Part shown: positions 1 through 30,844 of the stretch, piece after piece
Layout of the letters: every line of letters starts with the position of its first letter
How positions within the stretch are numbered: position 1 is the first letter of the stretch
Virus record (IMG/VR): IMGVR_UViG_3300035670_000928
Coordinates: 1 to 30,844 of that record
DNA length: 30,844 bases
Strand: one strand, 5' to 3'
Source: a virus
Program-made: the position numbers and the translations under genes
The notes under the pieces: model-generated
Told to the model about the DNA's origin: nothing
The model's database searches: none
Seen by the model: the letters and a program-made list of their open reading frames with translations, nothing else

Positions 1-212
1 AGAGCGGGTGTAGGTTCGGGTTGGGTTTCGTGCGGGGAGAGCTGGCGCTCGTTGCCGGCCTGCAGCTGGCTGTCGGGGATGCAGCTGATGCCGACCCCAT
101 TCAGCAGGTAGCAGGTCACGCCGCGCTGGCTGTCGTGCTGCACGTCGATGACGTTCTCGGTTGCGCTGGCGCCGGTGGCCAGCAGCAGGAGGCAGAGGGC
201 GAGGCGGGTCAT
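1..212 (-). CDS. small secreted phage protein, C-terminus cut by window edge
   Basis: The frame starts with ATG at 212 and stays open to the left edge, so only about 70 residues are visible. The N-terminus MTRLALCLLLLATGASA is a clear Sec signal peptide (positive charge, Leu-rich core, ASA cleavage site), so the product should be exported. The rest carries two cysteines (about residues 35 and 44) that could form a disulfide in the periplasm. The start codon overlaps the stop of the upstream ASCH gene as ATGA, which implies translational coupling at the distal end of the leftward operon. No family is recognised and the function is unknown. Confidence 0.7.
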   Translation of the reverse strand, partial: MTRLALCLLLLATGASATENVIDVQHDSQRGVTCYLLNGVGISCIPDSQLQAGNERQLSPHETQPEPTPA

Positions 213-853
213 TGCTGTACCCTCTTGAACTCAACGACCCATACCCATGGGTTTGCAGGCCACGACTCCGTGCCGTTGATGCTCTCCCATAGCGCCTCGA
301 AAGCATCCCGCGCGGTGTGGTCGTGCATCGGAACGCCGGCGGCAGCCTCCTCGAAGGTATGCCACTTGCAGCCTTCCAGCGCCTGACATCCTTCCGCTAC
401 GACCTGAGCCTCGGAGATCGCCTGTAAGCGCTCAACCCTGACGCTGGTGATCTCCAGCAGAATCCGAGAGGCGACCCGCGGCATGTGGATGCTCGGTTTC
501 CAGCGCTCGTCGCCGTAGAAGCGACCGCCGCCCATGGCTGCGGGGAATCGCCCATCTGCCCGGTAGAAGTAAACGCCTTCGTCACCGCCTGGATTAGAGC
601 GACTGAAGGTCTCACGGACCCAGAGACGTTCGCCTGGCCTGCCATACGGGCAGTTGGTAGAGAGGCTGTGACCCAACATGGCGGGGATACTGGTCATTCC
701 CTCACCCCAGCCGGCACCGTAAACCTGCCAGAACCCATTCTTCAGGACCGGCTGAACCTTCATCACCCGGCGGGTGACCGTCTTTTCGCCTTCCAGGATG
801 GCGCGGACCATAGGCCCGCTGAACAGGATCGGTCTTTCCTTTGCTTGAGACAT
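209..853 (-). CDS. ASCH-domain-like phage protein
   Basis: The protein has 214 residues from the ATG at 853. That start has AAGG about 8 nt upstream; a longer frame to 925 lacks a comparable site. The opening segment RPILFSGPMVRAILEGEKTV followed by TRR is the typical start of phage ASCH/YqfB-like proteins, which adopt a PUA-like fold and are thought to bind RNA or modified nucleotides. A Trp-rich C-terminus (ESWPANPWVWVVEF) ends the fold. It overlaps the downstream secreted-protein gene by 4 bases. The exact ligand is unknown; the family call rests on pattern recognition, not a search. Confidence 0.65.
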   Translation of the reverse strand: MSQAKERPILFSGPMVRAILEGEKTVTRRVMKVQPVLKNGFWQVYGAGWGEGMTSIPAMLGHSLSTNCPYGRPGERLWVRETFSRSNPGGDEGVYFYRADGRFPAAMGGGRFYGDERWKPSIHMPRVASRILLEITSVRVERLQAISEAQVVAEGCQALEGCKWHTFEEAAAGVPMHDHTARDAFEALWESINGTESWPANPWVWVVEFKRVQQ

Positions 854-927
854 AGCTTCGCCTTGGCCGCCATATCGCGGCAGTGAATAGAGGGGAAAGT
901 GGTTAGGAACAGCGGTACTAGCCAATT

Positions 928-940
928 ATCTGATTCAGAT
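928..940. promoter_or_regulatory. 13-bp perfect dyad in a divergent intergenic region
   Basis: ATCTGA-T-TCAGAT is a perfect palindrome midway between the leftward ASCH gene (start 853) and the rightward gene at 1026. The half-site ATTCAGAT recurs at 949-956. This divergent 172-bp gap must hold the promoter of the 1026 gene, so an operator role is plausible. No convincing -35/-10 pair was found. Confidence 0.35.
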
Positions 941-1025
941 CATTAATCATTCAGATGCGGCTTCGAGCTGCTGCGGTTAGGCTATGTTGGGTTAACGCAC
1001 ACAACTAAAGTCGTAGGAGGACGGC

Positions 1026-1328
1026 ATGAGAATTCGCGGTGATGTTTTTTGGTCTTGGGCTGACCCGACGCTTCACCATAGGACTCATGACGAAACACTC
1101 GACGATGGAACGCTCATAAATGTCCAGGTGCGGCTGTCGCGGATAGGCAATACGCAAATGTTTATTGGGGTCTATGCGCCTTCAGGCATGCCCTTGCATG
1201 AAGAGGCCTTTGACTCTCGCCCTGGCGAATCGATGACCAGGGCAATGGCGTGGGGCGTTGGCCTTGCTCGCCGGGTTGCTACTGAGGGTGCCCGGAGCAC
1301 GCCTCGTGCTGCGACCTGCTCGAAATAG
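1026..1328 (+). CDS. hypothetical protein, 100 aa
   Basis: The ATG at 1026 is preceded by a strong site (TAGGAGGACGGC). The product is soluble with no signal or membrane segment. It opens with MRIRGDVFWSW and has a central segment that looks like beta strands (INVQVRLSRI, MFIGVYAPSG). It points opposite to both flanking leftward genes, so it is transcribed separately, probably from the divergent gap at 854-1025. Its stop codon lies inside a copy of the AATAG(A)GGGGA motif that recurs in this arm. No family is recognised. Confidence 0.55.
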   Translation: MRIRGDVFWSWADPTLHHRTHDETLDDGTLINVQVRLSRIGNTQMFIGVYAPSGMPLHEEAFDSRPGESMTRAMAWGVGLARRVATEGARSTPRAATCSK

Positions 1329-1340
1329 AGGGGAGAGGGG

Positions 1341-1883
1341 TTACAGCTGGGTGTTGATGCGGGAGAAGGTGAAGCCCTTGTGAGTTCGCCGCCGACCCTT
1401 CAGGCAGGATGTGACAACAGAAGGGTTCATGCCGATGGCGATCAGGTCTCGATGCCCGCGCAGCATGAGACCGAAGCCGCCGCGCTCTGCCTGAACCCAG
1501 CCCTTGTGGGTTCGGCTCTGCAGGCCGGTGCCGTAAACCCTCAATCCCGTTTCAATCGCGTGCCTGACGTTTTCAGATATCGTGCACCACTCAAGGTTCT
1601 CGATGCGGTTGTCCGACTTGACCCCATTGAGGTGATTCACCTGAGGAAGGTCAGACTCGCCAAGAAAGGCACAAGCCACCAGCCGATGAACTGTTCGCTG
1701 CTTTCGAGTCACGCATGCGAGAAGGTATCCATCTTTGTTTGGCTTCTGTTTGAGGATTCGCGGCTGCTTGACCCCAGCAACGATCCTTGCACGGATGAAT
1801 GAACGAATTCGTCCAAAGCTGCTGGCCTCATAGCCTGGAAAACCTGGTATCGGCGACCACCGCTCAGTGATGGAGGTGTTCAT
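1341..1883 (-). CDS. HNH homing endonuclease with NUMOD4 domain
   Basis: This 180-residue protein begins with a NUMOD4 motif (ERWSPIPGFPGYEASSFGRI), the DNA-recognition segment common in phage HNH homing nucleases. An HNH core follows: TVHRLVACAFLG, then QVNHLNGVKSDNRIENLEWC. These carry the catalytic His and the N...H..N pattern of single-strand or double-strand nicking enzymes. The C-terminus probably helps bind DNA. The start has GGAGA 7 nt upstream and overlaps the previous stop as ATGA, so it is expressed within the leftward operon. It is likely a free-standing selfish gene. Confidence 0.9.
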   Translation of the reverse strand: MNTSITERWSPIPGFPGYEASSFGRIRSFIRARIVAGVKQPRILKQKPNKDGYLLACVTRKQRTVHRLVACAFLGESDLPQVNHLNGVKSDNRIENLEWCTISENVRHAIETGLRVYGTGLQSRTHKGWVQAERGGFGLMLRGHRDLIAIGMNPSVVTSCLKGRRRTHKGFTFSRINTQL

Positions 1884-2365
1884 GGCTTTTCTCCATCTCG
1901 GGTCTGGTGGGATAGCGATTCGACCTGCTTCATCAGCTCGCCGAACCTTTCCTTTCCGCCATGGGAATTCCAGGCCTCGTCAAGACCATCCAGCAGCGAA
2001 TCCCGCTCGGCCAGCTGGGCGCGCAAGGTGGTGATTTCCATTCTTGCGGCGCGTAGTTCTGAGCTGTGAAGCTCAAGCAGTCTGGAGCCCGTGATGGGTG
2101 CGGCATCTGATCCCAAAACCCGAGCCTCAATTGACGCCCAGGCAAGCTCATACTCTGGCCAATCGCTTTCGATGACCAGAAACTGTCGAGGAGGGGCGCC
2201 GGCAGCGAACATCCGATCATGGACAATCCGGGATGCTTTCGAGAACTCCAGCCGCTGCTTTCCGGGAATCTTGTCCAAGTCACTGCGCTTAATGACGATG
2301 TAGCGGTCTTCGCGCTGACGCACGCTGACCATCTCGGTGTTGCTGGATCGGTTTTCTGTGGGCAT
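1880..2365 (-). CDS. hypothetical coiled-coil phage protein, 161 aa
   Basis: The ATG at 2365 has AGGAG 6 nt upstream. The N-terminal half is mixed alpha/beta (VSVRQREDRYIVIKRSDL; FLVIESDWPEYELAW). Residues about 100-150 form a heptad-like coiled coil (LHSSELRAARMEITTLRAQL). Similar small proteins occur in early operons of many Pseudomonas phages, without known function. The 3' end overlaps the HNH nuclease start by 4 bases and a 12-base gap separates it from the upstream 77-aa gene. Confidence 0.7.
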   Translation of the reverse strand: MPTENRSSNTEMVSVRQREDRYIVIKRSDLDKIPGKQRLEFSKASRIVHDRMFAAGAPPRQFLVIESDWPEYELAWASIEARVLGSDAAPITGSRLLELHSSELRAARMEITTLRAQLAERDSLLDGLDEAWNSHGGKERFGELMKQVESLSHQTRDGEKP

Positions 2366-2377
2366 GGGTAACTCCTA

Positions 2378-2611
2378 TTAGCGCGCACCAGGCGAAGGCA
2401 GTGAGCGCTCTGATTCAATGAACCCGGTGGACGAGGCGTCGGCACCAGTAGCGACGATGAAGGCAACCTCCACCTTGGCCGAGTCGACCAGCACCTTCCC
2501 GACGTCAGCAATCGCCTTGGCGCGGTCGATGTCCATGGGGTTATCCCGATCCTGAAGCGCTTCCAGGGTGGCAAAAAGGTGATTACGCAGGTCAGTCATC
2601 TTGTTTTTCAC
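2378..2611 (-). CDS. small conserved phage protein, 77 aa, GTG start
   Basis: The frame uses GTG at 2611, with GAGG about 9 nt upstream; the in-frame ATG at 2599 has no ribosome site, so the GTG is preferred. The protein is a short helical polypeptide (MTDLRNHLFATLEALQDRD; IDRAKAIADVGKVLVDSAKV). This looks like a small conserved family common in phage early regions. It overlaps the 3' end of the upstream HNH gene by 20 bases, consistent with coupled translation. The function is unknown. Confidence 0.7.
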   Translation of the reverse strand: MKNKMTDLRNHLFATLEALQDRDNPMDIDRAKAIADVGKVLVDSAKVEVAFIVATGADASSTGFIESERSLPSPGAR

Positions 2612-3302
2612 GAGAGGCCTCGCTGATAGCTCGCTTGAGCTTGCTGAGTTGGCGGATGGTCGACTTGAGCTCAGGCGGATACCGGTGGATGGTATTGCGG
2701 CGCATGTTTTCTGCGCGGCTGACCAGCTCTAGGTTGTCGAGCTCGATGTGTTGTGGATTGCGGTCCTTGAACACCACCAGGTGGCCTGGCGGGATCTCGC
2801 CGTGGGCTTCTTCCCAAAGCAGCGAATGCACTGACTTCCAGCGGCGATACGATGGACCGTCATCGCAAACTTTCCGCTGCCGTATCCCATCCTCGGTGAC
2901 GCGCTCAGTGCCTACTGGCAGCCAGGTGTGAGGCTTATTGCCCTTTCGAAACTGGGTGGCTTCGCCGCCAATCTGAAGCCCCTTCAGGCCCTTGTTCCAC
3001 GGTTCCTGGCCTGGCTTGAACCGATATTCGATTCCAGGGTTGTCATCCCGTCGCAGGCGGCAGGCATGCTCGCTGGCGAGATATTCATCGCTTCGGGTCA
3101 GGCCCAAGGCGTGAGCCTTGTTGTAGATGGCGTGGTCGGGCCGATTGAATGTGCGCACCAGATCCGGCATTGGCGTGTCAGGGTACAGATCCTGGAGCCT
3201 GCTCACTTCCGCGTCGGTCCAGAATCTCCGTGACGGCTCGGGCGAGGCCCTCACAAGCCGTCGCCTTGCGTCTTGCAAGGCCTGCAGGGCGATTGGGTTC
3301 AT
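2592..3302 (-). CDS. HNH endonuclease, 236 aa
   Basis: The ATG at 3302 has GAGG 9 nt upstream; the frame stays open further upstream to 3473 but without a better start. The N-terminal 80 residues resemble an SANT/HTH-like DNA-binding segment (RRFWTDAEVSRLQDLYPDTP). The C-terminal half is an HNH nuclease: SVHSLLWEEAHGEIPPGHLV, then DRNPQHIELDNLELVSRAEN with the conserved His and Asn residues. The GTERVTEDGIRQRKVCDDG stretch is typical of this subgroup. It is probably a homing or phage-borne nicking enzyme. It is the second such gene within 2 kb. Confidence 0.88.
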   Translation of the reverse strand: MNPIALQALQDARRRLVRASPEPSRRFWTDAEVSRLQDLYPDTPMPDLVRTFNRPDHAIYNKAHALGLTRSDEYLASEHACRLRRDDNPGIEYRFKPGQEPWNKGLKGLQIGGEATQFRKGNKPHTWLPVGTERVTEDGIRQRKVCDDGPSYRRWKSVHSLLWEEAHGEIPPGHLVVFKDRNPQHIELDNLELVSRAENMRRNTIHRYPPELKSTIRQLSKLKRAISEASREKQDD

Positions 3303-3326
3303 GAGTGATCCTCGCCGTGGAGTCGT

Positions 3327-3349
3327 TATCGTTGAATAGGGGAAGGCGC
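3327..3349. repeat. 23-bp direct repeat, copy 1 (contains GTTGAATAGGGGAAGG)
   Basis: Bases 3327-3349 are identical to 3583-3605. The repeat sits in the leader of the HNH gene (start 3302). Read leftward, it contains TTCCCCTATTC, which recurs in shorter form at 8511-8522, 885-899 and 1323-1335. Confidence 0.85.
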
Positions 3350-3415
3350 CGCAGTAGCGCGCATTGTTCTGCTGGGCTATCAATTCATGTCTGACTCGAC
3401 CCCGTGGAGGTCGCC

Positions 3416-3595
3416 ATGACACTGAAAAGCGATACCGAGGCCCTTGCCTCGATCGAGGAAGAAGCCCAGGCAATGCTGAAGAAGATCGGCCTGCCTGATG
3501 ATCACCTCAAAAAGGACATGGTCATCTGCCTACGCCAGATCATCGCGATTGCCCGCTACCGGAAGGGCCTTGGTGCCGAACCTATCGTTGAATAG
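3416..3595 (+). CDS. small helical protein, 59 aa
   Basis: The ATG at 3416 has GGAGG 6 nt upstream (TGGAGGTCGCCATG); an upstream GTG in frame (3404) sits on the ribosome site and is not used. The product is charged and helical (LASIEEEAQAMLKKIGLPDD, then ICLRQIIAIARYRKG), with no Cys or membrane segment. It lies alone on the plus strand between leftward genes. Its last codons and stop fall inside copy 2 of the 23-bp repeat, so its 3' end may have been copied by recombination. The function is unknown. Confidence 0.6.
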   Translation: MTLKSDTEALASIEEEAQAMLKKIGLPDDHLKKDMVICLRQIIAIARYRKGLGAEPIVE

Positions 3596-3605
3596 GGGAA
3601 GGCGC
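3583..3605. repeat. 23-bp direct repeat, copy 2
   Basis: Identical to 3327-3349. This copy covers the codons for the last residues (IVE) and the stop of the 59-aa gene, and continues into the gap after it. The plus-strand frame ending at 3339 in copy 1 ends with the same residues and stop, which suggests copy 1 is the relic of another gene end. Confidence 0.85.
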
Positions 3606-3625
3606 TGGCGGGCAGCGCCGGAGGG

Positions 3626-4042
3626 TCAGGCGGCAGCGCGAACTTTGAAGCTCAGCATGGCTGTGGCGTCGTCGTTGAAGCACTCGGCCAGCTCTTGATA
3701 GGCCCGGTACTTGGCCTGGCTGCGAGTGGCTGCCCACACGCGCTGCACGTAATGGCGCGCATCGCCCAGCATGAACCGGACGTCATCCCAGTCATACATA
3801 CCGTTGGTGAGCACTTCCCACTGCTTCAGCGGAAGTTTCTCGGCCATCTCGCCGTACTGCATCTCCCAGGTCGGGTGGTAGTTGCGGATGCGCTTCTTTG
3901 GGTCGCTGTCGAGGATGACGCCGATGTAATGGCCGCGGTCGGCCATGATCACGCCCGGCTCACCGTTGGCGATCACCCGGCGCCCGATCTCGGCCGGCAC
4001 ATCGTAGTGGCGGCGGACGTAGTCGCAGTTGTAGTTGCTCAT
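3626..4042 (-). CDS. conserved Pseudomonas phage protein, 138 aa
   Basis: The ATG at 4042 has GGAGA 6 nt upstream. The frame continues to 4087 but the upstream ATGs have no ribosome site. The protein begins MSNYNCDYVRRHYDVPAEIG and continues with a short beta-rich part (RRVIANGEPGVIMADRGHYI) and an aromatic segment (KKRIRNYHPTWEMQY). I recall near-identical hypothetical proteins in many Pseudomonas prophages. The C-terminal half is helical. The function is unknown; it is a member of the leftward early operon. Confidence 0.75.
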   Translation of the reverse strand: MSNYNCDYVRRHYDVPAEIGRRVIANGEPGVIMADRGHYIGVILDSDPKKRIRNYHPTWEMQYGEMAEKLPLKQWEVLTNGMYDWDDVRFMLGDARHYVQRVWAATRSQAKYRAYQELAECFNDDATAMLSFKVRAAA

Positions 4043-4145
4043 GTCTTTCTCCATGCATGCGCCGCCCTCCGTGGCCGGATGCGGCATGGTGTTGGTATGA
4101 GAGTTGCTCTACCCCTGAAACACTAAGAATTTGGGGAATGCCGTA

Positions 4146-4244
4146 ATGACCCAGGGCGATTTTCGCTACATGGTATTCGTGGTAGTAGCTGTGGTGGTGC
4201 TTACGATTGTGGGGGCATGGGTGTTTCTTGAATTCATTAGCTGA
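4146..4244 (+). CDS. 32-aa single-helix membrane protein
   Basis: This short frame starts with ATG at 4146 and stops at 4242-4244. GGGGA lies about 9 nt upstream. The peptide is MTQGDFRYMVFVVVAVVV and continues with a Leu/Val/Ile-rich stretch through TIVGAWVFLEF, giving one transmembrane helix of about 20 residues and a very short tail. Such mini membrane proteins are common in phage early regions. No function can be given. Confidence 0.55.
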   Translation: MTQGDFRYMVFVVVAVVVLTIVGAWVFLEFIS

Positions 4245-4326
4245 GCCCCACCGGCGGGTCATGCCAACCCCTGAGTTGGGCCTGCTCGCATGGTGGCAAT
4301 TTGGTTTGGGATGGGGTATTACGGGT

Positions 4327-4345
4327 GACCGGCATGGGGCCGGTC
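4327..4345 (+). other. GC-rich hairpin in the leader of the 4364 gene
   Basis: GACCGGC (4327-4333), loop ATGGG, GCCGGTC (4339-4345) forms a perfect 7-bp stem 18 nt before the start codon of the next gene. No T-tract follows, so it is not a standard terminator. It may protect or regulate the leader of the 4364 transcript. Confidence 0.4.
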
Positions 4346-4363
4346 TGAAGAACGGAGTCAGGT

Positions 4364-4678
4364 ATGTCGGTCAAAATCAACCGAAGCGGTCTAGACAAAC
4401 TGATCAAAAATGCAAAGGAGCTGCAAGCCACTAAGCAGGTGAAGCTTGTGGATTTGATGAATCCGTCTTTCATAGCTGCTCACAGCAAGTTTGAAGATCT
4501 TGACGCGCTGTTCGCAGCCTCCGGTTTCAAAGTCGATTCCGCTGAAGATTTCGCCGCGATCCCTGACGATAAATGGGACGCCTTCATATCGGAAAACACG
4601 GATTTCGATAACTGGCTGGAAATGCAGAAGGTTGCGCATGCGGAATTCGCCAAGTCAGTTCTAAACAAAGGACTATGA
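4364..4678 (+). CDS. conserved phage protein of unknown function, 104 aa
   Basis: The ATG at 4364 has GGAG 6 nt upstream. The protein opens MSVKINRSGLDKLIKNAKEL, followed by VDLMNPSFI, SKFEDLDALFAASGF and IPDDKWDAFISENTDF. I recognise this as a widespread prophage family, usually left as hypothetical. It is acidic, helical and soluble. It is transcribed rightward alone and its stop directly abuts the stop of the leftward 4679 gene with no base between them. A role as a small accessory or host-interaction protein is only a guess. Confidence 0.75.
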   Translation: MSVKINRSGLDKLIKNAKELQATKQVKLVDLMNPSFIAAHSKFEDLDALFAASGFKVDSAEDFAAIPDDKWDAFISENTDFDNWLEMQKVAHAEFAKSVLNKGL

Positions 4679-5194
4679 TCAAAAAACAGGCCTGATTAGC
4701 TCATCCCCCGGGTCCTGCTGAATAATCAGCATGCTCTTCCGGTCGAAGGCCAGGGCCAGGCGTGGCGAGATGCTGATCTGATGGCGCGGCGGGGTTAGAA
4801 ACTTCGCCGCGTGCAGCCTGCCCAGGGCGTGGATGCCATGAATCAGCGCCTCGATCATCTGGCTGAGGGTAGCATCAGCCCAGCCGCAGATGGCGCGCAG
4901 GTGCTGTCCGGTTCGCTTCCTGGCTGACAGCCGAAGCGGCTCAGTCCGCGCCACAGAACGGTGGCCTTCTATTTCGTGGCGCGCGATTCTGAGCAAGGCG
5001 TGATGCCCGAGTGCTTCGATGTGATGGATCATCAGCGTCATCGCCTCGCCCTGTTCCTCGATCCCGGCCCACTCCATCAGCTCCAGCAGGGCCTGTTTAG
5101 TCCCTGGTCGAACCTTCAAGCGCAGGTCTTCTTCCTGCAGCCGTGCGGCTTTGGCGCGGCGCTTCTCGTCGCGTTCCTTGGGTGACATCGCCAT
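4679..5194 (-). CDS. small RHH-like phage protein with internal duplication
   Basis: The ATG at 5194 has GGAGG 6 nt upstream. A basic N-terminus (MSPKERDEKRRAKAARLQEE) precedes a segment with an RHH-like layout: LRLKVRPGTKQALLELMEWA, then EQGEAMTLMIHHIEALG. A second weaker copy follows: SARKRTGQHLRAICGWA, then SQMIEALIHGIHALG. Two tandem strand-helix-helix units in one chain would give a built-in dimer for DNA binding. The last 40 residues are unrelated. It sits downstream of two small genes in the leftward operon. DNA binding is inferred, not shown. Confidence 0.65.
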   Translation of the reverse strand: MAMSPKERDEKRRAKAARLQEEDLRLKVRPGTKQALLELMEWAGIEEQGEAMTLMIHHIEALGHHALLRIARHEIEGHRSVARTEPLRLSARKRTGQHLRAICGWADATLSQMIEALIHGIHALGRLHAAKFLTPPRHQISISPRLALAFDRKSMLIIQQDPGDELIRPVF

Positions 5195-5279
5195 ACGGCA
5201 CCTCCATGATTCCGCTGGGCGGGATGTGTATGTGCAGCTGGCGGCGACGCTGCTGCGTGAGCTTCTGGATGCGTCTCAT
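5097..5279 (-). CDS. possible small basic protein overlapping the 4679 gene
   Basis: An ATG at 5279 overlaps the stop of the preceding 54-aa gene as ATGA, a junction style used throughout this operon. The frame gives 60 residues, starting MRRIQKLTQQRRRQLHIHIP and very rich in Arg. It overlaps the well-supported gene starting at 5194 by 98 bases in another frame, and the overlapping half looks like an out-of-frame reading. Only the N-terminal 28 residues lie in non-shared DNA. It may be a short coupled leader for the next gene. Confidence 0.35.
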   Translation of the reverse strand: MRRIQKLTQQRRRQLHIHIPPSGIMEVPYGDVTQGTRREAPRQSRTAAGRRPALEGSTRD

Positions 5280-5440
5280 GGGTGGCACACCTCAATGGGC
5301 GTTTTCTTCGTCGAGCCAGACGGCATAACCACCAGTAGACGCTTGTTTCCTCGGTATACGCCCCAAGGCTGACCAGTGGACCTGGCCATGGCCGCCGCGT
5401 ACTTAACGGCGGGCACGGGCTGGGAGATTGTGGCGATCAT
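5276..5440 (-). CDS. small basic phage protein, 54 aa
   Basis: This frame runs from ATG at 5440 to TGA at 5276-5278. It starts three bases after the stop of the HTH-like gene (5444) and its own stop overlaps the next ATG. The product reads MIATISQPVPAVKYAAAMAR followed by STGQPWGVYRGNKRLLVVMP, a compact basic protein with a plausible helix and beta hairpin. Gene packing and composition support it. The function is unknown. Confidence 0.6.
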   Translation of the reverse strand: MIATISQPVPAVKYAAAMARSTGQPWGVYRGNKRLLVVMPSGSTKKTPIEVCHP

Positions 5441-5443
5441 GGC

Positions 5444-5956
5444 CTACCCCCGATTCCGCTGGAGCGGGAAGTCAATGTCGAACTCGGCAAGAATTCGCGC
5501 GAACCTGCAGTTACCGATGCCCAACTCCAAAGTCACACCCCACCGGGACATGCCGGTATCACGCAGGGCAATGATCTTGTCGGCGAGATCACGATCCTCC
5601 TGGCTCGGTTCGGCTTTTGCCTTTGCTGGTGTGGCCGGCTTCGGCGGGCTGAAGAACCTGAATCCTCCCCGCGCCGCTACGCCCCAGAGAGCGGTCTTGG
5701 TTTCGCCCAGGAGCTTTGCGACCTCGCCACAGGTCATGGTCTTGGCGAGCTCTTCTACCTGAGCTGTGCGTGCCTTGGCGCGGCTTTTACGCTCGCCGCC
5801 GCGCTCCTGCTTGACTGGCTTGACCCGCTTCGGCTTCGGCTCAGGGTGATGACGCTGGCGGAAGGGCACGTACTGGAACCCCTCCAGCACAATGATCCGG
5901 CCGCCAGACGCGAAGAAGGCCGCTTTGGCGGCCTCCAGGTCGATGGATTGGTTCAT
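5444..5956 (-). CDS. HTH-like phage protein, 170 aa
   Basis: The ATG at 5956 has GAGGTG 4 nt upstream; a GTG two codons earlier lies on that site. A short N-terminal domain (IDLEAAKAAFFASGGRIIVL) leads into a basic linker rich in KPKRVKP. A helix-turn-helix-like segment follows (VEELAKTMTCGEVAKLLGET), then a second (LADKIIALRDTGMSRWGV, TLELGIGNCRFARILAEF). Two HTH units suggest a small DNA-binding protein. It follows the recombination genes at a 7-base gap, so it may accompany recombination or regulate the left operon. Confidence 0.65.
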   Translation of the reverse strand: MNQSIDLEAAKAAFFASGGRIIVLEGFQYVPFRQRHHPEPKPKRVKPVKQERGGERKSRAKARTAQVEELAKTMTCGEVAKLLGETKTALWGVAARGGFRFFSPPKPATPAKAKAEPSQEDRDLADKIIALRDTGMSRWGVTLELGIGNCRFARILAEFDIDFPLQRNRG

Positions 5957-5963
5957 GCTCACC

Positions 5964-6581
5964 TCATGCTGCGATTCCGAGCACGCGATTCATGCGCTCG
6001 TCGAGGATTTCGTAGAAGGTTTTCACGCGCTCCGAGAGCTTGCGGATCATCGCCTCGTCCCGGTAGGCACGCTTCACGAACAGTGGCATGCCGGGCCAGT
6101 AGCAGATGAAATCGATCCACTCGCGCTCAGACACCCATAGCCCACCCTGGCACTGAGCGACATGCTCTTTCGGTATCTCGCCGCCCAGGATCACGTCGAC
6201 CTGCAGCTTGGGCAGCTTGGTCTTGATCTCGGTCAGGCCCTTGTCGCCTACCAGGGCGTCCGGCGAGTAGCCGATTCCGTGGTTGAGGATGATCCCAACC
6301 TCGGTCGTTTCGACCTCTTCGCTGTCGCGGTAGAGGTTGCGAGCAACGCCTTCCAGCTCATGGCCGCGCTCTGTATGCCGGTTGCCGCTGAATGGATCGG
6401 CCGCTTCGCCGGTGATGCGTTCGCCGATCAGCGTGTTCATGTAGGTGAATGCGCCGGCTCCGAAGCCGGCTTCACCCTTGCCGTTCACGAGCAGGCAGTC
6501 CAGTTCACTGCAGGTGATGATGCCCAGGCGCAGGTCTAGCCAGGCCTGAGTGCCTTGTTCGACATCTGAGATGATCTGCAT
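5964..6581 (-). CDS. YqaJ/lambda-Exo family exonuclease
   Basis: This 205-residue enzyme degrades one strand of dsDNA ends to give 3' overhangs for annealing recombination. Family motifs appear in order: QGTQAWLDLRLGIITCSE near the N-terminus, the Glu of RGHELEGVARNLY, the catalytic Asp of SPDALVG, EIKTK with Glu and Lys, and HVAQCQGGLWV. Together they form the PD-(D/E)XK metal site. The ATG at 6581 has AGGAG 6 nt upstream, overlapping the ERF stop. It works with the annealing protein just upstream, like lambda Exo and Beta. Confidence 0.93.
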   Translation of the reverse strand: MQIISDVEQGTQAWLDLRLGIITCSELDCLLVNGKGEAGFGAGAFTYMNTLIGERITGEAADPFSGNRHTERGHELEGVARNLYRDSEEVETTEVGIILNHGIGYSPDALVGDKGLTEIKTKLPKLQVDVILGGEIPKEHVAQCQGGLWVSEREWIDFICYWPGMPLFVKRAYRDEAMIRKLSERVKTFYEILDERMNRVLGIAA

Positions 6582-6584
6582 GGT

Positions 6585-7343
6585 TTACTCCTGCGGCCGG
6601 CTGGCCGACTTGGTGAGGCGAGCGAGCACAACGTCGAACTCGGATTTGTAGACGTTGGCAGCGCAGCCGTACTTGGCGGTGAAGTTGTCGACCAGGACCT
6701 GGCTGCATTTTTTCAGCAGCTCATCGAGTTGGGCGGCTTGGCGCGGGGTGATGACCGGCTCATCAGGCACCTGTGTCGGTACGGCTCCTTGGCCGTCATC
6801 GTCTTCGCCGGTAGTAGTGAAATTCAGAAGAGCGCCTGCCGTGTAGCGCTTCCCGTAGCTGACAGAACTGGCAACGGCCTGGACGGCATTCTTGCTGCCG
6901 GTAGCATCGGCTGGCAGGAGGATTGATGTGGTTTCCCTGTGGCCGTCTCGATGACTAAGCACGCCCTCAACCTCGATGCCTTTGTCGGTGCGTGGAATTC
7001 GGAAGGTGAGTGCAAAGCCGTGCTTCGCCAGGATGGGCTTCAACTCTTCGTTGATGTCCTCCCACAGGGCGTAGGTAGATTGGACGTTCTTGTACTTGTC
7101 CTTGATTGCGCCGCGCTCACGGATAACCGGAAGCTCTTCCTGCATGGCGGCTAGCGCGGCATCGAACGCTTGCTGCGCCTGTTGCGCTTGGTGCTGGCGG
7201 TGCATCGCCATCAATCGCTCCATCTTGTCGATGTCTGCATTGGGTGACATTGCAACTTGCTGGATGATCTGCAGGATGGTCGCCGACTCGGCGGCTACAG
7301 CCTGTGGCTGGGAATGGGTTTCGACCCTGGCTACTTGGCTCAT
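6585..7343 (-). CDS. erf: ERF-family single-strand annealing protein
   Basis: The 252-residue protein belongs to the ERF superfamily (P22 Erf-like), ring-forming ssDNA-annealing recombinases. A helical, Gln-rich N-terminus (MERLMAMHRQHQAQQAQQAF) precedes the core with LPVIRERGAIKDKYKNVQST, YALWEDINEELKPILAKHGF and the signature SKNAVQAVASSVSYGKRYT. The C-terminal tail is acidic and variable. The ATG at 7343 has GAGG 6 nt upstream. It lies between the coiled-coil gene and the exonuclease, forming a complete double-strand-break recombination module. Confidence 0.93.
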   Translation of the reverse strand: MSQVARVETHSQPQAVAAESATILQIIQQVAMSPNADIDKMERLMAMHRQHQAQQAQQAFDAALAAMQEELPVIRERGAIKDKYKNVQSTYALWEDINEELKPILAKHGFALTFRIPRTDKGIEVEGVLSHRDGHRETTSILLPADATGSKNAVQAVASSVSYGKRYTAGALLNFTTTGEDDDGQGAVPTQVPDEPVITPRQAAQLDELLKKCSQVLVDNFTAKYGCAANVYKSEFDVVLARLTKSASRPQE

Positions 7344-7350
7344 GGCGACC

Positions 7351-8475
7351 TCAGAAGTTGATGGTGATGTTCGGGACTTCGCGGCGGGCGATCTTGAGAA
7401 CGATGGACCTGGCCAGCTCCTCGGTGATGTTCAGTGACATCAACGCTGTTTTGGCCTCGCCCATGACCTTTGCCTTGTGGGCTTGGTCCCGCTCGCGGGC
7501 CTCTTGCTGCCGGAGGATTTCGGCTGCTGCTGCATCGGCGCGACGACGTTCTTCCTGGCGCGCCTGCTCGGCTGCTTCCTCTTGCCGTCGTGCGGCGTCT
7601 TGGCGCTCCTGCTCCATTCGCTGCTCGGCCGCAACGCGGTCGGCCTCGGCCTGAATGCGAGCGCGCTCGGCTTGCTCGGCCTGCAGCTTGAGTTGCAGGC
7701 GCTGGTTCTCGGCTTCGCGCTCTTGTGCGGCAGCCTGGTCAAGCAGCTCCTGCTCGCGGCGGGCTGCGGCTTCACGCGCTGCCTGCTGCTCTTGGGCCAC
7801 ACGCTGACGCTCCGCTTCGACGGCGGCTTCCTGTGCCAGACGGATGCGGTCCTGCTCGGCGCGCTCTTCTGCTTCGCGGCGCAGGCGGGCCAGTTCCGCC
7901 TGTTCGGCCTCGTACTTCTGGCGGGCGACCAGGGCGGCCTGCACTGCATTCAGCGAAGCCTCTTTGGTCCGACCTGCCTCAGCCTCGAATTCCTCCCACG
8001 CTTCGCCCAACTGGAACGCGGAGAGCTCGCTGAGGCGCGCCTGCAGCTGCTCGGCATCCAAGGTGCCCAGCTCGGCGGCCAGGTCCTTCATACGGTTGAT
8101 TGCGTCGTTGTGGCGGTCGATCCGAGCATCCTCGGCGGCTTCCCACTCGGTGAGCGGCCGGCGCGTCTCGTCCCGTAGCGCGTCCATTTTGGTCACGAAC
8201 TCGCGCAGCTCGGCCTCGACCACCTTCGGCATTTCCTTGAGCCGGCGCAGGTAGTCGCGGCCCGGCTTCTCTACAGCGGTCTTCGACTTGCTGACTTTGG
8301 CGGCAAGGCTGGCGATGCGCTCGCGCCCCTTGCGGGTTTTCAGGTCAGGCACTTCGCCCAGTACCTCACCCTTCACCAGGTCGATGAATTGCTGCAGGCC
8401 GCCGGCCACGTAGATGGCCGGGGCGTTCGCCTCGCTGATCTCTTCGATCTTGATCAGTTTCTGTTGTGCGGACAT
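7351..8475 (-). CDS. long coiled-coil protein of the phage recombination module
   Basis: The 374-residue product has an N-terminal folded part (LIKIEEISEANAPAIYVAGG), a helical region with KTRKGRERIASLAAKVSKSK, then a very long Ala/Glu/Gln/Arg-rich coiled coil (residues about 170-330). The conserved C-terminus SLNITEELARSIVLKIARRE plus VPNITINF matches a family often found next to phage recombinases. It may act as a scaffold or cofactor for Erf and Exo; no enzyme motif is seen. The ATG at 8475 has GAGG 9 nt upstream. Its coding strand gives long antisense frames that are artefacts. Confidence 0.8.
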   Translation of the reverse strand: MSAQQKLIKIEEISEANAPAIYVAGGLQQFIDLVKGEVLGEVPDLKTRKGRERIASLAAKVSKSKTAVEKPGRDYLRRLKEMPKVVEAELREFVTKMDALRDETRRPLTEWEAAEDARIDRHNDAINRMKDLAAELGTLDAEQLQARLSELSAFQLGEAWEEFEAEAGRTKEASLNAVQAALVARQKYEAEQAELARLRREAEERAEQDRIRLAQEAAVEAERQRVAQEQQAAREAAARREQELLDQAAAQEREAENQRLQLKLQAEQAERARIQAEADRVAAEQRMEQERQDAARRQEEAAEQARQEERRRADAAAAEILRQQEARERDQAHKAKVMGEAKTALMSLNITEELARSIVLKIARREVPNITINF

Positions 8476-8654
8476 TGGTACACCTCGCGCCAGGCCGGCG
8501 CCGTCAGTAGGAATAGGGGAAATGCCAGGTCACGCCCGTGATGTAAGGCCGAACGCCCTGGCTGCCGGTGATGGTTGCGCGCTCTTGCCGGCTTACGCTC
8601 CCTTGCGGGCACGGTTATCCCCCGAAGGGGCCCGCCGTACTCGGGCGTCTTGCG
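8476..8654 (-). other. 180-bp intergenic leader with TTCCCCTATTC motif
   Basis: No convincing gene is seen here. Read leftward it carries TTTCCCCTATTC (8511-8522) 36 nt before the coiled-coil gene. One leftward frame reads ERATITGSQGVRPYITGVTW followed by HFPYSY and a stop, without a clear start codon. The motif has relatives at 885-899, 1323-1335, 3331-3345 and 3588-3602. Confidence 0.4.
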
Positions 8655-8771
8655 TCAGGAGGTAATGCAGCCAGCGAGCGCGCTGGCGAGCATGAAGAAC
8701 GTGCAGGCGAAGAGCATGGAGAAGGAGCCGCGCCAAGCCGCGATGCGGCGGGCTCGTTGGTAGGAGGTCAC
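8655..8771 (-). CDS. 38-aa small membrane protein or lipoprotein-like peptide, GTG start
   Basis: The GTG at 8771 overlaps the stop of the preceding gene as GTGA, the same coupling used nearby. The peptide has a basic start (TSYQRARRIAAWRGS) and a hydrophobic stretch (FSMLFACTFFMLASALAGC) followed by only three residues. It would make one membrane helix; LAGC resembles a lipobox, but too close to the end for a usual lipoprotein. A plus-strand frame over the same bases has a good ribosome-like sequence but no context. Confidence 0.5.
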   Translation of the reverse strand: MTSYQRARRIAAWRGSFSMLFACTFFMLASALAGCITS

Positions 8772-8989
8772 GCCCGAACCTCGTAGCCGACCGTCCACTC
8801 CCCGCAGATGCAGGCGCGGCACTTCCAGGCAGCGGGGTTCTCGATGCTGGCCAGCGCCGCCTCATTCACCGCTGCGGCGAACGTCGGGCCCTTGAACAGC
8901 ATCAGCACCCGGTCGGCCGGCATAGCCTGAGCCTCTGGCAGTTCGGCGATCTGCTCGTCGATGAGCGTGGTGATCAATGGTGTAGTCAT
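8768..8989 (-). CDS. hypothetical protein, 73 aa
   Basis: The ATG at 8989 overlaps the upstream stop as ATGA. The N-terminal half is helical and acidic (TTLIDEQIAELPEAQAMPAD, then FKGPTFAAAVNEAALASI). The C-terminus has a Cys-x-x-Cys-x-Cys cluster (WKCRACICGEW) that might bind a metal. It is the second of four tightly coupled small genes (9602 to 8655). No family is recognised. Confidence 0.6.
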   Translation of the reverse strand: MTTPLITTLIDEQIAELPEAQAMPADRVLMLFKGPTFAAAVNEAALASIENPAAWKCRACICGEWTVGYEVRA

Positions 8990-9189
8990 GCAGCCTCCTT
9001 GCGCCGAACGGCAATACGCCGAATGCGCTCGCAGTAGTGTTTGAACTCGTTGGAGTCGATGGCCAGAAGAGAGAAGTAGGCGACCACCATCGTCTCGGCT
9101 TTCGCATCCTCCACCGGACCTGAGCCCGGCAGAAGCATCGTCTCGATGGCGGCCTCGATGGCGCTGGTAGCGATGCTGTGAGGGCTCAT
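8986..9189 (-). CDS. hypothetical protein, 67 aa
   Basis: This helical 67-residue protein starts with ATG at 9189, overlapping the previous stop by 4 bases, and ends in another ATGA junction at 8986. Its sequence (ATSAIEAAIETMLLPGSGPV; MVVAYFSLLAIDSNEFKHYC) has a mildly hydrophobic middle and a basic C-terminus (RIRRIAVRRKEAA). Gene packing is the main support. The function is unknown. Confidence 0.6.
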   Translation of the reverse strand: MSPHSIATSAIEAAIETMLLPGSGPVEDAKAETMVVAYFSLLAIDSNEFKHYCERIRRIAVRRKEAA

Positions 9190-9602
9190 AGCCTTGCCTC
9201 GTCAGCCTCGTAGCTCAGGCCCTGGTCCACGTAACGCTCAAGCATTGCCTCGGCGATCTCGTACAGCTTGCCGTTTGCGTGATTGCTCTGGCCGACGATG
9301 TCCTCGACCATGCTTTTCACCGGGCCCCCGGTCAGCGCCTGTAGAAGAAGCTGGGCAAGGGCGGTGATGTCGTCCTGCTCTGCTTCCTGAAGCGACCGAA
9401 GGTGCTCGGCGACCTTGGCCACGAACTGCTCTTGGCGCACGCCCACCGGGCCGCCAAAACGCTGAGGGATCAGAACATCGCAGCCGCCGACCAGCTCCTC
9501 GGCCTTGCTCTCGATCCAGTTCTGCGCCGCTTCCTGATACGCCGAGTCGTCTTCCGGCTCAGCATGGTCATACCGCCATTGTGCTGCTCGAAGTGCGGTC
9601 AT
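9186..9602 (-). CDS. hypothetical phage protein, 138 aa
   Basis: The ATG at 9602 has GGAGG 6 nt upstream and overlaps the stop of the AP2/HNH-like gene as ATGA. The protein is mainly helical and acidic: RAAQWRYDHAEPEDDSAYQE near the start, VAEHLRSLQEAEQDDITALA in the middle and YEIAEAMLERYVDQGLSYEA at the end. It looks like a common but uncharacterised phage early protein. No catalytic motif is visible. Confidence 0.65.
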   Translation of the reverse strand: MTALRAAQWRYDHAEPEDDSAYQEAAQNWIESKAEELVGGCDVLIPQRFGGPVGVRQEQFVAKVAEHLRSLQEAEQDDITALAQLLLQALTGGPVKSMVEDIVGQSNHANGKLYEIAEAMLERYVDQGLSYEADEARL

Positions 9603-10219
9603 GGTCGCCTCCTTGGGCGCGCCTTCACAGGTGGATATTTGCTGACCTGAATGGCTTCGTGCTCATACAGTCGCCAAAGAGCAGCGCATGTAACCTGGTC
9701 GGCATCTTCGCTATCGCAATAGAGATTCACGCGGGCCTTTATCTCGCCAAGCCTGTGGACTCGGTACGCGATATGAGCATCCTCCGCGCTGTCAAAAATC
9801 CCGATACTTGTGGTCTTCCCGAAGCTTTTGTACCTAGCCCTGAAGCTCTTCCCATGCATGTGAACACCCATGGGAAGAGTTCTATTTTTCGTCGAGAGAT
9901 TGGCTAGTAGAGAGTTGATCCACGGCGGTACGAACAGGCACGTTTCAGGGCTGTAGATCTTGTTCCCGATTACCAGCAGGTCTTTATCGAGAACCATCCC
10001 ATCCCACCGTTGGGAGTCCATCCAGTTCTTGAAGCTGGAGAACCTGAGCCATTCGGGATCAACCGAGCAGCCTAGGTAGGTTGGATGCTGAGCGAGATAC
10101 CGTGGCGAGTAGCAGCGCTCAAGCATGTGACCCCAGGTCCTGTAACGCTGATCGTCAGTGCAGCCCTGGCCACCCCAATCCCCGTCATTGATTCCTACGC
10201 CATGGACTAGAGTTCTCAT
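9599..10219 (-). CDS. homing-nuclease-like protein with AP2 DNA-binding domain
   Basis: The first 120 residues match the phage family with YRTWGHMLERCYSPRYLAQH, a Cys-Val-x-x-Glu-Trp motif (CSVDPEWLRF), the FKNWMDSQ segment and LDKDLLVIGNKIYSPETC, which is often linked to HNH-like nucleases. Residues about 123-170 read as an AP2 domain: GVHMHGKSFRARYKSFGK, then IGIFDSAEDAHIAY. AP2 domains bind DNA and are common in phage mobile nucleases. The start at 10219 has AGG about 9 nt upstream. It is probably a selfish gene inserted in the operon, the third of its kind here. Confidence 0.75.
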   Translation of the reverse strand: MRTLVHGVGINDGDWGGQGCTDDQRYRTWGHMLERCYSPRYLAQHPTYLGCSVDPEWLRFSSFKNWMDSQRWDGMVLDKDLLVIGNKIYSPETCLFVPPWINSLLANLSTKNRTLPMGVHMHGKSFRARYKSFGKTTSIGIFDSAEDAHIAYRVHRLGEIKARVNLYCDSEDADQVTCAALWRLYEHEAIQVSKYPPVKARPRRRP

Positions 10220-10246
10220 GTTTTCGCCTGTCCGGTTGGTGGTGGG

Positions 10247-10468
10247 TTACTCGGTGGGTGGGGCGAGGTGTGGCTGCCAGTGCGTCACGCGGTGCTCGAA
10301 GCGCGAGCCATCCGCGTAGCGCCAGTCAATGCCGTTCCAGTAGAGGAAGCGGGCGCCGTTGAAGGCGCTCTGTGCTTTTCGTGCTGGTGTGTAGGCGATA
10401 ACCCAGGCCTTGCCGCCACCCTTTGGCAGCTCAGGCATGCGCTCAGAGCACTTGATCCAGCCGCTCAT
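10247..10468 (-). CDS. DUF551 domain protein
   Basis: This 73-residue protein shows the DUF551 pattern: an opening WIKCSERMPELPKGGGKAWV, the central YTPAR and WNGIDWRYADG, and the closing VTHWQPHLAPP. DUF551 proteins occur widely in temperate phage early regions and have no known activity. The ATG overlaps the stop of the preceding gene by 4 bases. Confidence 0.85.
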   Translation of the reverse strand: MSGWIKCSERMPELPKGGGKAWVIAYTPARKAQSAFNGARFLYWNGIDWRYADGSRFEHRVTHWQPHLAPPTE

Positions 10469-10761
10469 GACTTCACCCGGGCGGCGAGCATGGCGTCAGC
10501 CAGCTTGTAGGCAGTGCTTGCGGTTTCGTTCTCGCAACCACCCACGCCCAGCAGGCAGGGAGCGCCTGCGGTTGATATGAGCCCCTGCAGCGCTTTGGCC
10601 GCGAAGTAATCGCGAATAGTCAAGCCGAAACAGGTGCCGTGGCCGCCGTATTCGCTTGCAACTACAGGGAAGGCCGGCTGTTCGCCCTCCTTAAGAGCGT
10701 CGTCGTATCGGTGCTGGGCGCCTTCGATCTGGCGATCCATTTGAGCTGCCATGTAGTCCAT
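10465..10761 (-). CDS. conserved phage early protein, 98 aa
   Basis: The ATG at 10761 has GAGG about 9 nt upstream (GAGGATCACCAAATG); the frame extends to 10788 but that ATG has no site. Recognisable features are EQPAFPVVASEYGGHGTCFG, LTIRDYFAAKALQGL and a C-terminal AYKLADAMLAAR, a layout seen in many lambdoid phages. It is the first gene of the long leftward operon that ends beyond the window. The function is unknown. Confidence 0.75.
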   Translation of the reverse strand: MDYMAAQMDRQIEGAQHRYDDALKEGEQPAFPVVASEYGGHGTCFGLTIRDYFAAKALQGLISTAGAPCLLGVGGCENETASTAYKLADAMLAARVKS

Positions 10762-10987
10762 TTGGTGATCCTCGGTGGCCAACCGCATTGATCAGGTGCC
10801 GGGCACCAGGGACCAAGCTGGGCGTGAAAAGCCAAGCCCGGCACCTGTCGATGCGGTCGTATGTGAAGGGAAGGGGTGCAGGCGGTGAGCGCTACCTCAC
10901 ATGCATCTGGTCTGGCCGGGTTGGCCCCGGATTCGCCTGCGGTGAACGTCGATTAAGTTGATGGTCGTGAGCATTACGTCGCATAAG

Positions 10988-11002
10988 GCATCACGGTGAT
11001 GC
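10988..11002. promoter_or_regulatory. 15-bp dyad upstream of the left operon
   Basis: GCATCAC-G-GTGATGC is a perfect 7-bp dyad with a one-base centre, lying in the long gap before the first leftward gene (10761). The related string GCATCGGTGAT lies inside the inverted repeat arm at 11023-11033. It is a candidate operator; the protein that would bind it is unknown. Confidence 0.4.
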
Positions 11003-11020
11003 GCTTTAAATCGATGAAAA

Positions 11021-11163
11021 CTGCATCGGTGATTCATCTGTTTGGCTGAGCGGGATTTGAACCCGCGACCTCCCGTGCACTGGCCTCTACCTAACTGAGT
11101 TACCAGCCTCAAGCGGCATTGGCATGCCTGCCATTTCCGCGAGCAGATGAATCACCGATGCAG
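11021..11163. repeat. perfect 20-bp inverted repeat enclosing a tRNA-like remnant
   Basis: Bases 11021-11040 are the exact reverse complement of 11144-11163, separated by 103 bases. A transcript of either strand would fold into a long stem with the tRNA-like part in its loop. No target-site duplication is seen next to the arms. There is no gene in the wider 10762-11299 gap. Confidence 0.85.
11043..11109 (-). pseudogene. tRNA-like remnant with truncated anticodon arm
   Basis: On the minus strand a perfect T-arm (GCGGG TTCAAAT CCCGC, 11066-11050) is followed by TCAGCCA, which pairs with AGGCTGG (11109-11103) at six of seven positions including one G-T wobble. T8 and A9 are present and the D-arm (CTC AGTTAGGTA GAG) has three good pairs. 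Only 17 nt remain between the D-arm and T-arm, where 23 are expected, so no proper anticodon stem-loop can form. It is therefore a broken tRNA or a tRNA mimic. No genomic CCA lies directly after the acceptor stem. Confidence 0.5.
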
Positions 11164-11299
11164 CCTGCGATGGGGAGCAGGGCATCATGGACTCTTGCGG
11201 GAAACTAAGATGTGATGAGATTCAGCTCTAAAGTTTTCTCAACTTCTGCCGACTCGATAGCTGTCAATCGCTAAAACCAACACTCAAAGGATGATGCGC

Positions 11300-11641
11300 A
11301 TGGGGTTTTTCGACATTGTTGCTGGCCTAGGAAAAGCAGCAGGCAAGGCTATGAACGACACGATGGTCAGAAACTTGCTCACTATGTGGGACAAGGTCAA
11401 GAATGCTCCCGAGTCTCGGCTCATGGACTTCTACGAGCAGAACAACACGAGCGAGAAAAACAACAGTACGAATCGGGCTATGGCCTTAGCCGCAATGGCC
11501 GGATCGTACCAAGCCCGTCAGTTGCTCGAGCGTGATGAAAGCGCACGACGTGCTCTCCGCAATATCCGTGAAAAAATTTCGCTGGAAAACTCATCTTCGG
11601 CTGACCGCTTGCGCGAAGCTATTGATCAGTTGCTACGTTGA
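11300..11641 (+). CDS. hypothetical protein, 113 aa
   Basis: Three in-frame ATGs occur at 11291, 11294 and 11300; AAAGG at 11286-11290 lies at a proper distance only from the last. The protein starts with a short amphipathic helix (MGFFDIVAGLGKAAGKAMND) and then is helical and charged (LLTMWDKVKNAPESRLMDFY; NRAMALAAMAGSYQARQLLE). It lies alone on the plus strand with lower G+C than its neighbours, which suggests an acquired accessory gene. No family is recognised. Confidence 0.6.
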   Translation: MGFFDIVAGLGKAAGKAMNDTMVRNLLTMWDKVKNAPESRLMDFYEQNNTSEKNNSTNRAMALAAMAGSYQARQLLERDESARRALRNIREKISLENSSSADRLREAIDQLLR

Positions 11642-11707
11642 TAGCGCGGCACTCTGACGTTTATTTCGGGCTGGCCAGCTAGCGTCAGGCTGTCGTTAGC
11701 TGGTTGT

Positions 11708-11917
11708 TCAGTCGACGCTGATTTTCCCGCCGCCGGGCTTCTGGATGGTCTTCAGCATTTCGCGTTGCAGCTCACCGATTGCCCAGGCCGCAGCAACAAC
11801 CGCCACGTCGCGGCACATCGCGCCTTTCACGTCGAAACCTTCAACGCTGATGCCGTCCTTGGTGATGGTCACGCGCCCAGTTTTGCGGATCTTCAGTTCA
11901 TCGTCGGTCGTGTACAT
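11708..11917 (-). CDS. conserved small phage protein, 69 aa
   Basis: The ATG at 11917 has GGAGA 7 nt upstream. The product begins MYTTDDELKIRKTGRVTITK followed by DGISVEGFDVKGAMCRDVAV and a helix WAIGELQREMLKT. It looks like a small conserved Pseudomonas phage protein with a beta-hairpin front and helical tail. It follows the 66-aa gene in a leftward pair that would be driven from the operator region near 12550. The function is unknown. Confidence 0.65.
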   Translation of the reverse strand: MYTTDDELKIRKTGRVTITKDGISVEGFDVKGAMCRDVAVVAAAWAIGELQREMLKTIQKPGGGKISVD

Positions 11918-11977
11918 ACTGCTCTCCAAGGCGGTTGATTTCCCGTCTGGCCCTGTCGCCAAGGCCAGCCAGTGAAA

Positions 11978-12178
11978 TCAGACTGCGCGCTCCAGCTCGC
12001 AGCACTGCCCGTAATGAGCCATGGCGATCGGCATGTGGTAGCTGTCGAGCGGCCATTTGCTGACGATGCAGCCTTGGCCGGCTGGGCAGTGGAAGACGAA
12101 AAGCTCCTCTGCGTCCTTGTCCATCTCCATGCTCACCCGTGCACCGCTGGTGAAGGAGTCCTTGATGATCGTGGTCAT
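11978..12178 (-). CDS. hypothetical protein, 66 aa
   Basis: The ATG at 12178 has GGAGG 8 nt upstream. The protein reads MTTIIKDSFTSGARVSMEMD and carries cysteines in FHCPAGQGCIVSKW and HYGQCCELE that might bind metal. It would be the first gene leftward of the operator cluster near 12557-12588, the position of the lambda pL transcript. No family is recognised. Confidence 0.6.
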   Translation of the reverse strand: MTTIIKDSFTSGARVSMEMDKDAEELFVFHCPAGQGCIVSKWPLDSYHMPIAMAHYGQCCELERAV

Positions 12179-12388
12179 GCTGTGTTCCTCCAGTGAATTC
12201 CCAAAGCACCCGGTCGCCCAGGTGCTTCAGTGAATCGTTCTGTCCCATTACCGCCGGGATGGCGGGGCGCATTGCATGCCCGGGTCGTTCTCTCGGTTTA
12301 GGCGTTTCACCTTCGTCAGCCGTACAGGGTGATCCCTGTCGTGGGCAGCCTTTCGGGGCTGTCTGATCGCCGGTCGCCGGTAGAGGCA

Positions 12389-12553
12389 ATGCGGTCTGTT
12401 CACCAGTTCCAGAGCTGGCATGGGGATCGAATTTATTGCTCGCGCTGTGCCGTTGCCGGGATCGATCCGCGAGGTTCCCATCAATGTGAAAGAGCGGTGA
12501 GGCTTGAGGGCCTCCCGAGGGGCTGTGTAGCGCCTCGATGGAGTGAACGATAA
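12389..12553 (+). CDS. possible small CCHC zinc-finger-like protein, 54 aa
   Basis: An ATG at 12389 with AGAGG just upstream opens a 54-residue frame with HGDRIYCSRCAVAG and then DPRGSHQCERA, a Cys-x2-Cys...His-x-Cys arrangement that could bind zinc. It ends at the first operator half-site. A second plus-strand frame (ATG 12420 to stop 12500, 26 residues) covers the same DNA. The gap 12179-12692 otherwise shows no gene, so this reading is tentative. Confidence 0.3.
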   Translation: MRSVHQFQSWHGDRIYCSRCAVAGIDPRGSHQCERAVRLEGLPRGCVAPRWSER

Positions 12554-12556
12554 GCC

Positions 12557-12660
12557 AATGCCTAATTCTTGTAAATAGGTAATGCCTAACTTTTTTCATA
12601 TGCGCCTAATCAGCTATTCGGGCTTGCATCATTCGATGGCTCGGGTAAGCTCTGCCTAAT
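12557..12660. promoter_or_regulatory. repressor operator cluster 1 (oL-like)
   Basis: TAGGTAATGCCTA at 12576-12588 is a near-perfect dyad of half-site TAGG/CCTA. Half-sites AATGCCTAAT (12557-12566), GCGCCTAAT (12602-12610) and CTGCCTAAT (12652-12660) flank it. The same half-site occurs at the cI-cro gap. By position this is the counterpart of lambda oL, set before the leftward genes at 12178 and the rightward DUF1654 gene. Confidence 0.7.
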
Positions 12661-12661
12661 A

Positions 12662-12677
12662 CTGGATGGATGTACAG
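12662..12677. promoter_or_regulatory. LexA-box-like site before the DUF1654 gene
   Basis: CTGGATGGATGTACAG fits CTG-N10-CAG. Six of the ten inner bases agree with the alternating AT consensus core. It lies 16 nt before the DUF1654 start codon and just after a TAATAC -10-like string, which is where LexA would block transcription. Confidence 0.55.
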
Positions 12678-12692
12678 TTAACGGAGGAAGGT

Positions 12693-13019
12693 ATGGCCAA
12701 GCAGAAGAAGTCGACCCCACAAGCGCGCCAAGAGATGACCGCCCTTGAGCGGCTGGGCCTGCGGGTCTCGTCGATGATCAATCACCCGATCGCGCAGTCG
12801 CAGCGCTGGGTGACGATCCATCGCCTGGACACGGACGGAGACATGGAGTGGGAGGAGGTGATGGGGCTGCTGGCCGAAACGCCAGAACTGGACCTGACGT
12901 TCAATGACGACGAGAGCGTGACGGTTCGGTGGGAGCCCCAGAGCGCGGATGATCGAGACGACCTAGTCGCGGAGCGAGATTGGGAGGAGGAGAGGGTGGA
13001 GGAGGAGGCGCCTTTCTGA
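12693..13019 (+). CDS. DUF1654 family protein
   Basis: The ATG at 12693 has GGAGG 5 nt upstream; an earlier in-frame ATG at 12666 overlaps the LexA-like box and lacks a site. The core RLGLRVSSMINHPIAQSQRW followed by VTIHRLDTDGDMEWEEVMGL and DESVTVRWEP is the DUF1654 pattern, a small family almost confined to Pseudomonas and often linked to SOS-controlled loci. A very acidic tail (about residues 90-108) follows. It sits between the two operator clusters and converges on the rex-like genes. The LexA-like box suggests damage-induced expression. Confidence 0.85.
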   Translation: MAKQKKSTPQARQEMTALERLGLRVSSMINHPIAQSQRWVTIHRLDTDGDMEWEEVMGLLAETPELDLTFNDDESVTVRWEPQSADDRDDLVAERDWEEERVEEEAPF

Positions 13020-13026
13020 TGAGCAC

Positions 13027-13050
13027 AAAAAAGCCCGCACTAGGCGGGCT
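13027..13050 (-). terminator. intrinsic terminator of the repressor operon
   Basis: AGCCCGC (13032-13038), loop ACTAG, GCGGGCT (13044-13050). Read leftward the stem is followed by a run of T (plus-strand A at 13027-13032), so it ends the cI operon after the 13059 gene. The stem could also stop the converging DUF1654 transcript, less well. Confidence 0.85.
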
Positions 13051-13058
13051 TCACTCGA

Positions 13059-13526
13059 TTACGGGGTTGCAGGCTGTGGCAAGGCCTTTTGTTGAGCCTT
13101 AACCTGTTCCAGCAGCTGCCGAGTTTCAAACGACTGTTGCTTCATTTCCTGAATGGCTGCCGATGTATCGCGGCCAGAATCGAAATTCGCTACGCCAAAG
13201 GCCATAACAGCGATAGTTATGCCAACAATCGCGATGACTGACAGCACTGAGTTTAGGATAATTGTACCCTTCAGTCCGCGCACTCCTGCCAGATCTTTGT
13301 CTAGAAGCTGGAGCGTGTGGTCCATTTTCAGCAGGCCGTCAGCTACCCTGCCTTCGAAATCCTTCAGGCGCGCATCGCTCTTGAGATGATGGTTCTCAAG
13401 GCGGGCGTTGAGTTCTTCACGAGTGATTTGGGTCATAGGCGGAGTATCAGCCTTCTTGGGGATGTTGTCACTCGTGGTGAAACGAGGCAGATGGTTATCG
13501 GTGAAGATTGGACGAAAGTCACTCAT
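13059..13526 (-). CDS. one-helix membrane protein in rex-like position
   Basis: The ATG at 13526 overlaps the 3' end of the zinc-ribbon gene; GGAGG lies about 12 nt upstream. A shorter start at 13436 (MTQITREELNARLE) is possible. Residues about 30-85 form a coiled coil (ARLENHHLKSDARLKDFEGR), followed by one transmembrane helix (ILNSVLSVIAIVGITIAVMA) and a second coiled coil facing the other side (IQEMKQQSFETRQLLEQVKA). It is the last gene before the terminator of the repressor transcript, so it should be made in lysogens. A role in superinfection exclusion is inferred from position only. Confidence 0.7.
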   Translation of the reverse strand: MSDFRPIFTDNHLPRFTTSDNIPKKADTPPMTQITREELNARLENHHLKSDARLKDFEGRVADGLLKMDHTLQLLDKDLAGVRGLKGTIILNSVLSVIAIVGITIAVMAFGVANFDSGRDTSAAIQEMKQQSFETRQLLEQVKAQQKALPQPATP

Positions 13527-13830
13527 CTGACGTTTCACCCTCCGCCGGATTGCTGTCTAGCCAGAGCCTGATACGTCTGGCATCGTGAGCTCGATGAAAG
13601 CCGCAGGTATTGCACGAAAGTTTCAATTCGTACTGAGGTTTACCATCCGCATCGTACATCCCTGACGCTACCAAGGTAACTGGTGACTCTTGGGTATGAA
13701 TGGGGATTTGCCACGATACTGAGCCGCACATCGGGCAAGGTCCTGGGCTGGTTACCGCCTTAAAGAAGCGGACGGCTTCAGAGAAGGAGATTTTGTATGG
13801 TTCATCGCCTATCCCGTTAAAAATATCCAT
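13519..13830 (-). CDS. zinc-ribbon protein in rex-like position
   Basis: The ATG at 13830 has AAGGA 9 nt upstream (a TTG three codons earlier is less likely). The protein has 103 residues with two Cys pairs, CPMCGSVSW (about residue 32) and CNTCGFHRA (about residue 74), which make a zinc ribbon around a beta-rich centre (PVTLVASGMYDADGKPQYEL). It lies 58 bases after cI and overlaps the membrane-protein gene, so it is likely co-expressed with the repressor. The role is unknown; an immunity or exclusion function is a guess from location. Confidence 0.7.
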   Translation of the reverse strand: MDIFNGIGDEPYKISFSEAVRFFKAVTSPGPCPMCGSVSWQIPIHTQESPVTLVASGMYDADGKPQYELKLSCNTCGFHRAHDARRIRLWLDSNPAEGETSDE

Positions 13831-13888
13831 AGCTGTCAATCCTTAAGCGTTGGTGCGCAGGCGTGGGCTGTAGCTACAAAGAGCAGCT

Positions 13889-14731
13889 TCATACCAGGTG
13901 CGCATTCCACACCAGCAGCACCCGGGCCTGAATGTAGGTCATGTCCCGACGGATCAGCCGATCCTTGTGCCGCGGGTTGTCCGAAATCATCTCGTAGTGT
14001 TCCTCATCAGCCACCTGCAGGCGCTTGATGTAGAGCAGGTCATCCCAGACGAATAGGTAAACCCCATCGCCGACGAATTCGCGGACGTTGATGTTCACGA
14101 TCAGCGGGTCGCGGTGCTTGATGGTGGGCTCCATCGACTGGCCCCAGCCGGTGACCACTTTCAGGTGGTAGTGCTCCTCGAACTCGACGCCGATTTCCCG
14201 CAGATGACTGGGGCTGACGCGAATGTCCTTGAGCATTTCCGGGTAGTCGTGCGGGAGCTGGCCGCCACCCATTGCAGCGCGGATATCGTAGTGGGCGATC
14301 CGGACTTCATCTCCGACCAGGCCAGGGCGGGTGAAGTCTACGGTAATCACATTTCCCTCATCGGTCGCTTCGGCGGCTGCAATCAACTGCGCGCGCGCAG
14401 AATCCGACAAGTTCTTGCCTTGCTTGGCGAGCATGGCGCGAACCATGTCGGCAGCTGAGGTTGGCGCCGGCTCTGCGACAGGCTCCGAAGTGACGTCCTG
14501 GATGCTCTCGTAGGAGAAGCCAGGGCGAAGCCCCCAGTGCTCAGGGCCCACCACGTCAGAAAAGTAAGCGATCACGTCCATCAGCTTGGACTTATCGATC
14601 CGGCCGTTTTTCACCCAGCCCTGTACCGACGGAGGCTTCACCTGGAAGTCGTCTGCGAGCTGTTTCTTGGATACGCCTTTGGCGATCCGCGCAGCATCAA
14701 TGGCTGCACCTAATTCTGGTCCGGTAAGCAT
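13889..14731 (-). CDS. CI-like repressor, HTH plus S24 peptidase domain
   Basis: The 280-residue protein keeps the lysogenic state and is expected to self-cleave on SOS activation. Residues about 8-60 form an HTH of the CI/Cro type (AIDAARIAKGVSKKQLADDF; KPPSVQGWVKNGRI). The C-terminal half is a LexA/CI S24 domain with catalytic Ser199 in GWGQSMEPTIKHRDPL and Lys236 in LLYIKRL. The usual Ala-Gly cleavage pair is not obvious; RAAMGGGQLP near 151-160 is the likely region. An operator palindrome overlaps the sequence just before the start codon, where the ribosome site is weak, suggesting tight self-control. Confidence 0.93.
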   Translation of the reverse strand: MLTGPELGAAIDAARIAKGVSKKQLADDFQVKPPSVQGWVKNGRIDKSKLMDVIAYFSDVVGPEHWGLRPGFSYESIQDVTSEPVAEPAPTSAADMVRAMLAKQGKNLSDSARAQLIAAAEATDEGNVITVDFTRPGLVGDEVRIAHYDIRAAMGGGQLPHDYPEMLKDIRVSPSHLREIGVEFEEHYHLKVVTGWGQSMEPTIKHRDPLIVNINVREFVGDGVYLFVWDDLLYIKRLQVADEEHYEMISDNPRHKDRLIRRDMTYIQARVLLVWNAHLV

Positions 14732-14732
14732 T

Positions 14733-14797
14733 GCCTAATTAGGCCTATGGCCAGCGCGGTTAGGCAATGGCTTGTACGAAATAAGGTAATGCCTTAT
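14733..14797. promoter_or_regulatory. repressor operator cluster 2 (oR-like)
   Basis: Three sites: GCCTAATTAGGC (14733-14744, perfect palindrome), TTAGGCAATGG (14760-14770) and ATAAGG-TAATG-CCTTAT (14781-14797). They share the half-site of cluster 1. The last sits inside the candidate pR spacer and the first covers the leader of cI, as in a lambda-type switch. Confidence 0.75.
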
Positions 14798-14800
14798 ATT
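14772..14800 (+). promoter_or_regulatory. pR-like sigma-70 promoter for cro
   Basis: TTGTAC (14772-14777), 17-bp spacer, TATATT (14795-14800). The operator at 14781-14797 overlaps the spacer and -10, so bound repressor would exclude RNA polymerase. The cro start lies 28 bases after the -10. Confidence 0.7.
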
Positions 14801-14827
14801 CATCGGTAAATCTCCAGGAGAGAACTC

Positions 14828-15076
14828 ATGAAATCAGCAGAAGCAGCCAAAGAAGCATCCCGCGTGCTGGGCAGCCAGGCGGAATTGGCGCGCCGGCTGA
14901 ATGTTGCGGCACCAACCGTCAACCAATGGTGTTCAGGAGAGCGCACGGTCCCAGCCAAGCGCGCACTACAGATTGAGGCGCTTACGAATGGCGCCGTGAA
15001 TCGTGCCGACCTGTGTCCTTCGTTCCCATGGAGCCAGATCGACAGCACCCCGACCCACGCGCTTTCCGCCGCTTAA
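14828..15076 (+). CDS. cro: Cro/YdaS-like HTH regulator
   Basis: This 82-residue protein starts with AGGAGAG 5 nt upstream. The DNA-binding unit is clear: VLGSQAELARRLNVAAPTVN, then QWCSGERTVPAKRALQIEAL and TNGAVNRADLCP, the pattern of Cro and YdaS-type antitoxin/Cro proteins. It is divergent from cI with shared operators and so should repress cI and favour lytic growth. The C-terminus after the HTH is short and irregular. Confidence 0.88.
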   Translation: MKSAEAAKEASRVLGSQAELARRLNVAAPTVNQWCSGERTVPAKRALQIEALTNGAVNRADLCPSFPWSQIDSTPTHALSAA

Positions 15077-15109
15077 CCCGCTCACCACCTGCAAGGAGCA
15101 GTGCCCCGT

Positions 15110-15298
15110 ATGTATGCCAATCCCAAGCACCTGCATGACCGCGAGATCAAGGTCCGGGTCGATGAGGACACTTTTAACCTGATCCAGGCATTGGCCGCGT
15201 ATCACCGCACTCAGCGTGCCGTGTTGTGCCGCGAACTGCTGGAAGCGCAGTTGGCTGCGCTGGCTTCGGAGAATACCGGCGATCAAACCGCAGCCTGA
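15110..15298 (+). CDS. small ribbon-helix-helix protein, 62 aa
   Basis: The ATG at 15110 is chosen; the in-frame GTG at 15101 lies only two bases after its GGAG. The sequence MYANPKHLHDREIKVRVDED, TFNLIQALAAYHRTQRAVLC and RELLEAQL gives a strand followed by two helices, an Arc/MetJ-type RHH. It is likely a small DNA-binding dimer that helps control early transcription. It follows cro by 33 bases. Confidence 0.75.
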   Translation: MYANPKHLHDREIKVRVDEDTFNLIQALAAYHRTQRAVLCRELLEAQLAALASENTGDQTAA

Positions 15299-15316
15299 AG
15301 GCCGCGAGGAGGCCCT

Positions 15317-15496
15317 ATGCCGACCGAACAATTCGGTCTGGACCCGGGCTCGATGGAATTGCTTGAGCGAGAGGCGCGAAAGCGGGGGATCACTCCTGAA
15401 GCGCTAGCAGCCGAGCTGATTGATCGAGAGCTGGCCAGCCGAACGAAACCTCGAAACGCGAGGGGAACGGTCCTTCCGTTCCAGCGCAAGGCCTGA
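15317..15496 (+). CDS. small RHH-like protein, 59 aa
   Basis: The frame starts with ATG at 15317 with GAGGAGG 5 nt upstream and ends at 15494-15496. It begins MPTEQFGLDPGSMELLEREA, then RKRGITPEALAAELIDRELA, with a basic tail ending in VLPFQRKA. The central strand-helix-helix resembles RHH proteins but the strand is weak. It follows the 62-aa RHH gene by 18 bases in the same direction and precedes a pair of hairpins. It is probably another regulator in the right early operon. Confidence 0.65.
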   Translation: MPTEQFGLDPGSMELLEREARKRGITPEALAAELIDRELASRTKPRNARGTVLPFQRKA

Positions 15497-15510
15497 ACAG
15501 GCCCTGATAA

Positions 15511-15552
15511 GCCCGAATTGCGGGCACAAAAAAGCCGGGTGGCACCCCGGCT
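15511..15552 (-). terminator. hairpin pair with leftward terminator
   Basis: GCCCG-AATTG-CGGGC (15511-15525) is followed by AGCCGGG (15533-15539), loop TGGCAC, CCCGGCT (15546-15552). The A-run at 15528-15533 becomes a T-run when read leftward, so the second stem would terminate antisense transcription toward cro. On the plus strand it may act as a pause or attenuator before rha. Confidence 0.55.
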
Positions 15553-15581
15553 CTCTGCAACGCATAAAAGTGAGACCAATT

Positions 15582-16391
15582 ATGCATCTACAGACCCCAA
15601 GTGTACAGGCCCTCATCCGGCCCGCGCCACAAAATGCGAGCCACGATTTCGTGGCGCGCACGATGTCGTCGCGTGAAATCGCCAGCTTGACTGGCAAGCG
15701 TCACGCCAACGTGAAGCGTGACATTGTGACCATGCTGGCCGAACTGAAAGCAGATGTACTCAGTTTTGAGCACATCTACTTGGACGGGCAGAACCGAGAG
15801 CAGGTCGAGTATCTGCTTGATCGCGAGCACACCGACTGCCTGCTAACCGGTTACAGCGCCGGGCTGCGCATGAAAGTGATTCGCCGCTGGCGTGAGCTGG
15901 AAGGCCAGTCTGAAGCCCGCCAGGCGGTTATTGCCAACGGCACCAAGGTCATTGGCGAGATAGCCATCATGGAGTGCTTCACGCGCCTGCTGAAGCCTGC
16001 TGCGTCTTGCCAGATGCAAATGCTGACCAAGATCGCCGAGAACAACGGCCTCGATCCGAAGTTCCTGCCCAGCTATGCCGTGGATGCACCGGCTGACGCA
16101 GCTGGTGGTAGCTCGTTGCCAACCAAGGCCCTGACCGCCTTGCTCAGGGACAACGGTATCCGTATTTCGCCAGTGTCGTTCAACAAGGCCCTGCAGAAGG
16201 CCGGCCTGCTCAAAGTAATGCAGCGCAAGAATTCCAAGCAGGAAATTGTCACTTTCTGGGCAATCACCGACAAAGGCCTTCGCTACGGCAAAAACCTGAC
16301 AAGCCCCCAGTGCCCGCGCGAAACGCAGCCCCACTGGTACGTGGACCGTTTCCTCGAACTGGTAGATCTGGCTGGAGGGCCGCGCCCATGA
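15582..16391 (+). CDS. rha: Rha family regulatory protein
   Basis: The ATG at 15582 gives 269 residues; the frame is open upstream but those codons cover the hairpins. The N-terminal Rha domain shows TMSSREIASLTGKRHANVKR, DIVTMLAELKAD and LLTGYSAGLRMKVIRRWREL. The C-terminal half (KALTALLRDNGIRISPVSFN, KALQKAGLLKVMQRKNSK) resembles antirepressor/KilA-C-like DNA-binding domains. In phi-80 and related phages Rha interferes with growth in hosts lacking IHF. It is the first large gene of the right operon and likely a regulator. Confidence 0.88.
   Translation: MHLQTPSVQALIRPAPQNASHDFVARTMSSREIASLTGKRHANVKRDIVTMLAELKADVLSFEHIYLDGQNREQVEYLLDREHTDCLLTGYSAGLRMKVIRRWRELEGQSEARQAVIANGTKVIGEIAIMECFTRLLKPAASCQMQMLTKIAENNGLDPKFLPSYAVDAPADAAGGSSLPTKALTALLRDNGIRISPVSFNKALQKAGLLKVMQRKNSKQEIVTFWAITDKGLRYGKNLTSPQCPRETQPHWYVDRFLELVDLAGGPRP
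15624..15657. repeat. hairpin element A (GCGCCACAAAAT...TTTCGTGGCGC)
   Basis: GCGCCACAAAAT (15624-15635) and TTTCGTGGCGC (15647-15657) form 7 bp, one A-C mismatch and 3 bp. The same two arms and mismatch recur at 22608-22642 before acb2. Inside, GCCACGA-TT-TCGTGGC offers an alternative perfect stem. It lies within the 5' part of rha. Confidence 0.7.
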
Positions 16392-16672
16392 CGCTTGTGA
16401 CCATTGTTGTAGAAGCCCCTGTAGAGCCTATTCACTTGGGCATGCAGCTTGCGGGCGGTCGCGTCACCGCTGCCGGGGTCGGTGACTATTCGCAGTATTG
16501 CGAGCTCATGGAGGCGGCGAAGGATCTCGTGTTGCTGATCGAGGACGGAGCACTCCCGCGTGACGCAGCTCTCGAAGCTGCGGCTCAGAAGGCCCGCGAT
16601 CTTATCACCGCACTCGACGATGCCAGGGACGGCCTGCACACCCACGACAAGGCCGTGCGGGGTGCAGCATGA
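16388..16672 (+). CDS. hypothetical protein, 94 aa
   Basis: The ATG at 16388 overlaps the rha stop as ATGA and has GGAGGG 8 nt upstream. It begins with a beta segment (MTLVTIVVEAPVEPIHLGMQ) and continues with helices (ELMEAAKDLVLLIEDGALPR; AAQKARDLITALDDARDGLH). No family is recognised. It is placed between rha and the replication genes, so it is probably an early accessory protein. Confidence 0.7.
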   Translation: MTLVTIVVEAPVEPIHLGMQLAGGRVTAAGVGDYSQYCELMEAAKDLVLLIEDGALPRDAALEAAAQKARDLITALDDARDGLHTHDKAVRGAA

Positions 16673-16920
16673 GCGATCTCGTGAAAGTCACCGAGATGCC
16701 GGCCAGAGAGTTCCCAGCCTACCTGGATGGAATGAACAAGCAGATGCGTGACTGGACCGACCAGGCCGCACGGGGCGAATGCGGCTGGATCTGCTCCGAC
16801 TGCTGCCTTTCCGATCCGAATGGCATGCCAGACGCCTGCTTCTATGGAAACGCCAAGTGCACCGAAATCATCCAGCGCGACAAGCTGCGCGCTATGCGTG
16901 AAGGGAACGAGCCGTCATGA
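16669..16920 (+). CDS. cysteine-rich small protein, 83 aa
   Basis: ATGA overlaps join it to both neighbours. The middle contains CGWICSDCCLSD and later ACFYGNAKCTEI, six cysteines that could bind zinc. The first part (MPAREFPAYLDGMNKQMRDW) is helical. It directly precedes the replication gene. The function is unknown. Confidence 0.7.
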   Translation: MSDLVKVTEMPAREFPAYLDGMNKQMRDWTDQAARGECGWICSDCCLSDPNGMPDACFYGNAKCTEIIQRDKLRAMREGNEPS

Positions 16921-17843
16921 GCATGGAACTGATGGTCAAGGCCATGAAGACCAAGGTCGGCAATCCGCTGCGCAAGCTGGTGCTCATCAAGCTGGCCGAC
17001 AACGCCAATGACATGGGCGAGTGCTGGCCTTCTTATCAGCACGTTGCCGACCAGTGCGAGATCGCGCGTTCGACAGTTAAGTCGCATATCCGTGAGCTGG
17101 AGAAGGCCGGGCTGGTACGCCGCGAGTATCGTCGTAAGGGTGAGCTGAACCAGTCCAACCTGTTCCACCTGAATCTGGATGGTGGGTTTTCTCCTGCCCC
17201 AGGTGGTGGGGCGGCAGATGACCTACCCCGGGTGGCAGAAAACCCAGGTGGGGCGGCAGATGACCTACCTAGGGCAGCAGATGACCTAGGGGGTGGGGCG
17301 GCAGATGACCCCAGAACCAGTCACTCTTTTGAAGCAGTAATAGAACCAGTCACTGAACCGGTTGCGACCCAGGCTGAAGCCGTGGTCGCGGAGGGCGTGG
17401 TGGTGCCTTTCGTTGCCCAGCAACCGCGCTGCGAAATACCTGCCGATATGCCTGGCCCGAAAGATCCTGCGTGCAAGACCTTCAAGGCCTGGGCCAATTA
17501 CGCCATGGCCTACCGCAAGCGCTACCACACATGGCCGGTATGGAACGCCAAGGCCGGCGGCCAGATTGGCCAGCTGATCAGCCGGCTTGGCATTGAGGCT
17601 GCCCACCATGTGGCCGCGTATTTCCTGACGATCAACGACGCCCGTTTGATCAACGGCTGCCACAACCTGGGCGACCTGCTGGCCAAGGCCGAGGCCTACC
17701 ACACCCAATGGGTCACCAACCGCCAGATGAACGCCACGACTGCCCGCCAGCAGGAGCAGACCCAAGCGAACATGAACGCGGCGCAGGAAGCAGCTGACGC
17801 GATCCGCAACAGCCAGGGAGGTAAGCGCAATGCTTTCCTCTGA
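16917..17843 (+). CDS. O-like replication initiator with winged HTH
   Basis: The N-terminal 90 residues form a winged helix typical of phage replication proteins (KTKVGNPLRKLVLIKLADNA; GECWPSYQHVADQCEIARST; VKSHIRELEKAGLVRREYRR). A low-complexity linker (about 95-140) is encoded by direct repeats with the core GGAADDLPR. The C-terminal part (KTFKAWANYAMAYRKRYHTW; GQIGQLISRLGIEAAHHVAA) resembles the DnaT-like/O C-terminal domain. As in lambda O, the origin is probably inside the gene, at the repeats. It starts replication and recruits helicase with the next gene product. Confidence 0.85.
   Translation: MSMELMVKAMKTKVGNPLRKLVLIKLADNANDMGECWPSYQHVADQCEIARSTVKSHIRELEKAGLVRREYRRKGELNQSNLFHLNLDGGFSPAPGGGAADDLPRVAENPGGAADDLPRAADDLGGGAADDPRTSHSFEAVIEPVTEPVATQAEAVVAEGVVVPFVAQQPRCEIPADMPGPKDPACKTFKAWANYAMAYRKRYHTWPVWNAKAGGQIGQLISRLGIEAAHHVAAYFLTINDARLINGCHNLGDLLAKAEAYHTQWVTNRQMNATTARQQEQTQANMNAAQEAADAIRNSQGGKRNAFL
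17201..17310 (+). repeat. iteron-like repeats, probable replication origin
   Basis: Four direct repeats with core GGCAGATGACC or GCAGATGACC at 17201-17226, 17246-17268, 17271-17289 and 17291-17310, plus a degenerate unit near 17230-17245. Units 1, 2 and 4 share GTGGGGCGGCAGATGACC. An A/T-richer stretch with two copies of AGAACCAGTCACT (17313-17325, 17342-17354) follows, suited as unwinding DNA. Confidence 0.75.
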
Positions 17844-18636
17844 GCAACAGGCTGAACTGGCCGTGGCCATCTGTGCAACTGCCGAGGCAATGGGGCAGAC
17901 CATCAGCGCCGGAGGCGCTCAGCTCATCGCTGAGGATCTTTCGGCGCATGAGCCCGGCGTGATCATTGGAGCACTGCGCGCGTGCCGTAGAGAGCCTGCT
18001 GGGCGCCTTTCGCTCGGCATGGTCCTCAAGCACATCCACGCGGCTGACTCCCGCCCAGGCAAGGACGAGGCGTGGTCGATCGCTCTGGCGGCCAGTGACG
18101 AGCACGAGACCGTGGTGCTCACCACTGAAATCCGCCAGGCCATGATCGCATCCGCTCCGATTCTGGAGGCTGGCGACAAGATCGGCGCCCGGATGGCCTT
18201 CATGAGCGCCTACGAGCGCCTGGTTAGCTTCGCACGGGCCGAGGACCAGCCGGCCAAGTGGGAAGTGTCGCTGGGATACGACGCCGTCCGCCGGGTAGTG
18301 GCGATCGAATCCGCCGTCCGCGCCCAGCTCATTACCCACGAGACCGGGGCCAAGTACCTGGCTGACCTGCGCATTGCGCCCATCACCCAAGACGGCCAGG
18401 CCATTGCCGGCCTGCTCACCGGCGAGGTGCGCCCGCAGGCCAGTGCCAAGACCCGCGAAAAGCTCGCCGAGGTGCGCTGCATCCTCAAGGCCGCCAAGGC
18501 CAAGAAAGACCGCGAGCGCGCCAAGGAAGACCAGCGCCGCCGCATCGAAACCTATCTGCGCAAGCGGCAAACACGCGCCGCAGTCGCTCAGTTGAGCATC
18601 AAGCGCGCCGGGCAGCCGGCCGGGGAGGGGGTGTGA
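17830..18636 (+). CDS. probable replication partner protein (P/helicase-loader position)
   Basis: The ATG at 17830 has GGAGG 9 nt upstream and overlaps the end of the initiator gene by 14 bases. The N-terminal part (QQAELAVAICATAEAMGQTI; EDLSAHEPGVIIGALRACRR; RLSLGMVLKHI) resembles the start of phage helicase-loader proteins and the C-terminus is a long basic coiled coil (AKAKKDRERAKEDQRRRIET). No Walker motif is seen, so it is not a DnaC-type ATPase. The role as lambda-P analogue is inferred from position and overall layout. Confidence 0.6.
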   Translation: MLSSEQQAELAVAICATAEAMGQTISAGGAQLIAEDLSAHEPGVIIGALRACRREPAGRLSLGMVLKHIHAADSRPGKDEAWSIALAASDEHETVVLTTEIRQAMIASAPILEAGDKIGARMAFMSAYERLVSFARAEDQPAKWEVSLGYDAVRRVVAIESAVRAQLITHETGAKYLADLRIAPITQDGQAIAGLLTGEVRPQASAKTREKLAEVRCILKAAKAKKDRERAKEDQRRRIETYLRKRQTRAAVAQLSIKRAGQPAGEGV

Positions 18637-18893
18637 GCCTATTCCAGTGTGAAGAGTGCGGTTGCCGCGATAACACCGCTACCAGTGGCTACTGGTTCCG
18701 CAACGACGAGGGGAATCCATGCCAAGGCCGAAAGCTGTGCGCAGCGTGTGACCCCAGCATCGGCAAGTGGCACGGCGTGTTCAAGCGCGAATACCTGCCC
18801 AAGGGTGAGTTCTTCACCAATCGCCAAGGAAACCTAGAGCACAAGGCCACGGGCAAGCTTTGCCACGAGTACCTGGCCGAGGAGAAGCACTGA
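18633..18893 (+). CDS. small zinc-ribbon-like protein, GTG start
   Basis: The GTG at 18633 overlaps the previous stop as GTGA. The 86-residue protein has FQCEECGCRD near the start and KLCAACDPSIGKWHG in the middle, a pair of Cys-x2-Cys clusters for one zinc. The rest (REYLPKGEFFTNRQGNLEHK) is beta-like. Similar proteins are common in phage replication regions. The function is unknown. Confidence 0.75.
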   Translation: MSLFQCEECGCRDNTATSGYWFRNDEGNPCQGRKLCAACDPSIGKWHGVFKREYLPKGEFFTNRQGNLEHKATGKLCHEYLAEEKH

Positions 18894-19255
18894 TGGACAC
18901 CAACAAGATGCGCGACATCAGCCGTGAGCAGTTCGAACAGCGCTATTCAGTCCCTGAGGGTGCCTGCTGGAATGCCGAGCAGGCCCGCTACGTGCTGTTC
19001 CACCTCAAGCTCTGCACCGTCGCCATGTACGAGCGCTTTGTTGAGCACTGGGTCTGCTGGCAGGCCTCCCGCGAGGCTGTGGTGGTGGAGCTGCCCAAGG
19101 TAGTTGGTTTTGAGGGCGCGTATGACTCGCACCGCCATCATGAATTCGTCCCGAGCATGAGCGACGTTGAGGATGCAGACGAGATATTCGGCCTGTGCCG
19201 CAGAGTTGAGGCAAAGGAAGCGATCGAGGCCCAGGGCCTGAAGGTGGCGCCATGA
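18893..19255 (+). CDS. hypothetical phage protein, 120 aa
   Basis: The ATG at 18893 shares one base with the preceding stop (TGATG); GAGGAG lies upstream. The protein has REQFEQRYSVPEGACWNAEQ, then FHLKLCTVAMYERFVEHWVC and WQASREAVVVELPK, a pattern seen in many phage proteins of about this size (W..WQ.SR). It ends in ATGA overlap with the membrane gene. The role is unknown. Confidence 0.7.
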   Translation: MDTNKMRDISREQFEQRYSVPEGACWNAEQARYVLFHLKLCTVAMYERFVEHWVCWQASREAVVVELPKVVGFEGAYDSHRHHEFVPSMSDVEDADEIFGLCRRVEAKEAIEAQGLKVAP

Positions 19256-19473
19256 ACGCTCTTGCCATGTGGCTTGGCTACGCGGTCATGGCCTGCGCTG
19301 GAACTGCCTTGGTAGCCCTGGTGCTCTTCGCCCTGTCCTACGCCTGCGTCACGATCGTGAACAAGTGGATCAAGGCAATGATGCGCGCCTATGACCTGAA
19401 CACCCTGCGCAAGACCATGCGCCAGCTGGAAGCCGAGGGGAAGGTGAGCAAGAAGACGGGGGTTCGGCCATGA
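19252..19473 (+). CDS. small membrane protein, 73 aa
   Basis: ATGA overlaps are found at both ends. One long hydrophobic stretch (LGYAVMACAGTALVALVLFA and following LSYACVTIV) spans the membrane, perhaps twice. A basic cytosolic tail (YDLNTLRKTMRQLEAEGKVS) follows. It sits in the nin-like region just before NinB. The function is unknown. Confidence 0.7.
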   Translation: MNALAMWLGYAVMACAGTALVALVLFALSYACVTIVNKWIKAMMRAYDLNTLRKTMRQLEAEGKVSKKTGVRP

Positions 19474-19937
19474 GTGAAGCAATCGCGAAGCCGCGTCACT
19501 TCTGGTCATCCGGCCCGAGCCGTGTCCGTGACGTGTTCCGGCTGGCGTACTTGTTTGCAACCGAGCTTGCCGTGGCCGGGGCCATCGAAATCATTGTCCG
19601 TCCGGTGAAGTCCCGTCGCACCCTGGAGCAGAACGCGAAGCTCTGGGCCATGTTGGCCGATATCGCGCGCCAAGTTGAATGGCCAGTGAATGGTGTCATG
19701 CAGAAGCTCGATAGCGAGGACTGGAAGGCACTGATGACCGCGGCAGCCCGCCAGGAGGTGCGCATGGCCTCTGGCATCAACGGCGGTGTCGTGATGCTGG
19801 GCGTCAGCACCCGGCGCATGTCCGTGGCTGAGCTGGGCGACGTGATCGAGTGCATGTACGTGTTCGGATCCGAGCGCGGTGTGCGCTGGAGCGAGCCGAA
19901 AGGGCAGATGCCTGAGCAGTGGGAGGCGGCGGCATGA
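19470..19937 (+). CDS. ninB: NinB recombination protein
   Basis: The 155-residue protein matches NinB (lambda Orf family), an ssDNA-binding recombination mediator that substitutes for RecFOR. Typical features: IIVRPVKSRRTLEQNAKLWA, MLADIARQVEWPVNG, SEDWKALMTAAARQE and STRRMSVAELGDVIECMYVF followed by GSERGVRW. It is translationally coupled on both sides. It likely works with the Erf/Exo pair encoded in the left arm. Confidence 0.93.
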   Translation: MSEAIAKPRHFWSSGPSRVRDVFRLAYLFATELAVAGAIEIIVRPVKSRRTLEQNAKLWAMLADIARQVEWPVNGVMQKLDSEDWKALMTAAARQEVRMASGINGGVVMLGVSTRRMSVAELGDVIECMYVFGSERGVRWSEPKGQMPEQWEAAA

Positions 19938-20233
19938 AGAGCCAGGAAGCAAATCTCAAGCGGAACAAGGACCAAGGCGTTTTCGCAGCTCCAGGCTGGC
20001 GAGGGCTGTATGGCCATGGCCTGACGCGGCGCGGGGTGCAGTGTGTGGTTCTTGCTGCAACAGGGAAGAGCGGCAAGCAGATCGCTCGCGAGCTCGGCAT
20101 TTCGCCTGGAACGGTCACCAGCAGGATGGCGGATGCCCGCCTGCACCTGGGAGCCTCCAACCGTACGGAATTGGTCGCTAAGGCAGTGGCGGCAGGAATT
20201 ATCTACGCATCGGAGGCCGAGCCATGCGCGTAG
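19934..20233 (+). CDS. LuxR-type HTH protein between ninB and ninG
   Basis: The ATG at 19934 overlaps the NinB stop and gives 99 residues. The second half is a LuxR/GerE HTH: LTRRGVQCVVLAATGKSGKQ, IARELGISPGTVTSRMADAR, LHLGASNRTELVAKAVAAGI. There is no sensor domain. Its place in the nin region, upstream of Q, suggests a phage regulator acting on DNA or on late gene timing. The target is unknown. Confidence 0.85.
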   Translation: MKSQEANLKRNKDQGVFAAPGWRGLYGHGLTRRGVQCVVLAATGKSGKQIARELGISPGTVTSRMADARLHLGASNRTELVAKAVAAGIIYASEAEPCA

Positions 20234-20826
20234 CCGAGATCAAGTCGAAGAAGTGCAAGGCACCAGGTTGCGGCAAGCCCTTCAAGCCGACCATGACTAC
20301 GCAGAAGGTGTGCAGCATTGCCTGTGCCAAGGCTATGGCCAAAGACCCGAAGCTGCAGAAGATCGCGGCCAAGGCCATCACCAAGCAGGCCCGGCAGGAC
20401 TTGCAGGAGCGCCGGGAGAAGCTGAAGACCCGCAGGGAGCACATGGCCGAGGCTCAGACCGCGTTCAATGCCTACATCCGCGAGCGTGACGCCGGCCTGC
20501 CGTGCATCAGCTGCGACTCGAACCCGAGCGACCACGACCTCATCACCGGCAGCCGCTGGGACGCCGGCCATTACCGGTCGGTGGGCGCCTGCCCGGAGCT
20601 GCGCTTCGAGCCGTTGAACGTCCACCGCCAGTGCGTGAAGTGCAACCGGAACCTGTCGGGTAACGCGGTGGAGTACCGCATTCGGTTGGTGAAGCGCATC
20701 GGCGCCGACCAGGTGGATTGGCTTGAAGGGCCTCATAAGCCCCAGCGCCTGACCATCGAAGACCTGCAGGCCATCAAGGCTCTGTACCGGCAGAAGCTCA
20801 AAGACCTGAGGAGGGCAGCGGCATGA
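20224..20826 (+). CDS. ninG: NinG/Rap recombination protein
   Basis: The ATG at 20224 has GGAGG 7 nt upstream and overlaps the previous gene by 10 bases. The N-terminal zinc part (KSKKCKAPGCGKPFKP; KVCSIACAKAMAKD), a long basic helix (KQARQDLQERREKLKTRREH) and the C-terminal Cys/His nuclease-like part (LPCISCDSNPSDHDLI; RWDAGHYRSVGACPELRFEP; NVHRQCVKCNRNLSGN) are all typical of NinG. Lambda Rap is a structure-specific Holliday-junction endonuclease. The length of 200 is normal. Confidence 0.95.
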   Translation: MRVAEIKSKKCKAPGCGKPFKPTMTTQKVCSIACAKAMAKDPKLQKIAAKAITKQARQDLQERREKLKTRREHMAEAQTAFNAYIRERDAGLPCISCDSNPSDHDLITGSRWDAGHYRSVGACPELRFEPLNVHRQCVKCNRNLSGNAVEYRIRLVKRIGADQVDWLEGPHKPQRLTIEDLQAIKALYRQKLKDLRRAAA

Positions 20827-20969
20827 CGCCAGCATGGGGATTTCTGATTTTGGCCACCCTCATGGTGGTGGGTGGTGTGGCGCTGTCCTGGGCAGGAGCA
20901 GTGCGCCGCAAGCGCAGCTACGAAGAATTTATCTTGAGCAAGGCCAAGCAGGCCGGGGGCAAGCAATGA
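20823..20969 (+). CDS. 48-aa small membrane protein
   Basis: The ATG at 20823 overlaps the NinG stop (ATGA) and its own stop overlaps the next ATG (20966-20969). The peptide MTPAWGFLILATLMVVGGVA plus LSWAGAV is one transmembrane helix, with a basic tail (RRKRSYEEFILSKAKQ). The coupling on both sides makes it a credible gene. The function is unknown. Confidence 0.65.
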   Translation: MTPAWGFLILATLMVVGGVALSWAGAVRRKRSYEEFILSKAKQAGGKQ

Positions 20970-21511
20970 ACTATCAGAACGTGGTATCAGCAGTGGTCCG
21001 CGCCCTGGCGGCCGAGACGATCAACAGCGCGGGCGGTTGCGACTTCGAGCCGAAGGTCCAAGCGGCAAAGCAGAAGGGCGAGATCATCGGGAAGGAAGCT
21101 GCATTCCTCATGGACTGCTGGGTGTTCGGTCGGCCACACAAGAACCTCAGCGAGGAGCACTGGCGCCACCTAGTGGCGAAGTACTCCACGCACGTCGACC
21201 GCAAGCACGCGGCCATCGAGGAGATCACCCGACTGCACAGGTCGCCGGCACCCAAGCGCTTCCGCCACTGCGCCATCCTGACCTGGGCAATGCCCAAGCT
21301 GCCAGGCGTGGATGGTAAGCGCAGCACCAGCGTGCTACCGGCCGCGTGGTACGAGATGGACAACTGGAGCAACGAGCCGCACCCGATCAAGACCCAGGAG
21401 CGGTGGCGGCGTGATATCCGGAAGGCTCTAGACTCCAAGGTTGACGAGGCCTTGACTGAGGCGCAGCACATTCTCGACCATGAAGGCCTTTTGGTGGCAA
21501 ATGTGGCTTGA
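20966..21511 (+). CDS. Q-like late antiterminator candidate
   Basis: The ATG at 20966 gives 181 residues. The sequence opens MNYQNVVSAVVRALAAETIN and has QKGEIIGKEAAFLMDCWVFG, then YSTHVDRKHAAIEEITRL and RHCAILTWAMPKLPGVDGKR. I recall this as a family found in many Pseudomonas prophages at the end of the early operon. Its position directly after NinG, with a promoter candidate and a strong terminator next, fits a Q antiterminator. Family identity to Q is not proven. Confidence 0.65.
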   Translation: MNYQNVVSAVVRALAAETINSAGGCDFEPKVQAAKQKGEIIGKEAAFLMDCWVFGRPHKNLSEEHWRHLVAKYSTHVDRKHAAIEEITRLHRSPAPKRFRHCAILTWAMPKLPGVDGKRSTSVLPAAWYEMDNWSNEPHPIKTQERWRRDIRKALDSKVDEALTEAQHILDHEGLLVANVA

Positions 21512-21537
21512 CGACGAATGAGCCATTGAGCCAATAT
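21508..21537 (+). promoter_or_regulatory. candidate late promoter (pR'-like)
   Basis: TTGACG (21508-21513), 18-bp spacer, CAATAT (21532-21537); TATATC four bases later is an alternative -10. It overlaps the end of the Q-like gene and lies about 45 bases before a strong terminator, the arrangement used for Q-dependent late transcription. Confidence 0.45.
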
Positions 21538-21580
21538 ATCTCCATCCTGTCGTTCCTGCGTGTGTGAGGATGACAAATTG

Positions 21581-21606
21581 AACCCGGCCACTGAGCCGGG
21601 TTTTTT
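21581..21606 (+). terminator. intrinsic terminator after the Q-like gene (tR'-like)
   Basis: AACCCGGC (21581-21588), loop CACTGA, GCCGGGTT (21595-21602), then a T-run to 21606. It ends early transcription and should need antitermination for the lysis, packaging and head genes. Confidence 0.9.
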
Positions 21607-21643
21607 ATTGCCCAAAGAGGCCCTCAACAGTCCCGGAGGCTGA

Positions 21644-21907
21644 ATGTCCCGGTCAACGTGCTGGAGCCTCCTGGCCTTCGCCATGGCTCTCGCCAGCTAC
21701 GCCATGCATCGCGACATCAGCGCGAACATCTTCCTCGGGTGCCTCTTCATCATCCAGGGCCTCAAAAGGCCTGACGGTTCGCCCCAAGAGCGCCGGGCAA
21801 TCTTCCTGGCTGCAACGCTAAGCGTCGGCATCCTCATTTTTGCGGCATGGGCACTTACCACGGGCGTGGACTTCCACGGCCCTGCGCCATTCCGCTACAA
21901 GCATTAA
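21644..21907 (+). CDS. membrane protein of the lysis region, 87 aa
   Basis: The ATG at 21644 has GGAGG 5 nt upstream. There are three hydrophobic segments: CWSLLAFAMALASYAM, ANIFLGCLFIIQGL and AIFLAATLSVGILIFAAWAL. The first late gene, it lies before a holin-like gene and may be a pinholin, antiholin or spanin-related factor; none of these can be picked from sequence alone. Confidence 0.65.
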   Translation: MSRSTCWSLLAFAMALASYAMHRDISANIFLGCLFIIQGLKRPDGSPQERRAIFLAATLSVGILIFAAWALTTGVDFHGPAPFRYKH

Positions 21908-21917
21908 GGGACTGAAC

Positions 21918-22307
21918 ATGGTCGATGCCGCTTCTGCAGCTGCCTGCACGGTTGTAGGGCTTGGCGGCATTGCCCTGGCAAGCTGCCTTCCCACGATTGA
22001 TCTGAACGCTGTTGTCTGCGCCTTCGGTGGCGCACTGCTCTTCATACTCTGGGCGAAGGACATCACCCTCTGGCAGCGCATGGGCTACCTGCTCGCCGGT
22101 TGGATCGGCGGGTATTACGGCTCTGCCGAGATCCTTGCCCAGGCCTGGACCAAAACCAGCGGCATTGCCGCCTTCAGCTGTGGCCTCGCCACCGTCCTGG
22201 TGAGCATCAGCGTTCTGGAGTCGATCACCACCGGCAAACTGCCGAAGTGGGTAACCGAGCTGCCAGCAGCAATCGGCAGCCTGTTCCCCAAGCGAGGGGG
22301 CCAATGA
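21918..22307 (+). CDS. probable holin
   Basis: The ATG at 21918 gives 129 residues with several membrane helices: SAAACTVVGLGGIALASCLP, VVCAFGGALLFILWAKDI, GYLLAGWIGGYYGSAEIL and GIAAFSCGLATVLVSISVLE. The repeated G-x-x-G patterns and WIGGYY segment resemble holin proteins that Pseudomonas prophages carry between Q and the terminase. The basic C-terminus (LFPKRGGQ) would be cytosolic. It would open the inner membrane for an endolysin encoded elsewhere. Confidence 0.7.
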   Translation: MVDAASAAACTVVGLGGIALASCLPTIDLNAVVCAFGGALLFILWAKDITLWQRMGYLLAGWIGGYYGSAEILAQAWTKTSGIAAFSCGLATVLVSISVLESITTGKLPKWVTELPAAIGSLFPKRGGQ

Positions 22308-22621
22308 CCCTAGACCAAACCATCACCCTGGCTCATGCCGGGTTCTGCGGCGGGATCTGCTTTGTCATCGCGTTCATGTACCGGCGTGGCGGGTCCAGCT
22401 ACAAGTTCCTGCCAAGCCTGTGCGCCTTCTGCCTGGCATCCCTGTTCGGCCAGGAGTGGCTGAGCATCGTCGGCGCGATCCTGCTCTATGGGCAGTGGCC
22501 ATCCACATCGGTGCCCAGCACCCTGATATTCGGGATCCTGTTCATCCTGGCGCTGCGCTCCCGCGGCAATGTGGCCAGGTTGTTCGATCAGTCCAGGCAC
22601 AGGGCGCGCGCCACAAAATAG
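22304..22621 (+). CDS. small membrane protein paired with the holin, 105 aa
   Basis: The ATG at 22304 overlaps the holin stop (ATGA). Helices: LAHAGFCGGICFVIAFMY, LPSLCAFCLASLFGQEWL, IVGAILLYGQW and STLIFGILFILALRSRG. Overlapping membrane genes are usual for holin/antiholin pairs. Its last codons lie inside hairpin element B. Confidence 0.7.
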   Translation: MTLDQTITLAHAGFCGGICFVIAFMYRRGGSSYKFLPSLCAFCLASLFGQEWLSIVGAILLYGQWPSTSVPSTLIFGILFILALRSRGNVARLFDQSRHRARATK

Positions 22622-22642
22622 ACATGCGCCGTTTCGTGGCGC
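22608..22642. repeat. hairpin element B, in the acb2 leader
   Basis: GCGCCACAAAAT (22608-22619) and TTTCGTGGCGC (22632-22642) repeat the arms of element A at 15624-15657, including the same A-C mismatch, with a different loop. It overlaps the stop of the membrane gene and ends 19 bases before the acb2 start codon. Confidence 0.75.
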
Positions 22643-22661
22643 TACCACCAGAGGATTCACC

Positions 22662-22892
22662 ATGGACAACCAGCACAAGAAGATCACCGGCTACCGCGAC
22701 CTCACCCAAAGCGAGATCGACGGCATGAACTCGATCAAGGCCCTGGAGGCCGACGCCGGCGAGCTGTTCAAGCAGATCGGTCAGATCGAAGGCGTAGATC
22801 AGCGCACCTTGGCCCTGGCCAAGACCAACCTGCAGCAAGGCTTCATGTGGTTTGTGCGCTCGATAGCTAAGCCCGCCGACCCATTCAGCTGA
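22662..22892 (+). CDS. acb2: Acb2/Tad1-type cyclic-nucleotide sponge (anti-CBASS)
   Basis: The ATG at 22662 has AGAGG 7 nt upstream and gives 76 residues. The layout matches phage Acb2: HKKITGYRDLTQSEIDGMNS, a helix, GVDQRTLALAKTNLQQGFMW and a closing VRSIAKP. Acb2 hexamers bind the cyclic di- and trinucleotides made by CBASS, stopping abortive defence; related proteins also bind Thoeris signals. From memory of the published Acb2 structure, Tyr11 and Lys26 contact the ligand, and Tyr11 and Lys26 are present here at the same numbers. It sits between the holin-type genes and the packaging genes, a usual moron spot. Confidence 0.82.
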   Translation: MDNQHKKITGYRDLTQSEIDGMNSIKALEADAGELFKQIGQIEGVDQRTLALAKTNLQQGFMWFVRSIAKPADPFS

Positions 22893-22900
22893 GTGCAGCC

Positions 22901-23338
22901 ATGACCACCATCGCCTACAAGGATGGCGTTATCGCCTATGACTCACAGATCGCCCGTGGTGACGTGATCACCTACGACGACTATGAGAAGTGCATCGAGC
23001 AGGGCGGCGTAAAGTTCTTCTGCTCGGGTGCCGTGCCCGACTTCCAGCGCCTGGTTGATGCGTACTTCGGCGCCAAGCCGGATGGAAACATCGACGCAAC
23101 GGCACTCGTCCTTGATGGCGAAAGCCTGATGATGGTCGCTGTCGATGACGCCACGGGGCTTTGGAAGTCACCAGTTTTGCGTGATCGACCGTATGCCATC
23201 GGCAGCGGTACGCCATACGCATTCGCTGCGATGGATATGGGTGCATCTGCCGAGAAGGCCGTCGAGATGGCTGCCAGGCGCGACACCAGCACCGGGGGGA
23301 AGATCAGGTCGATGAGGATTGGCGAGCTGGCAGGGTAG
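22901..23338 (+). CDS. HslV/proteasome-beta-like Ntn hydrolase
   Basis: The 145-residue protein begins MTTIAYKDGVIAYDSQIARG, like HslV (MTTI...), where Thr2 becomes the N-terminal nucleophile. Lys30 lies where the catalytic Lys33 of the family falls. YAIGSGTPYAFAAMDMGASA (99 onward) is the GSG loop followed by the helix typical of proteasome beta folds. HslV normally needs the HslU unfoldase; none is encoded here. It could degrade host or phage proteins alone or with host HslU. It follows acb2 by 8 bases, so the two are co-transcribed. Confidence 0.8.
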   Translation: MTTIAYKDGVIAYDSQIARGDVITYDDYEKCIEQGGVKFFCSGAVPDFQRLVDAYFGAKPDGNIDATALVLDGESLMMVAVDDATGLWKSPVLRDRPYAIGSGTPYAFAAMDMGASAEKAVEMAARRDTSTGGKIRSMRIGELAG

Positions 23339-23340
23339 GT

Positions 23341-23362
23341 GTGCCGCAGGTGAGTGCGGCAC
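23341..23362. terminator. hairpin between converging genes
   Basis: GTGCCGCA (23341-23348), loop GGTGAG, TGCGGCAC (23355-23362): a perfect 8-bp stem between the HslV-like gene and the reverse-strand gene. There is no T-run on either side, so termination would be weak or factor dependent. Confidence 0.45.
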
Positions 23363-23369
23363 GGATGAT

Positions 23370-23576
23370 CTACTTCACTTTCAGAGCTTCTTGGATCAGA
23401 TCGGCGTATTTCGAGAGCCTCTCCATTTCATTTATCAGCTGATTGACGTGGCCTTCGACCCCTACCCGTGCTGCTATGAGTTCTGCAGCAGCAGCGACAG
23501 CAAATGCCCTTTGGCCTTCTGGGTTGGTGGTGTGATAGCTGGACGCATCGGCAACCAGTTTTCCAACGACAGACAT
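23370..23576 (-). CDS. reverse-strand moron, 68 aa
   Basis: The ATG at 23576 has AAGGA 9 nt upstream. The product is helical and soluble: MSVVGKLVADASSYHTTNPE, GQRAFAVAAAAELIAARVGV, EGHVNQLINEMERLSKYADL. It is the only leftward gene among the late genes and has its own promoter, so it is likely expressed in the lysogen as a moron. The function is unknown; a defence or host-modifying role is a guess from context. Confidence 0.72.
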   Translation of the reverse strand: MSVVGKLVADASSYHTTNPEGQRAFAVAAAAELIAARVGVEGHVNQLINEMERLSKYADLIQEALKVK

Positions 23577-23607
23577 ACGCTAATTCCTTTAGGTGGTTGG
23601 ATCCCCA

Positions 23608-23636
23608 TCAATACCGGCAATCGGCCACTATTTCAA
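23608..23636 (-). promoter_or_regulatory. sigma-70 promoter of the reverse-strand moron
   Basis: Read leftward: TTGAAA (23636-23631), 17-bp spacer, TATTGA (23613-23608). The -35 matches five of six consensus bases. It lies 32 bases before the start codon of the 68-aa gene and has no other gene to serve. Confidence 0.7.
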
Positions 23637-23650
23637 GGTGTGGGTAGAGC

Positions 23651-24259
23651 ATGATCAGACCGATGCCGCCAGCTGACCTGCTCGAATCTCTGTGGCTAAC
23701 GCTTCGCCCGGCCACTGGTGTGTGGGACTGGGTGCAGAGCGAGATCCTCGCCGACACTGGCAGCATTCATAATCCGGAGCATGCCCACCTGATCGACGCC
23801 AACATCGGCGTGCTGTGGGCATCAAGCGGATTCGGCAAGCAGGGGCGGGTGGTACTAGGCCAGGCCGAGCAGTTGATGTTCCGTGCTGGCGGCTGGCAGA
23901 AAGCCCGGCAAGAGCAGCAGATGCGGCAGTGGTTCGGCGAGGAGCCGTCCTACCTCATCACCCTGGCAGCTGACTACTGCTCCCAGTGCACCGATGCTGA
24001 GTTCTGCGCCCTAGTCGAGCACGAGCTGTACCACATCGCCCAGGCGACCGATGAGCATGGCGCGCCCAAGTTCACCAAGGACGGGATGCCCAAGCTCTAC
24101 CTGCGCGGACATGACGTCGAGGAGTTCGTCGGCGTGGTGAGGCGCTACGGTGCCAGCGAAGACGTACAGCAGCTGATCGACGCTGCAAGCCGGCCGCCTG
24201 AGGTGGCGAAAATCAACATTGCGAGGGCCTGCGGAACCTGCCTACTCAAGTCGGCCTGA
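23651..24259 (+). CDS. putative phage metallopeptidase (HExxH)
   Basis: The 202-residue product has the zinc-peptidase motif EHELYHIAQ (about residue 127), giving HELYH, with a later EEFVGVVRRYG segment that may complete the metal site. The front part (SLWLTLRPATGVWDWVQSEI) and LAADYCSQCTDAEFCALVEH are also seen in the phage metallopeptidase family (SprT-like). Such genes often precede the terminase in Pseudomonas phages. Its substrate is unknown. Confidence 0.85.
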   Translation: MIRPMPPADLLESLWLTLRPATGVWDWVQSEILADTGSIHNPEHAHLIDANIGVLWASSGFGKQGRVVLGQAEQLMFRAGGWQKARQEQQMRQWFGEEPSYLITLAADYCSQCTDAEFCALVEHELYHIAQATDEHGAPKFTKDGMPKLYLRGHDVEEFVGVVRRYGASEDVQQLIDAASRPPEVAKINIARACGTCLLKSA

Positions 24260-24290
24260 TTTTTGACAGGTTTTGACGGATGACAAACCC

Positions 24291-24767
24291 ATGGCAGCAC
24301 TACGAAGCGAGGTCAAAGCCTTCATTGTTCAGGCTCTGGCCTGCTTCGATTCACCCAGCCAGGTGGTGGAGGCCGTCAAGAAGGAATTCGGGGTCGAGGT
24401 GAGTCGCCAGCAGTGCGAGTCGCATGACCCTACCAAGTATGCAGGCAGAGGCCTGGCCCAAAAGTGGGCTGACCTGTTCCATGAATGCCGAAAGCGCTTT
24501 CGCGAAGAAACGGCAGACATCCCAATCGCCAACCGAGCGTTCCGGCTGCGCGGGCTTGGGCGAATGGCTGAGAAAGCCGAGAACATGCGCAACCTCGCGT
24601 TGACTGCCCAGCTGTACGAGCAGGCAGCAAAGGAATGCGGCGACATGTACGTCAACCGCAAGATCGAACCCGACAAGCCCCTGGGCTCCCAGGCGGATCA
24701 GCAGCACGCCGTTGCTGAGTACAAGCTGGAGCCAGACGAAGGTGTCCCGACTACCCCGTACCTATGA
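24291..24767 (+). CDS. terS: DUF2280 small terminase subunit
   Basis: The ATG at 24291 is chosen (MAALRSEVKAFIVQALACFD is the usual start of this family); the frame could also open with TTG at 24273. The first 60 residues form a DNA-binding HTH (SPSQVVEAVKKEFGVEVSRQ). The middle (FHECRKRFREETADIPIANR; MAEKAENMRNLALTAQLYEQ) is helical and oligomerising. It recognises phage DNA for packaging and overlaps the large subunit by 26 bases. Confidence 0.88.
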   Translation: MAALRSEVKAFIVQALACFDSPSQVVEAVKKEFGVEVSRQQCESHDPTKYAGRGLAQKWADLFHECRKRFREETADIPIANRAFRLRGLGRMAEKAENMRNLALTAQLYEQAAKECGDMYVNRKIEPDKPLGSQADQQHAVAEYKLEPDEGVPTTPYL

Positions 24768-26070
24768 CCCGCCGGTGAAGTTGACGCCGAAGCAGGCGAA
24801 CATCTACGTCTGGGGCTTTCAGCCTGAAGCGCGCTTCCGTGATGCGGTGTGCGGGCGTCGATTTGGCAAAACCTTCCTCGGCAAGGCAGAGATGCGCCGC
24901 GCGGCCCGGCTGGCTGCGGAGTGGGGTGTGAGCGTCGAGGACGAGATCTGGTATGGCGCGCCAACGTTCAAGCAGGCCAAGCGGGTCTTCTGGCGCCGGC
25001 TGAAGCAGGCCATCCCAGAGGCCTGGCGCGCAGCTCGACCGAACGAGACCGAGTGCTCGATTACCCTCAAGTCCGGCCACATCATGCGTGTGGTCGGCCT
25101 GGACAATTACGACAACTTGCGGGGCTCCGGCCTGTTCTTCGTCTTGGTGGACGAATGGGCGGACTGCCCGTGGGCAGCCTGGGAAGAAGTGCTCAGGCCT
25201 ATGCTCTCGACCTGCCAGTACACGATCCCCCAGACCGGGGAGTCGAGAAAGGGCGGGCATGCGCTGCGGATCGGGACCCCGAAGGGCTTCAACCACTGCT
25301 ACGACACCTACCGCGACGGACAGCCGGGCGGCGAGCCGGATCACAAGAGCTGGCAGTACACCTCGCTGCAGGGCGGCAACGTCCCGGCCGATGAGCTGGA
25401 CGCTGCCCGCCGCAAGATGGACCCCCGCACGTTCCGCCAGGAATACGAGGCCGGATTCGAGAACTACGCCGGGGTGGTGTACTACACCTTCGACCGCGCC
25501 GAGTGCCGCACCAGCGAGCGCATCAAGCCGGGCGAGGCCGTGCACATCGGCATGGACTTCAACGTCATGAAGATGGCCGCGGTCGTGTACGTGGTCCGGG
25601 ACGGCCTGCCGCTGGCGCTGGATGAGTTCCACTCGGTGCGGGATACGCCCGAGATGATCGAGAAGATCAAGGTTCGATTTTCTGGCCACAGCGTCTCCGT
25701 GTACCCAGACGCCAGCGGCCAGAACACCAGTAGCAAGAACGCTAGCGAATCGGACCTGTCCCTGCTCAAGAAGGCCGGCTTCACCGTGGTGGTCGACTCG
25801 CAGAACCCCGGCGTGAAGGATCGCATCAACGCGGTCAACTCCATGTTCCTCAACACCTACGGGGAGCGGCGCCTGAAGGTCAACATTGACCAGTGTCCGC
25901 AGCTTACGCAGTGCCTGGAGCGGCAGACGTACACCGACAAGGGTGAGCCGGACAAGGACCCCAAGAAAGGGCACGACCACATGAACGACGCCGCCGGCTA
26001 CTTCATCGCCAAGCGGTTCCCGATCAAGACTCAGTCCGCCGGCACCCGCCGCATCGGAGGTTTGGCGTAA
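24742..26070 (+). CDS. terL: large terminase subunit
   Basis: The GTG at 24742 is taken as start (GGAG about 9 nt upstream; TTG at 24712 is an alternative), giving 442 residues. The ATPase half has Walker A CGRRFGKT (37-44) and Walker B FFVLVDEW (132-139). The nuclease half has an RNase-H-like Asp set: HIGMDFNVMK, VYPDASGQN and HDHMNDAAGYF. It packages DNA into the procapsid by ATP hydrolysis and cuts it. It overlaps the small subunit and is followed by the portal gene with one shared base. Confidence 0.96.
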   Translation: MSRLPRTYDPPVKLTPKQANIYVWGFQPEARFRDAVCGRRFGKTFLGKAEMRRAARLAAEWGVSVEDEIWYGAPTFKQAKRVFWRRLKQAIPEAWRAARPNETECSITLKSGHIMRVVGLDNYDNLRGSGLFFVLVDEWADCPWAAWEEVLRPMLSTCQYTIPQTGESRKGGHALRIGTPKGFNHCYDTYRDGQPGGEPDHKSWQYTSLQGGNVPADELDAARRKMDPRTFRQEYEAGFENYAGVVYYTFDRAECRTSERIKPGEAVHIGMDFNVMKMAAVVYVVRDGLPLALDEFHSVRDTPEMIEKIKVRFSGHSVSVYPDASGQNTSSKNASESDLSLLKKAGFTVVVDSQNPGVKDRINAVNSMFLNTYGERRLKVNIDQCPQLTQCLERQTYTDKGEPDKDPKKGHDHMNDAAGYFIAKRFPIKTQSAGTRRIGGLA

Positions 26071-27521
26071 TGCCTGTTCAATCCACCAACCCAGACTACG
26101 ACGCTCACATCGAAGAGTGGCGGATGATGGATGACGCCCTGGAGGGCGAGGGCGCTATCAAGCGCAGTCCGCGCAACCTGCCAAAGCCCAGCGGCATGAC
26201 CGAGGCAGAGAAGCTGGATGGCGCCGGCAATGCCTACCTGTACCAGAACTACACCGCCCGGGCCCAATACGAACACTGGGTGCGGGATTCGCTGCGCTCG
26301 ATGATGGGCCTGGTCTCGCGACTGATACCCGAGGTGAAGCTGCCTGCGGGCCTGAAGGAGCTGGAGGACAACGCCACGGCCGATGGCTTCGGCCTGACCC
26401 AGCTGTTCCTGCGGATCGTGCGCCAGGCTATTTCCCACGGCCGGGTGCCACTGGTGGTCAACGTCGATGACACGGGCCAGCCGTACTTCGCCACCTATGC
26501 GGTTCGCAACGCCATCAACTGGGACACCGCCGACCAAGGCGGCCGGCAGGATCTGGTGCTGTCGGTGTTCCGCGAGTTCAGGCGCAAGGAGCAGGACCGC
26601 TACAGCCACGAATGTGAGACGGTCTACCGCGAGTTCTACATGGACGGCGCGGTTTGCCGCACAGGTGTGCGCAACGAGGCTGGCGAGCTGATCGAGGACG
26701 ACCGGCCGCTGGGCACCGTCGACGGCAGCAACAACCTGGTGCGCGGCCTGGACTACATTCCGGTCATCTACTGCGGCTCAACCGACAACTCGCCGGACGT
26801 GGACGAGATCCCACTGCTGACCATGGCCCGGGCCGCGCTGAAGTCCTACCAGCTGAGTGCCGACTACTTCACGGCGCTGCACCAAACCAGCCACCCGCAG
26901 CCGTGGGTATCCGGCCTGGACGAGAGCGTGGAGCTCAGTGTGACCGGGCCATCTGCAGCCTGGGATCTCGGGCCGAAGGGTCAATGCGGCTATCTGGAGT
27001 TCCAGGGCGCCGGAATTGAAGCCGTCCGCACGGCGATGGAAGACCAGAAGAACGCAGCCCTTGAGGCAGGCGCCAAGGTCATGGACGTGTCAGGCACCGA
27101 GTCGGGCGAGGCCCGCAAGACACGCCAGAACGACCAGCACGCCACGTTGCACAGCATCGTCATCACCGCTGCCGCAGCCATCGAGCAGGCTCTGCGGTAT
27201 GCGGCGGAGTGGACAGGCTACGACCCGGACGAGGTCGTCTTCACGGTCAAGCCTGAGTTCGTGATCCCAGAGGTCAACGCCCAGGTGCTGGCCGAGCTGC
27301 AGAAGAGCGTCATGGCCGGCACCATCAGCGCCGAGACTTACTGGCAGTACCTCACCACCGGAAAGCTTCCCGAGCGCCCCTACGACGTAGAAGCCGAATT
27401 GATCGGCGACGAGCACGGCGCGGGCGGCGTGAACCTGGACAAAGAAGATGGCGAAGAAACCGGAGCAAACGGCGGACGAGAAGCTGCTGGAGCAGGTGAG
27501 CCGCCACTCGGTGCTGCTTGA
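26070..27521 (+). CDS. DUF4055 portal protein
   Basis: The ATG at 26070 has GGAGG 8 nt upstream and shares a base with the terminase stop. The 483-residue protein is of the DUF4055 portal type: YQNYTARAQYEHWVRDSLRS, FGLTQLFLRIVRQAISHGRV, DYIPVIYCGSTDNSPDVDEI and a long helix (KNAALEAGAKVMDVSGTESG; TLHSIVITAAAAIEQALRYA). It forms the ring through which DNA enters the head. The Gly/Glu-rich tail overlaps the start of the MuF gene by 74 bases. Confidence 0.92.
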   Translation: MPVQSTNPDYDAHIEEWRMMDDALEGEGAIKRSPRNLPKPSGMTEAEKLDGAGNAYLYQNYTARAQYEHWVRDSLRSMMGLVSRLIPEVKLPAGLKELEDNATADGFGLTQLFLRIVRQAISHGRVPLVVNVDDTGQPYFATYAVRNAINWDTADQGGRQDLVLSVFREFRRKEQDRYSHECETVYREFYMDGAVCRTGVRNEAGELIEDDRPLGTVDGSNNLVRGLDYIPVIYCGSTDNSPDVDEIPLLTMARAALKSYQLSADYFTALHQTSHPQPWVSGLDESVELSVTGPSAAWDLGPKGQCGYLEFQGAGIEAVRTAMEDQKNAALEAGAKVMDVSGTESGEARKTRQNDQHATLHSIVITAAAAIEQALRYAAEWTGYDPDEVVFTVKPEFVIPEVNAQVLAELQKSVMAGTISAETYWQYLTTGKLPERPYDVEAELIGDEHGAGGVNLDKEDGEETGANGGREAAGAGEPPLGAA

Positions 27522-28539
27522 GCGACTGAAGGCCGGCGAGGTCAAGAAGTTCGAGACCTACCTGCGCCGCGCTGACGCCCACGTTCGCGACCAGCTCACC
27601 CGCAAGGAACTGACCACCTACGGCCGGAGCCGACTCGAGGAGTTTCTGGGGCGGGTTGGCGGCAAGCTGCTGGAGATCTACAAGGCCTTCAGCGACCGAA
27701 TGCAGTCCGACCTGGTGGATATCGCGCAGTACGAGGCTGCATTCGAGGGGCGCAGCCTGGCGAAGGCGCTGCTGATCGACGCGGCCATGCCAACTGACTC
27801 CCTGATCCGGGCGGCGATCAACACGCAGCCGCTGCAGGTGGCCGGGGTGGATGGCGGAAAGCTGCTCAAGCCCTTCCTGAGCGGGTGGACGCGCACCGAA
27901 GCGGACAGGGTAACCAACGCCATTCGGATGGGGGTCGTCCAGGGCCAGACCAACGCCGAGATCACCCAGGCCGTGCGCGGTACCGCGGCGCAGAACTTCA
28001 CGGACGGTGTGCTGGCGGTCACGAACCGCAGCGCCCGGGCAGTCGTCCAGACCGCAGTCCAGCATGTGGCCACCACCGCGCGCATGGAAACGCTCAAGGC
28101 GAATGCCGAGGTAGTGCCTGGCTATCGGATTGTCGCCACCCTGGACCGCAAGACCAGTGTGCAGTGTCGGAGCCTCGACGGTCGCGAGTTCGAGATGGGC
28201 AAGGGGCCTGTCCCCCCATTCCACATCCACTGCCGGACCACCATCACGCCGATCACCAGGTTGTCGGCGCTGTTCGGGCAGGGTGCCACAAGAGCCGCCG
28301 TTGGCGCGGACGGAGGCGGGCAGGTTTCGGCCAGCCTCAGCTACTACCAATGGCTCAAAACGCAGCCAGCGGCTTTCCAGGACGCGGCGCTGGGGCCGGT
28401 GCGCGGCAAGCTGTTCCGCGATGGCGGGCTGACAGCAGAGCGCTTCGCCGCTCTACAGCTGGACAAGAGCTTTAAGTCGCTGACGCTCGACCAGCTCAAA
28501 GAGTTAGAGCCGCTGGCGTTTGTCCGAGCAGGTCTGTAA
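27448..28539 (+). CDS. MuF-like minor head protein
   Basis: The ATG at 27448 lies inside the portal gene and gives 363 residues. The N-terminal half is helical (LLEQVSRHSVLLERLKAGEV). The MuF domain (about 170-280) shows ARAVVQTAVQHVATTARMET, TLDRKTSVQCRSLDGREFEM and PPFHIHCRTTITPI, the signature of phage Mu F-like head-completion proteins. The C-terminus is a separate folded part. It is expected inside the procapsid next to the portal. Confidence 0.93.
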   Translation: MAKKPEQTADEKLLEQVSRHSVLLERLKAGEVKKFETYLRRADAHVRDQLTRKELTTYGRSRLEEFLGRVGGKLLEIYKAFSDRMQSDLVDIAQYEAAFEGRSLAKALLIDAAMPTDSLIRAAINTQPLQVAGVDGGKLLKPFLSGWTRTEADRVTNAIRMGVVQGQTNAEITQAVRGTAAQNFTDGVLAVTNRSARAVVQTAVQHVATTARMETLKANAEVVPGYRIVATLDRKTSVQCRSLDGREFEMGKGPVPPFHIHCRTTITPITRLSALFGQGATRAAVGADGGGQVSASLSYYQWLKTQPAAFQDAALGPVRGKLFRDGGLTAERFAALQLDKSFKSLTLDQLKELEPLAFVRAGL

Positions 28540-28544
28540 ACAAG

Positions 28545-28573
28545 TGGATTCACTGCTTGTCACCAGCTATAAC
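28545..28573 (+). promoter_or_regulatory. sigma-70-like promoter of the 28599 moron
   Basis: TGGATT (28545-28550), 17-bp spacer, TATAAC (28568-28573, five of six consensus). It lies 25 bases before the start codon of a 102-aa gene that is closed by a terminator, so the gene can be read on its own. Confidence 0.6.
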
Positions 28574-28598
28574 ATCTCCGCCTTGACGGAGAGAAAAC

Positions 28599-28907
28599 AT
28601 GGCATCAAGAACGATTGAACTTAGGACCAACGCTGAGCGGAATTACATCCTGATCTCCTCCATCATCGACTGGTTCGAGCCGTGCATCATCGGTGGATCC
28701 ACCAAATCACAGCCGGCTAACAGAAAGGCCTTCGTCATTTACGGTGATGTAGCGACAATCGAAGACGAGATCGAGGGAAGTCGCTTTTTCCGTCGGAGAG
28801 AAAAGGATGTGGTAACCGCCTTCCTTGACAAGTTTGCTCTACAGCCAGGCGATCCAATCGTGGTGGAGCGATTGGCGCCGTTCACCTACCGATTCATGCC
28901 TGGTTGA
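28599..28907 (+). CDS. moron protein, 102 aa, possible B3/EcoRII-N-like fold
   Basis: The ATG at 28599 has GGAGAG 7 nt upstream. The protein reads MASRTIELRTNAERNYILIS, then WFEPCIIGGSTKSQPANRKA, FFRRREKDVVTAFLDKF and GDPIVVERLAPFTYRF. The beta-rich ends and the GDPIVVERL strand recall pseudo-barrel DNA-binding proteins of the B3/EcoRII-N kind, but this is a weak impression. It sits between MuF and scaffold genes with its own promoter and terminator and lower G+C than its neighbours, the classic sign of a moron. Confidence 0.75.
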   Translation: MASRTIELRTNAERNYILISSIIDWFEPCIIGGSTKSQPANRKAFVIYGDVATIEDEIEGSRFFRRREKDVVTAFLDKFALQPGDPIVVERLAPFTYRFMPG

Positions 28908-28921
28908 CCAGGTGATCAAAC

Positions 28922-28944
28922 AACCCGCTTCGGCGGGTTTTTTT
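28922..28944 (+). terminator. intrinsic terminator of the 28599 moron
   Basis: AACCCGC (28922-28928), loop TTCG, GCGGGTT (28933-28939), followed by a T-run to 28944. The stem and tetraloop are strong. Late antiterminated transcription would read through to the scaffold gene. Confidence 0.92.
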
Positions 28945-28986
28945 ATGCCCGCGAGGCGGGCCAATCAGTCCCCAGGGGATCGCCAC

Positions 28987-29760
28987 ATGCCTTTTGACTT
29001 CGACCCGGCCGCCCACGGCCTCACCCTCGACGAAAGCCAGACCGCCGCGCTCAAGGCAGCGCTGGGCGGCGAGGTTCAGAAATTCCTGGACGGCGAGGTT
29101 TCGGGCCTCAAGACCAAAAACACCGAGCTGATCGGCTCCAACAAGGCCATCAAGGCCGAGCTGGACAAGCTGAAGGGCCAGTTTGACGGCCTGGACATCG
29201 AAGCGGTCAAGGGCCTGCTGGCCAAGGCCGGCCAGGACGAAGAGACCAAGCTGATCGCCGAGGGCAAGCTCGACGAAGTCATCAGCCGCCGCACCGAGCG
29301 CCTGCGCACCGACCTGGACAAGCAGGTCAAGGCCGCCAACGAGCGCGCCGACAAGGCCGAAGCCTTCGCTGCCAAGTACAGCGACAAGGTTCTGGCTGAC
29401 TCCATCCGCGCTGCCGCTATCAAGGCCGGCGCGCTGCCCGAGGCTGCCGAGGACATCATCCTGCGCGCCCGTGGCACCTTCAAACTGAGCGAGGACGGCG
29501 AGCCTGTCGCCACCGACCGTGCCGGCGAAGTCGTGTACGGGAAGGACGGCAAGACCCCACTGTCTCCTCTCGAATGGGCGGAATCGCTGCGCGAAACCGC
29601 TACCCACCTGTGGCCAAGGGCTCAGGGTGCCGGGCAGACCGGCGACAACGGTGGCAAGGCCACGAAGAAATGGGGCGAGTACACCGAGGCCGAGCGCGCT
29701 GCGATCGCCCGTGACAACCCCGACGCGTACAAAAAACTCCAAGCCACCCGAGGAACCTAA
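28987..29760 (+). CDS. scaffold-like head protein
   Basis: The ATG at 28987 has AGGGGA 7 nt upstream and gives 257 residues. A short N-terminus (MPFDFDPAAHGLTLDESQTA) is followed by a long helical coiled coil (AIKAELDKLKGQFDGLDIEA; RLRTDLDKQVKAANERADKA) and a mixed C-terminus ending in WGEYTEAERAAIARDNPDAY. The composition and position just before the capsid gene fit a scaffolding protein that guides procapsid assembly. Proteins of this kind carry the C-terminal AERA...NP.AY pattern. Confidence 0.82.
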   Translation: MPFDFDPAAHGLTLDESQTAALKAALGGEVQKFLDGEVSGLKTKNTELIGSNKAIKAELDKLKGQFDGLDIEAVKGLLAKAGQDEETKLIAEGKLDEVISRRTERLRTDLDKQVKAANERADKAEAFAAKYSDKVLADSIRAAAIKAGALPEAAEDIILRARGTFKLSEDGEPVATDRAGEVVYGKDGKTPLSPLEWAESLRETATHLWPRAQGAGQTGDNGGKATKKWGEYTEAERAAIARDNPDAYKKLQATRGT

Positions 29761-29763
29761 CCC

Positions 29764-30741
29764 ATGGCATCTACCCAACTGTCGGACATCTTCGTTTCCG
29801 ACTACTACGGCACCCTGGAGCCGGTGAACTCTCCAGAGAAGACCGCCGTTTACGAGTCGGGCATCATCACCCGCTCGGCCACCCTGGACGACATTGCCAA
29901 GAACGGCCAGGGCACCTCCGAGATCAGCTACTGGCAAGATCTCGACGCCGACGAGGCGCCGAACATCTCCAACGATGACGCCGACGACCTGGGCGCCGTC
30001 GGCAAGGCCGAACAGGGCAGCATGCGCGCCCGGACCCTCTACCTCAACAAAGGGTACGGCGTCTCCGACCTGACTGCTGAGCTGGCCAACTCCGAGCCGA
30101 TGCAGCACATCCGCAACCGCTTCGGCACCTACTGGACCCGCCAGTGGCAGCGCTACCTGATGGGCGCCGGTCGCGGCATCATCGCGGCCAACATCGCCCA
30201 GAACGGCGGCGACATGGTCAAGGATGCGGGCGCCTCGATCAGCGCCAATGCGTTCCAGGACGCCGCCTTCACCGCTGGCGACGCCGCGGACATGTTCGCC
30301 GCCATCGGCGTGCACTCAGTCGTCATGAACCAGATGGTGAAGCAGGACATGATCGAGTACCTGCGCGACTCGCAGGGCAAGATCATCCTGGCGACCTACC
30401 TGGGCAAGCCGGTGTTCATGGATGACGCCCTGATCTACGCGCCGGGCCAGTACCTGTCGCTGTTCTTCGGCCAGGGGGCCTTCGGCTATGGCGAGGGCAG
30501 CCCGCACATGCCGGTCGAGATGCAGCGCAAGCCCGATGGCGGCAACGGTGGCGGCGCAGAGGTCCTGTGGGAGCGCAAGACCTACATCCTCCAGCCGGCC
30601 GGCTTCAGCTGGCAGGGCAGTGAGAACCGCAACCTGAGCCCGAGCGCCACCCAGTACGCCTCGGCGGCCAACTGGAAACGCGTCTTCGACCGCAAGCAGG
30701 TTCCGTTCGCCGCGGTCATCAGCGGCACCGCCACCCCTTGA
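29764..30741 (+). CDS. major capsid protein
   Basis: The 325-residue protein lies directly after the scaffold-like gene, with AGGAAC just upstream of the ATG. It begins MASTQLSDIFVSDYYGTLEP and has SATLDDIAKNGQGTSEISYW, MQHIRNRFGTYWTRQWQRYL, GVHSVVMNQMVKQDMIEYLR and VFMDDALIYAPGQYLSLFFG. This is the layout of one HK97-fold capsid group in which no cleaved prohead domain is present. It forms the icosahedral head. Confidence 0.9.
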   Translation: MASTQLSDIFVSDYYGTLEPVNSPEKTAVYESGIITRSATLDDIAKNGQGTSEISYWQDLDADEAPNISNDDADDLGAVGKAEQGSMRARTLYLNKGYGVSDLTAELANSEPMQHIRNRFGTYWTRQWQRYLMGAGRGIIAANIAQNGGDMVKDAGASISANAFQDAAFTAGDAADMFAAIGVHSVVMNQMVKQDMIEYLRDSQGKIILATYLGKPVFMDDALIYAPGQYLSLFFGQGAFGYGEGSPHMPVEMQRKPDGGNGGGAEVLWERKTYILQPAGFSWQGSENRNLSPSATQYASAANWKRVFDRKQVPFAAVISGTATP

Positions 30742-30753
30742 CCCCATGATGCG

Positions 30754-30772
30754 GGGCGCCGGCCTGGCGCCC
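30754..30772 (+). other. GC-rich hairpin after the capsid gene
   Basis: GGGCGCC (30754-30760), loop GGCCT, GGCGCCC (30766-30772) sits 12 bases after the capsid stop and 16 bases before the next start. With no T-run it is more likely an mRNA-stabilising or attenuating stem that keeps capsid mRNA high. Confidence 0.5.
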
Positions 30773-30788
30773 TGCGCAGGAGATCAGC

Positions 30789-30844
30789 ATGAAAGTCATC
30801 TACACCAACACCCCGGGCAGCGAGCGCGGCACCTGCTATCGCCG
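30789..30844 (+). CDS. start of a small head gene, cut by window edge
   Basis: The ATG at 30789 has AGGAGA 6 nt upstream. Only 18 full codons are visible (MKVIYTNTPGSERGTCYR). The position after the capsid gene suggests a head-completion or decoration protein, but the fragment is too short to name. Confidence 0.55.
   Translation, partial: MKVIYTNTPGSERGTCYR

Follow-up and report, generated by a model that had tools for sequence, protein, structure and literature searches.

The open reading frame at positions 22662–22892 of the window (the whole stretch of viral DNA that was analysed, 30,844 nucleotides) encodes a small protein of the Acb2 family, and we consider it highly probable that this protein is a cyclic-oligonucleotide sponge that is produced in the lytic phase from a late operon under a Q/AlpA-like antiterminator and that counters CBASS. 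The observations on which we base this reading are the family assignment, the predicted fold, the conserved contact residues, the purifying selection on the gene, the gene order, a terminator and a repeat promoter. The window protein is real and correctly named, and it adds one more member to an already known family.

Results

The acb2 frame lies on the plus strand, opens with ATG behind the ribosome-binding site AGAGGA, closes with TGA and specifies 76 amino acids (MDNQHKKITGYRDLTQSEIDGMNSIKALEADAGELFKQIGQIEGVDQRTLALAKTNLQQGFMWFVRSIAKPADPFS). The original prediction had placed the frame at exactly these coordinates and had proposed a family search as a check. The search returned Pfam PF24729 (Acb2_Tad1_hairpin; cut-off 27 bits) at 70.4 bits and 1.5e-19, with the complete profile covered (positions 1–58 of 58). 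Among the sequences in the PDB, the nearest are those of p26/Acb2 (8h2j, which phmmer found at 4.1e-13, and 8ixz) and of T4 Vs.4 (7uq2). Relatives occur in 218 phage records, 327 viral stretches and 45 genome stretches; one of the genome-stretch matches (L124) was rejected as a chance match. The closest relatives are Pseudomonas prophages, in which the 76-aa form is almost invariant, and lengths of 74 or 76 aa, the commonest in the family, were found for 170 of 207 Acb2-family sequences. The PHROGs families matched by the product are all of unknown function, and searches of NCBIfam and PADLOC with it yielded nothing, which explains the names that depositors have given to the relatives: hypothetical protein, "NAD/FAD-utilizing enzyme" and Rz-like spanin, the last of these assigned to the opposite, incorrect strand. 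In phrog_717 (289 positions), the Acb2 region occupies positions 199–287, so that some members may carry a further domain of approximately 200 residues at the N terminus.

Across 89 distinct Pseudomonas alleles, the mean dN is 0.031 and the mean dS is 0.94 (dN/dS of approximately 0.03), and the gene is thus under purifying selection. Several prophage relatives are interrupted (L037, L107 and L108, and also G019 and G128, where stop codons fall within the matched region), and from these alone acb2 could be regarded as a degenerate or neutral passenger that has no function in this phage. We find this explanation scarcely credible, because the window allele is intact, all of its contact residues have been kept, and the dN/dS ratio is very low. 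The interrupted alleles resemble the acb2 of PaMx41 (stop at codon 37); selection may have been relaxed in these phages, or defences that sense sponges may have favoured the loss. An alignment of 74 diverse relatives shows no variation at H5, G10, Y11, R12, L14, N23 and K26, whereas R48, T55, Q58, G60, M62, R66, A69 and P71 are kept in 90% or more; the pocket residues Y11, K26 and R66 are conserved.

An AlphaFold2 model of the single chain, built with the 74-sequence alignment (pLDDT 87.4; helices at residues 4–7, 16–40 and 47–66), consists of a short N-terminal helix and a long antiparallel helical hairpin. When this model was compared with the PDB in Foldseek, the first eight matches were all Acb2 (8h2x, 8h2j) or Vs.4 (7uq2), with a probability of 1.00, TM values of 0.65–0.70 and E-values from 5e-4 to 0.03, and the next match followed at an E-value of 1.5. 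The fit to the crystal chains is moderate (rmsd 4–5 Å), as expected for a protein with 17 fewer residues than its PaMx33 counterpart. Tad1 belongs to the same Pfam hairpin family, assembles as a hexamer and binds cyclic trinucleotides (review PMC12043709); however, it has an N-terminal four-stranded β-sheet and binds gcADPR, whereas the 76-aa model contains helices only and lacks the sheet domain. As modelled, the product is an Acb2 protein rather than a Tad1 protein, Acb2 being the nearer relative.

In T4 Vs.4, cGAMP is contacted by Y8, H11, K23, R79 and F82, T12 and S74 are also needed, and the hexamer interface includes L29, F33, A66, A73 and A77 (PMC10097602). The contacts Y8, K23 and R79 align with Y11, K26 and R66 of the window protein, and the two proteins also have in common the fold, Thr68 of Vs.4 and a Met-Trp pair in the last helix. 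Vs.4 differs in that it stacks Phe82 and uses His11, whereas the window protein has Ala69 and Leu14 at these positions, which are the residues of PaMx33 Acb2, whose activity as a sponge has been proven; T12 and S74 align with T15 and F61. The PaP2/PaMx33 Acb2 protein (93 aa; PDB 8h2j, 8h2x and 8ixz) closely resembles the window protein in the N-terminal part and has the same hairpin fold, and the contacts Y11, L14, K26, R85/R66 and A88/A69 (PaMx33/window) are common to both. However, the hairpin tip of the PaMx33 protein is 17 residues longer, the shorter hairpin middle of the window protein being that of most of the family. In addition, the near-invariant R48 aligns with PaMx33 position 67, where an arginine presumably takes part in the binding of cyclic trinucleotides. 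The interface residues of Vs.4 align with A32, F36, A53, G60 and F64 of the window protein, which are small or hydrophobic. A mutation of A77 to isoleucine in Vs.4 breaks the T4 hexamer, and the presence of Phe64 at this position in the window protein counts against a hexamer, although PaMx33 Acb2 has isoleucine there and is hexameric.

The sequence, the fold and the contact residues support the identification as an Acb2-type sponge that the original prediction had made. Tyr11 and Lys26 are found where it had located them, and the middle helix does differ from that of PaMx33; the tryptophan that it had noted in the C-terminal helix is present but is residue 63 rather than 62. Its further suggestion, of a ligand range altered along with the middle helix and the tryptophan, found no support, because the short helix and the tryptophan are both common in the family and therefore provide no argument for a new ligand range. 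One might nevertheless propose that the short-hairpin Acb2 of Pseudomonas takes up a non-CBASS ligand, such as TIR-derived cyclic ADP-ribose, in the manner of Tad1. PF24729 places Acb2 together with the Tad1 hairpin, sister phages carry a Tad2-like protein at the same genomic position, so that Thoeris pressure is plausible, and Trp63 replaces Ala82 of the PaMx33 protein, which alters the surface of the C-terminal helix. We nevertheless regard such a shift as very improbable, because the dinucleotide contacts are identical to those of PaMx33 Acb2, Trp63 is present in approximately half of the family and in the cGAMP-binding T4 Vs.4, and the β-sheet of Tad1 is missing from the model. We therefore see no grounds for supposing that the window protein binds ligands beyond those of the known Acb2 proteins.

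The acb2 gene is located in a late region, all on the plus strand, in which the antiterminator gene is followed first by the holins and acb2 and then by genes for an HslV-like protein, a metallopeptidase and the terminases. The gene that ends at 21511 probably starts at 20966, where its match to phrog_3412 begins, and would encode 181 aa. An AlphaFold2 model of its product (pLDDT 82) was matched in Foldseek by two AlpA chains before all others, 7xyb_G (probability 1.00) and 7xya_G (0.99), with E-values of 0.12–0.15 and an rmsd of approximately 9 Å. The E-value of 0.12 counts against the match, which has the fold probability and the promoter layout in its favour; we regard the product as a putative Q/AlpA-like antiterminator, the probable late-gene switch. 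The direct repeat TGAGCCA-T-TGAGCCA (21519–21533) follows and, together with AATATAT, forms a candidate antiterminator-binding late promoter (21519–21540). Downstream of it, a stretch resembling CCATCCTGTCATTCCTGCG is conserved, and an intrinsic terminator (21580–21607; 9-bp stem and T-run) lies between the promoter and the lysis genes. AlpA is known to load at its promoter (PMC7969949, PMC9371919), and a repeat promoter followed by a terminator is the layout expected for a promoter-loading antiterminator of this type. AlpA of P. aeruginosa and 21Q are similar to the window gene in having a promoter element before an intrinsic terminator and may be similar to it in fold; the AlpA element GGGACG, however, is replaced here by two direct repeats. 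The arrangement of repeat, −10-like element and CCATCCTGTCATTCCTGCG is kept in related phages even though the repeat sequence varies (TGAGCGA, CATGTCG, ATGGCC and others); it is mostly still a repeat, and in most of these phages a terminator stands behind it. An element that changes and yet remains repeated suggests antiterminator specificities that co-evolve with their sites.

Behind the terminator are a holin gene (21918–22307; Phage_holin_8, PF16931, 71.1 bits; phrog_198), a second holin gene (22304–22621; Phage_holin_3_7, PF05449, 40.8 bits; phrog_217) and acb2, and next in the operon is an HslV/proteasome-β-like gene (22901–23338; phrog_1040, 141 bits). These are followed by a putative phage metallopeptidase gene (23651–24259; PF18894, 152.9 bits) and, at 24273–26070, by a DUF2280 gene, probably that of the small terminase (PF10045, 157 bits), and the large terminase gene (PF17289, 57 bits). 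The antiterminator, the direct-repeat promoter and the terminator upstream of the lysis genes agree with the late position and late control that had been proposed for acb2. The accompanying thought that the gene might have its own promoter found no support, because a scan of the plus strand from 20800 to 24800 gave no promoter-like match and no sigma-70-like promoter directly before acb2. From this arrangement, acb2 is probably a true late gene that is co-transcribed with the head genes. The setting differs from that in PaP2/PaMx33, where acb2 ends a cluster of replication genes (polymerase, primase, MazG), whereas the window gene stands between lysis and packaging genes in a temperate-type late operon. 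Elsewhere in the window, a stretch on the minus strand (11042–11109) matches the Rfam tRNA model at 33 bits (cut-off 29) and is perhaps a degenerate tRNA; ARAGORN did not confirm this match.

An inverted repeat of 36–37 bp, of the general form CGCG[A/C]CAC-N20/21-GTG[T/G]CGCG, stands just upstream of acb2 and recurs in the window, which contains three sites with at most one mismatch; 200 dinucleotide shuffles of it contain 0.075 such sites on average. The third site (22607–22643; CGCGCCAC-N21-GTGGCGCT, in full CGCGCCACAAAATAGACATGCGCCGTTTCGTGGCGCT) ends 18 nt before the ATG of acb2. The other two have no mismatches and are located in the leftward early operon (4947–4983; CGCGCCAC-N21-GTGGCGCG) and near the 5′ end of the coding sequence of a Rha/Roi-like gene (15623–15658; CGCGCCAC-N20-GTGGCGCG). 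This gene (15582–16391, plus strand) encodes a phage regulator of 269 aa (PF09669, Phage_pRha, 50.8 bits; cut-off 29.9). In 83 of 123 acb2 loci, a repeat of this type lies within 75 nt upstream of acb2, mostly with a gap of 18 or 21 nt to the ATG. The lysis gene in front of a late copy differs between phages, and the copy begins approximately 2 nt past its stop codon. The copy in the rha gene is found at or close to +41 nt from the start codon in approximately 20 phages, although their Rha/Roi proteins differ widely, and the copy in the left operon also occurs in Cruim01 and phiPSA1. Cruim01 has four repeats (one behind a head gene, one within the left operon, one in a gene annotated as Roi and one before acb2), phiPSA1 and phiAH14a have three each, and four are present in the part of the Medea1 genome that was read. 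Two forms can be distinguished by position 5 of the arm, C/G (68 of 105 distinct elements) and A/T (31 of 105), whose halves change together; of 62 multi-site loci, partly redundant and related, 57 have one and the same form throughout. Some phages have an additional repeat after the head morphogenesis gene (Cruim01 at 4530, L009 at 11431, L082 at 14122 and L111 at 13576), behind which is a GC-rich hairpin, in Cruim01 also with a T-run; the window lacks this copy at 28540. In another locus (L382, 1278–1536), three sites, two C/G and one A/T, lie within approximately 260 bp.

Several readings of the repeat were considered. As an RNA hairpin riboregulator before acb2, it folds no better than shuffled sequences (z −0.08), matches nothing in Rfam at the site, and has imperfect pairs in which the transcribed strand does not favour G:U (G:T 13, A:C 12); we have set this reading aside only as the first choice. 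A palindrome that acts at the level of DNA fits the absence of a G:U bias, which speaks for a DNA site. A control element specific to acb2 was rejected because the same repeat stands before many other genes. A host regulon is unlikely because class-A/T sites are absent from 177 of 199 Pseudomonas genomes, and in the other genomes many of them are paired 6–8 kb apart, as in a prophage. The divergent region of the S24 repressor (14729–14769) has a different repeat, CATTGCCTAA...TTAGGCAATG, which argues against a CI operator. An attC-like recombination cassette of integrons is not consistent with a single late copy per contig without arrays, nor is a packaging (cos) site consistent with the end of the Cruim01 record, which lies approximately 1.35 kb from the repeat.

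The natural candidate for a protein that binds the repeat is Rha/Roi; according to a title cited in PMC3430580, Roi of HK022 affects lytic growth in IHF mutants. It could then be argued that acb2 is under separate control through the repeat, for example as a Rha/Roi operator, with early or lysogenic switch-on. The distance of 18 nt to the acb2 start, the recurrence in the rha gene and in the left operon and the conservation in related phages would suit such control. However, a promoter-like sequence was not found near the repeat, an identical site stands before many other genes at this position, and the class-2 repeat has no acb2 behind it in 86 of 109 cases; we therefore consider separate control rather unlikely and prefer transcription from the late promoter. 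The repeats are comparable to the mycobacteriophage stoperators, which are sequence-specific sites across the phage genome; stoperators, however, lack symmetry and are recognised by the immunity repressor, whereas the window sites are inverted repeats at few fixed places. A literature search found no description of this repeat or of such a regulator-site system.

The genes behind the late repeat vary, and include acb2, a 62-aa MTNVTRLHHALPL... protein and other small unknowns, among them the products MTADIHDI... and MGDKSGEHVHW...; elsewhere the repeat is directly adjoined by the HslV-like gene (phiAH14a) or by a metallopeptidase or terminase gene. In three near-identical loci (L154, at 2945–3496, L155 and L234), the gene behind the repeat encodes a Tad2-like protein of 166 aa (PF11195, 92.4 bits; cut-off 25), and the order is holin, repeat, tad2-like, hslV-like and metallopeptidase. 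With acb2 in the window and the Tad2-like gene in sister phages, this slot houses two unrelated known anti-defence families. Tad2-like proteins were found in only two of 199 Pseudomonas genomes, in one of which (G034) the gene is approximately 6 kb from the nearest repeat. The 62-aa protein (MTNVTRLHHALPLSPAINQAITELDSAIAKAIDAAKAAGLPQGLVVSLLHGHAQMQTNIMVS) is the first gene behind the repeat in 28 loci (L133, L135, L136 and 25 others); a family search with it gave no match above the cut-off, and we regard it as a candidate counter-defence gene.

Among 199 genomes of Pseudomonas species, the Acb2 family is above the cut-off in 18 (approximately 9%), and SMODS, the CD-NTase domain of CBASS-type cyclases, is also found in 18; both occur together in two (G058 and G060). 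The Panoptes cyclase mCpol, part of a system that punishes sponges (PMC12657218), was found in one. The genus Pseudomonas thus carries CBASS, and Panoptes is rare there; the implication of the original prediction that the host group has CBASS or Thoeris thus holds, for CBASS, at the level of the genus.

Discussion

According to a recent review, Acb2 works at induction and not in lysogeny (PMC12043709). In the mechanism that we propose, synthesis of the window protein would likewise be limited to the lytic phase: the Q/AlpA-like antiterminator would allow RNA polymerase to read through the terminator at 21580–21607, and the holins, acb2, the terminase and the head genes would be transcribed as one late operon. 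Six of the 76-aa helical hairpins would be expected to assemble into a hexamer with three pockets for cyclic dinucleotides, each between two protomers, and the central channel would hold cyclic trinucleotides at its two ends. The signals of the CBASS cyclase would thereby be sequestered, and effectors such as CapV or NucC would remain off.

A prohead protease has been reported to activate a CBASS sensor (review PMC12409349), and escapers of an acb2-deleted phage carry capsid mutations (PMC10419184). The genes for head products, which these reports name as CBASS triggers, would follow acb2 within one operon, and for this reason late synthesis can suffice; Acb2 may already be there when the head-gene triggers appear. 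In PaMx33 and T4, acb2 is outside any lysis-packaging late operon, and these known examples are thus no proof that late expression suffices.

More speculatively, the site between the lysis and packaging genes of these Pseudomonas phages may serve as an exchangeable anti-defence slot, marked by phage-wide repeats with which a regulator, perhaps Rha/Roi, coordinates the left, right and late operons. If so, the occupants are Acb2, the Tad2-like protein and small unknowns that may be new counter-defence factors, and the Tad2-like occupant places the small unknown genes of the slot on a short list of possible new anti-defence genes. Together with the exchangeable slot, the set of repeats is the less expected part of our observations, and it points to a regulator-site system.

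For the Acb2 family, the occurrence in approximately 9% of genomes is found despite acb2 being unannotated in most records. In Pseudomonas prophages, a late operon that links acb2 with lysis genes would couple counter-defence to the arrival of the head proteins that trigger CBASS, and the timing of acb2 relative to these triggers becomes directly testable.
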